Positions 1-64,000 of a stretch of DNA of 64,000 nt are shown one piece after another. Each line of letters begins with the position of its first letter. Position 1 is the stretch's first letter. The DNA is taken from contig NZ_JACJOF010000012.1 in the NCBI RefSeq assembly GCF_014695395.1, positions 186,001 through 250,000 of the forward strand, read 5' to 3'. The position numbers were made by a program, and so were the translations under genes. The notes beneath the pieces were generated by a model that searched no databases, was not told where the DNA came from, and saw only the letters and a program-made list of their open reading frames with translations. Origin of the DNA: Nodosilinea sp. FACHB-131 (GTDB lineage: Bacteria; Cyanobacteriota; Cyanobacteriia; Phormidesmidales; Phormidesmidaceae).

Positions 1-2
1 AC

Positions 3-290
3 CAGGTTGTCTACACCAGCACCGAGCAGACGGGTGCTACCATCATTGACTTTGAGGTGGGTGCCGACAAGTTGGTATTCACCGACCTGCTGAAAAGCAT
101 CGGCTACACCGGCACTAACCCCCTGGCTGATGGTCTGGTGCAGGTTCGCAACTTGGGCAACAGCGATCGCACTCAGCTTTCCCTTGAGCTGGACCGCGTG
201 GGCGGTGGCCGCAACCAGTTCACCAACTTCATCACCTTTGAGGGGGTCGATATGGCGGCGCTGAACAACGCCGAGAACTTTGTGTTTTAA
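3..290 (+). CDS. C-terminal end of a large secreted repeat protein (partial)
   Basis: The reading frame is open from the first bases of the window to a TAA at 288-290, so only the last 95 residues are visible. The stretch has a TIIDFEVGADKLVF-type motif, then alternating acidic and hydrophobic segments and a Phe-ending terminus. This is typical of the C-terminal target domain of type I secreted, calcium-binding (RTX-like) cyanobacterial proteins. No start, no catalytic domain and no full RTX nonapeptides are visible, so the activity of the whole protein cannot be stated. A strong terminator follows 20 bases after the stop. Alternative: the end of a calcium-dependent adhesin or phytase-like enzyme. 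Confidence 0.6.
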   Translation, partial: QVVYTSTEQTGATIIDFEVGADKLVFTDLLKSIGYTGTNPLADGLVQVRNLGNSDRTQLSLELDRVGGGRNQFTNFITFEGVDMAALNNAENFVF

Positions 291-310
291 GGCAGCTTCT
301 ACTGGCTACA

Positions 311-345
311 AACCCCTGGTTTCTATCAGAAACCAGGGGTTTTTT
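311..345 (+). terminator. Rho-independent terminator
   Basis: A perfect 13-bp stem (311-323 with 329-341), 5-nt loop and T-run to 345. It ends the secreted-protein transcript and abuts the stop codon of the convergent phosphoesterase gene. Confidence 0.9.
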
Positions 346-1458
346 CTATTTGGCAGGCCACACCAGGGTGGCGGTGTTGTCGATCGCCTGGGGGTTGCCG
401 TCGCTATCGACTGAGTTAAAGTGGGCCAGCCGCTCCTGCACGTCGGGCGGCAGGTGCGAAAAGTCGAGCTGGGTGTCGCCGTCGGCCACCGCGGCCCAAA
501 AGTGCCGTAGCTTGGGGGCGATCGCCTCGGCCTGGGCCTGCTCTAGCCCTACCGGTGGGCTGACGAGGAATTTGGTCATAAACCACCCGGCGCGATCGCA
601 CATCCACTGATGCGACATGGCTTGCAAATCGTCCCAGGGCTCAACGGCGGTGAGGCGGCGCGATCGCACATCCATACGCAACTCCCCATCGCCGTGCTCA
701 ATTTCTACAATGCGGTAGGGATGGGGGTAGCTGACCAGTGACCCGGTCAACACCTCGCACAGATCGCCTCGGCGAGCTATATCCTGCACATGCAGGTGGC
801 CCGTGAACATCAGCCGCACCCCCGCCGCCTCTAGCCGCCAGATAATCTCCTCGGCATTGCTCACCATGTAGCGCTGACCCAGCGGACTGTTGGACTGCCC
901 CGGCAGGTGCTCCAACACGTTGTGGTGCAGCATGACCAGGATTAAGTCGTCAGCGTATTCCGCCAGGGTCGCCTCTAGCCAGTCGAGCTGCGCCTGATCC
1001 ACATAGCCCACTCGAATCTGCTCGCCGTTCGGCTCAAAGGCATTGGAGTTGAGCGTCACCAGCCGCACGCCGGGGAGAATTTCGTGCTGGTAATGCAGGG
1101 TTTTGCCGTCGCTGTAGCCAAAGTCTTGGTATAGCCGGGGGAAGTCGGCTAGGCCAATGGCGCGATCGCTGGCATCGCGGGCAATTACATCGTGGTTGCC
1201 CGGCACTACATAGGCTGGAAAGGGCAGCTGTTTGAGGCGATCGATCAGCCACTGGTGGTTCACCCATTCGCCGTGCTGGGTGAGGTCGCCTGGCAGCAGC
1301 AAGAAATCTAAATCCAGCGTTTCGAGGTGGTCAAAGATTTGCTCAATGCCCGGAATGCTGACCTCGACTAGATGAAAGCGGTGAGGGCCATTGTAAATTG
1401 TCTCGGGTCGGGCGATGTGAGGGTCGCTGACGATCGCGAAGCGAAAATGCTGTCCCAT
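346..1458 (-). CDS. Calcineurin-like metallophosphoesterase (CpdA-like)
   Basis: About 370 residues. It has the ordered metal-binding motifs of the class III phosphodiesterase/calcineurin fold: SDPHIA near the N terminus, LLPGDLTQHG, VPGNHDV, and later LHHN and FTGHLHVQ. The H-N-D-x-H pattern points to a dinuclear metal centre hydrolysing phosphoesters; cyclic nucleotides (CpdA-like) are one known substrate of the family, but nothing here fixes the substrate. An ATG at 1456-1458 is preferred to the TTG at 1470, because homologous proteins begin just before the first beta strand. The gene stands alone, convergent with the upstream secreted protein. Confidence 0.85.
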   Translation of the reverse strand: MGQHFRFAIVSDPHIARPETIYNGPHRFHLVEVSIPGIEQIFDHLETLDLDFLLLPGDLTQHGEWVNHQWLIDRLKQLPFPAYVVPGNHDVIARDASDRAIGLADFPRLYQDFGYSDGKTLHYQHEILPGVRLVTLNSNAFEPNGEQIRVGYVDQAQLDWLEATLAEYADDLILVMLHHNVLEHLPGQSNSPLGQRYMVSNAEEIIWRLEAAGVRLMFTGHLHVQDIARRGDLCEVLTGSLVSYPHPYRIVEIEHGDGELRMDVRSRRLTAVEPWDDLQAMSHQWMCDRAGWFMTKFLVSPPVGLEQAQAEAIAPKLRHFWAAVADGDTQLDFSHLPPDVQERLAHFNSVDSDGNPQAIDNTATLVWPAK

Positions 1459-1646
1459 GGGGCTCAACAAACTTACTGATCAGAATTCCTTACCAGCCTA
1501 GCCCTTTGCCGCTAGATTCGGTAGGTGAGGATTGGGAGTGAGGGGTAGGGGATTAAGGAAATTGGATTGAGCAAGCAACTCACCTACTCATTCACTCCCC
1601 ACCTCAAATGGCATGATAGAAGGCTGTGGTTTATGAGGTCAGTGCC

Positions 1647-2282
1647 GTGGCTGTTGTTCGGGTGCGTCAGCACGTTAACCCTCTGAGCGGAAAATATCAG
1701 GCTCCGGTCGAAGTCCCTGTTTGGGAGACCGTGTTTGCTAACACTCAGCAACCGCTGCATATCGACATTGGCTGCGGCAAGGGCGTGTTTTTGCTGCAAA
1801 TGGCCCAGCTTCAGCCCGAGTGGAATTTTCTGGGCCTTGAAATTCGCAAGCCCGTGGTCGAATCGGCCCAAAAGCGCCAGCAAGAGGCGGAGCTGACCAA
1901 TCTGCATTTTATGTACTGCAACGTCAACATTTCCCTGCGGGGTCTGCTAGAAAGCTGGGGCGCTCAGAACCCTTTGCAGCAGGTGTCTATTCAGTTCCCT
2001 GACCCGTGGTTTAAGAAGCGTCACCAAAAGCGGCGGGTGCTGCAACCTGAGCTGGTGAGCACCATAGCAGAATTTTTGCCGTCTGGCGGGCGGCTGGTGG
2101 TGCAGTCGGATGTGGAAGAGGTGGCGGTGGATATGTGCGATCGCATCGCCGAGAACCCCCACTTTCTCCGCCAGGGCCAAGACTGGTTGCCCGAGAGCCC
2201 CTTCCCGGCCCAAACCGATCGCGAGCGGGTCACCCTGGAGCAGGGTTTGCCTGTTCACCGCGCGATCTTTACTCGGGCTTAG
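1647..2282 (+). CDS. trmB: tRNA (guanine-N7-)-methyltransferase TrmB
   Basis: This enzyme transfers a methyl group from S-adenosylmethionine to N7 of G46 in the tRNA variable loop. The Rossmann SAM motif DIGCGKG follows a short N-terminal arm, then the family hallmark QFPDPWFKKRHQKRR for tRNA binding, and a C-terminal catalytic TxYE-like region in which the last helix is short. The GTG at 1647 is chosen because GAGGT at 1635-1639 sits seven bases upstream and the protein then starts MAVVRVRQHVNP, as in other cyanobacterial TrmB; an in-frame GTG at 1626 would add seven residues. A tRNA gene follows 40 bases downstream. Confidence 0.93.
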   Translation: MAVVRVRQHVNPLSGKYQAPVEVPVWETVFANTQQPLHIDIGCGKGVFLLQMAQLQPEWNFLGLEIRKPVVESAQKRQQEAELTNLHFMYCNVNISLRGLLESWGAQNPLQQVSIQFPDPWFKKRHQKRRVLQPELVSTIAEFLPSGGRLVVQSDVEEVAVDMCDRIAENPHFLRQGQDWLPESPFPAQTDRERVTLEQGLPVHRAIFTRA

Positions 2283-2321
2283 CCCCACCTCCAAGCCAGA
2301 GTGTAGAATGGCCAAAGACCT

Positions 2322-2395
2322 GGGGTTGTAGCTCAGCAGGATAGAGCGGCCGCCTCCTAAGCGGCAGGTCGTGGGTTCGAATCCCGCCAACCCTG
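2322..2395 (+). tRNA. tRNA-Arg (anticodon CCT)
   Basis: A full cloverleaf can be drawn: acceptor 2322-2328 with 2388-2394 (one G-U pair), D stem GCTC/GAGC, anticodon stem GCCGC/GCGGC with loop CTCCTAA placing CCT at 2356-2358, and T stem GTGGG/CCCGC with loop TTCGAAT. The discriminator is G2395; CCA is not encoded. It reads AGG codons. tRNA-Arg genes are common integration targets, and the ATPase pair lies directly downstream. Confidence 0.95.
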
Positions 2396-2519
2396 TACTT
2401 TACACCATCTCCCAAATCGTCCAATAGATAGGCTGATTCGGAAGTTCTTAATTGGCAGTCATCAAATTCTTTGAGCATTTTCAGTCCCGCCAAGTTGGGT
2501 ATCCCATACCAAAATCACC

Positions 2520-3953
2520 TTAGGGTCTGAGTAGGTTGATCAGCAGCGCTACCAGGGAGATGGCCAGGCAAGACCCGAGGCTGAGGTAGCTAAACCAAAT
2601 AGTCTGATTGGCCTTGCGTTGGGCTTCGGCCAGCATGCGGTTAGCCTGGTTTTTAGCCTCTAGCTCCAGGCGCACCATTTTGGCATCCCACTCTTGGCTG
2701 GCGGAAAGGTAGCGGTAGTCGAGATCGCTGAGACTTTTGTGGGCGGCCCATTGCAGGGCATCTCGCAAGGCCTGACCCATGAGCAGACGCGAGTCATCTT
2801 GACAATTAGAGGCGACCCAGGCTTGCAGCATGACCGCGTAGGGCCGCTGCTGAGCGAGGCACTGGTTGACCCAGGCCAGGTTGAAGACTTTGGCGTAAAT
2901 GGGGTTGGCGATTTGAAGGTGACCATTGCGGGCGATCGCAACGCCCGACAGCTTTAACTCGGCCTGATCTGGGCTGCCGTCGGTGGGTATCTGGCCCGCG
3001 GTGAGCATGCGCTGGTGTAGGCTGAGCAGTCGGCCCGATCGCAGCTCATCACCCAGTAGGCGATCGCGAATGGTGCGTAGGTGTTCGGGGTCATCCTGGG
3101 CTTCCCACTGGTGCAGGAGGTGCGATCGTACTAAGGCCTCCACCCGTGCCCCTTCGAAACCCGCCACGATGGGATTGTTTTGATGGACTGTCTGAATTAG
3201 ATCGCAGAGTTTTTGGGTTAAAAAGGGCTGTCCCCCAGTCCAGTGCAGCACTGCCGCCAGCACCTGATCGGGCCGCTCCGTTAGACCTGTCAGACCCGCC
3301 GCTAGGGGAGCGGTTTCATCCTGTGTAAAGCCTGTTAGAGAAATTGCCCTGCCAATGTTAAACGGTGTTTGATCCGCCGCCGCTACCAGGTCATGGGGAG
3401 TGGCCACCCCAAACATGGCCCAGTTGAGGCGGCGATAGGCGAGGTTTTCAGCCCGCTGGTTGTAGCAAAAGCGCACCAGCCCAAAAAAATCCCCTACTGG
3501 AAAGTTCAGCCCCTTCACGCCGTCGATTTCATCTAAAAAAATGAACAGAGGCTGGTCGGGCTGAGTGCTGAGTAAAACGGTTTCAATCCAGTAGCTCAGT
3601 TTTTGCACGGGTGGCAGCGGCCCTAGCCCTTGCCACCAAGTCGGCAAATCAACCCCATTGGGTAGGCGAAACTTGCGCTGCAGGTCAAAGGCTAGACCCA
3701 TATACCACTGCTCAGGGGTAATCTGCTGACTGCCAATGCGGGTGAGGTCGATCGCGGCACAGCGACCCATACCTTCGGCCTCTAGCCGCTGACGGGTGCG
3801 CAGTCGCAGGCTTGACTTGCCCATCTGTCGCGAGGTTAGTACGTAGCACAGCTCGCCATTGACCAGCGCTCGGTAGAGAGTGCGATCGGCCTCTCGCTCT
3901 ATATAAGTCGGGTCATCAACGGCAAGGCTGCCCCCCACCCGATACTCAACCAT
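2520..3953 (-). CDS. AAA_35-type ATPase with C-terminal membrane anchor
   Basis: 477 residues. An N-terminal strand (EYRVGGSL..DDPTYIEREAD) typical of cyanobacterial AAA-like domain (AAA_35, PF14516) proteins is followed by Walker A SRQMGKSS (41-48) and Walker B LFIFLDE (136-142). A helical region follows, with a coiled-coil-like RLELEAKNQANRMLAEA stretch and one hydrophobic segment (about 450-472) leaving a short cytoplasmic tail. In this family the ATPase belongs to the STAND-like signalling group and is often fused to WD40 or TIR-like parts; here the fusion partner is a membrane anchor. It overlaps the upstream gene by 8 bases, so the two are very likely co-translated. Function unknown. 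Confidence 0.8.
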   Translation of the reverse strand: MVEYRVGGSLAVDDPTYIEREADRTLYRALVNGELCYVLTSRQMGKSSLRLRTRQRLEAEGMGRCAAIDLTRIGSQQITPEQWYMGLAFDLQRKFRLPNGVDLPTWWQGLGPLPPVQKLSYWIETVLLSTQPDQPLFIFLDEIDGVKGLNFPVGDFFGLVRFCYNQRAENLAYRRLNWAMFGVATPHDLVAAADQTPFNIGRAISLTGFTQDETAPLAAGLTGLTERPDQVLAAVLHWTGGQPFLTQKLCDLIQTVHQNNPIVAGFEGARVEALVRSHLLHQWEAQDDPEHLRTIRDRLLGDELRSGRLLSLHQRMLTAGQIPTDGSPDQAELKLSGVAIARNGHLQIANPIYAKVFNLAWVNQCLAQQRPYAVMLQAWVASNCQDDSRLLMGQALRDALQWAAHKSLSDLDYRYLSASQEWDAKMVRLELEAKNQANRMLAEAQRKANQTIWFSYLSLGSCLAISLVALLINLLRP

Positions 3954-5337
3954 AGGTCGAACTCAAGGACGGGGGCAAAAACGCCAAAAAATACTGGCGG
4001 TAGAGTTCGCAACTGGAAGTGGCCAAGTTCTTACTCAGGGTAACCAGGCCTAGACTTTCAAGTCGGTAGGCGGCGATCGGCTCCAGGGCCACAGGCGCAG
4101 CCGATTCGATGACGTGGCGAAAGGCCACCTGCAAGTTAGGGTGAGGGTACAGAGCGGCCAGCAATTCCCGCAGGTGATCGCTGTAAATGCCTGACTGGGT
4201 GGAAGCTTCTTCAATCAGCTGCTCTAGGCTAAGGTTGCCCTGGGCCATGGCGTAGAGAGCCAGCCGCACCAGCCCAGGCCGATAGCTCACCACCTGCAAT
4301 AGCGACAATAGCTTCTGAGCACCGTCACTACCAGCGGCCCAGGGTAACTGGTGGCGGCAGGCCAAGTCTTGCACCTGGGCTAGGGTAAAGGGGGGCAGCC
4401 GCAGGGCTAGCCCGACATTAAAGGGCGACTGGTGCAGTTGCAGCGGCACATACACCTCCGTGGCGTGGGAGAGAATCCAGTGCACGCGGCCCCAGACCTC
4501 GATTTCGCGAGCATCTTCGTACCACGATCGCAGCAGCGGCAAAAACTCCGCCGAAATTTTCGGATACGCAAACAACTCATTGACCTCATCTAGGGCAATG
4601 AGCAGCGGTGTATCGGCTTGGGGCAAAACGTAGTCTTCGAGGTAGGCGGTACAGCTCACCTTGCTGCCAATATCGCTATGCCAGCGGCGCTCCAGGTCTG
4701 GCTCTAGACCCAACTGATAGCTAATGTTGGCGCAAAACCAACGCAAAAACAGGTCTAGATCAGCAAAAATCTGGCGATCGGCCCGGTGCAGGCTCAGGGT
4801 AACGCAACGCATGTGGTTGGCTTGGCCGTGGGCCACCAGTCGCCGTAGTAGAGAGGTTTTGCCCATCTGGCGGGGAGCCTTGAGGCGAATCAGGCTGCCC
4901 GGTTTGAGCAATTCTGCCCGAGCTTGGATCTCCAGGGGCGGGCGCTCAACGTAAAACCTTGACTGTAACGGCACAGGCCCATTGGGCAGCTCCCACTCTG
5001 GTAGCAGCTTGCTGACTTCAGGGAGGGTAGCCAGGGTCGGTGCAGGGTTGCTTTGGCTGCGAGCATGGCGCTCTAGCACCGCCCGAATATTGCTTTTAGA
5101 GACCTTTTGGTTGAGCGACTCAGACAGCGCCTGCCACAGTCGAAACCCCACATCGCGAATGTAGCTGTGGTCGTAGCCGCAGTTGTCGGCAATTTCTGCA
5201 TAGGTTTTGCCCTCCCATACCTGGCTAAAAACGGTTTCTTGCAGGTTGCTGAAGGTGCGACCCGGCAGCAGTCGATCTAGCAAGGCTAGAGCTTCGTCGG
5301 CGCGCATAGCAGTGGGAAAAAACACTGACGCTATCAT
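3946..5337 (-). CDS. HTH (vMAP-type) plus AAA_35 ATPase
   Basis: 463 residues. The N terminus (about 11-80) carries the helical domain with ALALLDRLLPG, WEGKTYAEIA and GYDHSYIRDVG, which resembles the N-terminal HTH domain of vWA-MoxR-associated proteins in cyanobacteria. A linker follows, then an AAA_35 ATPase with Walker A APRQMGKTS (154-162) and Walker B LLIALDE (245-251). The C-terminal half is helical with winged-helix character. It is the first gene of a two-gene unit with the membrane-anchored ATPase. The ATG at 5307 is an alternative start that removes ten residues. A signalling or conflict role is inference from the STAND-like architecture. Confidence 0.8.
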   Translation of the reverse strand: MIASVFFPTAMRADEALALLDRLLPGRTFSNLQETVFSQVWEGKTYAEIADNCGYDHSYIRDVGFRLWQALSESLNQKVSKSNIRAVLERHARSQSNPAPTLATLPEVSKLLPEWELPNGPVPLQSRFYVERPPLEIQARAELLKPGSLIRLKAPRQMGKTSLLRRLVAHGQANHMRCVTLSLHRADRQIFADLDLFLRWFCANISYQLGLEPDLERRWHSDIGSKVSCTAYLEDYVLPQADTPLLIALDEVNELFAYPKISAEFLPLLRSWYEDAREIEVWGRVHWILSHATEVYVPLQLHQSPFNVGLALRLPPFTLAQVQDLACRHQLPWAAGSDGAQKLLSLLQVVSYRPGLVRLALYAMAQGNLSLEQLIEEASTQSGIYSDHLRELLAALYPHPNLQVAFRHVIESAAPVALEPIAAYRLESLGLVTLSKNLATSSCELYRQYFLAFLPPSLSSTYG

Positions 5338-5872
5338 AGCGAACCGGCCTGGAGGCGATTTTGTCGTTTGTTAAACCCACAGGTCGGGCCCACAGCAGAT
5401 GGGTTGGCAAGCTCTGATCAACAACATGCTGAGAGTTACGGAGCAACCATCGGTTGACAACGCAGGGGCTGGGCTAAATGCCCTGGCGGCGCGTAGGCCC
5501 ACAACACCTTGGCATGAATACCCAGGTAATCGGGACCAGAGTGGACCGGTTGGGCCAGGGCAAGGATAGGCCGCATCGGCACAGCAACAAAAGCCCCTTG
5601 GATTTGGTCAAGACAATTCATCAAGACCAGCAGCGGTGTAATGGCCGATACCGCGGTCAAAATCACGCGATGGTTAGCAATTAATGGCGGGTTACTCACT
5701 AGGGCACAGCTTTGGTCATTGCCCTTGGGTAGTCGGGTTGAGTCGAGCGGAGTTGATCGAGAGTGCAAGATGGGGTTGCTCATAGCTAGCCGGGTGAAGT
5801 GGCAGGTTGACTACATAAAACAAGGCTCTCGGCAGTCATTTTGAACACTCCAGATAGGGAGACACGGGAGCG
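5338..5872. other. Intergenic stretch, no confident gene
   Basis: 535 bases separate the ATPase pair from the HisKA gene. The only long frame (minus strand, 5436-5783) is listed separately with low confidence. I see no tRNA, terminator or mobile element. Confidence 0.5.
5436..5783 (-). CDS. Possible small protein of unknown function
   Basis: A 115-codon frame with one hydrophobic stretch (about residues 38-58, HRVILTAVSAITPLLVLMN). There is no Shine-Dalgarno sequence before the ATG and no recognisable family. Two shorter frames overlap on the other strand. It may be chance or a decayed gene; it is listed only because nothing else explains the stretch. Confidence 0.25.
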   Translation of the reverse strand: MSNPILHSRSTPLDSTRLPKGNDQSCALVSNPPLIANHRVILTAVSAITPLLVLMNCLDQIQGAFVAVPMRPILALAQPVHSGPDYLGIHAKVLWAYAPPGHLAQPLRCQPMVAP

Positions 5873-6298
5873 CTATCGCCCCTGTACTGGGTGGGGGTGG
5901 GGCAATTGGTAGTCCTGCCAGTGAGACCCCGATGGATGAGCGCTGCGGGCAAAGGCAATCACATCATTGACAATGCGGTTCAGCCGTTCGGCTTCTTCTA
6001 GGGCCAGAGTTAGCCGCTGGTGAGCAACCTGGGGCAGTGGCATCCGCTGACAAAGTCGCAAACCGTTAATGATGACGGTAAGGGGGCTACGCATGTCGTG
6101 CACTAGGCCAGCGGTATGTTCGCCAATCTCTGCCAGGTAGAGCAGGTATTGCTGGCTGTGGGCAATCGGCGGAGGGGCGGGGGGCAGCCGCAGGTCTGGT
6201 TTGAGGGATGGGGCTAGGGGCGGTGGTGCCAGGGAGGGATCACTGGAGGGCCGCCTGGGTGTGGGGAAGGTGGAAGTGAGGTGGGGGCGGTTGGGCAT
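5873..6298 (-). CDS. Orphan histidine-kinase dimerisation (HisKA) protein
   Basis: 141 residues. A Pro-rich N terminus (about 1-46, many PP and AP pairs, encoded by G-rich simple sequence) is followed by one complete HisKA-like hairpin. The H-box reads GLVHDMRSPLTVI and the second helix LTLALEEAERLNRIVNDVIAFAR. The frame then ends after about 20 residues, with no N, G1 or G2 box of an ATPase domain, and none is found in any frame downstream. It is either a truncated sensor kinase or a free-standing phosphoacceptor or dimerisation partner. No response regulator is adjacent. Confidence 0.6.
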   Translation of the reverse strand: MPNRPHLTSTFPTPRRPSSDPSLAPPPLAPSLKPDLRLPPAPPPIAHSQQYLLYLAEIGEHTAGLVHDMRSPLTVIINGLRLCQRMPLPQVAHQRLTLALEEAERLNRIVNDVIAFARSAHPSGSHWQDYQLPHPHPVQGR

Positions 6299-6372
6299 TG
6301 GGGTGGATGGGTAGGGGGTAATGGGGTGGCAGGAGACATGTCTGTCTGCCCTGACTCTTGACGGTGGGGTAT

Positions 6373-6891
6373 TCAGATGGTGGAGAGGACATCCCAGATT
6401 GCGGTTTGAGTGCGGTCGCCGTGGTAGCGGTAGCCGTTGATGAAAAAGGTGGGGGTATCGACTACGCCGCTAGCGCGACCACTGACAATATCGGCTTGGA
6501 TACGACTGACAAAGCGATCGCCCGTGACCTCCCGCAAGAACTGCCTCACATCTAGCTCTAAATCGACGGCGTACTCGACCAGGTAGCCGCTGCCCAGGGC
6601 CTGCTGGTGGGTGTATAAATGGTGGTGCATAAGCCAAAAGTTTCCCTGGCTAGCGGCGGCTTCGGCGGCTTCAGCGGCGTGCTGAGCATGGGGATAAACA
6701 TCGCTGCGGGGAAAATGACGAAACACAAAGCACATCTGATCGCCTAGGCGCTCTAGCAAGTTCATCAGCAGCGGATAGGCGGAACCACAGTTGGGGCACT
6801 GGTAGCCGCCATACTGAACCAGGGTCAAGCGGGCGGTGGGTGGTCCCCAGAGATGGTCGCGGGAGCTGATCGGGGCGGTCAGAATAGACAC
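6373..6891 (-). CDS. DsbA-like thiol:disulfide oxidoreductase (Thioredoxin_4 family)
   Basis: 172 residues, GTG start. The active site CPNC lies in YGGYQCPNCGSAYPL (about 27-41), and the cis-proline loop is VDTPTFFINGYRYHG near the C terminus, with the helical insertion of the DsbA/Thioredoxin_4 fold between. The members I recall act as disulfide oxidases or as domains appended to NhaA-type antiporters. No signal peptide is visible, so this copy appears cytosolic or uses another start. It stands between the HisKA gene and a small exported protein, with no obvious operon partner. Confidence 0.82.
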   Translation of the reverse strand: MSILTAPISSRDHLWGPPTARLTLVQYGGYQCPNCGSAYPLLMNLLERLGDQMCFVFRHFPRSDVYPHAQHAAEAAEAAASQGNFWLMHHHLYTHQQALGSGYLVEYAVDLELDVRQFLREVTGDRFVSRIQADIVSGRASGVVDTPTFFINGYRYHGDRTQTAIWDVLSTI

Positions 6892-7018
6892 AGGCGCACC
6901 TGAGTGAGAAGGGATGAGGTTGGATGCCGCTGACGCAAGCCGTTTATAAAGTCTCGAAAACCCCGTAGGGCGGCACCGCTTGCCCGATTTAAACCCGCCC
7001 CTTTAGAATGATTTTGCG

Positions 7019-7405
7019 TTAGCGCACGTCACCGTCAGGAAACGCCGTGACGCGCCCGGTACCGACAGCAACGACGACGTCAAAGGTGGCGCAGTAGGCA
7101 AAGGTGGTGTCGGTGGCTTTGTTGTAGAGGTTCACCACCATGCCCGCGCCGCCGGGCTGCACCGAGATCGGTTCTAGATCGCCAAAAAAGAAGCGGCGCA
7201 ATTGATCGCCGCCGCCGAACTGGCCCCGATGCTCTTGCACAAAGGCAACCTGCTGAGCGCCGCTTAGACCGGTGGCATTGGTTTCTTGAGCGCGAACGGG
7301 GACGGTGGCAATAGAGAGCAGGCCAGTGGTGAGAAGGGTGGCCATGGCCACTGATTTACCCCAAGGGAAAACCGCGTTTTGGGTTAAAAACAGGTTAAGC
7401 TTCAT
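7019..7405 (-). CDS. Small exported protein of unknown function
   Basis: 128 residues. AGAGGAAA sits just upstream of the ATG at 7405. An N-terminal signal peptide is clear: a basic residue, a hydrophobic run (SVAMATLLTTGLLSIATVP) and an AxA-like site at VRAQE. The mature part (about 90 residues) has a single Cys and a GGAGMVVNLYNKATDT segment. I do not recognise a family. It faces another exported protein (7911-9107) across a 505-base region that holds a perfect palindrome, which suggests shared control. Confidence 0.65.
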   Translation of the reverse strand: MKLNLFLTQNAVFPWGKSVAMATLLTTGLLSIATVPVRAQETNATGLSGAQQVAFVQEHRGQFGGGDQLRRFFFGDLEPISVQPGGAGMVVNLYNKATDTTFAYCATFDVVVAVGTGRVTAFPDGDVR

Positions 7406-7656
7406 GGGGTTTCCTCTTTTCTACAGTGAGAAGTTATCTGCAACTGTAGGAGGTGAAGCTACGGCTGTCGCGCCTCGTAAGACTAAGATTGCAGCCGTCC
7501 CTAGGATTAGCCAAAAACCTACCCAAAAGGTCAGGATGAATCCTAGCCCAAAGGTAAGTGCAGGCTCGCATTGGTGCTCTGAGCGCAGCTTTGGACAAGC
7601 ATGATCCGCCCTAATGGGTGGTTTGGTTTAGATAGCCTTACGTGCTCGAATAAACA

Positions 7657-7670
7657 TGCAAACGTTTGCA
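7657..7670. promoter_or_regulatory. Perfect 14-bp palindrome, operator-like
   Basis: The sequence TGCAAACGTTTGCA is its own reverse complement and resembles LacI/PurR-family operators (AACGTT centre flanked by GCA/TGC). It lies 252 bases upstream of the minus-strand exported protein and 241 bases upstream of the plus-strand one. The remainder of 7406-7910 holds no gene that I can support. Confidence 0.5.
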
Positions 7671-7910
7671 CGCTTTTGGGGTTTCTTGCTGCCCTAGCCC
7701 ATGGGACTACAGCTATATAGAGGAGTGTACAGTTCCCCAAAGCGGCACAAAAATACTCTTCTACAGCCAGCAACCTACCCATTAGGACAGGTCAAAGCCT
7801 TAACAATAGTTGGGAGAGAGAACTCGTCTAGGGTGTAGCAATAAGCGGTGACAGGGTCTCTAGAGTAGGGGCGAGTCCCCTAGTAAGAAAAAGAGGAAAC
7901 TTCACCCCTC

Positions 7911-9107
7911 ATGAATCTACGTAAAAGAGCCATTTTTTTGGTGGGTTTTCTACTGGCCGCGGTCTTATCGATCGCATCCACTAGCCTTGCCACTGGGCCT
8001 AATGGACTGGCTGAGGCCAACGCTATTCTCACCGCCGCCGCTCAAGAATCGGGGCGACCCGCCTATTCTGAACGCACCGCCGTCGCCTTTAAGCCCAGCG
8101 ACAATGTGTATGTAAAAAGTGTGTTGGCAGTGGATTTTACCCTGGGCAGCGCCACGGTAACCTTGCCCTTGTATCGGGGACTTTCTCCCCAGGGTGAGTC
8201 GGTCTATTACATTTTGACGGAGGCCTCCGATTTTGATGTCGCCAAGACCTTGGGCATCAATTATTCTCCCAAAATGAAAAACGTCATTGGCACAGCGGGT
8301 GCTCAACCCGTGACCCTAGCGCAAGGCATCATGCAGTTCCAGGGCAACATCGACTTCTCGCCAGAATATCGGGTTGAACCCGGTTCTCCCAATCCGTTTC
8401 CCCCAGCGGTGGCAACTCCTGGCGCGATCGCAGATGCCCAGTATTCTTCAATGGCCGTGATGCCCAGCGGCGTAGTGCTCAATGCTCAAATCGTGCACAA
8501 TGCCTCGGGTAGCCACGATCGCCTGGAGGCCATTGATTTGGAAAAAAGAACCGTCACAATGTCGATTTTGGATGGCTTCCAGGGCGGGCGGCAGTACTTC
8601 TATCACCTGGTGACCGACGTGTCAGCGGACGTGCCTTCAGTGCTCGAAAAAGGGGTGTTTGCTCCTAAGCTGGCGGATATTCCGGCCTTTGGCAAATCGC
8701 TGCCCGCCGATGAGTCGGCGCTGCTGGGCTTTTCGCCCGTGCTCAACGGCATCAGCGATACGAGCACCGGTCAGCACCAAGGGTTTGTGGCGTCGCTAGC
8801 CAACAATGGCATTGACCCGATCAACGTGTTTCCCTACGGCCCAGAAAACGACAACCCCTCGGCAGACAACAACTACAGCCCCCTGTGGGATGCCCACGTG
8901 AGCATGTGGACGGAGCAGGCGATCGCAGAAAATAAAGTGCGCCGCATCACCTCTCTTGAAGACCTGCAAGGTTTGATCGCCAGCGGCATGGTCACCGATG
9001 CGGTGATCAACCCTGAGGGACCTGGTAACCCCTGGCTGTTTGGCTTGCGCCCCACTCAAGCGACGATCAACTGCCCGGTGATTGCCCATCCAGTGCTGTC
9101 GAATTAG
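7911..9107 (+). CDS. Exported protein of unknown function
   Basis: 398 residues, ATG with AGAGGAA upstream. The N terminus is a signal peptide (RKRAIFLVGFLLAAVLSIAS, then TSLA-T). The mature protein has a first region (about 60-125) with VYVKSVLAVDFTLGSATVTLPLYRG-like beta strands and YYILTEASDFDVAK, then IVHNASG, and a C-terminal region rich in aromatic residues (NNYSPLWDAHVSMW, NPWLFGLRP). The pattern looks like a periplasmic beta-rich protein with conserved Trp/His positions of the kind found in metal or cofactor binding, but no known catalytic motif is seen. Not recognised with confidence. A long hairpin follows its stop. Confidence 0.7.
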   Translation: MNLRKRAIFLVGFLLAAVLSIASTSLATGPNGLAEANAILTAAAQESGRPAYSERTAVAFKPSDNVYVKSVLAVDFTLGSATVTLPLYRGLSPQGESVYYILTEASDFDVAKTLGINYSPKMKNVIGTAGAQPVTLAQGIMQFQGNIDFSPEYRVEPGSPNPFPPAVATPGAIADAQYSSMAVMPSGVVLNAQIVHNASGSHDRLEAIDLEKRTVTMSILDGFQGGRQYFYHLVTDVSADVPSVLEKGVFAPKLADIPAFGKSLPADESALLGFSPVLNGISDTSTGQHQGFVASLANNGIDPINVFPYGPENDNPSADNNYSPLWDAHVSMWTEQAIAENKVRRITSLEDLQGLIASGMVTDAVINPEGPGNPWLFGLRPTQATINCPVIAHPVLSN

Positions 9108-9160
9108 GCGATGGTGCGGGTCAGTTCTGACCGCTGATCTAGCCCTGTGATTGACCATCT

Positions 9161-9202
9161 GTGCCCGATCCTCCCCAGTTAAAACTGGAGGGAGTTGGGC
9201 AC
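9161..9202 (+). terminator. Hairpin, possible terminator of the upstream exported-protein gene
   Basis: An 18-19-bp imperfect stem (GTGCCC... with ...GGGCAC, inner CAGT/ACTG) closes on a TAAA loop. The T-run comes about 20 bases later (ATGTTTTTTC), so termination efficiency is uncertain. Confidence 0.5.
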
Positions 9203-9291
9203 AGGCGTCCAAGGGGATGTTTTTTCTACCGCCTTGGCTTTGCCAAAGTGCAAGTGGAGCAAACCCCAGCCCACCCGGCACATCAACGAAA

Positions 9292-9567
9292 TCAATATTC
9301 CTTGGCCTGCTCGTGCTCAAAACACCATAGCCACTGTTCCCCCAGTTCGGCGGAGCTAATTACGGTGTGACCGGTTGCCTCGTAGTGGCGACGGGCGTGT
9401 TGATGTTGAGACGAATCGCAGCACAGCATCTTGCCACAGCCTTGGCAAATGCGCAGATGCACCCAGCGGCTATTGATCTTGACGCATTCCTCGCAGCGGA
9501 ATGTTGGGTAGGCGGCTTTAGAAATGATGGTTTCGGCACTCAGATCACTGAGATGTTGGCAGGTCAT
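9292..9567 (-). CDS. UBP-type zinc-finger protein
   Basis: 91 residues with an excellent Shine-Dalgarno (AGGAGGAG) a few bases before the ATG. It carries the full ZnF-UBP ligand pattern: CQHL near the start, CEEC, CQGCGKMLCC, then HQHARRH and a GHTV step, ending WLWCFEHE. The domain binds zinc and, in eukaryotes, the C-terminal tail of ubiquitin. Bacterial stand-alone versions exist, and their ligand is not established. No partner gene is adjacent. Confidence 0.85.
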   Translation of the reverse strand: MTCQHLSDLSAETIISKAAYPTFRCEECVKINSRWVHLRICQGCGKMLCCDSSQHQHARRHYEATGHTVISSAELGEQWLWCFEHEQAKEY

Positions 9568-9705
9568 CAGACTCCTCCTGGGATGGTGCTGGGAACGCTC
9601 CTGGGTGTGCTGGGGTAGCGCCTTTGGGACAGCTAATTTTCAGCAGATCCAGCGCTATCCCTAGAGTTCTACCCTATTTTGTCTCCTATCAACGACCGAG
9701 GTGAC

Positions 9706-10365
9706 CTACAGCCGAGCTAGGCCACGTTTGAGGGCAATGGTGACAGCCTGGGTGCGATCGCCCGCCCCCAACTTATCTAAAATATTGCGCACGTGGAACT
9801 TCACCGTGCCCTCGGCCACGCAGAGGGCTTCGCTAATATCGCGGTTGGTGTTGCCCTGCACCAGCAGTTGCAGCACCTCTAGCTCGCGATCGGTGAGTTC
9901 AGAGCTTTGGAAGCGATCGGTGAGTTTTTGAGCCACTTGAGACATGATGTACTTCTGCCCGCAGTGCACCTGACGGATGGCAGTAAATAGCTCTTCACAG
10001 GGAGCATCCTTGAGTAGGTAGCCCTTAGCCCCAGCCCGCAGAGCGCGGTAGATATCCTCATCGCCGTCGTAGGTGGTAAGAATGATGATGCGCGCCTCGG
10101 GCCACTGGGTGCAGATAGCGGCCACGGCATCTGCACCCTCTAAATGAGGCATGCGCAGATCCATCAAAATTACGTCGGGCTGGTGAGTGCCTACTAAGGC
10201 CACAGCCTGCTGACCATCGGCGGCCATGGCCACCACCTGCAAGTCGGCCTGGCGCTCCAGCAGGGCCGATAGCCCTTCACGCAGGGCCGGGTGGTCGTCG
10301 GCGATCATCACGCGAATCACCGTCGGTGGCTGAATTGTGGACATGGGTTTAGGCTGCATCACCAT
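9706..10365 (-). CDS. NarL/FixJ-family response regulator
   Basis: A receiver domain (IRVMIADDHPALREG, phospho-Asp in DVILMDLRMP, Thr in IIILTTYDG, Lys in GYLLKDAP) is followed by a LuxR-type HTH (LTDRELEVLQLLVQGNTNRD, VAEGTVKFHVRNIL). ATG at 10365 lies four bases after the kinase stop (coupled pair); the longer frame to 10425 would overlap the kinase, and ATG at 10344 is also possible. It is partner to the kinase directly upstream. The pair lies at the 3' end of the peptide-export block and may regulate it, which is inference. Confidence 0.92.
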   Translation of the reverse strand: MVMQPKPMSTIQPPTVIRVMIADDHPALREGLSALLERQADLQVVAMAADGQQAVALVGTHQPDVILMDLRMPHLEGADAVAAICTQWPEARIIILTTYDGDEDIYRALRAGAKGYLLKDAPCEELFTAIRQVHCGQKYIMSQVAQKLTDRFQSSELTDRELEVLQLLVQGNTNRDISEALCVAEGTVKFHVRNILDKLGAGDRTQAVTIALKRGLARL

Positions 10366-10369
10366 TGGT

Positions 10370-11629
10370 TTAGCTCTGGCTAATGGGCAGCACCACACCA
10401 ATTTGGGTGCCCTGGTTGTGGTCACTGCAAATGGTCAAGTTTCCGCCAAGGCGCTCGGCCCGCTGCTGCATGCTAACCAGGCCAAATCCTTTCAAAGCGG
10501 TAGATTCAGTCAGGGTGAAACCTACCCCGTTATCCTCTACCATCAGGTGCAGGCGATCGGGCTGGTAGGTGAGCTGCACCAAAATGGTGCGGGCCTGGGC
10601 GTGTTTGCAGCTGTTAGTGATGGCCTCCTGAGCAATGCGAAACAGCTCTAGCTCGGTGTCGTCGGCCAGGGGCATAGGCTGCCCCTCCAGGCGAAACTCG
10701 CTGGTCAGCGAGGTGCCCTCGGTCATCTGTTGCAGGCAGTCGGCTAGGGCCATAGATAGCGATCGCCCCATCAGCGCGGGAGGGCGCAGCGCCTGCACTG
10801 AGCGACGGGTGTTGGCTAGCCCCTCGCGGGCCAGATCGCAGGCGCGATCGATATTGGCCCTAGCCCCGGCACCCTTGCCGCCCTCATCGAGGGTTAGCGC
10901 CGCCGCCTGAAGCCGCATGAGAATGCTGGTAAACGTCTGGGCCAGGGTATCGTGGATGTCGCGGGCCAGACGGTTGCGCTCTTCCATGATGGCGGCAGTC
11001 CGAGCCACCTCCGCCAGGCGAGTAAGTTCTAGGGCTAGCACCGCCTGGTTGGCCAACGCGAAGGCTAGCTCGGCTTCTTCGGGCTTAAACACTCGGCGGT
11101 GCCGGAAGCGCATAACTAAAATGCCCCGCAGGTCATCCTCCAAAAATAGCGGGATCTTCAGCGCCGCCTGGATGCCCCGCTGCCGAAAGTAGTCGCGAAA
11201 GTGTTCGTACACGGGCTGGGTGGCAAAGTCTTCGGGGTAGTCGCTGATAATCTCGCGCTTGCGCAGCCGGGCCAGCACGTGCTGGTTCTGAATTTTGCGC
11301 GCCACTCCCAAGCTGGCACCAGGGTGGCTAATGGCTTCTTCATGTTTGATCTCGCCGTCTTCGTAGGAGACAAATAGACGAAACAGGCCGTTTTCGTAGC
11401 GCCAAATGCCCGCTTCTGCCGCCATAAAGCGATCGCTGCACACCGTCAGCAGGTGGCCCAAAAACTTCTCTAAGTCAGGCTCGTCGGCTAGCTTGCTGAG
11501 CGAAGCCTGCAACACCTGGTTGGCTTGGGCCAAGTCCAGGGTAGGCTCTGGGGGGTGAGACTCGGGGGCACCAAAGTCAAAGGGGTTGTGCAAGATTCTA
11601 AAGGCTCTCAAAAGGCTGGCGCTTAGCAT
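10370..11629 (-). CDS. GAF-domain sensor histidine kinase (NarX/DesK type)
   Basis: 419 residues, soluble. A GAF domain occupies about 50-205. The HisKA_3 dimerisation helix has the phospho-His at 226 (RLARDIHDTLAQTF), and the HATPase has EAITNSCKHA, VEDNGVGF and GFGLVSMQQRAERLGG. It is followed by its cognate NarL-type regulator. No transmembrane segment is seen, so the signal is probably cytosolic. It lies 115 bases downstream of the second ABC transporter gene, same strand. Confidence 0.92.
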   Translation of the reverse strand: MLSASLLRAFRILHNPFDFGAPESHPPEPTLDLAQANQVLQASLSKLADEPDLEKFLGHLLTVCSDRFMAAEAGIWRYENGLFRLFVSYEDGEIKHEEAISHPGASLGVARKIQNQHVLARLRKREIISDYPEDFATQPVYEHFRDYFRQRGIQAALKIPLFLEDDLRGILVMRFRHRRVFKPEEAELAFALANQAVLALELTRLAEVARTAAIMEERNRLARDIHDTLAQTFTSILMRLQAAALTLDEGGKGAGARANIDRACDLAREGLANTRRSVQALRPPALMGRSLSMALADCLQQMTEGTSLTSEFRLEGQPMPLADDTELELFRIAQEAITNSCKHAQARTILVQLTYQPDRLHLMVEDNGVGFTLTESTALKGFGLVSMQQRAERLGGNLTICSDHNQGTQIGVVLPISQS

Positions 11630-11744
11630 AGGAGTTTAAGCGGCTTTACCGACTGTGGTGAGTGATGCATCGCATGTTTTCAGCGGTCTTTGGGTTGGGC
11701 TGATCCACCTCTCCCCTCCCTAGAAGGGATTGGCAGGTAACTGC

Positions 11745-14657
11745 TCACGTCATCTGCCGCTTAATCAACTGGCTAAACAGGCCCGGCTGCCCCGCCAGCT
11801 CCTCAAAGCTGCCCTGCTGCAGTAGGCGACCCGCCTCTAGCACATAGATGCGATCGGCATGGCGAACGGTGCTCAGGCGGTGAGCAACCACCACCCGCGT
11901 TACCTTCAGGCGATTCAGGCTTTCGATGACGAGCGCCTGAGTGCGGTTATCCAGAGCGCTGGTAGCTTCATCCATCAGCATGATTTTGGGCTTTACCGCC
12001 AAAGCGCGGGCAATCAGCAGCCGCTGGCGCTGGCCTCCCGACAGGTTGCTGCCCCCCTCGCTCACCACTGTATGCATCTGCATGGGCATGGCGCGCAGGT
12101 CGGCAGCCAGGCCCGCTTTCTCCGCAGCATCCCAGGCATCATCTAGCGTAATCAGCGCACCTCCAGACAGATTCTCAAAGATCGACCCGGCGCTGAGGCG
12201 GCTGGTTTGCAGCACCACCCCACACTGGCGGCGCACCGCCACCACATCCAGCCCAGACATCGCCTGCCCGTCATAGTAGACGCTGCCCGCCTGGGGTGTA
12301 TCGAACCCCAGCAGCAGCCGCATGGCGGTTGATTTGCCTGAGCCCGATGGTCCCACCAGGGCAATAAATTCCCCCGGTTTAGCCTCAAAACTGACGTTGT
12401 CGAGAATCACTGGCCCTTCGTCGTCATAGCGAAACGTGACCCGGTCTACCGAGAGCAGGCCCGAGAGCGGACCCGGATCGGCCTTGGTCAGATTTACCTC
12501 TGGCTCAGCCTGCAAGATAGGGCTAGCCCGTTGCCATAGGGGCACCACATCCAGCAGATCCACTAGGGTATCGCTGAGGCTGGTGGCCCCAGCAACGAAG
12601 GTGCCAAAGGCCACCGAAAAGGCCAGGAACGTTCCTGTGGAAAGCTTCTCATCGGCACTGCTCAGCATTTGGCTAGCCAGCCAAAACAGCGCCATGGTGG
12701 TGACAATCGGCAGCACTGTGTTGAACACCGCCACCGCATCTTCGAGCTGCTGGGTGCTGAGGGTGAGGCGAAACTGCTGGCTATAGCGCTGGCCCCAGAT
12801 GGCAAAGGCCCGCTCCTCGGCCCCAGCCATGCGCAGCTTAGCAATACCGTTGATCAGCTGCACCACCAGACCGTAGAGCTGGCCCTGAATTTCCAATAGG
12901 GGACGGTACCGACGCACCAGCACCAGTCCAGAGGCTACAGTCACCGCCATCACCACTAAGCCAACAACTATTGCTACCCCAGCCAGCAATGGGCTGTAGT
13001 AGATCAGCAAACCCAGGTTCAGCAGTGAGAAAGTTCCGGCAAACAGCCCTTGCAGGGCCGAGCCGCTAAGCTTGCGGCGAATCGTTGAGATACTCGACAC
13101 CCGCGAAGCCAGGTCACCCGTAGGGTATTGGCGAAAGAAGCCGGTTTTGAGCTTTAGCAGCCGATCCCACACGGCGGCTTGCAGGTGGGCATCGGCCCCA
13201 GTTTCGACCCGCAGGGTGGCGATCGCCTGCGCCAGTTGAAAGCTCGCCGCCCCAAAGGCCGCTGCCAGCAGGCCTAGCCCAATTTGCCAAAGCAGCGCGC
13301 GATCGCCGTAGGGCACCACCGTATCTACCAGCACTGCCGTGGCCTGGGGCACCACCATGCCGATCAGCGTAGCGGCAAGGCCCGTGAGGCCAATCATTAG
13401 CCAGTCGCGCCCCTGACCGCGAAAGGCAAACCGCAGCAGGGAGAGGGCGTTGAGATTGTCGGTGGGCAGGGGCCGGTAGAAGACGAAGGCAACGGGGTCG
13501 AGGTAGGCAGCGAGGGTGGGGGTGAGGGGGAGGTGATGGGGTGATGGGGAAGATGGGGAGGTGGGGGAGTTGAGGGAAGGGGCGAGTCCAACCGGCGCAT
13601 AAATTGCGTAGCGGGGGCCAGCCATGGGAAGTAGGGCAACCGGCGATCGCCCCTCCTTTGTATAGGCCACCAGCGGGCCGCAGTCCTGTCGCCACCATTC
13701 ACCGCGCAGCAGCACCCGACGCAGACGTAGTTGAGAGGCGCGGGCGATCGCATCCAACGGCTGCTTCATTCGCGCCCCATTCTCTGATGCCGCAGGGGGT
13801 TGAATGGTCACACCCAGAGCTTTGCCTACAGCTCCGGCCACCGTTAGCAAAGGGGATTCTGTAGAGTCGATCTCATCGCTTTCGAACACGCCCGCCAGGC
13901 TGTGGACGACATTTTCAGTCACGCTCTGATTGAGCTGCTGGCGCTGCTGAAAGCGCTTCAAGCCAAGGCGCTGCTGACGGGCATCGATCTGCTCAATGGT
14001 GCCAAAGCCGTAGCGGTGAAACTGGGCTACGCCCCGAATCAGCACCTTGCGGCTGGTGACTTCGGCAGTGGGGCGGGCGAAAAACTCGATGTGATCTTGC
14101 GCCTGCATATAGGTGCCCCGGCCGAGGGGAAAGCAGCCCAGTTCAGGCGTCAGCGGAAAGGCGGGGTTGCCCATCCAGGTGGCGGTGCCCTGCTGCATAC
14201 GAATCCACAGCACCTCAGCGTCGGGGCGGCAGACCTGGCCTCGCGTCAGCGAGATGTAGTGAATTTCCGGCACCTGTCCAGTTTGGGCGGGTTTAGGAAA
14301 GCCATCGATTGTGCCCCAGTGGTGAATCCAGAGATCGAGCAGGGCTTTGAGTTGCGGCGTAGGGCAGTCAGTGGCGTCGATTTCGCTCAGGGGCAGGGGA
14401 GCAATTTCGGCGGGTTCGAGGGCGATCGCCATCAAACCCAAATGAGTAATTGGGCATATGTCAGCGGCAAAGAGGGCTTCCCCAGCAGGGACGCTGAAAA
14501 GAAAGCGCCGCTTGCCGCTGGGTTGGCCATTGGCGAAAGGCACAGCGAAGAGAGCAACGTGGCCCGATTTCACCTGCCAAAGCTGGGTGGGGTCAGTCAG
14601 CAGCAGCGGCTGGTTGGCAGTGATGGTGCGGGGGGTGGCGAGGATGGGGAGGAGCAT
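11745..14657 (-). CDS. NHLP/NHLM-type peptide-export ABC transporter, second subunit (peptidase-less)
   Basis: 970 residues. A long N-terminal region (about 1-390) begins with a cupin-like barrel (LLTDPTQLWQVKSGHVALF) and contains no active C39 peptidase. It is followed by a six-helix ABC exporter domain and an ATPase with Walker A GPSGSGKST, signature LSGGQRQRLLIARAL and Walker B IMLMDEATSALD. This length and order match the second ABC protein of NHLP/NHLM bacteriocin systems (TIGR03797-like). A Pro/Ser/His-rich insert just before the membrane domain is encoded by G-rich simple sequence near 13500-13580. It probably pairs with the peptidase-containing ABC protein encoded upstream. Confidence 0.88.
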   Translation of the reverse strand: MLLPILATPRTITANQPLLLTDPTQLWQVKSGHVALFAVPFANGQPSGKRRFLFSVPAGEALFAADICPITHLGLMAIALEPAEIAPLPLSEIDATDCPTPQLKALLDLWIHHWGTIDGFPKPAQTGQVPEIHYISLTRGQVCRPDAEVLWIRMQQGTATWMGNPAFPLTPELGCFPLGRGTYMQAQDHIEFFARPTAEVTSRKVLIRGVAQFHRYGFGTIEQIDARQQRLGLKRFQQRQQLNQSVTENVVHSLAGVFESDEIDSTESPLLTVAGAVGKALGVTIQPPAASENGARMKQPLDAIARASQLRLRRVLLRGEWWRQDCGPLVAYTKEGRSPVALLPMAGPRYAIYAPVGLAPSLNSPTSPSSPSPHHLPLTPTLAAYLDPVAFVFYRPLPTDNLNALSLLRFAFRGQGRDWLMIGLTGLAATLIGMVVPQATAVLVDTVVPYGDRALLWQIGLGLLAAAFGAASFQLAQAIATLRVETGADAHLQAAVWDRLLKLKTGFFRQYPTGDLASRVSSISTIRRKLSGSALQGLFAGTFSLLNLGLLIYYSPLLAGVAIVVGLVVMAVTVASGLVLVRRYRPLLEIQGQLYGLVVQLINGIAKLRMAGAEERAFAIWGQRYSQQFRLTLSTQQLEDAVAVFNTVLPIVTTMALFWLASQMLSSADEKLSTGTFLAFSVAFGTFVAGATSLSDTLVDLLDVVPLWQRASPILQAEPEVNLTKADPGPLSGLLSVDRVTFRYDDEGPVILDNVSFEAKPGEFIALVGPSGSGKSTAMRLLLGFDTPQAGSVYYDGQAMSGLDVVAVRRQCGVVLQTSRLSAGSIFENLSGGALITLDDAWDAAEKAGLAADLRAMPMQMHTVVSEGGSNLSGGQRQRLLIARALAVKPKIMLMDEATSALDNRTQALVIESLNRLKVTRVVVAHRLSTVRHADRIYVLEAGRLLQQGSFEELAGQPGLFSQLIKRQMT

Positions 14658-14692
14658 GGGAAAGTGGAGGGAGCATAGGAAATTGGAAATAG

Positions 14693-15229
14693 TTATTGAA
14701 GCGGCGCAGCCCCAAAGGTGGCATTAAAACGACGACACCAAATAGCAACCGATTGGTAGTCATCTAAGTTGACATCGGCTGAAATGGCATAACTTTGGGC
14801 ACCGCTAAAGGATTCAAGCTCCGCCAAGACAACATATTCTCCCTCTTGCAGCGGAAAAGCCGGTGGCTCCGTTGAGCCAATTACATCCTCTGACCGATGA
14901 AGGACTACGACTAAATCAGGCCCCATTGAGGAGGTTTGAAATGTTTCGTCTAGCTCTAAAACAAACTGACCACCACTGTTAATAATTCTGGCCACTCCAG
15001 CTGTGTCATGCTCCCCAGAAACAAAATTACCCGACCTAATGACATCTGCCTTTGATTCTGGATTGTTGATAGACTCTTCAGAGTCACTGGCAGCACTTGC
15101 CTCAGCTGCAACGTCTTCGGATACAGTCATCGTCGTTGAGTTATCCTTAACTGCCTCAGATTGACCGGGCGCACAGGCCACCATTAGGGAAATGGAAAGG
15201 CTTAGCAGTAGAAATCGCTTTAATTGCAT
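14693..15229 (-). CDS. DM13-domain lipoprotein
   Basis: 178 residues, GAGGA before the ATG. The lipobox LMVAC places the lipidated Cys at residue 19. An acidic Ser/Ala/Glu linker (about 25-65) leads to a DM13 domain (GNFVSGEHDTAGVARI, then LVVVLHRSEDV, YVVLAELESFSGAQSY and the conserved Cys in VAIWCRRFNATFGAA). DM13 domains are predicted redox or electron-transfer modules on the cell surface. Its place between the two ABC exporter genes, on the same strand, is unusual and suggests that it works with the exported peptide or the export machinery. Confidence 0.85.
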   Translation of the reverse strand: MQLKRFLLLSLSISLMVACAPGQSEAVKDNSTTMTVSEDVAAEASAASDSEESINNPESKADVIRSGNFVSGEHDTAGVARIINSGGQFVLELDETFQTSSMGPDLVVVLHRSEDVIGSTEPPAFPLQEGEYVVLAELESFSGAQSYAISADVNLDDYQSVAIWCRRFNATFGAAPLQ

Positions 15230-15402
15230 AATGTCCTCAGATAAAGTTGCGAGCTTGAAGGCACTATAAAAAGCCTGTCTGAGACAACCCTGAGAACGGT
15301 TGGAGATAATGCTGAATTGGGTAACCGTAGCCCTGGGAATTTTTTAGCGCACGAGTTAGGCCAGCAGATCCCCGACCAGAAGGAGTAGGGGTGGATCTAC
15401 AT

Positions 15403-17715
15403 TCACCCTGCCTCGCTCTGAATCAGCTTTCGGTACAGCCCCCCCGATTCCCACAGCGACTCGTGGGTGCCGCGCTGCACCACCCGGCCCTGGTCAAACA
15501 CCAAAATTTCGTCGCAGTCGCGGATGGTGCTGAGGCGGTGGGCGACGATGACGCAGGTGCAGCCTCGTCGCCGCAGGTTTTGGTCAATAATTTGTTCGGT
15601 TTCGGTGTCGAGGGCGCTGGTAGCTTCATCCAAAATCAAAATTGAGGGGTTGCTCACCAGGGCCCGAGCGATTTCGAGGCGTTGACGCTGGCCGCCGCTG
15701 AGATTGGCGGCTCCTTCTAGCAGCGACGCGCTGAAGCCGTAGGGCAGAGCCAGAATGGCGTCTGCGATCGCAGCATCCTCAGCCGCACGACGCAGATCGA
15801 CTTCGGGAATGGTGGTGTCCCACAGGGTGAGGTTGTTGCGGATGGTGCCCTCAAAAATCAGAATGTCTTGCTCGACCACGGCGATCGAGTTAGTTAGCAC
15901 GGCGCGGGGAATTTGAGAGCGGCAGACACCGTCAAAACAGATTTTTCCTGATCTTGGCTCGTATAGCCCTGCTATAACTTTTGCCACCGTCGATTTTCCA
16001 GAGCCACTGCCCCCCACTAGCGCTACTCGCTGCCCTGGCTGAATTGACAGGCTGAGTCCTTCAATCAGCGGTGGCTCCAGGGGATGGTAGCCGAAAGCGA
16101 GTTCGTGGAGGGTAATGGAGCCGGTGAGGCGGTGGGGGAGGGGAGATGAGGGAGATGGGGAGGATGAGGGAGATGGGGAGGATGAGGGAGATGGGGAGGA
16201 TGAGGGAGATGGGGAGGATGAGGGAGTTAGAGAATCAGAGTTTTTCTGCCTTCTGTCTTCCTCATTTCCCCATCCCCTCATTTCCTCATCACTTAGAAGC
16301 TGCTGATCCACAGAGTTTCCCAGCACGTCATCGAGCCTGGTCAAATTTCCCTGAAGGGTTTGCAGGGTACTGGCGAAGCGCACGAGGGCGTTGACGGGGC
16401 GCTGGAAACTGACCATGAGAAGCTGAAAGGCAACCAACATGCCAATGGTGAGGTCGCCGTTAATAACGCGCCAGCCGCCGACTACCAGCAGGGCCAGGCT
16501 GGCCAGCGCGGAGAGCAGGCTGGGCAAAATGCCGAGGATTTGGTTGGTGAGGCCTAGGTCTTGCTGAGCGTTGATAGATTTGGCGTAGTAGCCGGCCCAG
16601 CGGGCGAAGAAGTCAGACTCTAGGCCAGAGGCTTTGAGGGTTTCCATAGTTTGCAGACCGGCGATCGCTACACCCGCCGCCTTGCCTGTTTCCTGAGACA
16701 GCCGCAAGTTAGCATTCACCCGCTCCCTGGCAATCCACTGCAAGGTGGCGACGTTGATGGCGGCAAAGCCGACGGCGATCGCCGTCAGCAGCAAATCATA
16801 CTGAGCCATCGCCAGGGCGTAAAACAGCACCAAGACGAGGCTGATCAGGGTACTGATTAGGCGACCCGAGAGCACGGTAGCCACCTCATCGTTGAGGCGA
16901 ATGCGGCTGGCGATTTCGCCGGCAAACCGCTGGGCGTAGAAGCCCACGGGCAGCCGCAGCACGTGCCACACAAAGCGGCTGGTGCTACCGACGGCAAGCT
17001 TGATTTGCAGCGATCGCAGATATTGGAGCTGCAATGCCGTCAACCAACCCTGCACCACCGCCGTCAGCAGCAGCCCAATTAATAAATAGGGCAGCCACTC
17101 AAACCGTCCTTCTAGCAAAACAGAATCCACAAAAATGCGGCTGAGGGCGGGCAGCACCAGGGCGGGCAATACAAGAAACAGTCCAGCAATCAATGCCAGC
17201 AGCAGAATGCCCCAGGAGCGGTGGAGCCGCTGCCAGAGCGATCGCACCATGCTTGGTCTGCGCCCCCCTTTTTCAAATTCTGGCCCAGGGACAAAGGTCA
17301 GGGCAATTCCCGTGTAGCCCTCGTCAAACTCAGCGGCGGTGACCCGACGGGGGCCAGTGGCGGGGTCGTTGAGGTAGATCCAGCGAGAGTCTTGACCTTC
17401 GACCACCAAAAAGTGGTTGAAGTGCCAAAACACAATAAAGGGCGGATCCAGCTCCAGCGATCGCTCCAGGCTTTTCTTAAAGCCCTTAGCCTCCATGCCG
17501 TAGCTGCGGGCGGCCTTGAGCAAGCTGGCAGCGGTCACCCCATCGCGCGACACGCCGCAGACCTGGCGCAGTTTGGCCAGGGGCACAATTTTGCCGTGGT
17601 AGCCTAGCACTTTGCCCAGGGCTGCCGCACCGCATTCCACCGCCTCCATTTGCAGCACGGTGGGAGTTTTGACCCGTTTGGGTCGGGGTTTTATGGGAGG
17701 AATAAAAAAGACCAT
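15403..17715 (-). CDS. C39 peptidase-ABC transporter (NHLP/NHLM type, leader-cleaving)
   Basis: 770 residues. The N-terminal C39 peptidase has Gln22, Cys28 (LQMEAVECGAAAL), His101 (HFNHFLVVEG) and Asp117 (YLNDPATG), the full set needed to cut after a double-glycine leader. A six-helix membrane domain follows, then an ATPase with GGSGSGKST, LSGGQRQRLEIARAL and ILILDEATSALD. Between the last two domains lies a Ser-Pro repeat linker encoded by an 18-bp minisatellite. The natural substrate candidate is the GG-leader peptide encoded divergently at 19837-20004. Confidence 0.93.
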   Translation of the reverse strand: MVFFIPPIKPRPKRVKTPTVLQMEAVECGAAALGKVLGYHGKIVPLAKLRQVCGVSRDGVTAASLLKAARSYGMEAKGFKKSLERSLELDPPFIVFWHFNHFLVVEGQDSRWIYLNDPATGPRRVTAAEFDEGYTGIALTFVPGPEFEKGGRRPSMVRSLWQRLHRSWGILLLALIAGLFLVLPALVLPALSRIFVDSVLLEGRFEWLPYLLIGLLLTAVVQGWLTALQLQYLRSLQIKLAVGSTSRFVWHVLRLPVGFYAQRFAGEIASRIRLNDEVATVLSGRLISTLISLVLVLFYALAMAQYDLLLTAIAVGFAAINVATLQWIARERVNANLRLSQETGKAAGVAIAGLQTMETLKASGLESDFFARWAGYYAKSINAQQDLGLTNQILGILPSLLSALASLALLVVGGWRVINGDLTIGMLVAFQLLMVSFQRPVNALVRFASTLQTLQGNLTRLDDVLGNSVDQQLLSDEEMRGWGNEEDRRQKNSDSLTPSSSPSPSSSPSPSSSPSPSSSPSPSSPLPHRLTGSITLHELAFGYHPLEPPLIEGLSLSIQPGQRVALVGGSGSGKSTVAKVIAGLYEPRSGKICFDGVCRSQIPRAVLTNSIAVVEQDILIFEGTIRNNLTLWDTTIPEVDLRRAAEDAAIADAILALPYGFSASLLEGAANLSGGQRQRLEIARALVSNPSILILDEATSALDTETEQIIDQNLRRRGCTCVIVAHRLSTIRDCDEILVFDQGRVVQRGTHESLWESGGLYRKLIQSEAG
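16145..16226. repeat. 18-bp minisatellite inside the ABC transporter gene
   Basis: Four perfect copies of GATGAGGGAGATGGGGAG (16145-16216) and a 10-base partial. On the coding strand the unit gives a six-residue Ser/Pro repeat between the membrane domain and the ATPase. Eighteen is a multiple of three, so copy-number change keeps the frame. Confidence 0.95.
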
Positions 17716-17889
17716 GACGAGGCTAATAGGTTATGACAAATTCCCCTCTTCTGCCTTTCAAGGGAGGGGATAAAGAGAGTCTTTGACGGGAAGAAACCCG
17801 AGAATCGAGTCTCAGCCAGCAACCAGGACCAGAATCTGGACAGCGTTGCATCGGCTAAAAACATTAGTGTTTTCCTCAATACCCCCTAC

Positions 17890-18444
17890 CTACCGATCTA
17901 AAAACGGCAGCACAAAGACAATCGGCGGCTTCTGAGCCAGGGTAATACGCCCTTCTACCGCCACCCCCGGCACGATGGTGTTGGGCGGCATCGCCTGCAC
18001 CATAGGGGCTAGGTGAGCCAACACCTCAAGTCCGCCAGCGTAAGGGTCTTCACCCCGGCGCGCCTGACTCACAGTGAGAGCGCTGGGCTCAACCACTTCG
18101 GCTACCTTGGCAGCGATGCCCGGCTCGTTATAGACCACCAAGGTTTCGGGCATGAGCACTACGGGCATGCCTGCCTGTAGCTGTCCTCGATACTGGTTGT
18201 CGAAAATCAGTAGGGCCACCAGCTGCGGTGAATCGTCGGATTGCACCAGCAGCCCTCTGCCGTGGGTGGTGACGGGCACCCGCCCAACGATGCTCCAGAG
18301 CAAACCCAGAGCCAGCAGTACGCCGAGGGTGCCGAGGGGGAGCCAGGTCTTGAGCGTCACCAACTTCATCAGTTCATCCAGCCGTTCAGGGGACGACAGC
18401 CGCTCTAGAGATTCTTGCCGAAACAGGTTCTCTCGCTCAGCCAC
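17890..18444 (-). CDS. Miniature HlyD-like secretion protein of the NHLP system
   Basis: 184 residues. The opening FRQESLERLSSPERLDELMKLV followed by one transmembrane helix (about 36-55) and a VTTHGRGLLV beta strand is the start typical of NHLP-system HlyD-like proteins (TIGR03794-like). Those usually run to several hundred residues with a long coiled coil; here the hairpin is missing and the barrel part continues directly (QYRGQLQAGMPVVLMPE, then VEGRITLAQKPPIVFVLP). It overlaps the upstream cyclic-nucleotide-binding gene by 8 bases. It may only form a ring around the ABC proteins rather than span the periplasm. No gene is seen in the 174 bases after it. Confidence 0.82.
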   Translation of the reverse strand: MAERENLFRQESLERLSSPERLDELMKLVTLKTWLPLGTLGVLLALGLLWSIVGRVPVTTHGRGLLVQSDDSPQLVALLIFDNQYRGQLQAGMPVVLMPETLVVYNEPGIAAKVAEVVEPSALTVSQARRGEDPYAGGLEVLAHLAPMVQAMPPNTIVPGVAVEGRITLAQKPPIVFVLPFLDR

Positions 18445-19489
18445 GATGGTTTACCCCCAGTTGAGCCAGCATCCAGCCAAACTTTTTAGCCCCTTCAGAC
18501 ACCTGTTGTAGGTCGGCCATATCCAGTTCGGCATCATCTATTGCCGGACCGGGTGTCATACCGGGTACAGTGGGCTCGACCAGGCACATGCTCACAGTCT
18601 GCAGCTGCGCCATGAGCTGTATAGCGATCACCCGGTAAAAGCGGGAGGCAAAACTGTCATCGACCTGAAGCTTGGTGGCCAGGGTTTGGCGCGGCACAGC
18701 AAAGACCAGGCATTCTGTGAGCGATCGCACTGTCACCGGCAAGGGTTGATAGTCTAAAAAAGCCATCATCCCCGGCATGCTGCCTTGGGAAAAGGTAGCA
18801 AAGGCAGGCTGATCGCCAGCACTATTCGTCAAGCCCAAAAAGCACAGAGCCAATGGGTTGACGCTGGTTGAAGGGGCCGACACCGCCATCTGCCCATCCA
18901 GCAAAATATATAGCGCCTCTACCGGGCGGGCCGCCCGCAAAAGCACCCGGCCCGCCGGCACAGTCTCAACTTGACCGAAGGCGGTGAGCCAGTCGATGTC
19001 GCTGTCGCGCAGTTCACTAAATACGGTCAATACGTCGTTGTCCGATTGCTTGCCCCAGAACCGGATGCGATCGGGGTGTTCAAGAGTACGGCGCAGGCGA
19101 TCGGAGAGCAAAAGGGCGATCGCATGGTAAAAATGAGCGGCAAAGGCAATATCTTCCGCGAGCTTTGCCGTGACCTGGGCAATGGGCAGCGACAGAATCA
19201 GCGTAGGCTTGAGCGCCTTTACCGCCGTTCTGCTAGGGACATCGAGCAGGGGGTTAACACCCACCATATTGCCCTGGCTCAGTTCGTCGATCAGTACGGC
19301 TTCGTCTACAGTCGCACCTGGGATGGCAAAACTTTCGCCCACGGTGCCGTCAATGATTAAAGCAATGCGATCGCCAGCGATAGAAGAATGCAGTAGGTTT
19401 TGGCCTGCCGCTAGAGTTTGGCGATCGCCGCAGGCAATCATCCAATCTAAATCAGCATTACTTAAGACGCGCAGCAGTGTGTCTGTCAT
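18437..19489 (-). CDS. Tandem cyclic-nucleotide-binding-domain protein of the export locus
   Basis: 350 residues with two cNMP-binding (CAP_ED-like) folds, about 8-140 and 165-325. Each has the pattern of an aromatic/Leu helix, LLHSS/LLRAA, IALIIDGTV/LYILLDGQM, a glycine turn (GNMVGVNPLLD / GSMPGMMAFLD) and a C-terminal FYxxIA helix. No HTH follows, so it is not a CRP-type DNA-binding protein. It is the first gene of the export operon and overlaps the HlyD-like gene by 8 bases. In NHLP loci such proteins are thought to gate or scaffold export; this is inference. Confidence 0.85.
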   Translation of the reverse strand: MTDTLLRVLSNADLDWMIACGDRQTLAAGQNLLHSSIAGDRIALIIDGTVGESFAIPGATVDEAVLIDELSQGNMVGVNPLLDVPSRTAVKALKPTLILSLPIAQVTAKLAEDIAFAAHFYHAIALLLSDRLRRTLEHPDRIRFWGKQSDNDVLTVFSELRDSDIDWLTAFGQVETVPAGRVLLRAARPVEALYILLDGQMAVSAPSTSVNPLALCFLGLTNSAGDQPAFATFSQGSMPGMMAFLDYQPLPVTVRSLTECLVFAVPRQTLATKLQVDDSFASRFYRVIAIQLMAQLQTVSMCLVEPTVPGMTPGPAIDDAELDMADLQQVSEGAKKFGWMLAQLGVNHRG

Positions 19490-19836
19490 TAAGCCTATAA
19501 GCGCAGCATCCTTATCCTAAAAGCCCTTCATAAATAAAGCGTTCATTTGCAAAAATAAAAGATTTTATCCAACAGACCCGCATAGACTTTAGCCTTTTTG
19601 ATCTCAAGGATACATTTTGGCTGAAATCGTCTAAGCTTTTTGCGAACAGAATTGAAAAATAGAAAAATGTACGATCCGACTGGTCAGAGAGTTAAGCACT
19701 TCAGCGCAATACCTGATCTACAAAGCTTTTCAGCAGAGCCTAAGGAATGCTGCAGTCAATGCCTGATTTTTTCAAGCAGACAAACAGTGAGGCCGCTCTT
19801 AAGGTAGAGATGTAACCCGATTAAGAGGGCTTCCAA
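19490..19836. promoter_or_regulatory. Divergent promoter region of the export operon and its peptide gene
   Basis: 347 AT-richer bases between the minus-strand operon start (19489) and the plus-strand peptide gene. Both transcripts must start here, but I could not single out a -10/-35 pair. A 46-codon frame at 19667 lacks a ribosome binding site and is not called. Confidence 0.5.
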
Positions 19837-20004
19837 ATGATTGAAGATACTGTAAAAGCTGCTACAGAAGATGATTCTTTGTCTGATGAGCAACTCAAAG
19901 AAGTATCGGGCGGCGTTGATTTCGATCGGCTCCGTGAGGAAAATCTAGATAAAGACGCATCCCGCCTAGACGAAATTCGCCGCGAAAATCTAGAGAAAGA
20001 CTAG
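19837..20004 (+). CDS. Double-glycine leader peptide, probable cargo of the export locus
   Basis: 55 residues, ATG with AGAGG (19824-19828) eight bases upstream. The leader is acidic and ends SLSDEQLKEVSGG at residues 14-26, the classic double-glycine pattern (Leu, Glu-Leu/Val spacing, GG) cut by C39 peptidases. The predicted mature part is 29 residues, highly charged, with two imperfect copies of RLREENLDKD / EIRRENLEKD and no Cys or Thr and a single Ser, so it is not a lanthipeptide, sactipeptide or heterocycle precursor. No modification enzyme is nearby. It is divergent from the transporter operon and is followed by its own strong terminator. The match to the adjacent peptidase-ABC protein makes export likely; its activity (toxin, signal, matrix peptide) is unknown. 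Confidence 0.88.
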   Translation: MIEDTVKAATEDDSLSDEQLKEVSGGVDFDRLREENLDKDASRLDEIRRENLEKD

Positions 20005-20064
20005 AGCAGACATCTACATGAAACTCACTTCCCACGAGTTAGTTTCTGTAGATACTCGACTCAA

Positions 20065-20097
20065 AAAAGCCTTTGCTTTGGCTAGCAAAGGCTTTTT
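20065..20097 (+). terminator. Rho-independent terminator of the GG-peptide gene
   Basis: A perfect 13-bp stem (20065-20077 with 20084-20096), 6-nt loop and short T-run. It makes the peptide gene monocistronic. Confidence 0.9.
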
Positions 20098-20214
20098 ACT
20101 GCTATTTTAAGTAAAATGAACCAAACTCGCGTTTCAAAAACAAAGTTTTTGCCTCTAGGAAAACTATAGGTTCCAAGCTGCAATTGGCAGAAAGGCAAGC
20201 ACAGGGCTATTTGT

Positions 20215-20778
20215 ATGAACAATAGATATTCATTTGTTGGCGGTATCCAAGGGGCCTGGCGAGTGACAGAGGTGCGGCCTGTGATTGGGCTTGGACTAGA
20301 TACTGTGGAACGATTAGATATCGTCAATAATGCCCTGACAGAGATACCAACAGACAGTGCATGGGTACTGCAAAGCTTTGTCAGTAATGTGCGCTACGCT
20401 AACCGCGATGAAATTACCATGCTGCGAGCGTTGCAGCCCGGTTTAAATCGCTCAGAGGCGGTGGTGGCGGTGTTGATTCCGATCAAAAAAAATGCTCAGT
20501 GGTGGGAACTGGCCCAGGATGAGCGGCGTGCTATTTTTGAAGAGCAATCGCACCATACCGCCGTAGGGATGGAGTATTTGCCCGAGGTGGCACGACAGTT
20601 GCACCACTGCCGTGATTTAGGCGAGCCCTTTGACTTTCTCACCTGGTTTGAGTTTGCCCCAGAGCATACCCAGGCGTTTGCAGATCTGCTACGGCGTATG
20701 CGGGCCAGCAAAGAGTGGGACTATGTAGAACGCGAGGTCGAGGTGTGGCTCTATAGAGCGCCAGAAGAGGGTTTGTAA
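20215..20778 (+). CDS. Chlorite-dismutase-family heme protein (small clade)
   Basis: 187 residues. The start NNRYSFVGG, the core RALQPGLNRSE and the C-terminal half PFDFLTWFEFAPEHTQAF match small (clade 2) chlorite-dismutase-like proteins of cyanobacteria. His114 (EEQSHHTAVGMEYLP) is in the place of the proximal heme ligand and Arg127 (VARQLHHCRDLG) in the place of the distal catalytic arginine, exactly the numbering of the studied Cyanothece enzyme as I recall it. Biochemically such proteins convert chlorite to chloride and oxygen; the physiological role in cyanobacteria is unsettled. It follows the GG-peptide gene but is separated by a terminator. Confidence 0.87.
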   Translation: MNNRYSFVGGIQGAWRVTEVRPVIGLGLDTVERLDIVNNALTEIPTDSAWVLQSFVSNVRYANRDEITMLRALQPGLNRSEAVVAVLIPIKKNAQWWELAQDERRAIFEEQSHHTAVGMEYLPEVARQLHHCRDLGEPFDFLTWFEFAPEHTQAFADLLRRMRASKEWDYVEREVEVWLYRAPEEGL

Positions 20779-21210
20779 GGTTGTTTATATTAGATAAAGT
20801 CTTGACTGTTACTTGTGATGTCGTTTAATGAGGTAGCCATTGCGGCTCTCCTCTGCCGTAGAGAATTGCAATGGCTGGCAACCATCCGTCAGCTTGTATC
20901 CAACGCAAGACGTAGCATTCTGGATGATCTAAGGTAAGCTCAGCGAGACGATTAAAGAGCATCACTGGCGACCTCGTGGTAGCGGTGCTGGTATCGATGT
21001 AAGGCGGGAAGCCATCGGCCCTAGCCAGAGCCGCTAAAATAGCTATCATCACAATTGCCACCAGCCTATGGTGTTGGGTTCGTTCGCTAGATCTGTAGTG
21101 TTCTCAGAAGCGAAACTCCGCTTTTGGATTTTGATTTAGTTTACGTTCAGATTTCTCGACAATTTTTACCTGGCGATGATAACCATTCATATTCCTAATG
21201 TGGGCTAGTT
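20779..21210. other. Intergenic stretch before a sensor kinase
   Basis: 432 bases. One low-confidence frame is listed separately (20825-21061, minus). No RNA or repeat is recognised. Confidence 0.5.
20825..21061 (-). CDS. Possible small protein of unknown function
   Basis: A 78-codon frame. The second half (MLFNRLAELTLDHPECYVLRW and AIAILYGRGEPQWL) has protein-like composition, but no Shine-Dalgarno and no family is recognised. It could be the remnant of a larger gene; a chance frame is equally possible. Confidence 0.3.
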   Translation of the reverse strand: MAIVMIAILAALARADGFPPYIDTSTATTRSPVMLFNRLAELTLDHPECYVLRWIQADGWLPAIAILYGRGEPQWLPH

Positions 21211-22503
21211 ATGTCGGATCAAGATATTTCTAGTAAGGGAATAATTGGAGATTCTTCCGAGTTGAAAGACTCTACCGATGGTTGGCAAAAGGCTCAGCAG
21301 GTACTGCGGGTTTTATCGGATTTGAACTATAGCTCAGGGGAGTTGTCAGCTTATCTTCAGCAAATCGCAGCGGGGGTTAGCGCTTTGCTCGATCTAGACT
21401 GGTCTGTGGTGACGATCTGCCACAATGACGAAGAGCGCTTGGTCGCCAGCAGTTTGCCCATCCTGGGCGGTAACAATATTTATTCGCTGCACGGAACCCT
21501 CACTGAAACTGTGGTTAAGTCGGGTTCTACGCTAGTTGTAGAAAATGCCTATGAGCATCCAGAACTAGGCGAGCCTCCCGAAGGTTATATTTCATACCTT
21601 GGGGTGCCCATGATCACCTCTACTGGAGAAATATTGGGCACCGTTTGCTCATTTATGACCGCTCCTCGGCGCTTTTCTGCCCCTGAAGTGCGTACTGCAG
21701 AGCTATTTGCCGAGAGAGCTATATCGGCAATTGAAAACTATCGACTCTTTCAGCAAGTGCAACATCTAAATGAGAACTTAGAGGCCGCAGTTGCCCAGCG
21801 GACGGAAGAATTGCACTTAGCTCAGTCCCGCTTAATTGAGAAAGAGCGATTGGCGGCAATTGGTGAATTCGCGACCATGATCGTCCACGAAATTCGCAAC
21901 CCGGTGACAACCATTTTGATGGCGCTGCAAGCGATTAAGTCGAGTTTGACGGGCGATCGCGATCAGCGTCGAGTCGAGCTAGCGCTGGAAGAAACCGACC
22001 GATTACACAATTTAGCAAAAGAGATTTTGCTGCACAGTAAGCCACAGGTTTTTAACACCGCTCGGCTGGAGATTAACAGCTTTATCGAGGCGCTACAAGA
22101 GCGGCTACAAGACCTTCCCGATGGTGTAAATCGGCAACTGGTGTTAGAACCGGCTCCAGAACCGCTGACGGTTTTAGGCGATAAAGACAAACTTAAGCAG
22201 GTGATGATTAACCTGGTGCGCAATGCTTTTGAAACGATCGCCCCCGGAGAGACCGTCACCTGTCGCGTTCTAAAGGTTTCTCCTGAGCAGGTTGGCATTC
22301 AGGTTCACAACGGTGGGGAGCCTATTTCTGCTGACCTTTTGCGGCAGCTAAATCAGCCCTTCTGCTCTACCAAAGTGGGTGGTACAGGGTTGGGTTTGGC
22401 CATAGTTCGGCGCATTGTTACGGCCCATGGCGGCACGTTTACCCTTGAGTCAACTCTCGCAGCCGGAACGATAGCTACCGTACAACTACCAGTGGTGTCC
22501 TAG
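21211..22503 (+). CDS. Soluble GAF-domain sensor histidine kinase
   Basis: 430 residues. GAF domain about 45-180 (QIAAGVSALLDLDWSVVTI ... LGVPMITSTGEILGTVCSF), a coiled linker (NENLEAAVAQRTEELHLAQ), HisKA with phospho-His226 (MIVHEIRNPVTTI) and HATPase with N box MINLVRNAFETI and GGTGLGLAIVRRIVTAHGG. No transmembrane helix and no adjacent cognate regulator on the same strand; the convergent OmpR-type regulator has its own kinase. Signal unknown; GAF domains of this type bind small ligands or, with a suitable Cys, bilins. No bilin Cys is evident. Confidence 0.9.
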   Translation: MSDQDISSKGIIGDSSELKDSTDGWQKAQQVLRVLSDLNYSSGELSAYLQQIAAGVSALLDLDWSVVTICHNDEERLVASSLPILGGNNIYSLHGTLTETVVKSGSTLVVENAYEHPELGEPPEGYISYLGVPMITSTGEILGTVCSFMTAPRRFSAPEVRTAELFAERAISAIENYRLFQQVQHLNENLEAAVAQRTEELHLAQSRLIEKERLAAIGEFATMIVHEIRNPVTTILMALQAIKSSLTGDRDQRRVELALEETDRLHNLAKEILLHSKPQVFNTARLEINSFIEALQERLQDLPDGVNRQLVLEPAPEPLTVLGDKDKLKQVMINLVRNAFETIAPGETVTCRVLKVSPEQVGIQVHNGGEPISADLLRQLNQPFCSTKVGGTGLGLAIVRRIVTAHGGTFTLESTLAAGTIATVQLPVVS

Positions 22504-22534
22504 GCGTCTCAGGTCTTGAAATGAGGCTAGCGCC

Positions 22535-23209
22535 CTACTCCCGTAGCACGTAGCCCACCCCGCGCACCGTTTGGATCAGGCGCTGTTCTCCTTCGGCTTC
22601 GAGCTTCAGACGCAGGTAGCGGATGTACACCTCGATGATGTTCGAGTCGCCCGTGAAGTCGTAGCCCCAAACTTCTTCTAGGATGCGATCGCGGGTCAGC
22701 ACCTGGCGCGCATTGGTCATTAGGTAGTCGAGCAGGTCAAATTCCTTCGCCGTTAGCTCAATGGCGCGCTGGTTGCGGCTCACCTGATGGCTTTTGCGGT
22801 CTAGCACCAGGTCGGCATAGACCAATTGCTCGGCCTCCTGGGGGTGGAGGTGGCGCAGGTGAGCGCGCACCCGAGCCATCAGTTCTTCAATGCTGAAGGG
22901 CTTGACCACGTAGTCGTTGGCTCCTGAGTCTAGCCCTTCGACCCGATCGCTGATCTCGTCCTTGGCCGTCAGCAAAATCACCGGCGTGGTCGATCCGGTC
23001 TGGCGCAGGCGGCGACACACTTCTACCCCACTCAGCCCCGGCATCATCCAGTCGAGAATGATCAGGTCGGGCCTCTGGTCGCGGGCGGCCATCAGCCCAG
23101 AGAGACCGTCGTGGGCCACGCTGACCTCGTAGCCTTCGTAGGTCAGCTCAAGCTGCACAAACTGGGCCAGCTTGACTTCGTCTTCAACCATCAAAATCCG
23201 AGCGCCCAT
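22535..23209 (-). CDS. OmpR-family response regulator
   Basis: 224 residues. Receiver with ILMVEDEVKLAQF, phospho-Asp in LIILDWMMPG, Thr in ILLTAKDE and Lys in YVVKPFS. The C-terminal winged helix has LTAKEFDLLDYLM, RDRILEEVWGYDF and IQTVRGVGYVLR. It follows the membrane kinase by 47 bases on the same strand. The receiver resembles the ManR/RppA-type regulators of cyanobacteria; the regulon cannot be told from sequence. Confidence 0.93.
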   Translation of the reverse strand: MGARILMVEDEVKLAQFVQLELTYEGYEVSVAHDGLSGLMAARDQRPDLIILDWMMPGLSGVEVCRRLRQTGSTTPVILLTAKDEISDRVEGLDSGANDYVVKPFSIEELMARVRAHLRHLHPQEAEQLVYADLVLDRKSHQVSRNQRAIELTAKEFDLLDYLMTNARQVLTRDRILEEVWGYDFTGDSNIIEVYIRYLRLKLEAEGEQRLIQTVRGVGYVLRE

Positions 23210-23256
23210 GGCGGTTCTCCTAATAGCGGTGCTGTGTATCGGCTCTACATCGGGAG

Positions 23257-24729
23257 TTAAATGGGCAGGCTGATGGTGAATACGCAGCCCTGACCGGGCT
23301 GCGATCGCAGACTCACCTGCCCCGCCATCGCCTCCACCATCGATCTCACCAGGGTCAGCCCCAGCCCGCTGCCGCCGGTGCTGCGAGAGCGGCTCTCATC
23401 TACCCGATAAAAGGGGTCAAACACTGCATCCTGGCACTCTACCGGAATGCCCGGCCCCTGGTCGTGCACCTGCACCATGGCCCAACCCTGGCGGGTTAGC
23501 AGCTTTACCTGAACGGGCTGGGGGGGAGGCGAGTAGCGCAGGGCGTTGTCAATCAGCTCAACTAGTACGCTGCGCAGCTTGGGGCGATCGGCCTTTACCA
23601 TCGGCGCGGGCGATTGGGCATCGAGCACAATCCGAGAGGCCGCATCCGCAGTGGGGAGATGGTCGCCCTCCGCCATGGCGATCGCCTCCTTCACCACCTC
23701 CTTTAGATCCACCGGTTCGAGTTTGAGCGCCAGCTGGCCATTATCAATACGGGCCAAATCCAGGAGTTCGGTGAGCAAATGCACCGTCCGATTGGTTTCG
23801 ACCGCTGCAACCTCTAGCCCTTGCCGCTGGGGCGGTGTCAGGTTGCTGCCCCGGCGCAGGGTGCTTTCCAAATAGCCCTGCACGAGCGACAGGGGCGTAC
23901 GCAGCTCGTGGGAGATGTCGTTGGCAAAGCGCTTTTGCTGCGCCCATGCCTGTGCCAGCCGGGCCAGCATCAGATTGTAGCTGCGGGCCAGTTCTTGCAC
24001 CTCGGTCGGGGCAGCTCGCAGGTTGAGCTGGTGATCGTTGAGGGTTTCAGCGGTAACCTGGCTGGCCAGGTGGTTGAGTCTGCGAATCGGCCTCAGGGTG
24101 CGGCGAATATAAACAGCGCAAGCCGCTGCCAGCAGGGTCACCATCCCCAGACCCGTTAGCCACAGCATTTGAATCAGCTGCTGCAACCCCTGGTACTCAG
24201 CTGTGATGTCGTTGGCAATGTGCAGAATGGCATTAGGCAGCCCAGCGATGCGCAGGGGCTCGACACAGATCACAAACAGCCAGGCCTGAATGGGCCTGAT
24301 TTCAACTCCTTCGTCCAGCTCAATGCGCAATAGATCGGCAGCAACCCCAGAGGTCTGCCACGACCCCATGTTTAAGGTTTCCGACTGGGCCAGCAGGTCG
24401 CCCTGGGCTGTCGTTACCCACATTCCCAGGTCGCCCGTGGTGCGATGGTCTATCACCCGATGCAGCGCCTCATCAGCGGGCATTATGGCGTTGTAGTAGC
24501 GCACATCTTCGGCAAAGCGATCAGCCACCATCACCACTTGCTGCCGGTAGCTGGCGAGCAAAATCTGCTCTGTGCGCCAGCTCATCCATGTGGTCATGGC
24601 GGCAATGGCGACTAGCGAGGCCAACACCATCCCGGCGGTCAGCCTGGTTTGCAGAGAATTAAGATCTGCCCATGGCCTGAAAGGCCATCGCTGGAAAGAA
24701 TTAATGAGACGGGGCCGGGTGTGCGCCAT
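23257..24729 (-). CDS. Membrane sensor histidine kinase
   Basis: 490 residues. TM1 about 31-49 and TM2 about 188-207 enclose a periplasmic sensor of about 135 residues. A HAMP domain (RRTLRPIRRLNHLASQV), HisKA with phospho-His274 (NDISHELRTPLSLV) and HATPase (LVELIDNALRYSPPP, VHDQGPGIP, GGSGLGLTLVRSMVEAMAGQ) follow. It is the upstream gene of a kinase-regulator pair. ManS-like sensing is one possibility given the regulator type, but no metal motif is clear. Confidence 0.92.
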   Translation of the reverse strand: MAHTRPRLINSFQRWPFRPWADLNSLQTRLTAGMVLASLVAIAAMTTWMSWRTEQILLASYRQQVVMVADRFAEDVRYYNAIMPADEALHRVIDHRTTGDLGMWVTTAQGDLLAQSETLNMGSWQTSGVAADLLRIELDEGVEIRPIQAWLFVICVEPLRIAGLPNAILHIANDITAEYQGLQQLIQMLWLTGLGMVTLLAAACAVYIRRTLRPIRRLNHLASQVTAETLNDHQLNLRAAPTEVQELARSYNLMLARLAQAWAQQKRFANDISHELRTPLSLVQGYLESTLRRGSNLTPPQRQGLEVAAVETNRTVHLLTELLDLARIDNGQLALKLEPVDLKEVVKEAIAMAEGDHLPTADAASRIVLDAQSPAPMVKADRPKLRSVLVELIDNALRYSPPPQPVQVKLLTRQGWAMVQVHDQGPGIPVECQDAVFDPFYRVDESRSRSTGGSGLGLTLVRSMVEAMAGQVSLRSQPGQGCVFTISLPI

Positions 24730-25060
24730 TCAAAGACAAAGCCAAAACGATCTAATCAAGGAAGCCCCTACCGTTGGAGAGCCACCCCCTGAACTTAACA
24801 ACCTCGGCTGAGAAATTGCTGATTAAAGGCTAAAAAATTGTCAATCAAGCCAGCTTTGGTGCGAGGGCAAACGCATACTCGCGCTGAGAATATTAAGACT
24901 CATTTCTCAAAAGGTGAGTCATGTGTCCTGGCCAGCCCATGTCGCCGTTAATCGCTGGAGCCAGCCACAGTCCTCACAGCAGCCTTTCAAACAATTGGGG
25001 TAAAGCTGGGGTAACGAGTTCCCGAAATCGCTAACATCCTTGCTATAACTGTGTTGAACA

Positions 25061-25107
25061 ACCGCCTTCTCAGCGGCAGGTCGTGGGTTCGAATGCCACC
25101 AGCCCTG
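25061..25107 (+). pseudogene. 3' half of a tRNA-Arg (TCT), fragment
   Basis: The anticodon loop CTTCTCA (TCT at 25068-25070), variable region, T arm and 3' acceptor strand CAGCCCT are present and match the 3' half of tRNA-Arg(CCT) at 2350-2396 at all but five positions. The 5' half is not recognisable: no strand upstream pairs with the acceptor. The closing pairs of the anticodon stem (A-C) and the T stem (G-G) are mismatched. Such 3' fragments are typical scars of integrative elements. Confidence 0.75.
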
Positions 25108-25298
25108 TTTTTACTCCGACTTTTGAATAGAATTTTTGTTCGCAAATGCGGCGTTTTGGTGAAATGTAGTGAAGCTGTATGACCAGCGCTGCGCGTTTTG
25201 CAAAGTGCGGGTGGTGGGGTGGAATGGGGTGAATATGGTGGATGGGGCACCTAGTCAACCGTTCTCTGGTTCCGGGATGACCGCTTCGTCAATGGCCT

Positions 25299-25328
25299 AG
25301 GGTGGATGGTGGGCACTGCCCACCCTAC
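25299..25328. repeat. REP-like palindrome copy A
   Basis: Core GGTGGGCACTGCCCACC (25308-25324) with AGGGTGG to its left and ACCCTAC to its right. Confidence 0.85.
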
Positions 25329-25586
25329 GTTTGCTTGTTTAGCTTCCCGCTTGAGCAGATTGAACGAAAATCTCGTTCATGAGGAGGCCGATGCTAGGTG
25401 TGTCGCAATTTCTAGCTCACCTCCCCACCCCTGACCTTGTCAATCTCCCTCCAGCCCTACCTTTATGCTTTCCTCATTTAATTTTTTTCTCTGTACTTTG
25501 AAGGCAGCTATCTATGTCGTGATAATTCGCATCATGTTACGCTATTTATCTAACTAGGATTTCCTTGATAAATAGTCTCTTGCGCT

Positions 25587-26672
25587 ATGCTTAAAATAAG
25601 AAAAGCTACTTCTTTGACATTATTATTTCTTCTTTCGGGATGCCATATCCTCCCATTAACCATCACGCTATCTACCACCAAAACTTCTATTTCCTCAGAC
25701 ATACCTGCCTCGACTATGCCTTGTGTTCAGGCTCAGAGTTCTGAACAATCGGAATTATTGACCAGGGAAAGTATTTACTCACAAGTAGAAACTGCTTTAT
25801 CGTCTAGTGACTTTGAAAAATTAGAAAGTTATTATAGTCTATACAGACAAAGAACAAGTCGAACACCGAACGGTCGATGGAAACTCCAGCTTTTCTATGA
25901 CGGACTTTTTCCCGCTGATTACAATCATGAGAAAGATTGGACAAGCTTTGAAGCAAAGTTGTTGCAATGGATCAAAAAATACCCCAAATCGCCTGCTGCA
26001 CATATTGCATATAGCTCATTTCTCATAAACCGCGCTTGGTATTTTAGAGGAGAAGGATATGCTAATGAGGTTCCTCCAGAAGCATGGGAGCCTTTTTATG
26101 AAAATGTTGAATTGGCTAGAGTAAGCCTAGAAGAGAGTAAGGAGTTTGCTAGTAGCGATCCCGAGTGGTATGTCCGAATGCTAACTGTAGCTAGATTGCA
26201 AGGCTGGAATCAACCAGAAGTCAATAAGCTTCTAAAGGACGCTGTATCCAAAGAACCCTACTATCAGGAAACTTACCAAACGGCCTTCGAGTATTTGTTG
26301 CCTAAGTGGAGTGGCAGTTTTAGCGAGGCCGCTGACTTTGCGGATGATGCAGCCACTATAACCAGTAAGTGCGAAGGAAGAGGGATGTATGCTCGTATTT
26401 ATTGGAGAGCCATTAACTTGCATCCCGAGTTTGAAGAGAACCCGTTTGGTTCAAAGATAAGTTGGGAGAAAATGAAGGCGGGTTTTGAGGACATCATCGC
26501 TCTTTATCCAGATGCGTGGAACATAAATAACTACGCTAGATTTGCTTGCTTAGCCGAAGACAAGGAAACAACAAGAACATTGCTTGCCCGGATAGGCGAT
26601 AAACCTATATTAGAGGCTTGGCCAGAGCAACCCACTTTTTCTGATTGCCAAAAATGGGTTTCTGAACCATAA
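25587..26672 (+). CDS. DUF4034-like lipoprotein
   Basis: 361 residues. A lipobox LLSGC (Cys19) follows a short signal. From about residue 60 the pattern FEKLESYYSLYRQRTSRTPNGRWK, then SPAAHIAYSSFLINRAW..RGEGYA, ASSDPEWYVRMLTVARLQGW and YYQETYQTAFEYLLPKWSG fits my recollection of DUF4034 proteins, helical repeats of unknown role. Base composition is clearly AT-richer than the neighbours and HIP1 octamers are absent, which argues for recent acquisition. It sits between a tRNA fragment and a transposase remnant. Confidence 0.75.
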   Translation: MLKIRKATSLTLLFLLSGCHILPLTITLSTTKTSISSDIPASTMPCVQAQSSEQSELLTRESIYSQVETALSSSDFEKLESYYSLYRQRTSRTPNGRWKLQLFYDGLFPADYNHEKDWTSFEAKLLQWIKKYPKSPAAHIAYSSFLINRAWYFRGEGYANEVPPEAWEPFYENVELARVSLEESKEFASSDPEWYVRMLTVARLQGWNQPEVNKLLKDAVSKEPYYQETYQTAFEYLLPKWSGSFSEAADFADDAATITSKCEGRGMYARIYWRAINLHPEFEENPFGSKISWEKMKAGFEDIIALYPDAWNINNYARFACLAEDKETTRTLLARIGDKPILEAWPEQPTFSDCQKWVSEP

Positions 26673-26715
26673 ATTTCTGTATAGATCACTTAACAAGTTT
26701 TTTATGTTGAAGCAA

Positions 26716-26736
26716 GTAGGGTGGGCACTGCCCACC
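26716..26736. repeat. REP-like palindrome copy B
   Basis: GTAG followed by GGTGGGCACTGCCCACC. It lies on the 3' side of the transposase remnant. Confidence 0.85.
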
Positions 26737-26814
26737 ACGCAACCCTTACTTCCTCACATCCAACCCCTCCATCACAAAATCCGCATCCCCACATCCCCAA
26801 TCCTCCCCATATAT

Positions 26815-27081
26815 TCACTCCCGCACAAACCGCCGAAAACTCGAAAACTCCCACTCGTGCGGGCACCGCACCAACCCACGCTTTACTGGGTTGTAATGTA
26901 AATAATTCAAATGCCCAACCCAATCTGCCTCATCGCGGATTTGGTGCTCCCAAAAACGCCGCTGCCACATATCGCTTTCTCGTCGCCGTTGCCGCGATAA
27001 GCAAACATCTTGGGGCAGTGCATTGTTCTCTCGCAGCGATCGCGTTAACAACATCTTCAACCGCCCCCAATATTCGGGCAT
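26815..27081 (-). pseudogene. REP-associated tyrosine transposase (RAYT), N-terminally truncated
   Basis: 88 codons matching only the C-terminal third of IS200-like RAYT proteins: RQRRRESDMWQRRFWEHQIRDE, then YLHYNPVKRGLV and the closing HEWEFSSFRRFV. The HUH histidine motif and its surrounding domain, which should precede it, are absent upstream in all frames. The catalytic Tyr region alone cannot work. REP-like palindromes lie at both sides (26716-26736 and 27159-27180), as expected for a RAYT with its REP pair. Confidence 0.88.
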
Positions 27082-27127
27082 GGGGATGCAAAGAAAGGAA
27101 CGGGTTTAGGGTCTCCGCATGGTGGAT

Positions 27128-27180
27128 AGTGGGCAGTGCCCTAGTTGCGGTAGTTAATGGTGGGCAATGCCCACCCTACA
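27128..27180. repeat. REP-like palindromes copy C (one degenerate, one intact)
   Basis: GTGGGCAGTGCCC (27128-27142 region) and the intact GGTGGGCAATGCCCACC (27159-27175) followed by CTACA. They flank the transposase remnant on its 5' side. Confidence 0.85.
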
Positions 27181-27203
27181 GATCTAAAGGTCTTTTTCAG
27201 CAG

Positions 27204-27431
27204 TCAAATTTCGTCGCCTAGATAAAGCTTGACGAAAACTTCAGCCGCTTCAGGGTTCATAGACTTTAGTGCTCTAACAAGCTCAACTACTGTCTCAGCC
27301 GATGGATCGCGCTTCTCATTTGCCCATCGGTAGACATTGTTGCGTTCAACATCCAGCACGGCAGCAAGGCTGTACTGGCTGATGTTGTAAGTCTCAAGCA
27401 CCTGCTTGAGAGCGGCTCCTGCTTTTCCCAT
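27204..27431 (-). CDS. XRE-family helix-turn-helix protein
   Basis: 75 residues, essentially one HTH_3 domain: LKQVLETYNISQYSLAAVLDVERNNVYRWANEKRDPSAET, with a short C-terminal helix (EVFVKLYLGDEI). It could be the antitoxin half of a toxin-antitoxin pair, but no toxin-like frame lies on either side. A deleted partial copy seems to exist at 30503-30560. It lies immediately next to the transposase remnant. Confidence 0.8.
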   Translation of the reverse strand: MGKAGAALKQVLETYNISQYSLAAVLDVERNNVYRWANEKRDPSAETVVELVRALKSMNPEAAEVFVKLYLGDEI

Positions 27432-27542
27432 GCCCCCATCTTTCCAGAGGATGCAGTTCTCTCTAGCATCTAAAGGGTTGACGCAGTCAGAACTGACGCT
27501 ATAATCTTGGCATCCAATTTGACGCTACTAATGGAGTCATCT

Positions 27543-27848
27543 ATGTCATCCAACCCCACCGCTCGCTACAGTGCCCGCATCCTCACCCCTGAGTCCTCTG
27601 AGCCAGTCCACCTCGAACTCACTCTCAAGCTCCACAGCTACCCCCACCCCGATCGCGAACCCGTCAAAATTCTCGTCATCGGCAGCAAGCGCTCTGTGAG
27701 TTCCATCGTCGTTGCCCTCCACCAGCTCGGCTTTGCCGAAATCTTTGAGTGGACAGACTTTCTTAGCGCTCCCAACAGCGATCGCCCCCTGCAATTTCAA
27801 CCCCACGAGGTGATGAAAGCTTTGGTGAAATACATGCCAAGGGAATAA
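27543..27848 (+). CDS. Conserved-looking small protein of unknown function
   Basis: 101 residues from ATG 27543, chosen because GGAG lies about six bases before it; the frame extends upstream to 27507. It has a compact alpha/beta pattern (YSARILTPESSEPVHLELTL, KILVIGSKRSVSSIVVALHQLGF, then FEWTDFLSAPN). It carries a HIP1 site and typical codon use, so it looks native. No family recognised. Confidence 0.6.
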   Translation: MSSNPTARYSARILTPESSEPVHLELTLKLHSYPHPDREPVKILVIGSKRSVSSIVVALHQLGFAEIFEWTDFLSAPNSDRPLQFQPHEVMKALVKYMPRE

Positions 27849-28055
27849 CTCATTTCCGTGGGCCAGGGGTTGTTCGCGCTACCTGTCCTGCTCTCCGCCC
27901 AGAATCGCTATAGTTAGTTGGGGTGCTGCGGCAGTTTTGCCTGCTGTTCTACCGGATTCTCTAGAGGTCGCCTACCCTAGCCCCTGCTCCAGGGATGTAG
28001 TCGTAATTTAGGGAAACCGTATGAGCTGTCGTCCTATCCTTGAGTAGATTCTGCG

Positions 28056-28460
28056 ATGCGATATTGGTTAGTTTTAGCCCTCACCCTGAGTGTGGTGAGC
28101 CTCTCCCCAACTAGCACCCCTGCCCAATCTCCCGCTGCCCCCGCCAGCCCCCAGCCCCAGAGCGAAATAGACCGACTCTTCCTAACGCGAGGCAGAAACA
28201 TAGCCCGCGCTGCCGCCGAGACCGTCAATGGGGGGTTGGGGAATTACATGGCCGAGCCCGCCATGCATGGCCCCACGGCAAATGCCCCCGTGGTAGTCAA
28301 CGAGGATGGTTCCCTACGATTTACCTTCAAAGGCTTTCGCCCCGAAGACAGAGATATCAACGGCAACCCCACCTTCTCCTTTGAAACGGAAGTGCTGATA
28401 AACCCCGACCGGACCTTTCAAATCCTCTATAACGGTCCCATTCGCCCGGTTAGCCCTTAA
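28056..28460 (+). CDS. Small exported protein of unknown function
   Basis: 134 residues with a signal peptide (RYWLVLALTLSVVSLS, cleavage near TPAQS), a Pro/Ala linker and a C-terminal part of about 95 residues with the strand pattern GSLRFTFKGFRPEDRD and FSFETEVLINPDRTFQILY. No Cys and no known motif. It lies alone between the accessory region and the ABC-2 exporter. Confidence 0.6.
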   Translation: MRYWLVLALTLSVVSLSPTSTPAQSPAAPASPQPQSEIDRLFLTRGRNIARAAAETVNGGLGNYMAEPAMHGPTANAPVVVNEDGSLRFTFKGFRPEDRDINGNPTFSFETEVLINPDRTFQILYNGPIRPVSP

Positions 28461-28561
28461 ACGCTTTGTAGGGGCATTGCATGCGATGCCCCTACGGCGC
28501 ATGGGGAATGAACTAGGGTTGTCCGATTCAGATTTGGTCTAGTACCCACTCAGGGGAAGCT

Positions 28562-28614
28562 GTAGGGTGGGCACTGCCCACCATTTGGGAAACTATTTCT
28601 CAGAAGTCGGCTTA
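28562..28614 (-). repeat. REP-like element copy D, includes the stop codon of the permease gene
   Basis: The palindrome GGTGGGCACTGCCCACC (28566-28582) and about 30 following bases closely match the element at 50251-50303. The shared part ends in the TTA that is the TAA stop of each neighbouring minus-strand gene. Confidence 0.8.
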
Positions 28615-29385
28615 ATACCCGCTCAGCGACCCCCGCTGCTTGGCAGTAGCTTCGGCCCAGCGAAACACGAACAGCCCAATGACAAAATAGACCATCCCGT
28701 TTAGCAAAGCCAGACCGTAGGTAGCCCAGTCCAACCCCACGCCTCGGGCCATCAGATCGCGCAATAGGCCAGTACTGGGCAGCATGGGCAACAGGAACCG
28801 CAGATACTGCATCAGGCCGGTAGACTCCTCCAGGGGAGCCGCCAGCAAAAACAGCAGCAGGAACTGAAAAATTCCCAAGATTTGCTGCACTCGCTTAAAC
28901 ACCAGCGCCACCGCCCCCAGCAAAAAGGCCAGACCGTACCCAGCCATTAGCAGCGAAGCCAGCGGCAGCAGCAGGATGGGGGGAAAGGCCAGGCGACTGC
29001 CCGAGAGCCCCATCAGGAGCAGCAACACGACAACCAAAATGAGCAACCGCAGGGCCAGACTGGCAAAAGCTCTGGCCAAAAATACTCGCGGTGCCCCATA
29101 GGGGGAGAGAAAGACCTGCTCCAGGGTGCCGGTTTCGGCTTCGATCTGCAGATTGATAGCAATGTCATTGTTGACGGAAATAATCAGGGTCCACATGGCA
29201 TAGCCGAGGACCACCGAATCAAGGCGATCGCCAAAGGCAAACCCTGGCCCAGCAATATATTGGGCACTGCTGAACAGACCATAGAAGACAGCCAGGATGA
29301 TGACGATCCCAGAGATCACCTCCGTGGGGTAGCGGATGAATTGAATCCAGGTGCGCTTGAGTTCGGCGTACAGCAGGTCGATCAT
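28612..29385 (-). CDS. ABC-2 type transporter permease
   Basis: 257 residues with six hydrophobic segments in the ABC-2 layout, a cytosolic N-terminal amphipathic helix (DLLYAELKRTWIQFIRYP), and the conserved TGTLEQVFLSPYG segment between helices 2 and 3. It overlaps the ATPase gene by four bases (ATGA). Together they form an exporter of the drug/lipid/polysaccharide type; the substrate is not readable. Confidence 0.9.
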   Translation of the reverse strand: MIDLLYAELKRTWIQFIRYPTEVISGIVIILAVFYGLFSSAQYIAGPGFAFGDRLDSVVLGYAMWTLIISVNNDIAINLQIEAETGTLEQVFLSPYGAPRVFLARAFASLALRLLILVVVLLLLMGLSGSRLAFPPILLLPLASLLMAGYGLAFLLGAVALVFKRVQQILGIFQFLLLFLLAAPLEESTGLMQYLRFLLPMLPSTGLLRDLMARGVGLDWATYGLALLNGMVYFVIGLFVFRWAEATAKQRGSLSGY

Positions 29386-30365
29386 AGAGAAGCATCCGGT
29401 TGGTCTTTGACCAGTTTGAGAAACACCTGGGTGAGGTCGGCGCGATCGCGCTGCACCGCCACCAGCGGCACAGGGCTCAGCGCCCTCAGCAGCGCATAGA
29501 GATTCTCTGAAGTGCCAGCATAGGTAATCTGCGTCCCCTGCACCGTCGCCCCTAGCTGAGTCACCGTGTGGATCTGCTGGGGAGACAGCTCGCCTTCCAC
29601 CTCCAGGTGATAGGTGGAACTAGAAAATTCTTTTAGTAATGCTTCGGTAGACTGCTCGGCAATGATGCGTCCCCGACGAATGATGGCTACCCGGTCGGAG
29701 AGTTCTTCGGCCACATCGAGCTGGTGGGTCGTCAACAGCACGGCTCGACCTTCCTGAGCGATCTGGCGCACCAGGGCTTTGACCATTTCGCTGGCCTCCA
29801 CGTCCAGCCCCAGGGTGGGTTCATCCAGCAGCAGCAGTTTGGGATTGTGGATCAGGGCGACGGCGATCGCCACCTTTTGCTGCATCCCGCGCGAGAGCTT
29901 TTGCACCGGGGTCTGGCGCTTTTCCTCCAGCCCAAACCGAGACAGCAGTTCCAACCCTCGGCGATGGGCCACCTTGCGAGGCACCTGCCGCAGGACGCCG
30001 AAATATTCCAAATTTTCTTCCGGTGTCAGACGCCAATACAAATTACGGTTGCCCTCCAGCACTGCCCCAATGTGGCGCAGGGCTCGGGGCTGGCGGTGGG
30101 GGTCTTCTCCCACCACGGTAACCAGCCCGTGGGTAGGACGCACCAGGCCCGCAATCATCTTGATGGTGGTGGTCTTGCCGGCACCGTTGGGTCCTAAAAA
30201 GGCCAGCACCTCTCCCTGGTGCAGGGTTAAGGAGACGTGCTTCACCGCTTCAAACCGCTGTTTGCCCCGCCCATACACTTTGGAGAGATCGCGGGTATCC
30301 AGCACAATGGAGCCCGGTGAGGAATTTTCTGCCCAACCATCGGTTGGACGATGAGCAAGTTGCAC
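29382..30365 (-). CDS. ABC transporter ATP-binding protein (drug/lipid exporter type)
   Basis: 327 residues. Walker A GPNGAGKTTTIK, signature LSRGMQQKVAIAVAL, Walker B LLLLDEPTLGLD and an H-loop TTHQLDVAE. The C-terminal extension of about 90 residues (TYHLEVEGELSPQQIHTVTQLG) is of the DrrA/NatA group. It drives the ABC-2 permease encoded immediately downstream. Confidence 0.92.
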   Translation of the reverse strand: MQLAHRPTDGWAENSSPGSIVLDTRDLSKVYGRGKQRFEAVKHVSLTLHQGEVLAFLGPNGAGKTTTIKMIAGLVRPTHGLVTVVGEDPHRQPRALRHIGAVLEGNRNLYWRLTPEENLEYFGVLRQVPRKVAHRRGLELLSRFGLEEKRQTPVQKLSRGMQQKVAIAVALIHNPKLLLLDEPTLGLDVEASEMVKALVRQIAQEGRAVLLTTHQLDVAEELSDRVAIIRRGRIIAEQSTEALLKEFSSSTYHLEVEGELSPQQIHTVTQLGATVQGTQITYAGTSENLYALLRALSPVPLVAVQRDRADLTQVFLKLVKDQPDASL

Positions 30366-30502
30366 GACAGGATTAAGCTCTCAGCGACAGGTAGAGTCTT
30401 TACTTATCTTAAAGTTTTTTGCCGATTGGTCGGCGTGGTTTGGGTGCATTTGACTCAGCATGGGCTTGGGATGAATCGCTTGCAGTGCTCACCATACGGA
30501 CT

Positions 30503-30560
30503 GGTCAAATTTCGTTGCCAGGCAAGAGACTATCTCTGCCGTCGGATCGCGCTTCTCATT
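30503..30560 (-). pseudogene. Deleted partial copy of the XRE gene at 27204
   Basis: Two blocks match the XRE gene in order: GTCAAATTTCGTTGCC (one mismatch to 27203-27218) and GGATCGCGCTTCTCATT (identical to 27303-27319) with degenerate flanks. The intervening DNA of the gene is missing. No frame survives. Confidence 0.45.
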
Positions 30561-30598
30561 GAGCCAGTGCGGTCGCCTCTTGCCCCTAAAGGCCGATT

Positions 30599-30874
30599 TT
30601 GGGGCCTCGCGTTTCAGTTCTGGTAACCATCCCCGACTACGTTAAGCACCAGATGATCATAGAGACGGGCACAAAAATCCTGTCATATCTCGGCTACACC
30701 ATCACCCACCCCAGCGGGACCTTGTTTGACCGGAGGATGGGCTATGTGGCTACCGACGGCAACCTGGTGCACGTGTTTGTTACTGGAGTCATCAGCGGAT
30801 CTTTCTCGGACGAGGCGGCAGTAGAGGCGTTTGAGCCTCATCGAGAGACCATTATTCAAGGGCTACGGCTATGA
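30599..30874 (+). CDS. Small protein of unknown function, coupled to a membrane protein
   Basis: 91 codons from a TTG, or 73 from ATG 30653, which may be the true start. It contains KILSYLGYTITHPSGTLFDRRMGYVATDGNLVHVFVTG. The last codons overlap the start of the membrane-protein gene (ATGA), so the two are co-translated. No family recognised. Confidence 0.5.
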   Translation: MGPRVSVLVTIPDYVKHQMIIETGTKILSYLGYTITHPSGTLFDRRMGYVATDGNLVHVFVTGVISGSFSDEAAVEAFEPHRETIIQGLRL

Positions 30875-31506
30875 ACGCGTCTAATCGAGCGATCGCCTCC
30901 AGGTCTCAGGCGGCTATATTTCTGCCGGTCTGGGTGCTGGCCAACTTGGTGGGCGGCTTTTTTGTCGGCTTTTTAGAAAATAACGGCCCGCAATTTATAG
31001 CCACCTTAATTTTGACTGGAGCCATTGTGGGGACGATGCAGTGGTTTGTATTGAGGCCCATGGGCGGCTTTCGCTGGTGGCCCCTGGCCAGTACCTTGGG
31101 CTGGATCGTTAGCACCTTGCTGCAATCGCTGATGCAGGGTATTTATAACCCAGTTGCTGATGCCCTCTGGCGCACCTTTGGCCTGTGGGAGGTGTTTTGG
31201 CTGCTGGTAGTAACTGGGCCACTGATGATTTGGGGTATGGCGATCGCCCAAATGCTGATCTTGAGCCGCCGCACCGGGCGCAGTGTTTTAGCCCAAGAGA
31301 ATCGCCAGATATGGGGCTGGCTGGGGGTGAGCCTGCTCGGTAGCGCGGTGAGTGGCGGTGTTAGTGCAGCGGTGTGTGCAGCCCTATGTCAGAGCCTGCC
31401 GCAGACGTTGATGGGTTTGGTCCATGGCTCAGGCTTGGCCGCCTATGGCCTGATCACAGGGCTTTGGTTAGTGGGGTCTTATTCTCCCCTGAAGGAGCAG
31501 GTATAA
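30871..31506 (+). CDS. Multi-pass membrane protein of unknown function
   Basis: 211 residues with about six hydrophobic segments (for example LPVWVLANLVGGFFVGFL, ATLILTGAIVGTMQWFVL, LGVSLLGSAVSGGVSAAVC) and short loops. Repeated Gly-x(3)-Gly patterns suggest tight helix packing. No transporter signature is seen. It is coupled by a 4-base overlap to the small protein upstream. Confidence 0.65.
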   Translation: MNASNRAIASRSQAAIFLPVWVLANLVGGFFVGFLENNGPQFIATLILTGAIVGTMQWFVLRPMGGFRWWPLASTLGWIVSTLLQSLMQGIYNPVADALWRTFGLWEVFWLLVVTGPLMIWGMAIAQMLILSRRTGRSVLAQENRQIWGWLGVSLLGSAVSGGVSAAVCAALCQSLPQTLMGLVHGSGLAAYGLITGLWLVGSYSPLKEQV

Positions 31507-31659
31507 AAGGCTGGGGGCACTCCGCTGGCCACTAACATTCTGCCCGATGTGCTGCAAACCCTCGATCGGCTGTGGGTAGATACCAGCGGTGAACGGTTTA
31601 GTTTCAGCGTGCAGCACGACACTACCCCTATGCGGTGGCTAATGAAGGCTCTAGCCTAG
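31507..31659 (+). pseudogene. GUN4-like domain fragment
   Basis: After the membrane-protein stop the same frame stays open for about 50 codons: PDVLQTLDRLWVDTSGERFS and then FSVQHDTTP. The LDRLWVxxSxxRFxFSVQ pattern is that of the C-terminal end of GUN4 domains. No start codon in a sensible place and no remaining domain, so it is read as a scrap. Confidence 0.4.
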
Positions 31660-31669
31660 AGCGTGCGGT

Positions 31670-31708
31670 AAAAGCTCAGCTCCTCAATGTTGAGGAGCTG
31701 GGCTTTTT
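31670..31708. terminator. Bidirectional terminator between the accessory region and recA
   Basis: An 18-bp stem with one mismatch (31670-31687 with 31690-31707). T-runs exist on both strands (GGCTTTTT on plus, GAGCTTTTACC on minus), so it can end recA and plus-strand transcription. Confidence 0.85.
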
Positions 31709-31737
31709 GAAGTTACTGCCTGAAGGTGACGCCGGGT

Positions 31738-32820
31738 TTACTCGTCTTCGTCCAGGTAAGTTTCGTCTTCGACCTCGATTTCCACATCTTCCATATCGGC
31801 TACCGCACCGCCGATTTCGAGCTTTTCTCTCACCTGAGCTTCGACCTTGGCGGCAAACTCAGCATCCTCTTGCAAGCGCTGAATCGTGTTCTCGCGCCCC
31901 TGGCCGATGTTGTCGCCTTCGTAGCTGTACCAGGCTCCTTTGCGAACGATCACGCCGTGCTGCTCCGCTAGGTCAACCAGGCAGCCCATGGTCGAAATAC
32001 CCTGGCCAAAGAGAATATCGAATTCACCAATCCGGAAGGGTGGAGCCACCTTGTTTTTGGCGACCTTGACTTTAGCCCGAATGCCGTATTCTTCGGTGCC
32101 CTTCTTCAGGGTTTGAATGCGGCGAATATCGAGGCGCACCGAGGCGTAGAACTTAAGCGCGTTGCCTCCGGTCGTGACTTCGGGATTGCCGTAGGAGATG
32201 CCGATCTTCTGCCGCAGCTGGTTCAGGAAGATGACTGTGCATTGCGACTTGCCAATGCTGCCGGTAATCTTCCGCAGGGCCTGGCTCATCAGTCGGGCCT
32301 GAAGGCCTACGTGGGCATCGCCCATTTCGCCTTCAATCTCGGCTCGGGGTACCAGAGCGGCTACGGAGTCAACCACTACAACATCAATAGCCGACGATCG
32401 CACCAGCTGATCTACCACCTCAAGCCCCATCTCACCCGTATCGGGTTGAGACACTAGCAGCTCTTCGACATTGACCCCAAGGGCGGCGGCATAGATCGGG
32501 TCAAGGGCATGCTCAGCGTCCACAAAGGCCGCGACGCCACCCATTTTTTGCACTTCGGCCAGCACGTGCAGGGCCACGGTGGTTTTACCCGAGCTCTCAG
32601 GGCCATAAATTTCAATGACGCGTCCCTTGGGCAGGCCACCACCCAAGGCTAGGTCGAGGGTTAGTGCGCCAGTGGGAATCGTTTCAACCTTCATGCGGGC
32701 AGCATCGCCTAGGCGCATGATGGAGCCTTTGCCAAAGTTGCGCTCAATCTGGCCCAGCACCATGGTGAGGGCTTTTTCCTTTTCGGTTTGCTCTTTGCTT
32801 CCGCCTTTCTTCGCCGCCAT
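31738..32820 (-). CDS. recA: Recombinase RecA
   Basis: 360 residues. RecA binds single-stranded DNA, drives homologous pairing and, in many bacteria, triggers LexA cleavage. Walker [10 protein letters not shown] (73-81), Walker [11 protein letters not shown], loop L2 region ([22 protein letters not shown]) and an acidic C terminus ([17 protein letters not shown]) are all present. Full length. I looked for the cyanobacterial LexA box (GTAC-N-GTWC type) in 32821-32990 and found only an imperfect candidate near 32887. Confidence 0.98.
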
Positions 32821-32993
32821 AGTCGCCTCAATGCTTTAGGACAAGACGCCTGAACCCCAGAACAGTTGTCTTCAGAAAATCAGTATAGTACAATTGACCT
32901 AAATCGTAATCGGTAGTTATCTAGTTCGTCTAGTTATTTCTGAACTCGGTCTTCCTGTAGTTAAACCTCCCAAATCTATGGAGGAGGTTAGTT

Positions 32994-33224
32994 ATGGCAC
33001 CTGAACAACTCAATACCTTAATTGCCCTGGCAGACTGGCTTGTGGCTGTGACCTATCGGCGTTCGACGGGCTTCTGCTGCTGGGTGATAACGCCTGAGCT
33101 ATCGAGCCTCACCGATGGCGAAACCTATGCCAGCAGCAGTGCTGCTCTGGCCGCTGGGCGCAGTCTAGTGCAATATTCCACCGGGCCGCAGATCGACTTT
33201 AGCCGCTGCCGCCTTTCGGAATAG
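32994..33224 (+). CDS. Small protein of unknown function
   Basis: 76 residues with a strong Shine-Dalgarno (GGAGGAGG, five bases before the ATG), which is why this frame is called rather than the two overlapping minus-strand frames. It contains LIALADWLVAVTYRRSTGFCCWVITPELSSLTDG, then a helix rich in Ala and Ser (TYASSSAALAAGRSLV). No family recognised. Confidence 0.7.
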   Translation: MAPEQLNTLIALADWLVAVTYRRSTGFCCWVITPELSSLTDGETYASSSAALAAGRSLVQYSTGPQIDFSRCRLSE

Positions 33225-33321
33225 CGATCGCCGGCATAGTCCATATCTAAGACCCCACGGCCTGATTCCAGTAGTTGGTAGAATTCGCCCAGCAGCCCTG
33301 TTAGAGCCATCGCTTGGGACA

Positions 33322-33735
33322 ATGGATAGGCCCAGTTTACGAGTCTTACCCATGCCCGGAACTCTCATTCGTCAAGTTATCTACGCCGCGCTGACCCTAA
33401 TCGGCTTCGTCTGGACGAACTACTACCTGGTGCAGTTCACCATCGCTACCAAGGGTGAGTTCACTGCCACCAACCTACTCAATTTTGACTTGTCCACCTT
33501 TATTGAGCAGGTTTGGGCTAACCCCGCCTCTAGCTTTATCGCCGTAGACCTCACCATTGCGCTGCTGCTGGTGATCACGTTTATTGTGTCGGAAGGGCGG
33601 CGGCTGAAAATCAGGCTCTGGGGCATTTATATCGCTTTGATGTTTGCGATCTCCTTTGCCTTTGGCTTTGCGCTATTTATGTTTGTGCGTGAGCGCAAGC
33701 TGGCTGCAACAGCGGTTTCTGACCCCACGGCTTGA
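33322..33735 (+). CDS. DUF2834-like small membrane protein
   Basis: 137 residues (125 if ATG 33352 is used). Three hydrophobic helices with the pattern LIGFVWTNYYLVQF, then FIEQVWANPASSFIAVDLTIALLLVITFIVSEGRRL and a third helix. The segment W/FANP-x-SSFI-AVDL and the SEGRRL turn are the marks I recall for DUF2834. Role unknown. Convergent with the SDR gene, six bases apart. Confidence 0.8.
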   Translation: MDRPSLRVLPMPGTLIRQVIYAALTLIGFVWTNYYLVQFTIATKGEFTATNLLNFDLSTFIEQVWANPASSFIAVDLTIALLLVITFIVSEGRRLKIRLWGIYIALMFAISFAFGFALFMFVRERKLAATAVSDPTA

Positions 33736-33741
33736 GGCTTG

Positions 33742-34611
<870 letters not shown>

Positions 34612-34770
34612 CTAACTATATAGACACGTTCACCATGATTCCATCTAAGCCAAACAGACTCCCACAGTCTATTCAGCTTGGAACCTGAAGGCGAATCTGC
34701 TGGTAGGCAGGTTTTGATGGGGCGATAGGCTTTGTTCTAGAGTTGATCGTCTGGATGGGCGATCGCCTGA

Positions 34771-35571
34771 CTACTGAGCTTTTTCTAAATAGTCGAGCCG
34801 TAGCTGGTGGTCGGGGCTGAGCAGGCGGCGATAGGCCAGCAGCACCACGCCAAAGATCCCCAGGGCAGCCCCAGCGGCAATCATAAATATAATCACAATT
34901 TGGTAGCGCACGGCGTCGATGGGGTTAGCCCCGGCCAAAATTTGGCCGGTCATCATGCCCGGCAGGCTGACCAAGCCCATCACCATCATCGAGTTGATGG
35001 TGGGGATCATGCCGACGCGAATGGCGTTGCGCACCTGAGGATGGGCAGCCTCCCAACGGGTAGCTCCCAGGGCCAGTAGGGTTTCGACCTGATCGCGCTG
35101 GGTGGTGAGCCCTTCCATAAAGCGGTCTAGCCCCAGGGAAATGCCGTTGAGGGTGTTGCCCAGCACCATGCCCAGCATCGGAATCAGGTACTGCGGGTCG
35201 TACCAGGGCTGCACCCGAATGATGCCGACCATGGCAAAGCCCGTCACCAGCGCGGAAGCTGCCAGCACCGACAGCAGGCTGTGCCAGTAGATGCCCGCAA
35301 AGCGGCGCTGGGTGCGGTTGACAGCCGAGACGCCTGCGATCGCCGTCATCACTAGCGCGATCGCCAGAATGATCAGGGCATTATCTTGGGTAAACAGCCA
35401 CTCCAGCACAAAGCCAATCAGCAACAGCTGCACCACCATGCGCAGGGCAGCGATCAGCAGTGATTGACCCAGCCCGAGCCGCAACACCGCCGACAGCCCT
35501 ACATTCACCACAATCAATAGAGCCGCTAGCGCCAGCTGCCCATAACTAATGGCAATGTAATCGGTTTCCAT
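34771..35571 (-). CDS. fetB: FetB-type ABC transporter permease (iron-export group)
   Basis: 266 residues from ATG 35571 (a longer frame to 35628 runs into a repeat and is rejected). About seven hydrophobic helices, with LRLGLGQSLLIAALRMVVQLLLIGFVL at the N terminus and the conserved MLGMVLGNTLNGISLGLDRF and LVSLPGMMTGQILAG segments of the UPF0014/FetB family. Pairs with the ATPase gene upstream. Substrate assignment to iron follows the E. coli family member and is not shown here. Confidence 0.85.
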   Translation of the reverse strand: METDYIAISYGQLALAALLIVVNVGLSAVLRLGLGQSLLIAALRMVVQLLLIGFVLEWLFTQDNALIILAIALVMTAIAGVSAVNRTQRRFAGIYWHSLLSVLAASALVTGFAMVGIIRVQPWYDPQYLIPMLGMVLGNTLNGISLGLDRFMEGLTTQRDQVETLLALGATRWEAAHPQVRNAIRVGMIPTINSMMVMGLVSLPGMMTGQILAGANPIDAVRYQIVIIFMIAAGAALGIFGVVLLAYRRLLSPDHQLRLDYLEKAQ

Positions 35572-35585
35572 AGGCCGGGGAGCGG

Positions 35586-35636
35586 GGTATAGGGTGCAAG
35601 GTATAGGGTTCAGGGCCGCACCTTGCACCCTATACC
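35586..35636. repeat. Perfect 17-bp inverted repeat between fetA and fetB
   Basis: GGTATAGGGTGCAAGGT (35586-35602) and its exact complement (35620-35636) with a 17-nt loop. Further partial copies (ACCTTGCACC) lie just downstream to 35650. It would form a hairpin in the fetAB transcript about 15 bases before the permease start. Confidence 0.9.
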
Positions 35637-35660
35637 TTGCACCTTACACCCTACAGCCGC

Positions 35661-36317
35661 TTACACAAATTCCCCCAGGTTGAGCTGGCGATCGGTAACC
35701 CGGCGAATTTGCTCGATGTCGTGGCTGGTGAGCAGGCAGGCGCGGCCGGGATACTGAAGCCAGTCGCGCAGTAAGGATTCAACCTGAGCTGTGGTCGCGG
35801 CATCGAGGGATGCTGTCGGTTCATCCAGCAAGAGCACCCGAGGACTGAGCTGTAAGGCCCGCAGCAGGGCCATAATTTGCGCTTCGCCGCCGGAGAGCCG
35901 AGCGCCCTGCAAGTTTAGAAAGTCTGGGCTACGTCCAAGCTTTTGCAGCCAGGTCTGAAGGATAGTTGGGTCAAAGCGGCGCTGGCGATAGATGTCGAGG
36001 TCAAACACCTGGGTAAGGTTGTCTTGTACGGTGCCATCGAGGGCGATCGCGCGCTGGGGCACTATCATCACCTGGCTGCGGTAGGTGGGGAGCCCCCACT
36101 CAGACGGAGTTTTGCCCTCAAACCTGACTTCCCCTTGTTGAATTGGGTCGAGCAGCGCCAGGTTGCGCATCAGCAATGTTTTGCCCGTGCCGGAAGGGGC
36201 CACCAGACCCACGCAATTGCCAGCCGTCAACTCGAAACTTACTCCGTGCCACAGCCATCGCTCCGACAGTTGGCGACTTAGATTTTCAACCGCCAACAGG
36301 GGTTGGTTTGGCTCCAT
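35661..36317 (-). CDS. fetA: FetA-type ABC transporter ATP-binding protein
   Basis: About 218 residues from ATG 36317 (MEPNQPLLAVENL; frame extends to 36347). Walker A APSGTGKT, signature LSGGEAQIMALLRAL, Walker B VLLLDEPTASLD and H-loop TSHD. The Q-loop (IVPQRA) and the short size fit FetA/YbbL. It is the upstream gene of the pair with FetB. Confidence 0.87.
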   Translation of the reverse strand: MEPNQPLLAVENLSRQLSERWLWHGVSFELTAGNCVGLVAPSGTGKTLLMRNLALLDPIQQGEVRFEGKTPSEWGLPTYRSQVMIVPQRAIALDGTVQDNLTQVFDLDIYRQRRFDPTILQTWLQKLGRSPDFLNLQGARLSGGEAQIMALLRALQLSPRVLLLDEPTASLDAATTAQVESLLRDWLQYPGRACLLTSHDIEQIRRVTDRQLNLGEFV

Positions 36318-36412
36318 CTTGGGCCTCGTGATCGACAACTTCTGCACTGAGGCTGTTTAGGGCAGCGGCCTCTCTACAATACACAGCTAAGGCTTAGGAA
36401 AAGGAGAGCACG

Positions 36413-37288
36413 ATGGAGCCAGCCCAAAACCAACGACAGCCGACCATCATCGGATTCTCGGCAGTGCTCATGTGGGCTACCCTGGCCCTGCTGACTGATC
36501 TGAGCGGCACGGTACCGCCCTTTCAGCTGACGGCGATGGCCTTTACGATCGCATTCTTCATTGGCCTAGCCGCCTGGCTGCGAGCGGGGGGCAATGTGCT
36601 GCGCCACCTGCGGCTGCCCTGGCCGGTTTGGGCCTTGGGTATCGTCGGGCTGTTTGGCTACCACTTCTTTTATTTCATGGCGCTGCGCCACGCCCCAGCG
36701 GTGGAGGCGAGCCTGATCGCCTACCTGTGGCCGCTGCTGATTGTGTTTTTTTCGGCGCTGCTGCCCGGTGAGCGGCTGCGGTGGTTTCACGGGGCGGGGG
36801 CGATCGCAGGCTTTCTCGGCGCGGGTCTGCTCGTCACCAAGGGTCAGGGGTTTAGCTTTGATGCCCAATACACCACCGGGTATCTGGCGGCCTTGGTCTG
36901 CGCCCTCACCTGGTCGGGCTACTCGATTCTCTCTCGATACTTTGGGGCAATTCCGACCAATGCCGTGGGGGGCTTTTGTGGGGCCACGGCCCTTCTGGCC
37001 TGGATCTGTCACGCTCTGTTTGAAACAACGGTAGTGCCGGTTGGGTGGGAGTGGGCGGCGATCCTCGCCCTGGGGCTGGGGCCGGTGGGGCTGGCGTTTT
37101 TTACCTGGGATTACGGGGTGAAGCGCGGCAACATTCGCGTACTCGGGGCGCTGTCCTACGCAGCTCCCTTGCTCTCGACGCTGCTGCTGATTGTCTTTGG
37201 CCGGGCAGAGGCCACAACGGTGGTGGGGTTGGCCTGTGCGCTGATTGTGGGCGGGGCCGTGTTGGCAACGCTTGATGGCAACGCTTGA
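36413..37288 (+). CDS. EamA/DMT-family exporter (YddG-like)
   Basis: 291 residues, AAGGAG seven bases before the ATG. Ten hydrophobic helices in two EamA halves, with FYFMALRHAPAVEASLIAYLWPLL and LTWSGYSILSRYFG in the places that define the aromatic amino-acid exporter subgroup (YddG). Substrate is inference. Single gene. Confidence 0.85.
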   Translation: MEPAQNQRQPTIIGFSAVLMWATLALLTDLSGTVPPFQLTAMAFTIAFFIGLAAWLRAGGNVLRHLRLPWPVWALGIVGLFGYHFFYFMALRHAPAVEASLIAYLWPLLIVFFSALLPGERLRWFHGAGAIAGFLGAGLLVTKGQGFSFDAQYTTGYLAALVCALTWSGYSILSRYFGAIPTNAVGGFCGATALLAWICHALFETTVVPVGWEWAAILALGLGPVGLAFFTWDYGVKRGNIRVLGALSYAAPLLSTLLLIVFGRAEATTVVGLACALIVGGAVLATLDGNA

Positions 37289-37521
37289 TTTCTTTAGGCC
37301 AAGGGTAGAGAAAGAGCTGGGCTAGTAGAATGGAACACTGCTATGGGCCACTAACCCTACTACTTTGTCTCCCCTAAAATGGCCCATGCTGGGATGGGAA
37401 AACCCCGGCTTATTGGGAGGCCGAGCAGCCAAAAAGCAAACACTGAACCCCAGGTTTTTTAATTTTAAGAGCGTTGTATTGATCGCCATAGGGGCTGCTC
37501 CTGGTGAATTGTTGCATCCCC

Positions 37522-39273
37522 TCACAAATTTGTCTGAAACAAGTCTTGCAGTAGCACCTGCACCTTTTCTGGAGTACCTTCATAGACGGCGCTTTCTCGG
37601 ATGGCCGCGATCGCCGCCAGTTCCCGGTGATTGACCTCGCCATAAGCGATGGGATACACGCGCACGCCGCTCTGCCGAATCACCTCCTTAACTTGGTTGA
37701 AGGTGAGGCCATCGGTGCGATCGCCGTCTGTCAACAACAGCAGACAAAACTGGCCGTCGGGGTCTGTTTTTTGCATTGCCATCAGCTCGGCTAGGGCCAC
37801 TGCCAATCCGTCGTATAGGGCTGTGGAGCCTTCGGGCTGGAGCTGATCAATGGCGGTAAACAGCCGCTTTTGCTCTAGCTCATTAAAGGGAGCCAAATGA
37901 ATGCGGCGGATGGGGCGATCGCTGAAGGTCACTAGACCAATTTGGTTGCCGGGGTTAATCTGCTGGCTAGCGAACCGCAGCGCCTCCTGCACGGCCTTAA
38001 GTCGATTGTTTTGCTCCATCGAGCCGCTGGTATCCACCACCAGCTCCATATAAACAGTGCGACCTCCGTCTTTGCGCTGCTTCCAAAACGCCTGCGCTGC
38101 CTTTAGCACCTCCCCGGAGGGCAGCGGCGGAAAGTTGCCCTGCTTGAGATAGTTGGTCTGTATGTGACCCTGCTGAATCGCCTGGTCTTGCATGGGGGCA
38201 GCGGTGGCAAAGGCGGCAAAAGCTTTTAGGGCCTCGCGTTCGGCAGGGCTTGTCCAGTCAAAGGCGACCAGGGGCGAGCTTTCAGGTACCCCAAAGGGAA
38301 TTTCCACCAGGTGAGCAAATTCCGGCTCCTTTTTTAAGTTCACAAAGCTCTGGCGCGACATAACAATTGCCTGAAAGGCGTCGGGGTCTTGCCGCCAAAT
38401 TTGCTTTAAATCGAGGTAGGTGGGGGTTGTCAGGGCAATCTGCTGCTGAAAGGCGGCAAACACTGAGTTCACCGCTGGATTATTTAAATCCTCTACCCGC
38501 AGCGGGGCACCGGTTTGGTCATGTCCCGCTGCTCGCCACAGCAGCGTATATAGAAAGTTGAGCGCCGGGGAGGCAATGTAAGGGTTGCAAAAGCCCACCT
38601 CAAACTCCCCCGCTAAGATGGCCGCAACTACGCGGTCGAAGGTTACCTCTCCCTTCTCAGACAGGGTTTCGTATACCTGGGGTTGGAGGGCAAAAATCGC
38701 CTGATTTGCGACTAACGCTGGTGCGATCGGGGTCACCGCTACCCCGTCGGCCTTGAGCAATTCTAGCCACAGCTCGTGGGCTGGGGTATAGCCTGCGGGC
38801 TTACCTTTCTTTGCGGCGATGATTTGTACCCCCAACCCCGATGGAATGTTGCGCACCCCCACCTGAATCACCTGCCCGGAGGAAAGCGTTTGCCGCCGCT
38901 GATTAAACGCCTCAGCCACATCCACCAGCCAGCGCTCATCGGCGCGATTGCCGTTGGCCTTCTCGGCGGAGCTGTAGATCTCGATGTAGACTACCTCGGT
39001 ATTGCCGGTTGGCTGCGCCCCGTGCAGAGGATAGGTGTTGGGGTCGGGCACCGCATCGGCCAAGGGCGGAATGACCGTGTTGTAGGCAGATGTATCTGAG
39101 ACGAGCTGAGACTCGACCTGAACTTTAGGCAAAAGTTTCTGGTGCAGGTAGCGATCGGCAGATTCAAAGGACTGGATTGACTTGCCAGGGGTGAGCGGCA
39201 GAGAGCTACAGGCCCATAGCCCACTCAGGCATAACCCCACTCCCAGCCATAATTTGAAGCGTTGTGGTTTCAT
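37522..39273 (-). CDS. Lipoprotein with solute-binding-like and VWA domains
   Basis: 583 residues. Lipobox LSGLWAC (Cys22). The middle (about 90-380) resembles an extracellular solute-binding fold (VYIEIYSSAEKANG, VDVAEAFNQRRQ, QVGVRNIPSGLG). The C-terminal VWA domain (about 400-583) has a complete MIDAS: DTSGSM, the Thr in STALYDG and an Asp in LLTDGDRTDG. The fusion suggests ligand capture coupled to metal-dependent protein contact at the outer face of the inner membrane. It overlaps the upstream coiled-coil gene by four bases. Function unknown. Confidence 0.8.
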   Translation of the reverse strand: MKPQRFKLWLGVGLCLSGLWACSSLPLTPGKSIQSFESADRYLHQKLLPKVQVESQLVSDTSAYNTVIPPLADAVPDPNTYPLHGAQPTGNTEVVYIEIYSSAEKANGNRADERWLVDVAEAFNQRRQTLSSGQVIQVGVRNIPSGLGVQIIAAKKGKPAGYTPAHELWLELLKADGVAVTPIAPALVANQAIFALQPQVYETLSEKGEVTFDRVVAAILAGEFEVGFCNPYIASPALNFLYTLLWRAAGHDQTGAPLRVEDLNNPAVNSVFAAFQQQIALTTPTYLDLKQIWRQDPDAFQAIVMSRQSFVNLKKEPEFAHLVEIPFGVPESSPLVAFDWTSPAEREALKAFAAFATAAPMQDQAIQQGHIQTNYLKQGNFPPLPSGEVLKAAQAFWKQRKDGGRTVYMELVVDTSGSMEQNNRLKAVQEALRFASQQINPGNQIGLVTFSDRPIRRIHLAPFNELEQKRLFTAIDQLQPEGSTALYDGLAVALAELMAMQKTDPDGQFCLLLLTDGDRTDGLTFNQVKEVIRQSGVRVYPIAYGEVNHRELAAIAAIRESAVYEGTPEKVQVLLQDLFQTNL

Positions 39274-39938
39274 TGCCCTCTCTCTCCTAAAATGCCGTTT
39301 TCGTTCTCTGCGATCAGGGTCTTTAGCCAGGTTGTAATTTCAGCCGACGACGTCGACGATGGCTGCTGCAAGGTATCCAAAATTATCTGGTCGCGCAGTT
39401 CTTGCAGTTGGGTGTGGGTTTGCTCAAGTCGCTTGTGGCTGCTATATAACTGCTGCTGAGCGAGCTGTTGATAGTGGTAGGTTTTTACTTCCCGAAGGGC
39501 CCTTAGAGCCTGGGCTAATTGTTTGACTAAATCCAATACGGTGTGTAGGGTTTCTAGCAAATCAGGGATAAAGGTTAATTCTTTTTGGGCAATTTGGGCC
39601 GCAACGGCTTGGATAGCTTCTGCTCGTTGTCGAGCCAACATCCAGAACGAGTGAGGAATATCTGAATATTGGTGTTCTACATGATTTAGGTGGCTTATAA
39701 AAACGTCTTTTTGCAAGAGATTAGCCGTATTAGACGTTGCCGAAAACGTTCGCCTATGCTGATTGAATTGTCGCTGCATGGTGGCGATCGCCGCCATACT
39801 AGTAATCAAAACGCTAGCAACCACAACCCAGCGCAATCCCAACCACAGCACCATCCCAAAACTGCCTAGGGCTAGAGCTACCAATAAAACCAGCGTATGG
39901 GGAAGATGATACCTATACTGTCGGGAATAGATAGCCAT
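39270..39938 (-). CDS. Membrane protein with coiled coil, partner of the VWA lipoprotein
   Basis: 222 residues from ATG 39938 (TTG at 39953 also in frame). Two close hydrophobic helices (LPHTLVLLVALALGSFGMVLWLGL and WVVVASVLITSMAAIA) are followed by about 150 residues of helical, Gln/Glu/Arg-rich sequence with heptad character (ALREVKTYHYQQLAQQQLYS, KRLEQTHTQLQELRDQI). Overlaps the VWA gene by four bases. Likely links the lipoprotein across the membrane; not recognised. Confidence 0.65.
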   Translation of the reverse strand: MAIYSRQYRYHLPHTLVLLVALALGSFGMVLWLGLRWVVVASVLITSMAAIATMQRQFNQHRRTFSATSNTANLLQKDVFISHLNHVEHQYSDIPHSFWMLARQRAEAIQAVAAQIAQKELTFIPDLLETLHTVLDLVKQLAQALRALREVKTYHYQQLAQQQLYSSHKRLEQTHTQLQELRDQIILDTLQQPSSTSSAEITTWLKTLIAENENGILGERGQ

Positions 39939-39953
39939 AGCGGGAAGTCCCAA

Positions 39954-40288
39954 ATAACGAATTTTGAGGCCTGCAAACGATCGGCTTGAAGCTAGAGCGT
40001 TGGGGTAGGTACGATAAGCATTAGTTGCTGAGCATCAAGAATTGGCGGCTCTTAGGCGATCGCCAAACCAATGGAAAAGCAGAGTATTAATGCCCAACAA
40101 CCGCCAAGAATTAGCGGCACAAAAGTATCCTTAAGTTTGCCAGGACACTGATGCCCAGGTTATTGGATTAGTGATTAGGTTGAAGGCAGAACGGACATCG
40201 GTTGCGATCAGCGGTTGCAGATAATTTTGGACTCAGCATCAACGGCTTTCTTCAATCTGCTGCACCGCAACTGTTAGACGGCTTTCAA
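39954..40288. other. Intergenic stretch
   Basis: 335 bases with one HIP1 site and no frame, repeat or hairpin that I can support. It presumably carries the promoter of the coiled-coil/VWA pair. Confidence 0.5.
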
Positions 40289-41317
40289 TCAACCACCACC
40301 ACCACCGCCGCCACCACCACCACCACCACCGCCACCGCCGCCACCGCCACCGCCACCGCCGCCACCGCCACCACCGCCGCCATCACTATAGAAAATAGTT
40401 TCTTCAAACTCGCGATGGTAAGAACACTCACGATTGTTGCAGTGTTGAATGACTCGCCTAGTGCCATTGAATTGAGATGTTGGATGAAACAAGACTTCAG
40501 ATCGAGTTTTGAGCGTAAACTTTCTACAACGTGGACAATGACCATCGGTAATCATCTTCACAAGGAAGATTGGAATTAGTAAGCCTATTAATACGGGGAA
40601 GGCATCTAAATAAAATTGAAATTCGTCAAGTTCATCAAACCCGATCTGCTGCCATTGCGGTTGAGGCAGATGCAAAATTGATGAAGGGAAGACAACCTGT
40701 ACTTCAAGCTCATCCCCAGGTTGCAATGTCTGGTTTGCAACGAATTCAAATGTTGTTCCATCAATCGTTCGGCTAGTAGCGGGAACCCCATAGGCACTGT
40801 AGCCGAGGACTTGACCTGACAGAACATTGGGTAAGCGAACAGTAACAGCGCTAGATAGGACAGGGGCTTCGCGATCGGCAAAAATGGCTTTCCAATAAAC
40901 CTGAGTTTTGTCACCGTTAACGTGTAGTCCGCCGACAACCCGATACTTAACCACAAACACATGGGATTCAGGTGAGTTCAGAGAATGCTGCCAGCGAATC
41001 CACAGTTGATTATTTTGAGTTCCTGTCGTTGCATTAACTTGCTGTCCATTTTCTGTGACTGTGACATCTGTAATGTTATCCACCATGTCCAACGGAACGT
41101 AGCGATAGCGTTCGTTTGTATAATTGGCTGTAAAAACATAATTCTGTATTTCTGTCACCCACATATCGCCATTAGGTTGAACATCCACTTCTACCTGAAT
41201 GAAATTCCAGTAGAATGGAACACTTGATGCACTAACATGAACAGTTAAAGTCAGAATAGCTACCAAAGTTGCAATAACTACAGCTGCAATTCGGCAAAGT
41301 TTTTGAGAATTAAACAT
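40289..41317 (-). CDS. DUF2207-like membrane protein with zinc ribbon and polyglycine tail
   Basis: 342 residues. Signal peptide, then a DUF2207-type extracellular beta domain (PNGDMWVTEIQNYVFTANYTNERYRYVPL, then IRWQHSLNSPESHVFVVKYRV). One transmembrane helix (AFPVLIGLLIPIFLVKMI) is followed by a zinc ribbon (CPRC ... CNNREC) and a tail of exactly 30 consecutive Gly. Gly-rich tails are known in DUF2207 proteins, usually mixed with Ser; this pure run is extreme. Single gene. Confidence 0.82.
   Translation of the reverse strand: MFNSQKLCRIAAVVIATLVAILTLTVHVSASSVPFYWNFIQVEVDVQPNGDMWVTEIQNYVFTANYTNERYRYVPLDMVDNITDVTVTENGQQVNATTGTQNNQLWIRWQHSLNSPESHVFVVKYRVVGGLHVNGDKTQVYWKAIFADREAPVLSSAVTVRLPNVLSGQVLGYSAYGVPATSRTIDGTTFEFVANQTLQPGDELEVQVVFPSSILHLPQPQWQQIGFDELDEFQFYLDAFPVLIGLLIPIFLVKMITDGHCPRCRKFTLKTRSEVLFHPTSQFNGTRRVIQHCNNRECSYHREFEETIFYSDGGGGGGGGGGGGGGGGGGGGGGGGGGGGGG
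40292..40381. repeat. ACC/GCC trinucleotide repeat (30 units) coding for polyglycine
   Basis: Ninety bases made only of ACC and GCC triplets, that is GGT and GGC on the coding strand. Confidence 0.95.
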
Positions 41318-41924
41318 AAAGTAACCCGCGTATTGAGTATCTGGCTAGCTCAACGAAAATACGTAAATTTGCTTGCATAGCTTTATCGGATGAGAGTTTA
41401 TCTTTATTAATCGGTTATCTATAAACCCTACCTCTGAGAAAAGCTGCTTTCAGTGGTCTATCTACTGAAGAAACTTAGCTAGGTATGAAATTTATTGTTT
41501 TACAAAAAGCTGGATGCCAACCAGTGACTTTGCAAGTTTTTCCCAGCCCGTAACCTCAGCCGTCTAACAACCGGTTCAAACAATTACGCCACGGGATGGG
41601 CGATCGCCCCTGTGGGTCAGCCAGTGGATTGCATAGTGAGCACCGTAGAACTAGCAACAGCAGGCAAAAGTTGATTACTGATGCGCGACTAATCAGATAG
41701 CAATGCCCCCCGAGGGCGATCGCATTTGATCAGGCCTTACCGAAGGTTTTGCCTATGGGAGCCGTGGAACTGATGAGGTAAATCCTACTTAAATAATGAA
41801 TAAAAGTAAAGTAAAGTTTGATTAAATCCTATAATAGGCCATAAGACTAAGCTTTTGTCAGGGTAATGCCTGAGCTTTGCTTGGGTTGACTAGAATAAAG
41901 GCGTCGTAGGTTAGGAATTTTGTG
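41318..41924. other. Long intergenic stretch before the NACHT gene
   Basis: 607 bases, AT-richer than average. HIP1-type sites near 41599 and 41717. TATAAT at 41830-41835 could be a -10 element for the NACHT gene about 95 bases downstream, but no good -35 is paired with it. No gene or RNA is recognised. Confidence 0.45.
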
Positions 41925-44222
41925 ATGGCAAAGCCTTCCCTCAGGGCTACGTCCCAGGGGGTTGAGATGGCCAGTCAGGCTCTCACCCGCATGGGCCTAA
42001 CTCAGGCTCGCTTAGCTGAGCAAGTAGGCTGTAGTCGTCAGCCAATCACCAATTTCTTTAAAGCAGAGGCAATTTCCCAGACAATTTTTATGCAGATTTG
42101 CGATCGCCTTGGTTTGGACTGGCAGGCGATTGCAGGCCTAGCCAACCCCATCGCCATTGCCCCCAATCCAGTACCCCACCCTACCGTTACCCAACTCAGT
42201 CTCGATACCCTGGTGCAAACCCTGCGACAGCAGGTCTACCCCAGCATTCGTGAGCGCTGTGGCACTATGCGGGTGCTCGACATGTCGCATCCCGTGGCGG
42301 TCAACGATATTTATGCCAGCGTCAACATCCTGGAGCAAATTTCCGGTCGCCGCTACCGACGCGTAGAAGAGTTGCTGCACAGTTGCGATGGTGATTTTGA
42401 GCGTCTCGGCCTAGGGGCAATTGCCGAAGAGCGCATGCCCGCTTTAGACGCTGTTAAGACCTATAGAAAATTAATCATTTTGGGCAAGCCTGGGGCAGGC
42501 AAAACTACCTTTCTAAAATACCTGGCTATTCAGTGCAATGAAGGAAAGTTTGAACCGGACTGTGTGCCTATCTTTATAACACTGAAAGATTTTGCCGAAG
42601 CGGAGGATGAACCCAGCCTGTTAAGCTACATCGCTGATTATTACTATTCTATTGAAACCGCTAATTTAAACTTAGCCGATAGTTTTCAGCAACTATTTGC
42701 TGCTGGCAAGGCGCTACTACTACTCGATGGGTTAGATGAAGTTAGAGGAGAAGATCACCAGCATGTTATCAAAGAAATCAGGACTTTCTCAGAACATTTT
42801 TGGCAAAACCAATTTATCATAACCTGTCGAATTGCGGCCTGGGATTATGTGTTTGAGAAGTTTAATGAGGTTGAGGTTGCTGATTTCGACCAGGCTCAAA
42901 TTGAAGCGTTTGCGTCTAAATGGTTTGATCAGAAGGTAGTCAAGCCAGCTCAGTTTCTCAAGCAGCTTAACCAGCATCCTCGCATCAAGCAACTAGCCAC
43001 AAGTCCTCTGCTGCTGACATTGATTTGTTTGGCCTTCGAAGAGTCAGGCGGCTTTCCTGGCAGCCGTTCCGAGCTCTATAAAGAGGGCATCGATGCTCTG
43101 CTGAAAAAGTGGGATGCGAAACGCGGTATTCAGCGTGATCAGGTCTACAAGAACTTATCTCATTTGCGCAAAGAAGACTTGCTGAGTTATCTGGCGCTAA
43201 TTACGTTTAAAGGGAAAGATCTGTTCTTCAAAAAAAATATTGCTGAACGACATATTGCCGACTATATCTGCAACCTATCTGGAGCCGATGACGCTCCTGA
43301 GGCTCTACAAATTGATAGCGAGGTTATTTTGCGGTCGATTGAGGCTCAGCATGGCCTATTGATCGAGCGAGCGAAGGGTATTTACTCCTTTTCTCACCTC
43401 ACGTTCCACGAGTTTTTTGTGGCCCGTGAGATCGCCATAAATAGCCTTGCGCTGGAGCAGGCTCTTCAAGAGTTGGCAAGCCATGGGACAGACAAACGCT
43501 GGCGAGAGGTGATTTTACTCACCACAGAAATGCTGCGGGATGCCTCGCTGCTGCTGCTGCCGCTGAAGCAGACCATTGACCAACTGCTGGCCGATTCGCC
43601 CCGGCTACAGCAGTTTTTGCAGGAGGTGAGCGATCGCGCCACCGCCCCCGAATTTGCCCCCTTTAATCCCGCTGCTGCCCGCGCCTTCTGCTTCGATATT
43701 GATTTCGATATCGATGAAAACCGTGCTGTGGCCCTGGCCCTCGACAAAACCGTTAATCTGCTGGTTTGCGCCAGCTTTCTCACTCGCATGATGGAGGATA
43801 TGGACTTGGCCGAGGCCATTGCCGTCGCCCAAGCCTACGATGCTCAGGCCGATCGCGAAGCCAAAATTACTCATGCCAGTTCGGCTAATGCCGTTATGTC
43901 GATTGCCATTCAAATTGCCCTAGATTCGGGAGGGTTGGACAATCCAGCCCGTCAAACCCTCAAAACCCTCAGGCAGCGGCTTAAAGGCCACACTGCCGAC
44001 GACGAGACCGTGCAACAGGTGGCCGATCAAGCCCGCAAAGTTGCTAAGAATCGCCACCATATTGGCCAAGACTGGCATTTCACTCCCTCAGAAAAATCTC
44101 AGCTCAAGCAGTACTACACGACAACGCTGCTCCTGGTTCAATGTCTCCAGAGCAATGGCTGTATGCTGTCTCCCAAGCAGCGTCAATCGCTTCAAGCCTC
44201 TCTGTTTTTGCCTTTGCCTTAG
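41925..44222 (+). CDS. XRE-fused NACHT-family STAND ATPase (probable antiphage type)
   Basis: 765 residues from ATG 41925 (a GTG three bases upstream is also in frame; AGGA lies nine bases before the ATG). An N-terminal XRE-like HTH (about 18-62, LTQARLAEQVGCSRQPITNFFK) is followed by a helical linker with MRVLDMSHPVAVNDIYASVNILE, typical of NACHT proteins in cyanobacteria. The NACHT ATPase has Walker A GKPGAGKTT (about 187-195) and Walker B LLLLDGLDEV (about 264-273), sensor TCR in FIITCRIAAWD, and FSHLTFHEFFVA. The C-terminal 200 residues are helical, without leucine-rich, TPR or WD repeats. bNACHT proteins studied in Enterobacteria defend against phages. No separate effector gene is adjacent, so activity must be intrinsic or the HTH is the output. 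Confidence 0.88.
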   Translation: MAKPSLRATSQGVEMASQALTRMGLTQARLAEQVGCSRQPITNFFKAEAISQTIFMQICDRLGLDWQAIAGLANPIAIAPNPVPHPTVTQLSLDTLVQTLRQQVYPSIRERCGTMRVLDMSHPVAVNDIYASVNILEQISGRRYRRVEELLHSCDGDFERLGLGAIAEERMPALDAVKTYRKLIILGKPGAGKTTFLKYLAIQCNEGKFEPDCVPIFITLKDFAEAEDEPSLLSYIADYYYSIETANLNLADSFQQLFAAGKALLLLDGLDEVRGEDHQHVIKEIRTFSEHFWQNQFIITCRIAAWDYVFEKFNEVEVADFDQAQIEAFASKWFDQKVVKPAQFLKQLNQHPRIKQLATSPLLLTLICLAFEESGGFPGSRSELYKEGIDALLKKWDAKRGIQRDQVYKNLSHLRKEDLLSYLALITFKGKDLFFKKNIAERHIADYICNLSGADDAPEALQIDSEVILRSIEAQHGLLIERAKGIYSFSHLTFHEFFVAREIAINSLALEQALQELASHGTDKRWREVILLTTEMLRDASLLLLPLKQTIDQLLADSPRLQQFLQEVSDRATAPEFAPFNPAAARAFCFDIDFDIDENRAVALALDKTVNLLVCASFLTRMMEDMDLAEAIAVAQAYDAQADREAKITHASSANAVMSIAIQIALDSGGLDNPARQTLKTLRQRLKGHTADDETVQQVADQARKVAKNRHHIGQDWHFTPSEKSQLKQYYTTTLLLVQCLQSNGCMLSPKQRQSLQASLFLPLP

Positions 44223-44290
44223 CATAGAGGTGAGGCCTAAGCGAGGGGCCGAAACGTCGAACCCTGTGCCAACTCACCATTGTATTTGCG

Positions 44291-45040
44291 ATGACTTTCA
44301 CCCTCTATTCTGTTGCTACCCCTGCGGTCAAACACCTGGGTCCTGAGGGCTACCCAGGCACCGTGAGTATTTGGCAGGACGGCGTGACACTAGCTGGTCC
44401 CGGTACGCACTTCGGATTCGTTTACACCGGGTCACCGACCTTAGAACGGCAGGGAGAAGAGGGCCAGGGCAAAACCACCCAGGCCTTTGAACTGGCCCAA
44501 GGCATGTATTTTTGTCTACCTGGAACCGGCCAGCTTAAGGGGCAAGGTGCCACTGGCTTAGTCATCACTTGCCCGACCTACCGGGGCATGTTTAGCCTTG
44601 GTGGCCCCCTGGAGCCAGCAGGGCGATTGGCCTACATCGATGGCGGCACCAGCAGTTTGCTGATTCCTCCAGTGATTGTGGGCGACCCTTGCCTAAACGC
44701 CATGTACTTCCCACCTGGGGTTGAGCAAACGCTGCATACCCATCCCAGCGATCGCCTAGGTCTGGTTGTCGCTGGGGCCGGTGTGGTCGAAACCCCAGAA
44801 ACTACGGCTAGAGTTGCCGCTGGCGACGTTTTTTGGATTTCGGCGGGCCAATTGCATTGCTTCTGCACTGCCGACAGTCCCCTGACCATAGTGGTGTTTC
44901 ACCCCGACAGCGAGGGAGGCTTTAACCACCGCGACAACCCCATGCTGCGGCGTACTCTCGTAGATGGCATCAGTGCGGCAGAGTTACCTGAGATTCAAAC
45001 CCCGGTCGAACTGCTGTTGTCAAGCCTAGGCTCTGAGTAG
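44291..45040 (+). CDS. Cupin-domain protein
   Basis: 249 residues with two cupin-like halves. The second half has clear metal-ligand spacing: LHTHPSDRLGLVVAGAGVVE and then GQLHCF, with Glu missing from the usual HxHxE position (here H-T-H-P-S). The first half lacks the histidines. An enzyme or binding role is possible. 68 bases downstream of the NACHT gene on the same strand, so co-transcription is possible but not shown. Confidence 0.75.
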   Translation: MTFTLYSVATPAVKHLGPEGYPGTVSIWQDGVTLAGPGTHFGFVYTGSPTLERQGEEGQGKTTQAFELAQGMYFCLPGTGQLKGQGATGLVITCPTYRGMFSLGGPLEPAGRLAYIDGGTSSLLIPPVIVGDPCLNAMYFPPGVEQTLHTHPSDRLGLVVAGAGVVETPETTARVAAGDVFWISAGQLHCFCTADSPLTIVVFHPDSEGGFNHRDNPMLRRTLVDGISAAELPEIQTPVELLLSSLGSE

Positions 45041-45066
45041 CAACGATCGCCCTCTAGGGTCATTTA

Positions 45067-46656
45067 TCACCGATTACCTCGCCACCCCAGCACCAGGGTC
45101 AAGCCCAACAACAGCGGCGTCAGCCAGTCACCCCAGCGAATGTAGGAAGTCAGGGTTTGGCGGCGATCGAGGGTGGCGCGGTGGGTGAGATAGGTGTGGG
45201 GTTCCCCCAGCCACAGGGTGCGACCGTGGTTATCGACTAGGCCAGAAAGCCCGGTATTGGTGACGCGCAGCGCCCAGCGATCGCTCTCCACCGCCCGCAG
45301 CACGTCAAACCCGTGGTGCTGCATCATCATCCAGACTGGGTAGGGGTCGTTGTTGGAGGCGGTGACCATGAACTCGCCGCCGCTGCTCACCTGCTGGCGA
45401 AACAGCCGACTGTAGGCCGACTCGTAGCACACGCCGACAACACCCTGGCCAACGCTAGTCTCAAACCGCTGGCCGGATGCCCCTGGCACTAGGTAGCTAT
45501 CCAGCGGCGACAGACGACTGATTAGGCCGCCCAGCACCGCCTCAAAGGGCACGTATTCGCCCAGGGGCACTAGCTGCACCTTGTCGTAGCGTCCGTGGGT
45601 TTGGCCGTCGGGCCGCAGTTCGAGCAGGCTCTGGGTGTACTGCGATCGCCCCTCCCCCGGCACTGGCGCGAAAGTACCTAACCACAGGGGCACTCCGGCT
45701 TGCTCCACCGTGCGAATGATAGCCGCAATTTGAGGCGCATTCGGATTCCACAGCTGCGGCAGCGCTCCTTCTGGCGTCACCACCGCATCTACCCCCTCGG
45801 CCACCAGGGCTCGGTAGCCGTTGATGTAGCCCTCCAACGCCTGGTTAACCCCCTGGGGCGTCAGCTTTTCGCGGGTGGGCACATTGCCTTGAATTAGGCC
45901 GAGGCCAAGGGTCTGGGTGGCGGAAACGGCTTCGGTGCGGGCGTAGAGGGTGGCACCGAGGGTATGCCCGAGCAGTACCAGCGCGATCGCGGTGAGGGCG
46001 AGGGAGCGGCGGGTGGATGGGTGAATGGGTGGATGGGTGGATGGGGAAAAGGCGAGGGCGAGGAGGCTGTTGGTGGCAACTAGAATGGCGGTGATGGCTC
46101 CTGGCCCCGACAGGCGGGTTAGGTGCAAAATCCACAGGTTGTTGGGGCTTTGGGTGAGGCTGAGGGGCGACCAATCGAGGGGGCTGTGGTTGCGTAGCGC
46201 TTCGAGGAAGCACCACAGGGCAGTACCGGCGAGAATGAGCCATAGATTACGCCCCGGCCAGCGGTGCGATGCCCAGGCTACTACGCCACCCCAGACAGCA
46301 ATGCAGACGGAACCCCAAACAACGATAAAGAGCCAAGAGGAGAGCGCGATCGCCACGCTACTTCCCCAAGGCACCCCCATCCACATCAGCGGGTGCAGGT
46401 GGGTAATCCAAGCCAGCGAAATGCCGTAATACACCAGCCCCCACAGCAGCCCATAGGCGGCCGCCAACCCGACTTGCGGCGTCGCTAACACTATCCACCA
46501 CAAAGGCACCAACCCTACCCAAGCCAGTGGCCAGAGACTCCATGGTGGCAGTGCCAAAGCCATCAAAATTCCACTGAGGGCAACTAGACCAGCCTGCCGC
46601 CAACTCCAACCAGAGCCAAGATTTCGTAAAAAAGTTGCTGCCACCTTCATTTTCAA
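45067..46656 (-). CDS. lnt: Apolipoprotein N-acyltransferase Lnt
   Basis: 529 residues. It adds the third acyl chain to lipoproteins in the inner membrane. About six N-terminal helices are followed by a CN-hydrolase domain with the catalytic triad Glu296 (VVTPEGALP), Lys359 (RYDKVQLVPLGEYVP) and Cys410 (GVCYESAY). A Pro/His/Ser insert (SPSTHPPIHPSTRRS, about 204-218) between the membrane and the hydrolase parts is encoded by GATGGGTG-like simple sequence at 46010-46050. The window has several lipoproteins that would be its substrates. Confidence 0.95.
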   Translation of the reverse strand: MKMKVAATFLRNLGSGWSWRQAGLVALSGILMALALPPWSLWPLAWVGLVPLWWIVLATPQVGLAAAYGLLWGLVYYGISLAWITHLHPLMWMGVPWGSSVAIALSSWLFIVVWGSVCIAVWGGVVAWASHRWPGRNLWLILAGTALWCFLEALRNHSPLDWSPLSLTQSPNNLWILHLTRLSGPGAITAILVATNSLLALAFSPSTHPPIHPSTRRSLALTAIALVLLGHTLGATLYARTEAVSATQTLGLGLIQGNVPTREKLTPQGVNQALEGYINGYRALVAEGVDAVVTPEGALPQLWNPNAPQIAAIIRTVEQAGVPLWLGTFAPVPGEGRSQYTQSLLELRPDGQTHGRYDKVQLVPLGEYVPFEAVLGGLISRLSPLDSYLVPGASGQRFETSVGQGVVGVCYESAYSRLFRQQVSSGGEFMVTASNNDPYPVWMMMQHHGFDVLRAVESDRWALRVTNTGLSGLVDNHGRTLWLGEPHTYLTHRATLDRRQTLTSYIRWGDWLTPLLLGLTLVLGWRGNR

Positions 46657-46712
46657 CCTCAGCTATTCTTCCAACCCGACCCTATGGTTGTCTTACAAGT
46701 GTCTGCTCGAAC

Positions 46713-46733
46713 GGTGGGCATTGCCCACCCTAC
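46713..46733. repeat. REP-like palindrome copy E
   Basis: GGTGGGCATTGCCCACC followed by CTAC. Confidence 0.85.
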
Positions 46734-46946
46734 AGTACTGACCAAAGTCGCAAATTAGTCAGTTGGCAATACAGAGGTTTAAACCGATGGCAGATCAATC
46801 CTTTCCGTTGGGTCCAGGGCGGCGGCACGGCCCTGGTCGAGGGGGTCTGGGGGCAATCGAAACGCCCCCAGCGGTAGATCTGGCTTTAAAACCCATTGCT
46901 CTCCGCTAAGTTAGCGGCGCATTGCTGCGCAAATGCACCCTACGCC

Positions 46947-46986
46947 TCAAAAAATTGAGGAAGCGACGGCGAGTCACTTCCTCAAT
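46947..46986 (-). terminator. Terminator of ho1
   Basis: On the minus strand ATTGAGGAAG...CTTCCTCAAT forms a perfect 10-bp stem (46954-46963 with 46977-46986) followed by six T (46948-46953). Confidence 0.88.
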
Positions 46987-47033
46987 ACGGTAGTTGAAAA
47001 CAGAAACCAACGATTTGGAATAAACCGAAGATT

Positions 47034-47750
47034 CTACTCAGCGGTCGCTAGCTCAGTGCTGCCCCGACGACGGCGGCTAGTCAGCGTATTAAACAGCATC
47101 TGACCGATCGCCTTAATCAAGTTGCCTTCCAACTCCTGGAACATCTGCATGTTGACGCCAAAGGCATCGTTAGCCTCTTCGACGATGCGAGCAATCATGG
47201 CGTCATCCACCGGAGCCGCATCCATCGACTCACGATACTTGGCCTTAAACGCCTTCTCATCCGAGATTTCGGGGAACTCGTAGAACGCCGTACCCTCGCC
47301 CTCAGAGAGGTTCATCGCCCGCTGAGCAATGCCCTTGAGAATTTGCCCACCCGACAGATCGCCAATGTAGCGAGTGTAGGAGTGGCTCACCAGCAGCTCA
47401 GGCGCGGTGTTGCCCACTTCGCGGATGCGATCGACATAGCGCTGGCCACCGGCGGTCATCGAAATTTCATTTGCCCAGTTAGGGCCGTAGTAGTAGGCCA
47501 GGTCAGACTCTAAAGATGCCTTGCGGTGTAGCTCAGGAAAGTAAATCTTAGAGACAACCGGATGATCTTTGTGACGCTCTAGCTCTTCTTCCATCGCCGC
47601 GTAGGCGTAGTAGAAGTTGGCCACCAGCTTGCGGTAAGAGTTCTTCTCAACCACACCCCGCAAAAAGCAACGCACAAAGCCCATGTTTTCGGCCATGGTG
47701 TGGGCTTTCTTGGTGCCTTCGCGCAGCTCGGTGGATAGGTTACTGCTCAT
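47034..47750 (-). CDS. ho1: Heme oxygenase (ferredoxin-dependent, bilin synthesis)
   Basis: 238 residues. It opens heme to biliverdin IXalpha, CO and iron, the first step to phycobilins. His17 (KKAHTMAENMGF) is the proximal heme ligand and GDLSGGQ (130-136) the distal helix glycine motif. The C terminus ends in a basic stretch (TSRRRRGS) that may contact membranes or partners. Single gene, followed by a clear terminator. The 'ho1' name is by likeness to the constitutive cyanobacterial enzyme. Confidence 0.96.
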   Translation of the reverse strand: MSSNLSTELREGTKKAHTMAENMGFVRCFLRGVVEKNSYRKLVANFYYAYAAMEEELERHKDHPVVSKIYFPELHRKASLESDLAYYYGPNWANEISMTAGGQRYVDRIREVGNTAPELLVSHSYTRYIGDLSGGQILKGIAQRAMNLSEGEGTAFYEFPEISDEKAFKAKYRESMDAAPVDDAMIARIVEEANDAFGVNMQMFQELEGNLIKAIGQMLFNTLTSRRRRGSTELATAE

Positions 47751-47862
47751 GCTGACTATCTCGCTCTAGGGTGAATTAAAAGGTGAGGTTTAAACGGAGT
47801 TTCGGTTAGACAATGCTTTAGCCAGACACATCGACTTCTGATTATCAAAGCCGCAACATGCC

Positions 47863-48054
47863 ATGACAAAGGCACGTTTGTTTAACTTAGACTTATTTGA
47901 CGATCGTTTGCATTACGAATTTTTACAGGCAGTTACCCAACGTCACGCCCCTCTCAGGCTCTTCTCAAAATTGATCGGGGAATTTACCGTTGCGCCCCTA
48001 CTGCTCTGGGCAAGGACGCAACAGTTAGGCGTTATTTGGCAGCCATTCGAGTGA
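47863..48054 (+). CDS. Doubtful small frame
   Basis: 63 codons starting MTKARLFNLDLFDDRLHYEFLQA. It overlaps the end of the USP gene by 23 bases on the other strand and lacks a Shine-Dalgarno. Possibly a small protein, more likely chance. Confidence 0.25.
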   Translation: MTKARLFNLDLFDDRLHYEFLQAVTQRHAPLRLFSKLIGEFTVAPLLLWARTQQLGVIWQPFE

Positions 48055-48889
48055 GCAGCACCGGGCAGGGGGCATATACCCGCACAAAGTCGGTCAACGA
48101 TTCACCCAGCACTTTGTCTAGGTCGGGCAGGCCCTTGGCGATAGTGGGACGGCGATCGGGAGAACCCAGAATGATCAGATCCACGTTGCGCTCTTCGGCT
48201 AGCTGACAGATGCGGCGACCCGGCTTGCCCTCGGGGGCTGACAGCTTGTAGGCAATACCGTACTTTTTCGCTTCAGCTGCCGCCGCCGTCAAAATCGGGT
48301 CTTGGCTGGGGTCAGTACTGACCACATCAAAGGGTTTGGTCTTGAGGCTAGAGACCGTATGCACCAGGGTAAGCTCACCACCCTTAACATCGCGCAGCAG
48401 CGAAATGGCAATATTTAGCCCTTCACGTGCTGAGTCAGATTTATCCATAGCGACCATGACCCGCTTTATGGGGCGAATGCTGTAGAGGTCGTCTTTGACC
48501 AGCAGCATGGGCCGCGACGACAGCTGAAACACATATTGGCTGACAGAATTTTCGAGAATCGCCTTGAGCCCCTGCAACCCGCGAGAGCCCATGATGATCA
48601 GATCGGCATTGACCTCATCAGCCACCTGGATTACCACGTCCTTGGGGTCGCCCTCCCGCAATACGGCGTTTACCCGACCGGGGTCGAGGTTGAGGTTGGT
48701 GATGGCATTGGCCAGGGTGCGACCCCCAGCCTCCCACCGCTCGGCCATGGTCTCCGCAGACACCTGGGATGGCACTACGTGGAGCACCGTCACTGAAGCT
48801 CGCTGCACTAAGGGGATCTCCATTAGTGCTTTCATCATGGCTTCGGTGTTGCCAGTGCCAGAGTCGGCCAAAAGAATTTTTTCGATCAT
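48032..48889 (-). CDS. Universal stress protein, tandem UspA domains
   Basis: 285 residues, GAGGA before the ATG. Two Usp folds (about 1-135 and 140-285). The ATP-binding pattern G-2x-G-9x-G(S/T) is seen in IIMGSRGLQGLKAILENSVS of the first half and in a weaker form (LIILGSPDRRPT) in the second. Typical for cyanobacteria; role in stress tolerance is family knowledge. Confidence 0.92.
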   Translation of the reverse strand: MIEKILLADSGTGNTEAMMKALMEIPLVQRASVTVLHVVPSQVSAETMAERWEAGGRTLANAITNLNLDPGRVNAVLREGDPKDVVIQVADEVNADLIIMGSRGLQGLKAILENSVSQYVFQLSSRPMLLVKDDLYSIRPIKRVMVAMDKSDSAREGLNIAISLLRDVKGGELTLVHTVSSLKTKPFDVVSTDPSQDPILTAAAAEAKKYGIAYKLSAPEGKPGRRICQLAEERNVDLIILGSPDRRPTIAKGLPDLDKVLGESLTDFVRVYAPCPVLLTRMAAK

Positions 48890-49122
48890 GGTGTCCTCGT
48901 GTGGTTGCGCTTAAGGGTTGAGAACGATGGGAACGTCATCCCGAGCTAAGGCCACTGAGAAATCTTGGGGTGAGGCCTGCTCCCACCTGTCTCAAACCAC
49001 CGGCTCAACGGGGTATAAAACTGAGCTAAGGTGTTCTCAATCATCATAGGCATCGGGTTTGAGCCTATTTTGGCGCGATTCATAATTTGTAGTAGAGTTT
49101 GCCCGCTGCTTGGCGGCCCTAA

Positions 49123-49542
49123 ATGGAACAGTCCCACTGGTATGAACACCGGGTCATTGTGCAACCCCACCACACCGACTATGCGGGCCTTGTCTGGCAC
49201 GGCACCTACATCGCCTGGATGGAGGAAGCCCGGGTAAACTACCTCAGCGACTGCGGGCTCACCTTTGCCGATTGGGTCAAGGCCGGGGTCGATTTGCCGG
49301 TAGTCGATTTGGGGCTAAAGTATCGGCGATCGCTCACCCTCGGCGACACCGCCCTAGTCAAAGCTCGCCTTGAACCGGCTAAAGGGGTCCGCATCCTCTG
49401 GTACTACGACATTCAAAACGCCGCTACCCAAGAGACCTGCATCGAGGGCACCGTCACGCTAGCTCCAGTAGACCTCAAGACCCGCCGCATACTGCGCCGC
49501 CTGCCCGAGCACCTACAGACTGCCCTAGATTCCATACTCTGA
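49123..49542 (+). CDS. Acyl-CoA thioesterase, 4HBT hotdog family
   Basis: 139 residues. The active-site segment HTDYAGLVWHGTYIAWMEEAR matches the YbgC/4HBT hotdog family with the catalytic Asp in HTDYAG. Single hotdog domain; probably a tetramer. Substrate not readable; the DHNA-CoA hydrolase of phylloquinone synthesis is one family member, but its usual DTDAAG motif is not seen here. Confidence 0.85.
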   Translation: MEQSHWYEHRVIVQPHHTDYAGLVWHGTYIAWMEEARVNYLSDCGLTFADWVKAGVDLPVVDLGLKYRRSLTLGDTALVKARLEPAKGVRILWYYDIQNAATQETCIEGTVTLAPVDLKTRRILRRLPEHLQTALDSIL

Positions 49543-49591
49543 GGCCTAGCTCCCCTACGGCACAGCCCTAAAACTTTGCCTCAAAACTTTT

Positions 49592-49676
49592 GTAGGATGA
49601 GCAAAGCGCAGCGTGCCCATCACCCCCTAGATCTCAGATCCGGTGGGTACGCGCTAGCGTCCTTTGCCCACCCTAC
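49592..49676. repeat. Imperfect inverted repeat, second REP-like family
   Basis: Arms GTAGGATGAGCAAAG (49592-49606) and CTTTGCCCACCCTAC (49662-49676), 13 of 15 positions complementary. It lies just upstream of the pentapeptide gene. Confidence 0.75.
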
Positions 49677-49689
49677 GGTTGCCTCGGAT

Positions 49690-50196
49690 ATGTTTCTTCC
49701 CCTCCCCCAAGCTTTTGCTGTCGTCTGTGCCCTAATCATCATGATTGCCGGGTGGCTCGGCGTGGCCCCCACCGCCCAGGCCCAGGACAACACGGTTGAT
49801 TACACCCTCACCGACCTCAGTTTCCGCGACTTCTCGGGTAAGCAGCTTTCGGGCACCTCCTTTGCAGCGGCAGAAATGCGGGAGGCCAACTTTGAGAAAG
49901 CCGACCTGAGCAAAACCATTCTCACCAAGGCGTCATTTTTGCGGGCTAACTTGGCTGGGGCCGACCTGACGGGCACCTTTGCCGATCGCGTCATTTTTGA
50001 CGGGGCCGACCTCTCTAATGCCATCTTGATTGACGCTTTGCTCACCAGCAGCAGCTTTGGCGATGCCAATATCACTGGAGCCGATTTCTCTGGGGCGATT
50101 GTCGATCGCTTTCAAACCGCGCAGATGTGCAAGCACGCCGACGGCGTGAATGAGACCACTGGGGTGGCGACGAGGGATAGTTTGGGCTGCCGGTAG
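49690..50196 (+). CDS. Lumenal/periplasmic pentapeptide-repeat protein
   Basis: 168 residues from ATG 49690; the open frame runs back to 49576 through a repeat and is not used. A signal peptide (FAVVCALIIMIAGWLGVAPTAQAQ, AxA site) precedes about 17 pentapeptide units of the A(D/N)LxG type (ANFEK, ADLSK, ANLAG, ADLTG, ADLSN, ADFSG). Two Cys near the end (QMCKHADG, SLGCR) may form a disulfide. This is the organisation of thylakoid-lumen pentapeptide proteins (TL15/TL17-like). Function unknown. Confidence 0.85.
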   Translation: MFLPLPQAFAVVCALIIMIAGWLGVAPTAQAQDNTVDYTLTDLSFRDFSGKQLSGTSFAAAEMREANFEKADLSKTILTKASFLRANLAGADLTGTFADRVIFDGADLSNAILIDALLTSSSFGDANITGADFSGAIVDRFQTAQMCKHADGVNETTGVATRDSLGCR

Positions 50197-50250
50197 GGGA
50201 GTAGATGAGTGGGCAGGTGGATGGGTGGATGGGTAGAGCGAGTAGCCACC

Positions 50251-50303
50251 GTAGGGTGGGCACTGCCCACCATTGGGGAAAAGGTTTTGCAGAAGTCGCC
50301 TTA
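50251..50303 (-). repeat. REP-like element copy F, includes the stop codon of the radical SAM gene
   Basis: Palindrome GGTGGGCACTGCCCACC (50255-50271), then about 30 bases similar to copy D (28562-28614) and ending in the TTA that is the stop of the radical SAM gene. Confidence 0.8.
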
Positions 50304-51920
50304 GACTGCGATCGCGCTCACCCCAGCTGAGTCAAAGTGTTTTTGTAGAGTGGCCTTGGGTAGCGGTCCCAGCAGGTGATCCCAGGGCAGGGGTTGATCG
50401 AGATCCCAGTCTTCGTGAACGTAGTACTCTAGCGGTGGAATTTGGCCCTGGAAGTCTTTGAAGGCGCGGCGGTAGCTGCCTAAGCTATCGCCATAGTGGC
50501 GCACCCGTTCAAGCAGGGGGCCGAGGCGGCGATCGCCCCGCGAAATCAACGCTTGAATGACCGACCAGTTGTAGCTCTCGGGCCGAAAGTCAATGCCCTT
50601 TGAGCGCAGGTGCTTTTGCAGATACTTGAGCCGCTTCTCGGCTTCGCGATTGACCCCGCACCACTGAAACGGGGTATGGGCCTTGGGCACGAAGGTGCTG
50701 CACCCAAAGGTGAGCCGCAGGCCGGGGGCGGCTTTCTTAAGCCGCAGCATCAAGGCGACGGTCTGCTCCAGGTCGTCCATGGTTTCACCCGGTATGCCCG
50801 CCATGCCGTAGAGCTTCATGGCGCTGAGCCCCCCGGCCTTGGCGTTGACGGCGGCGCGCTCGATGTCGTCGGTTTCGAGCTTTTTGTTGACGATCTGGCG
50901 CACCCGCTCTGACCCGCTCTCGATCGCAATGGTGATCGAGCGGCTATCGTGGCGGGTTAAGGTTTCAGCCAGCTTAGGGGTAACGGTGTTAGTCCGCACG
51001 GAGGAAAGACTTACCCGCACATCGTCAAACTGGGGCCGATTTAGATAATCGAGTAGCTGGTCAAATTCTGGATGCTGAGTCACTGAAGCCCCCAGCAATC
51101 CCACCCGGCTGGTGACGGCGAGCCCCCGCTCAATGGCGGGTAGCAGGGATGCTTCCAGGCTGGCGGGGCGAAAGGGCAGCGTCAGGTAGCTGGCCAGGCA
51201 AAAGCGGCACATCTCTGGGCAGCTGCGCACCACCTCCACCATAAAAATGTTTTCCCAGGCGGCGTGGGGAGTGACCACGGTCGATGCCGACAGCACGTTG
51301 CCTCGGTAGGTTTGCTTTTGCACCGCAGCAGGGACATCGACATCGACCGGATGAATCGCTCGCACACCGCCGGTGGGGCCGTCATAGCTGACAGTGTAGA
51401 GCGACGGCACGTAGACCCCCGGCACCGTAGCCAAGCGCCGCAGGATTTCGGCACGGGAAGCAGCCTTGAGCTCAACCAGCGCGTCAAAAAAGTCATCTAA
51501 TAGAGTTTCACCATCCCCCAGCAAGATCACGTCAAAGAAATCGGCAAAGGGCTCAGGGTTGGCCGTGAGCACCGGGCCGCCGCCAAAGACCAGGGGGTAA
51601 TCGGCGGTGCGATCGCTCGCAAAGAGTGGAATGTTGAGCTGCTCTAGCAGCATCAGCAGGTTGACGTAGTCCAGCTCCCATGACAGCGAAAAACCCAGCA
51701 CATCTATCGCCGCAGGCAATGGCTCATGTCCATCGGTAAACAGCCGACTCACCTGCACATCGCTCCGCCGAGCCAGAGTAGCCCACACCACCTGATAGCC
51801 CAGACTGGTAATGCCCACGCTGTACTCGTTGGGGAAGGCAAACACCACCGCCAGCGCGTCCTCCTGGGGAGTGGTGGGCTCAAACAGCAGCGTTTCATCC
51901 TGAAGGGGAAGGGAGGGCAC
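50301..51920 (-). CDS. Radical SAM protein with N-terminal B12-binding-like domain
   Basis: About 540 residues from GTG 51920; the frame is open to 52106, but the first 60 residues lack homolog-like character and their start is doubtful. An N-terminal cobalamin-binding-like Rossmann part (FAFPNEYSVGITSLGYQVVW ... LVFGGGPVLTANPEPF) is followed by the [4Fe-4S] motif CPEMCRFC and a TIM-barrel radical SAM domain with GLLGASVTQHPEF and LYGMAGIPGETMDDLE. The C terminus resembles the TIGR03960 group of unknown function. Reaction not known. Confidence 0.85.
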   Translation of the reverse strand: MPSLPLQDETLLFEPTTPQEDALAVVFAFPNEYSVGITSLGYQVVWATLARRSDVQVSRLFTDGHEPLPAAIDVLGFSLSWELDYVNLLMLLEQLNIPLFASDRTADYPLVFGGGPVLTANPEPFADFFDVILLGDGETLLDDFFDALVELKAASRAEILRRLATVPGVYVPSLYTVSYDGPTGGVRAIHPVDVDVPAAVQKQTYRGNVLSASTVVTPHAAWENIFMVEVVRSCPEMCRFCLASYLTLPFRPASLEASLLPAIERGLAVTSRVGLLGASVTQHPEFDQLLDYLNRPQFDDVRVSLSSVRTNTVTPKLAETLTRHDSRSITIAIESGSERVRQIVNKKLETDDIERAAVNAKAGGLSAMKLYGMAGIPGETMDDLEQTVALMLRLKKAAPGLRLTFGCSTFVPKAHTPFQWCGVNREAEKRLKYLQKHLRSKGIDFRPESYNWSVIQALISRGDRRLGPLLERVRHYGDSLGSYRRAFKDFQGQIPPLEYYVHEDWDLDQPLPWDHLLGPLPKATLQKHFDSAGVSAIAV

Positions 51921-52284
51921 GGGCAATGTTACACAAATTAAGGCTTCTCCAGTGTAGTCAGTGGCAGCCGTCTTCACCCACCTAGAGGGTATTGGCAAGC
52001 AGTCCGTAGAATTACAGGCCGCACAACGATGCTTTATCAGAGCCTGGAACGATCCAGCCAGCCATTGACTGAAGGAGGTTAGAAAACGATACGTCTGCTC
52101 CCACAAACCCAGCTTGGATCAGTTGATTTGCGCAGGAGGTGAGGTCTTCCCTAGCAAAGATGTCGTAAAAGCACGGTGTCGACTCAGGATGTATAAACCT
52201 ACGATTAAGACAACGCGATCTACCAGACTCTCCCACCGTGATAACACTTCGTTAAACGCTACCGCAGCAGTGCGGCTTCGGCCT

Positions 52285-53241
52285 ATGACTTCCTCCATGC
52301 CTCCCATCCGCCCCACCTATATTCTCGTCGACGAGACTACGGTGAGCGTGCCCCGAGATCCATCTCTGCTAGCCCAAGCCGAGCGCATTGCTGAAGGCTA
52401 CCAACAGTGCCAGGCGGCGGAAGCGTCCCAGTGGCTAAAGCAGGGGCTCGCCCATTTGCGGCAGGGGCAATACACTCCGGCCCTATCGCTGTTGCAGCAG
52501 GCGCTGCAGAGCTACCGCAACCTGGGTGACAAAGAGCGCCAAGCCAAGGTGTTACTGACTCTGGCCAGCTTGTATTACCGAGTGGCTGACTATCTGTGGG
52601 CGGCGGACTATGGGCGGCAGTGCCTGCGTATTGCTCGCGAGATCGGTGACGATGCGATCATGCAGCAGACCCTGGGCCACCTGGGCAACTGCTACCGCCA
52701 CCTGGGCAACCTGCAGCGGGCGCTGGAATATATGGGCCAAAGCTTGACCCTAGCGAAGAAAACTGGCGATCGCCCCGGCGAAATGCGATCGCTCAACAAC
52801 CTGGCCATGATCTACCGAGCCAAGGGGCTTACCCGTCAGGCTGCGACCCTCTATGAAGCCAGCCTGATGATGGCGACCAGCCTAGGCGACCGCAGCACCA
52901 CGCTGCAAATTTTGCAGAACCTGGGCAACACCTATCTCACCCTGCGGGAGTATGCCCAGGCGATCGACTGCTACGAGCGCTTTTTAGCCATCAGCGAAAG
53001 CGGCGAGGGGGCTACCGACAACCGCACCAACCGCCGTATTCTCACCCAGCTCACCCTGGCCAGCATTGCCATGGGCGATCACAACCGGGCGATCGTGCAC
53101 CTTCAGCACCACCTGTCGATTGCTTGCTCTCTGGGCGACACCAAGGGAGCCGCCGTTCTACTCGACGACCTCAAGCGCAGCTATGTCGCCCTTAGCGAAG
53201 CGCGGGTGGCGGTGCTGCGGCCCGAGCTGACCTCGGTGTAG
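52285..53241 (+). CDS. TPR-repeat protein
   Basis: About 318 residues from ATG 52285 (52297 also possible; the frame is open from 52114 but the extra part looks non-coding). Six to seven TPR units, for example GLAHLRQGQYTPALSLLQQA, LGHLGNCYRHLGNLQRALEY and LGNTYLTLREYAQAIDCYER. Scaffold for protein contacts. Divergent from the radical SAM gene, ending in a strong terminator. Confidence 0.82.
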   Translation: MTSSMPPIRPTYILVDETTVSVPRDPSLLAQAERIAEGYQQCQAAEASQWLKQGLAHLRQGQYTPALSLLQQALQSYRNLGDKERQAKVLLTLASLYYRVADYLWAADYGRQCLRIAREIGDDAIMQQTLGHLGNCYRHLGNLQRALEYMGQSLTLAKKTGDRPGEMRSLNNLAMIYRAKGLTRQAATLYEASLMMATSLGDRSTTLQILQNLGNTYLTLREYAQAIDCYERFLAISESGEGATDNRTNRRILTQLTLASIAMGDHNRAIVHLQHHLSIACSLGDTKGAAVLLDDLKRSYVALSEARVAVLRPELTSV

Positions 53242-53274
53242 TCCATCACGCTTCAAATCTCCTCTCTAGAAAAG

Positions 53275-53304
53275 AAGGGGGACGCAAACCTGCGTCCCCC
53301 TTTT
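53275..53304. terminator. Bidirectional terminator between TPR gene and gap2
   Basis: 12-bp stem AAGGGGGACGCA/TGCGTCCCCCTT, 4-nt loop, T-run on the plus strand and TTCTTTTC on the minus strand. A second hairpin (53331-53340 with 53347-53356) lies nearer to gap2. Confidence 0.88.
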
Positions 53305-53362
53305 ACTAACTACTGACTGAAATTATTTGGCGACGGCCTGAAGTAGCAGGCCGTCGTTGCGC

Positions 53363-54376
53363 CTATTTCCAGTTGGCAGCCACCATCTCAGCCAAGTCAA
53401 CTACGCGCTGGCTATAGCCCCACTCGTTGTCGTACCAGGCCACCACTTTCACCATGTCGCCGCCCATCACCATGGTCAGGCTAGAGTCAACGATCGAAGA
53501 CTCGTCAGTCTTGCGGTAGTCGATGGAGACCAGTGGCAGATCGCTGTAGGCCAGAATGCCTTTCATGGGGCCTTCGGCAGCAGACTTCAGCGCCTGGTTG
53601 ACCTGATCAGCGATCGCAGGCTTCTCTACCTGAACCACCAAGTCGACTACTGATACGTTGGGGGTAGGTACACGCAGGGCGATCCCGTTCAGCTTGCCCG
53701 CCATTTCAGGAATCACGAGGGCTACAGCCTGAGCTGCCCCAGTGGTGGTGGGCACAATGTTGAGCGCAGCGGCACGGGCCCGACGCAGGTCACGGTGGCT
53801 AGCATCGAGCAGACGCTGGTCGCCGGTGTAGCTGTGGGTGGTGGTCATGGTGCCTTTGATGATGCCAAAGGTGTCGTTCAGCACCTTGACTACGGGGGCC
53901 AAGCAGTTGGTGGTGCAGCTGGCGTTGCTGACCACGTTGTGGCGATCGTGGGTGTACTCTTGGTGGTTGACGCCCATAACGTAGGTGCCAATGCCGCCGC
54001 CCTTACCCGGTGCAGTGATCAGCACTTTTTTGGCGCCCGCTTCGATGTGGCGAGAGGCGCCCTCTTCGCTGACGAAGACCCCGGTGGACTCAATGACTAG
54101 ATCGATATCCCAGGCGGCCCAGGGCAGGTTGTTGGGGTTGCGATCGGAGTAGCATTTAATCGTCTTACCGTTGACAATCAGCGTGTCTTCGCCAGCGCTG
54201 ACATCGGCGTCTAGCCGACCCAGCATCGAGTCATACTTCAGCAGGTGGGAGTTAGTCTTAGGATCAGACGTATCGTTAATAGCGACCACCTCAAGCTGGC
54301 TGTTCTCGCGCGTCAACCAGCAGCGCAGAAAATTACGGCCAATGCGGCCAAAACCATTAATTGCTACTCTAACCAC
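53363..54376 (-). CDS. gap2: Glyceraldehyde-3-phosphate dehydrogenase (Gap2-type)
   Basis: 337 residues, GTG start with AGAGGG upstream. NAD(P) fold [12 protein letters not shown]; the catalytic Cys154 in SNASCTTNC and His181 in [12 protein letters not shown]. The cofactor loop carries ND rather than a strict NAD-Asp context ([10 protein letters not shown]), in keeping with the dual-cofactor Calvin-cycle enzyme of cyanobacteria. Full length. Runs in the reductive direction in photosynthesis. Confidence 0.96.
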
Positions 54377-54908
54377 TGCGTTTAACCCTCTGTTGTAGTC
54401 GGACTAGGTATCTATTCTTAGACGACACCATAATATCGCAAAGCATGATCCACTTTATAGGGGTCAGCCATTGAACTGAATCTATTTAGAATTTAAGATG
54501 GGCACTGAGATCTCTATAGAGTGAACGGGGCGATCGCCGTGTCCCTGGCCGTTCGCAGGATCAGTCCTAGGCGATAGCATAAGTATTTCTACTTTAACCA
54601 TTCATTTCACATAGAAAATCGATATGCCATCCTGATGGCCTCTTTATTAATAGAAGAAGATTAGTGAGCGTTAGCCCGCCTTTGCCAGCCCGATCTTCTC
54701 TACCGAGGGGTAGTAGACCTCTGAGCAGAGGACATCCCAAGGCGCAGTTGAAACGTTTTCGCGGCACATCCCCCTTAGGGATCAAAATCAAAAAACCGCT
54801 GGAACTGCCGCCAGCCAAGGCTAATACCGATGTTTAGGCCAATTCGGCAATTCTTGCTATGATTACGCCTGACACTTGGTGTGGTGTGGTGTTGTAAGGA
54901 GTGTAACG
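54377..54908. other. Long divergent intergenic region, gap2/murC, with hairpin cluster
   Basis: 532 bases. A chain of small hairpins lies at 54655-54731: AGAAGAT/ATCTTCT, CTACC/GGTAG and CCTCT/AGAGG. HIP1 occurs at 54532. It carries promoters of both neighbours. A 74-codon minus-strand frame (54594-54818) has no ribosome binding site or family and is not called. Confidence 0.55.
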
Positions 54909-56438
54909 ATGCCGATTTCCGTAGATTTTACCGGCAGACCCTTTCATTTCATTGGGATAGGGGGTATTGGCATGTCGGCACTGGCCTACATCTTGACCAA
55001 GCGCAACCTGCCCGTATCGGGATCCGATCTACGCTTAACCCACATCACCCGTCGCCTGCAAGAGGCCGGTGCCCACATTTTCTGGCAGCAAGAAGCCGCT
55101 AACCTAAGCTATTTTCTCACCACCAATCAGCCGGTCCTCGCCACTGCAGCGGGTCGAGCTGGATCTGGCGGAGTGGGGTCAAAGGTGGCTGTGCCAGTGA
55201 TAGCTCCAGACGCTACTCCCCAAGTGGTTTGTTCCACCGCGATCGACACGCGTAACCCAGAATACCAAGCGGCTTTAGAGCTGGGCTGCCCTATTCTGCA
55301 CCGCTCTGACCTGCTGGCCGCCCTGATTCGTGAGTACAGCAGCATTGCCGTTGCTGGCACCCACGGCAAAACCACCACCAGCAGCATGATTGGTCACCTG
55401 CTGCTGAATGCCAACCTCGATCCCACCATTGTGGTGGGCGGTGAGGTGTCGAGCTGGGGCGGCAATGCCCGTCTTGGCCAAAGTCCCTACCTGGTTGCTG
55501 AGGCAGATGAGTCAGATGGCACCTTGGCGAAGCTATCGGCCAGCATTGGTGTAGTTACCAACATTGAGCTAGACCACACCGACCACTACCGCGACCTGGA
55601 AGATGTGGTGCAGATCTTTCAAACCTTTCAGCGCCAGTGCGGTCTGTTGGTCGCTAGCGCCGATTGTGAGGTGGTACGCACCAGCCTTAAGCCCGATGTC
55701 ACCTATAGCCTCAACCCCGACAGCGGCGCGACGTATCACGTTACCGACTTGCAGTTTGGGGCTGAGGGCACCTCAGCCCTGGTTTGGGAACTGGGTCAGC
55801 CCTTGGGTCGCCTCCGTCTGCGGGTGTTGGGCTGCCACAACCTCAGCAACGCCTTAGCTGCTGTGGCCGTCGGACGGCACCTGGGTATTGCTTTCGATGC
55901 AATTGCCGAGGGGCTAGAGAAGTTTTGCGGCGCTCGCCGTCGATTTGAGCACCGGGGCAGCTACAACGGCATTCAGTTTTTTGATGACTATGCCCACCAC
56001 CCCAGCGAAATTCGCGCCACCCTGGCGGCGGCTCGCATTAAAGTCGATCAGACCCTGCCAGTCGACAGCCGCCAGGATAGCCGCCGTGTGGTGGCGGTGT
56101 TTCAGCCCCACCGATTTAGCCGTACGGCAGCGCTGCTGAACGACTTTACCAATGCCTTTGTCGACGCCGACCAGGTAATCATGGCCGATATCTATAGCGC
56201 GGGCGAGAAAAATACCTTTGGAGTATCGGGTCGCCAGTTGGCCGATGCCGTGAGCCACGCTCACCCAAGGGTCCTGTACGGTCACACCCTAGACGACATT
56301 CAGGCAGCCCTAGCCCACAGCCTGCGGCCCGGCGATCTGGTGATGTTTATGGGGGCGGGCAACCTCAATCAGATTATTCCTCAGGTGATGGCTTACTACG
56401 CGGAGGCCGAGGTGCCCTCGCTGCAGGAGGCCTGTTAG
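54909..56438 (+). CDS. murC: UDP-N-acetylmuramate-L-alanine ligase
   Basis: 509 residues from ATG 54909, with AAGGAG seven bases upstream (an upstream GTG at 54876 is not used). N-terminal UDP-binding FIGIGGIGMSALA, ATP motif GTHGKTT (150-156), EADESDG, and C-terminal QPHRFSRT. Between residues about 72 and 106 there is a variable segment seen in other cyanobacterial MurC proteins. First step of the peptide stem of peptidoglycan. Followed by murB. Confidence 0.96.
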   Translation: MPISVDFTGRPFHFIGIGGIGMSALAYILTKRNLPVSGSDLRLTHITRRLQEAGAHIFWQQEAANLSYFLTTNQPVLATAAGRAGSGGVGSKVAVPVIAPDATPQVVCSTAIDTRNPEYQAALELGCPILHRSDLLAALIREYSSIAVAGTHGKTTTSSMIGHLLLNANLDPTIVVGGEVSSWGGNARLGQSPYLVAEADESDGTLAKLSASIGVVTNIELDHTDHYRDLEDVVQIFQTFQRQCGLLVASADCEVVRTSLKPDVTYSLNPDSGATYHVTDLQFGAEGTSALVWELGQPLGRLRLRVLGCHNLSNALAAVAVGRHLGIAFDAIAEGLEKFCGARRRFEHRGSYNGIQFFDDYAHHPSEIRATLAAARIKVDQTLPVDSRQDSRRVVAVFQPHRFSRTAALLNDFTNAFVDADQVIMADIYSAGEKNTFGVSGRQLADAVSHAHPRVLYGHTLDDIQAALAHSLRPGDLVMFMGAGNLNQIIPQVMAYYAEAEVPSLQEAC

Positions 56439-56443
56439 GCCCC

Positions 56444-56480
56444 GGCGATTCGCGGAGCGATCCGTGCCGGAATCGCAACG
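56444..56480. repeat. Short intergenic repeat (GCGATTCGCGGAGCG type)
   Basis: GCGATTCGCGGAGCGATCCG plus a GGAATCGC tail. A related element is at 62331-62388 in the other orientation. Confidence 0.6.
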
Positions 56481-56521
56481 GAGTTGGCTAGCCTGGGGAA
56501 CGACTGTTGAGAGCTGGGACC

Positions 56522-57433
56522 ATGAACCAAACCCTTGGAGTCGCTCCTAATTTTGTCTGCCTAAAACCACAGGTGTCGCTACAGCAGCTGACCACGTTTC
56601 GTGTAGGTGGCCCGGCGGAGTGGCTGGCGATGCCCCATCACCAAAGCGAACTGGAGCAGGCTTTAGACTGGGCGAGCGCGGCCAACCTCAAGATCACTCC
56701 GCTGGGGGCAGGGTCGAATTTGCTGATCAGCGATCGCGGCATCCCCGGCTTGGTGCTTTGCACCCGTCGCTGGCGCGGCACTGAGTTTGGCGAAACAGGT
56801 CGCGTCACCGTAGCAGCGGGTGAGCCGCTGCCCACCCTAGCCTGGAAGGCCGCCAAGCGCGGCTGTCGCGGCCTGGAGTGGGCTGTGGGTATTCCCGGCA
56901 CGGTGGGCGGCGCGGTGGTGATGAATGCCGGTGCCCATGGCGGCTGCGCAGCAGATGTGCTGGTTTCAGCCACCGTGCTCGACCCAGAGATGGGCATTGT
57001 GACTTTGACGCCCGATAATTTGGCGTTTCAGTACCGCACCTCCATCCTGCAAAGCGGGCGACGGGTGGTGTTGGATGCCACCTTTCAGCTAGAGCCGGGG
57101 CACGACCCTGAGATGGTGGTGGCCGACACCCTGGCGGGCCTCAACCAGCGGCGGGCCACCCAGCCCTACGACCTGCCCAACTGCGGCAGCGTGTTTCGCA
57201 ACCCCTATCCCCACACTGCCGGGACGCTGATTGAAAAAACTGGGCTAAAGGGCTACCGCGTCGGCAACGCCCAGGTGTCTGAGCGCCACGCCAACTTCAT
57301 TGTGAATCTGGGCGGTGCCACCGCCACGGATATTCAGCACCTAATTCGCTATGTGCAGGATGAGGTAGAAGCCCGCTGGGCCATTCGTCTGCAAACCGAA
57401 GTGAAGTTTATGGGCGAGTTCCCAAGCCTTTAA
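56522..57433 (+). CDS. murB: UDP-N-acetylenolpyruvoylglucosamine reductase
   Basis: 303 residues from ATG 56522 (TTG 56507 in frame). FAD-binding part [16 protein letters not shown] and [19 protein letters not shown]. Catalytic Ser in NCGSVFRNP and C-terminal Glu in [17 protein letters not shown]. Type I MurB. Follows murC, in the typical cyanobacterial murC-murB order; converges with the next gene, overlapping by four bases. Confidence 0.96.
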
Positions 57434-58611
57434 GATGCTTTAGAAAATCGATTGAGGGCCATGGCGGCGATCGCACTATCCGCCTCACCCACCACGGTTT
57501 GGGCAAAGCGTTGGGCGACCGGCGGCAGATATACAAAGGGGGCGCTAAACCCGGCCATAACGTGTAACCCTTCCACGCCGGGGATGGCTCCTACTAAGGG
57601 TAGCCCGTCACGGCTAAAGCTGACTCGGCAGCACCGCCAGGTGCCCGGCACATTGGCCAGGGCAGGAATTTGAGCCGCCATGGCAGACCGCATGGTGCGA
57701 TCGCTCTCTGCTTCATCCAGCTCTGCATCTGGATCGGTCAGCGTGCGGCTGATCTGGCCCAGGCAGACATGGCCGTCTAAAAACTGAACTGCCCCACTGT
57801 CGAGAATGGCAGGGGTGACTTCATGGCCCGGCTCATCCCATTGCTCGTCAATGTCGGGCTGACTGGCTTTAGCTTCCAGGGCAAAGCGCTCGGTCTGGGC
57901 GGGCATAATCAGCGATCGCAGCTGGAGATCAAGCGGCGGCGTTTCAATCAGCTCAGCGTGGGTATGGTAGAGCGGAATTTTCACCTGGGCCTGGTGCAGC
58001 AGCGCTCGACTAAAGGCCCCTGCCGCCACCAGAACGTTCTTGGCGGGACAGGCCTGCTCGGCGGTTAAAACGCCGGTGACGCGATCTTTGATCCGCACCA
58101 CATCCACCACAGCTGCAATCATGCGGGTGCCGCCTAAGCGCTGAAAGGCCTGGTTGTAGGCGCTGACCAGGGCCACTGGGGAGACATGGCCGTGGCGCAC
58201 GGTGAAAGCTCCGGCGATCGCATTCCGATTCAGCAACGGTTCCAGCGCTTGGGCCTCGGCGGCCGACACAAAGTTCGGTGGCGTTGCGCAGTCAGCATAG
58301 ACGGTAGCGGCGGCATCAGGATCCCCATCCGCCGCTAGGGTCAGCACCAGATCTAGCTCGCGGAACTGGGTGTCAGCCTCCAGTTCTTCGCTGAGCTGGC
58401 GCTGTTTGGCAATGCCCTCCTGGCAGAGCTGCTGGGTGAGAGGCGTGCTGCCCGACCAGTAGGGGATGCCGCCGTAGCTGTAGCGGGTGGCGTTGCCGGG
58501 CTCTAGGGCGCGATCGATCAGCAGGACAGACAACCCCTGCCGAGCCAGTTCATAGCTGGCCGCTGCCCCCACCAGACCGTTGCCGACCACAACCCAGTCA
58601 AAGGTTTGCAT
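57430..58611 (-). CDS. FAD-dependent oxidoreductase (DAO family)
   Basis: 393 residues. N-terminal dinucleotide fold [20 protein letters not shown] with the acidic residue at the end of the second strand (LLIDR), and the C-terminal FAD strand [22 protein letters not shown]. Substrate pocket typical for glycine/sarcosine or D-amino acid oxidase-like proteins; substrate unknown. Single gene. Confidence 0.87.
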
Positions 58612-58701
58612 AGTTAATCACGAAGGTTTAGGAAACCGGGTTTAAGGTTTAAGGGAACAGCAGGTTCCTCGCCTGAAACCATAGACCTTATACGTGAAAC
58701 C

Positions 58702-59358
58702 CTAGGCGTAGATCTGACCCAGGATAATCCGCAGGCGATCGTAGTCGTCCTTCAAGAAAATGCTGAGGGTACGGCCAGCCTGCACCAGCCAGGCGCGATC
58801 GAGCTTGCGGAGCTGGTAGCCTTGGCGCAGCACGGCCGCCACCAAGCTGTCTACTGGGGCGCTACCCATAGCCAGCAGGGTTCTCAAGAAATCGAGCTGC
58901 TCGGTAAACTCAATGACTACCTCAGGCGAGCAGGCGTACACCCCCTGGTGCACTTGAGGCGGCCGAGGCGGCAGGTGTTGAAAGATCGGCCCCTGGGGTC
59001 GCCCGGCCAGATCGGGGGCGCGAAAGCCCACGATCGCTGCCTTAAACTCAGTCTTGAGCATGGCAAAAATCTGCGGCTGCTGCTGGCGCAAATCTTCAAG
59101 CGACAGCCCCAGTGCCCGCGCCCGGTGTACCGAATCAATCGGGCTGGTGGTGGCGTGATACACCACGCCGTAGACTGTGTTGCCCGACTCCTCATCCAGG
59201 GCGGTGACCCAACTGCCAAAGGGGGGCATGGCCGAAAACGCCAGGGCCTCGGGTTCAAGGCACTGGGCCAAAAATTCGGTGGTGGCGGTCTCTATCACCT
59301 CGGCGATGTGATTGGGTTGCCGCGCTGGGGCCGTAGTTTGAGGCAGGGGTAAGCGCAT
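58702..59358 (-). CDS. HAS-barrel domain protein (cyanobacterial)
   Basis: 218 residues. FLAQCLEPEALAFSAMPPFGSWVTALDEESGNTVYGVV carries the HerA/ATP-synthase (HAS) barrel signature, followed by a helical C terminus (LRTLLAMGSAPVDSLVAAVLR, then YDRLRIILGQIY). Such proteins are common in cyanobacteria with unknown role. Eight bases downstream of ndhS, so the two are probably one transcript. Confidence 0.8.
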   Translation of the reverse strand: MRLPLPQTTAPARQPNHIAEVIETATTEFLAQCLEPEALAFSAMPPFGSWVTALDEESGNTVYGVVYHATTSPIDSVHRARALGLSLEDLRQQQPQIFAMLKTEFKAAIVGFRAPDLAGRPQGPIFQHLPPRPPQVHQGVYACSPEVVIEFTEQLDFLRTLLAMGSAPVDSLVAAVLRQGYQLRKLDRAWLVQAGRTLSIFLKDDYDRLRIILGQIYA

Positions 59359-59366
59359 AGCGGTGC

Positions 59367-59552
59367 CTAGCGCCGCTTGCCAGAGCTCACCGGCTCCAGC
59401 TCAGACATTTCAAAGGTGACCAGTTTATCCCAGTTGCCACCCTCAAACAGCACCGCTACCTTGCCGTCGGTAATGCGCTGCACCAGACCCTGAAAACCGT
59501 AGTAGGTATCGTTGACATTGATCACCGTAACCGGAGCCCCAGGAAAAATCAT
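59367..59552 (-). CDS. ndhS: NDH-1 subunit NdhS (ferredoxin-binding)
   Basis: 61 residues. [20 protein letters not shown], then [20 protein letters not shown], with the SH3-like pattern of NdhS. In cyanobacteria this subunit forms part of the ferredoxin-docking site of the photosynthetic NDH-1 complex. Full length for the short cyanobacterial form. Followed by the HAS-barrel gene. Confidence 0.9.
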
Positions 59553-59922
59553 GATGACTAATGCTTTTGATCTGCCTCTACAGTTTAAGGCAATGTGCTG
59601 AACTGGCCTATGGCTGGCAACGTATTTCGTGCTTAGAATTGGCTAGCGCTATGAGCTACGGTCGTTCCTAGTTGTCCTGCAAAACTGTGTTGCCCTGTTC
59701 GTTGCGTTGGTGCAAGCAACCTCTACCCCAGAGGTCTATCTCGGCAGAATGCTCTAGCTTGGTGCGATCGCTCAGCAGTGTTAAGCCGGTAGCCAGGGCA
59801 GAACTTTCCTTGAGTTTTAGCCTGGCTCTTCGAGCGATCGCCCTTTACGCCGCCCAACCTGCATAGGGCCGAGCCTTTCTTAGCTAGAGCGTTATGCTAA
59901 GGCTCTAGCCCTGCATTGCCCT
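59553..59922. other. Intergenic stretch, ndhS/recO
   Basis: 370 bases, divergent promoters. The 64-codon plus-strand frame here is Cys/Leu/Ser-rich and not gene-like. Nothing else recognised. Confidence 0.55.
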
Positions 59923-60762
59923 ATGAGCCAAACCTACAAAGCCACTGGCATCAACCTCAAAGCTATGCCCTTAGGGGAAACCGATCGCCTGCTCACCATC
60001 CTTACCCCTGAGAACGGGCTGGTGCGGGCGGTGGCACCGGGGTCGCGCAAGCACCAGTCGCGGCTGGGCGGTCGCAGCGATCTATTTGTCATCAACGAAT
60101 GTTTGGTGGTCAAGGGCAAGCGTCTTGACAAGCTCATTCAGGCCGAAACCGTCCGCACCTTTCCTGGGCTGAGCCGGCACCTGTCCCGGCTCACAGCCAG
60201 CCAGTATCTGGCGGAGGTCGTGCTGCTGATGGCCCTCAGCGATTCTCCCCAGAGCGATCTGTTTCATGTCTTTGTGGAACATCTAGAACGGCTTGAAACG
60301 GCGTCATCAGGGGCGGTGCTAGCGGGCCTGTGCCATGGGTTATATCACCTGCTGGCCCTGGCAGGGGTGGCTCCAGAGGTGCACCGATGCACCCTCAGCC
60401 GGAATGAGATTGTGCCCAATCTACTCGATCCCACCTGGCGAGTAGAATTTAGTTCTGAATCTGGGGGACTGGTACAGACCGACGGGGCTACTCAGCTCGG
60501 TGAAGGGCAAGGCCACTATGGTCAACCCCCTAAGCGCCCCCTGCTGCTCACCGCCACCGATGTGGCCCTACTTCAGCAGCTCACCAAGCCGGAGATTTTA
60601 TCTACCCTACCTGTGGGGCTAGAGAACCAAGCCCCACAGCCTGGAAAAACCCAGCAGCTGTGGGCACGAGTCGAGCGGCTTCTGCGAGAATATACTGAGA
60701 ACTACTTTGAACGTCCCATTCGGTCGGCGGCTTTAGTTGATGTCTGTTTAGCTACCCTTTAA
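59923..60762 (+). CDS. recO: DNA repair protein RecO
   Basis: 279 residues. N-terminal OB fold (YKATGINLKAMPLGETDRLLTILTPENGLVRAVAPGSRK) followed by a helical domain. The Cys-x-x-Cys zinc finger of many RecO proteins is replaced: only one Cys (HRCTLSRNEIVPN) is seen, as in some cyanobacteria. RecO loads RecA onto SSB-coated DNA. Probably co-transcribed with the MFS gene. Confidence 0.93.
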   Translation: MSQTYKATGINLKAMPLGETDRLLTILTPENGLVRAVAPGSRKHQSRLGGRSDLFVINECLVVKGKRLDKLIQAETVRTFPGLSRHLSRLTASQYLAEVVLLMALSDSPQSDLFHVFVEHLERLETASSGAVLAGLCHGLYHLLALAGVAPEVHRCTLSRNEIVPNLLDPTWRVEFSSESGGLVQTDGATQLGEGQGHYGQPPKRPLLLTATDVALLQQLTKPEILSTLPVGLENQAPQPGKTQQLWARVERLLREYTENYFERPIRSAALVDVCLATL

Positions 60763-60809
60763 ACTGCTGGATATTGCGCCGCCCAGTGCCCAGGTTCGTT
60801 GGTTACCCC

Positions 60810-62282
60810 ATGCTCCGTGAGTTTGAAGCTAATACAGAGGCTAACGAGGCAAACCATTTGCCCAAGGCAGAGGATCGAGGGTCTGGCCATGGCACCGACC
60901 TGGGCGCTGGGGCAGACTCCAGAGCCCAAACTGCCACTTTGCCTGCTGCTCCTGTATCTGAGATCGCTGATTCGGAGCGTGAGAATGGGTTTCGGGCCAT
61001 TTTCCGAAACCGCAACTTTTTAATTTTGTGGACTGGACAGCTCTTTTCGCAGCTGGCCGATAAAGTCTATCTGGTGCTGATGATTGCCATCATCGCCGCT
61101 CGATATGAGACCCCTGGGCAGACCATCAGCGGCTGGGTGTCAGCGGTGATGATTGCTTTTACCGTGCCAGCCGTGCTGTTTGGGGCGCTGGCGGGGGTAT
61201 TTGTCGATCGCTGGCGTAAGCGTCCGGTGCTGGTGTGGTCTAATCTGCTGCGCGGCGGCCTGGTAATTGCGCTGCCCCTAGGGATTTGGCTAACGGCGGG
61301 CTGGGGGCCAGTGCTAGGGCTACCTGTGGCCTTTTTGCTGCTGCTGGTCGTAACGTTTTTGATCTCTACCCTGACCCAGTTTTTTGCCCCGGCAGAGCAG
61401 TCGATTATTCCTCTCATTGTGGCCGAGGGCGATTTGCTCTCGGCTAATTCGCTCTATACCACCACTATGATGGCGTCGGTGATCGTGGGGTTCGCTGTGG
61501 GAGAACCGCTGCTGGCCCTAGCCGATCGCCTGATGTTGGCCCTCGGTATAGCCAACAACGGCCCAGCCATCTTGGTTGGCCTGAGCTATATGGTGGCCGG
61601 GCTGTGCCTAATGACGATGCATCCGGGGAAAGAGAATTTATCTGCTGCCCACGAAGATTTGTCTCAATTTTGGGCTGACATCAAAGACGGCTGGCGCTAC
61701 CTAGGGGAGCAGGTGCAGGTGCGGGTGGCGATCATTCAGCTGGTGCTGCTGTCGTCGGTGTTTGCGGCTCTGGCGGTGCTAGCGGTGCGTCTGGCGGAGA
61801 TGATCCCCGCTCTCAAGGCGTCGCAGTTTGGCTTTTTGCTAGCGGCGGGTGGCTTGGGCCTGGGCCTAGGCGCCGTGCTGGTGGGGAATTTTGGGCCGCG
61901 CTTTCCGAGGCGCTACCTGAGCCTGTGGGGTGCCATCGGAATGGGGGTGTGCCTCATTTCCCTGGCCTGGACGACTCAGCAACTGTGGGCGTCTATGGCG
62001 ATTATTGCCACGCTGGGGCTGTGCGGTGCCTTTGTCGGCATACCGATGCAGACTCTGATTCAAGAAAAAACGCCAGAAGCCATGCGCGGCAAAGTGTTTG
62101 GATTGCAGAACAACATGGTCAACATTGCCCTGAGTCTGCCGCTAGCCTTGGCTAGCGTGGTAGAGGCACACTTGGGTTTGGCTAATGTTTTTGTCGGCAT
62201 GGGAGCCCTGGTAGGACTAGGGGGAGTAGTAACCTGGTATATTGCCGATACGGCAATGAGAAAGACCCAGGCCCCGGGCTAG
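60810..62282 (+). CDS. MFS transporter (MFS_3 type)
   Basis: 490 residues from ATG 60810; the frame extends to 60774. A long hydrophilic N terminus (about 1-60) precedes 12 hydrophobic helices. Signatures: FLILWTGQLFSQLADKVYLVLM, ALAGVFVDRWRKRPVLV (A-loop) and MQTLIQEKTPEAMRGKVFGL. Similar to the putative bacilysin-exporter/enterobactin-exporter group of MFS_3. Substrate unknown. Close behind recO. Confidence 0.9.
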   Translation: MLREFEANTEANEANHLPKAEDRGSGHGTDLGAGADSRAQTATLPAAPVSEIADSERENGFRAIFRNRNFLILWTGQLFSQLADKVYLVLMIAIIAARYETPGQTISGWVSAVMIAFTVPAVLFGALAGVFVDRWRKRPVLVWSNLLRGGLVIALPLGIWLTAGWGPVLGLPVAFLLLLVVTFLISTLTQFFAPAEQSIIPLIVAEGDLLSANSLYTTTMMASVIVGFAVGEPLLALADRLMLALGIANNGPAILVGLSYMVAGLCLMTMHPGKENLSAAHEDLSQFWADIKDGWRYLGEQVQVRVAIIQLVLLSSVFAALAVLAVRLAEMIPALKASQFGFLLAAGGLGLGLGAVLVGNFGPRFPRRYLSLWGAIGMGVCLISLAWTTQQLWASMAIIATLGLCGAFVGIPMQTLIQEKTPEAMRGKVFGLQNNMVNIALSLPLALASVVEAHLGLANVFVGMGALVGLGGVVTWYIADTAMRKTQAPG

Positions 62283-62330
62283 GTTTCATTTTTTTACCAA
62301 AGGATCTGCGGGCTGAGGCTACGGGTTGGG

Positions 62331-62388
62331 CGATTCCGAAACGGATACTCGCTCCGAGTCAGTTCCGGAACGCTCCGCGATTCGCGGC
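62331..62388. repeat. Short intergenic repeat (CGCTCCGCGATTCGCGG type)
   Basis: Contains GATTCCGAAACGGAT and GGAACGCTCCGCGATTCGCGG split by a spacer (related to 56444-56480). Palindromic tendency (TCCGxxxCGGA). Confidence 0.55.
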
Positions 62389-62438
62389 GGCATTCTGCTG
62401 GCGCTAGTTTAGGTTGTTAACGGATAACGCTGAACAGC

Positions 62439-63596
62439 ATGCACATCGCGTGGCTTGGCAAAAAATCGCCCTTTTGCGGCAACGTCACCTATGGCCGAGA
62501 GGTCACCAATGCGTTGCTTGAACGCGGTCATCGAGTGACATTTCTCCATTTTGCCCAGTCTCAGGATGGCCACAGCCGGGGAAGTTATGCGGAGCGATCG
62601 CAGGAAGTGCCGCTGCCCTTTCTGTTCAAGTCGCAGATCCTCACCATTCCTTCGTTGAAGTCAGGCAAACTGCTGGCAGAGACGCTAGAGCGCATTCGAC
62701 CCGATCTGGTGCATGCGTCGCTGACCCTGTCGCCGCTCGATTTTCGGCTGCCAGAGATCTGTGCTGAGTTAAATATTCCCCTGGTGGCCACCTTTCACCC
62801 CGCCTTCGATCGCCGGGTGCGCAGCCTGACCTCGGGCACCCAGCACCTCACCTACCAGCTCTATGCGCCCTGTCTGGCCAACTACGATCGCGTCATCGTC
62901 TTCTCAGACCTCCAGCGCGATCTGCTGACCAAGCTTGGGGTGCCCGACGCTACGCTGGTCGTAATTCCTAATGGAGTCGACACCCGCCGCTACTCACCGG
63001 GGCCGTCGGCCGTCAAGGCCGATCTCTACGCCCGCCAGCTATTTGTATACCAGGGCCGCGTTTCTCTAGAGAAGAATGTAGAGGCCCTGCTGCGGGGCTG
63101 GCGGCAGGCTGACATGGGGCCAAACTGCAAGCTGGCGATCGTTGGCAGTGGCCCTCTAGAGGCGTCGTTGAAGCGATACTACGGCGACGAGAACGACATT
63201 ATCTGGCTGGGCTACCTGGCTAACGAGCAGCGCCGCATCGACATCTTGCGGGCGGCAGATGGGTTCATTTTGCCCTCCTTGGTAGAAGGGCTGTCGCTGT
63301 CGCTGCTGGAGGCCATGGCCTGTGGTGCTGCCTGTATTGCCACCGATGCCGGAGCTGATGGCGAAGTGCTGGCCGACGGGGCAGGCATTGTGCTTGACAC
63401 CCAGCGGGTGTCAACTCAGCTGCAAACTATTCTGCCGATTCTGCGCGACCATCCCGAAATCACTCAGCTTCTAGGGCATAAAGCCCGCGAGCGAGTGCTC
63501 CAGCGCTACACGCTGAAGGACAATATTTCTGCCCTAGAGACCATGTACAGCCAGGTGACGGCGGAACAGCGGCTGGTCTGTGGGCAGCGGGCCTAA
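62439..63596 (+). CDS. GT4-family glycosyltransferase
   Basis: 385 residues. GT-B fold: N-terminal GKKSPFCGNVTYGREVTNAL, ATFHPAFD and VIPNGVDTRRYSPG; C-terminal donor site VYQGRVSLEKN and LPSLVEGLSLSLLEAMACG (E-x7-E). The opening GKKSPFCGNVTYGRE is strongly conserved in a cyanobacterial group to which, as I recall, the DGDG synthase DgdA belongs, so a galactolipid role is plausible but unproven. Single gene. Confidence 0.85.
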   Translation: MHIAWLGKKSPFCGNVTYGREVTNALLERGHRVTFLHFAQSQDGHSRGSYAERSQEVPLPFLFKSQILTIPSLKSGKLLAETLERIRPDLVHASLTLSPLDFRLPEICAELNIPLVATFHPAFDRRVRSLTSGTQHLTYQLYAPCLANYDRVIVFSDLQRDLLTKLGVPDATLVVIPNGVDTRRYSPGPSAVKADLYARQLFVYQGRVSLEKNVEALLRGWRQADMGPNCKLAIVGSGPLEASLKRYYGDENDIIWLGYLANEQRRIDILRAADGFILPSLVEGLSLSLLEAMACGAACIATDAGADGEVLADGAGIVLDTQRVSTQLQTILPILRDHPEITQLLGHKARERVLQRYTLKDNISALETMYSQVTAEQRLVCGQRA

Positions 63597-63927
63597 GGGG
63601 GAGGGGGTTGTAGAAGGGTGTTTAGGCGATCGCCCTTTCATGCCGCCGCCGTTGACGTGTTGCTCTGCCCTCACCCATCGCCTATCCATGGCAGATACCT
63701 CATGTTGGGTGAGTTGCATGTATGACTGTCCTGAGCTGTCCGCTTGAAGCTGCTGTTGGGATGATGCAGTGGCATGACTGGTTGCTTCTCGATCGCCTCA
63801 ACAAACCCATCATTACCGCCTGAGTTCTACCCTCGCTTTTAAGATCATGGGCTCACAGTTGGGCAATCTGAAAAAATAACGGATTGGCCTCTAAGAGCAA
63901 ATAAATCGGGGTCAGGGGAGCATCAGG
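63597..63927. other. Intergenic stretch
   Basis: 331 bases with one HIP1-like site at 63627; no gene or repeat that I can support. Confidence 0.5.
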
Positions 63928-64000
63928 ATGCAGAAGTCAGCGATCGCCCGTAGGCCGCTTGCCGATTGGCTAGGGCAAAATGTGCGCTTTCAGGGATACT
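63928..64000 (+). CDS. Start of an unidentified gene (partial)
   Basis: ATG at 63928 with AGGGGAG seven bases upstream, and open to the window end: 24 codons reading MQKSAIARRPLADWLGQNVR and on. Too short to identify. Confidence 0.5.
   Translation, partial: MQKSAIARRPLADWLGQNVRFQGY

Follow-up and report, generated by a model that had tools for sequence, protein, structure and literature searches.

A double-glycine leader peptide beside an NHLM-type C39 exporter in Nodosilinea, and its repeat unit shared with Sec-exported array proteins

The GG-leader peptide gene and its neighbouring export operon

The window, a 64-kb stretch of DNA from Nodosilinea sp. FACHB-131, contained a 55-codon gene on the plus strand and, divergent from it on the minus strand, an operon for a C39-type export system. 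The features were as follows:

19767..19784, + strand: conserved upstream element TTTTTTCAAGCAGACAAA (consensus TTTTTTCAGGCAGACAA), the likely promoter/operator of GG peptide genes
19837..20004, + strand: GG-leader peptide gene, 55 codons (leader, residues 1–26; core, residues 27–55, two 15-residue units)
19837..19914, + strand: leader MIEDTVKAATEDDSLSDEQLKEVSGG, predicted to be cleaved by C39 after GG; S, D, L and GG invariant in 17 homologs
19915..20001, + strand: core VDFDRLREENLDKDASRLDEIRRENLEKD, two units, predicted continuous helix
20064..20097, + strand: terminator-like hairpin of 14 pairs
18437..19489, − strand: cNMP-binding transport-associated protein (TIGR03896; 197 bits vs. a cut-off of 161)
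17890..18444, − strand: short HlyD-family protein of 184 aa, with TIGR03794-type N- and C-terminal parts but without the long middle region
15403..17715, − strand: C39 peptidase-permease-ATPase (TIGR03796), with the Cys, His and Asp motifs VECGA, HFLVVEG and NDPATG
14693..15229, − strand: DM13-domain lipoprotein, missing from the operons of some relatives
11745..14657, − strand: second ABC permease/ATPase (TIGR03797)

Translation of 19837–20004 gave MIEDTVKAATEDDSLSDEQLKEVSGG directly followed by VDFDRLREENLDKDASRLDEIRRENLEKD and a stop codon, with an AGAGGG ribosome site ahead of the ATG; it was the only ORF below 250 codons in the 64-kb window that fitted the GG-leader pattern. The core carried a net charge of −4. 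Full-length homologs were found in 17 of 98 relatives, every one of the same family, and in their alignment S16, D17, L20, G25 and G26 of the leader and L-R-x-E-N-L-x-K of the core were invariant. Named matches to the peptide and its unit came from Nodosilinea, Leptolyngbya, Halomicronema, Phormidium tenue, Oscillatoria sp. CS-180 and uncultured relatives. A codon comparison of 10 same-genus orthologs showed synonymous sites to be nearly saturated while the protein was conserved, both in the core (pS 0.68, pN 0.062; dS 1.82, dN 0.064; dN/dS approximately 0.035) and in the leader (pS 0.66, pN 0.059; dS 1.55, dN 0.062). Based on the ribosome site, the terminator, the conserved frame, the purifying selection and the synteny described below, the 55-codon gene is real and under selection.

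These results agree with the initial annotation, which had proposed a gene with a good ribosome binding site, its own terminator, a GG leader and a core without Cys: no Cys was found, and the homolog search that it had suggested returned peptides with conserved leaders beside C39 transporters, their frames intact and their cores conserved. Its repeat, given as two copies of RxENLxKD, was right in copy number but too short, as the unit spans 15 residues (V-D-F-D-x-L-R-x-E-N-L-D-K-D-A, in corrected form (V/I)(D/N)FD(E/Q)LR(R/Q)ENLDKDA), of which RxENLxKD is only the invariant part.

Searches of Pfam, NCBIfam and PDB sequences with the peptide and with the array proteins described below yielded no real family; marginal matches were dismissed as repeat artefacts with scattered names. 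The leader resembled TIGR01847 and NF038167 weakly and below threshold, the score against the latter (CTB family bacteriocin) being 15.3 bits vs. a cut-off of 32 and confined to residues 15–34. No Pfam or NCBIfam match to a nitrile-hydratase-like or Nif11-like leader (NHLP or N11P) was obtained for the 55-aa peptide, and no relatives were present in the viral contigs and plasmids searched. AlphaFold modelled the peptide as one isolated helix, with which a Foldseek run was uninformative.

Both ABC subunits of the exporter exceeded their curated cut-offs (1087 vs. 853 bits for TIGR03796 and 966 vs. 709 bits for TIGR03797). The 184-aa HlyD did not, reaching 55.6 bits vs. 156.2 for TIGR03794 over model positions 1–56 only; it aligned to both ends of a 513-aa HlyD paralog from a second NHLM locus of the same genome and lacked a middle region of approximately 300 residues, which we take to contain the helical hairpin typical of HlyD proteins. 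This short form (about 184–215 aa) was kept in all these operons and occurred in approximately 50 genomes of the class. Without the middle region, the pump possibly does not engage a TolC-like channel, and its cargo may reach the periplasm only. Long HlyD proteins (approximately 500 aa) were seen at other NHLM loci, including the second one of this genome (G000:C18, approximately 166.6 kb).

The order GG peptide/cNMP-HlyD-C39 ABC(-DM13)-ABC2 was kept in all informative contigs of 15 relatives, always with the GG gene divergent from the operon, and a divergent form of the same synteny was seen in two further families. Among the genes scanned from 7.9 to 26.7 kb there were only members of export, two-component, DM13, chlorite-dismutase-like, zf-UBP and DUF families and no modification enzyme, in agreement with the initial annotation; several two-component systems flanked the operon. 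Its proposal that the peptide is the cargo of the locus at 11745–19489 is likewise well supported by the conserved synteny and the intact C39 residues, and the gene product is probably exported, unmodified, as the dedicated cargo of this NHLM-type C39 system. Not foreseen there was that the core unit also occurs in Sec-exported arrays with which it co-varies, so that the peptide does not stand alone. Among the signal, matrix and membrane-active roles that it had offered, the last is the least likely, given a core that is both acidic and hydrophilic and that also forms part of large soluble arrays.

Array proteins and unit types

In the same genome, the core unit was found a second time in a 149-aa protein with a Sec-type signal peptide MKRFALSILAASAAAIAIVPVAYA, which is followed by three and a half copies of VDFDQLRQENLDKDAVNFDRTRRENLEKSSA:

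L002:1255-1704 (G000:C4, about 138.04-138.49 kb): 149-aa Sec array gene

Relatives had up to about nine such genes with 3–14 units each, and type-1 arrays (see below) often consisted of pairs of 15-residue units separated by linkers of approximately 8 residues (VYEVLAKG, VVEIQVKG). A unit-pair profile matched 29 of 390 genomes of the class, all from one family. The eight units of one array gene (L095) differed at 82% of synonymous vs. 2.6% of nonsynonymous sites (pS 0.82, pN 0.026), indicating that each is held by selection rather than being a recent duplicate. AlphaFold gave no fold for the array protein (pLDDT 43), and no match to the curlin repeats of Pfam was obtained.

No neighbours of the Sec arrays were conserved beyond one orthologous locus. 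At the Nodosilinea array locus (L002, L084, L103, L112, L113) a VOC-family dioxygenase-like gene was syntenic downstream, and in several cases a calcium-repeat secreted protein as well. In two genomes, small secreted proteins with NLARNGYF(E/Q)(D/E)(E/Q)GIPSHG adjoined type-5 arrays (L291, a 120-aa ORF, and L304, a downstream ORF).

Divergent operons, located by searching with the short HlyD, encoded GG peptides with other cores, and the Sec arrays of their own genomes carried the matching unit. In total five unit types were distinguished, in three families:

Type 1: VDFDELRRENLDKDA; GG peptide and array, including this genome
Type 2: IQATRLEHLDNQTKAV (RLEHLDNQTK); GG peptide in G055, G058, G029, G042, G049, G053 and G057, arrays in the same genomes
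Type 3: LTGRSAQEFTDGLGNK (EEFxxGLGNK); GG peptide and array in G062
Type A: LTDRFDEARRENLDK (RFxxARxxNLDK); GG peptide and arrays in G121, G262, G280, G198, G204 and G239
Type 5: PPSGDSNPSDLxNxTVDTS; GG peptide and arrays in G222 and G318

A relationship is recognisable between types 1, A and perhaps 3, but not for type 5. The fit of the GG core to the array of its own genome was better than in all 100,000 permutations (p<1e-5; 12 genera, permuted at genus level without a tree model). Matching was also seen at the level of types (exact p=1/120) and within type A alone (exact p=0.017), both likewise calculated without a tree model.

Pairing was not obligatory. No array was detected in G021 and G015, which have the GG peptide, and many genomes had arrays with no GG peptide found. 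Draft assemblies may hide members. In G251 and G274 the GG peptide of the operon (EDGG...) differed in type from the Sec array, and for the GG type EDGGFLHQTEG and its kin no Sec counterpart was found. Some GG genes encoded two or more leader-core modules; beside short-HlyD exporters, polyprotein GG peptides with 2–5 tandem modules (L252, L249, L256, L254, L258, L251) had the cores EDGGFLHQTEG, EDGGQYSK and HDSGQYSGEL, again with no Sec counterpart detected.

Upstream elements of arrays and GG genes

Upstream of Sec arrays of types 1, 2, 3 and A and of one type-5 gene, (C/T/G)T(C/A/T)AG half-sites were spaced at 10–12 bp. Chains of at least three direct-repeat half-sites every 11 bp, a period typical of OmpR/PhoB-type regulators, preceded 31 of 50, 2 of 2, 2 of 3, 5 of 6 and 1 of 6 array genes by type, compared to 1.5% of 523 control upstream regions. 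As this promoter is common to different unit types, the arrays give the impression of a single functional gene family, irrespective of their units. Nodosilinea arrays, including that of this genome, had GAACG/TAACG at 10–11 bp steps instead, as judged by eye. The strict pattern of the type-1 promoter, applied to two genomes, marked almost only Sec-array genes, plus one promoter with a lost gene. Orphan type-1 array promoters were observed at L135 (G048:C30:139058) and L148 (G056:C2:283363); one was a promoter and ribosome site with no gene after it, the other was cut short where it meets a umuC-like gene, at the 3′ end of the latter.

The operon-linked GG genes of relatives had a different upstream element (consensus TTTTTTCAGGCAGACAA), of which TTTTTTCAAGCAGACAAA was the single site in this genome. 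Only one further exact genomic site was found, in a relative (L131, G010:C1:5144152), where the copy TTTTTTCAGGCAGACA lay approximately 190 bp before a cellulose synthase-like glycosyltransferase gene. Joint control of GG and Sec genes through the 11-bp array found no support, with only about two GG genes showing it, and the SigJ J-Box of hormogonium genes was set aside as a common promoter, its consensus (GGGaAtacT) being different.

Interpretation and comparison with known systems

The reading that we favour, to which we give somewhat less than an even chance, is that the secreted repeats form a homotypic system, the peptide exported by the pump either acting on the Sec-exported arrays or assembling with them. 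Cleavage behind GG by the C39 domain would set free a helical peptide of 29 residues and two units, while the array proteins, as their families suggest, would be exported by Sec and lose their signal peptides. The multivalent arrays would then form the bulk material in the envelope or the extracellular matrix, and the peptide of one or two units, made from its own locus, would nucleate, cap or loosen their assembly. If this interaction requires matching units, the units would change together in each lineage. More tentatively, filamentous cyanobacteria could possess a two-route system of a C39 mini-peptide and dispersed, co-regulated Sec arrays, in which a lineage-specific unit, of at least five types, must match for homotypic recognition or co-assembly; such a system would provide a self-specific code for matrix or recognition. 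The homotypic reading is favoured by the presence of one unit in the GG peptide and the Sec array of one genome across five types, by the 12-genus permutation, and by the common array promoter and the strong constraint on each unit. It is weakened by the non-obligatory pairing (G021, G015, G251, G274 and the array-only genomes), by the GG genes being without the arrays' promoter, and by the AlphaFold models, with neither an array fold nor more than a lone helix for the peptide. Part of the matching would also be expected, without any physical interaction, if the GG and Sec units of a lineage share an ancestor.

This last consideration can be extended to a separate explanation, which we regard as unlikely: a single ancestral gene would have given rise to GG peptides and Sec arrays through exchange of leaders, lineage by lineage, and the two would have separate roles today, the matching reflecting ancestry or gene conversion. 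The type-1 Sec linkers (VYEVLAKG, VTEIQIGG) do resemble worn-down internal GG leaders (LEGVAGG), and the loose pairing and the different promoters of GG and Sec genes would fit. However, Sec arrays with unrelated units keep the same promoter and style of signal peptide, so that leader exchange alone would need repeated replacement of units inside pre-existing Sec genes, and the high synonymous divergence between units indicates that L095 and L088 have not undergone DNA conversion recently. Slightly better, though still rather improbable, are the prospects of a peptide signal, with the C39 peptide and the Sec arrays both serving as precursors of one short signal (about 15–30 residues), the arrays being multi-copy, prohormone-like and cut at their linkers, and a receptor of the same species reading the unit. 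Near-invariant units between variable linkers, fast change of the unit per lineage with matching inside each genome, poly-GG precursors with repeated cleavage sites and the two-component systems flanking the operon are all consistent with signalling; in two unit types, however, neighbouring units join directly, with neither a linker nor any evident processing site, a search beside the Sec genes found no co-varying receptor, and the array dose would be very large. An antimicrobial or kin-discrimination pair, in which a microcin-like effector, the C39 peptide, would be countered by Sec arrays that carry its unit and serve as envelope decoys for self-protection, seems quite improbable. The bacteriocin-type exporter and the lineage-specific matching are in line with it, and array-only genomes would fit immunity without toxin, but there is no immunity gene next to the peptide gene, the core is acidic, hydrophilic and free of Cys with no modification enzyme at hand, and the peptide is retained in G021 and G015, where no arrays were found.

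The NHLM/NHLP export system was reportedly described by Haft in 2010. The locus resembles it in its C39 ABC1 and ABC2 subunits above curated cut-offs and in its TIGR03896 cNMP protein, but differs in its 184-aa HlyD below the TIGR03794 cut-off and in a cargo with neither a nitrile-hydratase or Nif11 leader nor a modification enzyme found nearby. By family assignment, the exporter is thus an NHLM system with a variant HlyD, and the peptide classes as a C39 GG peptide that is neither NHLP, N11P nor CTB. The curli subunits CsgA and CsgB are major and minor repeat proteins, secreted partners that share a unit. Repeat-bearing secreted partners with a common unit are likewise present here, but with no curlin repeat match in Pfam, two export routes, and a unit predicted to be helical rather than amyloid-like. 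For three of the five types, the unit sequences had no match in the openly accessible literature searched, and we know of no described system that combines a C39-exported peptide with multi-copy Sec arrays whose unit changes in concert between lineages.

By analogy, EbfG1-4/PteB of Synechococcus elongatus is the best functional precedent: small GG peptides are processed by a C39 transporter with no modification enzyme (PMC4997328), three of the four EbfG form amyloid (PMC9981879), and C39-exported GG peptides can be biofilm matrix proteins (PMC4997328, PMC9981879), the mature EbfG parts being reported to lack homology in other cyanobacteria (PMC4997328). The core described here differs in being a charged helical repeat held in common with Sec-exported arrays, a pairing of which the consulted parts of the EbfG papers make no mention. 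A survey of cyanobacterial bacteriocin clusters, which covered 20 kb around them, catalogued short GG precursors (Wang 2011, PMC3140520); its C39-HlyD clusters with short unannotated GG precursors resemble this locus, but the word 'repeat' is absent from it and dispersed Sec partners fall outside its 20-kb search. Exporter and GG peptide are of known kinds; we rate the matched two-route repeat system as new, and our confidence in any one function is moderate. Should the pairing prove functional, it would give a purpose to the whole class of cyanobacterial 'bacteriocin-type' short-HlyD exporters, define an undescribed family of secreted repeats and a regulon with a distinctive promoter, and offer, for mat-forming cyanobacteria, a code of self/non-self or of matrix assembly that can be put directly to the test.
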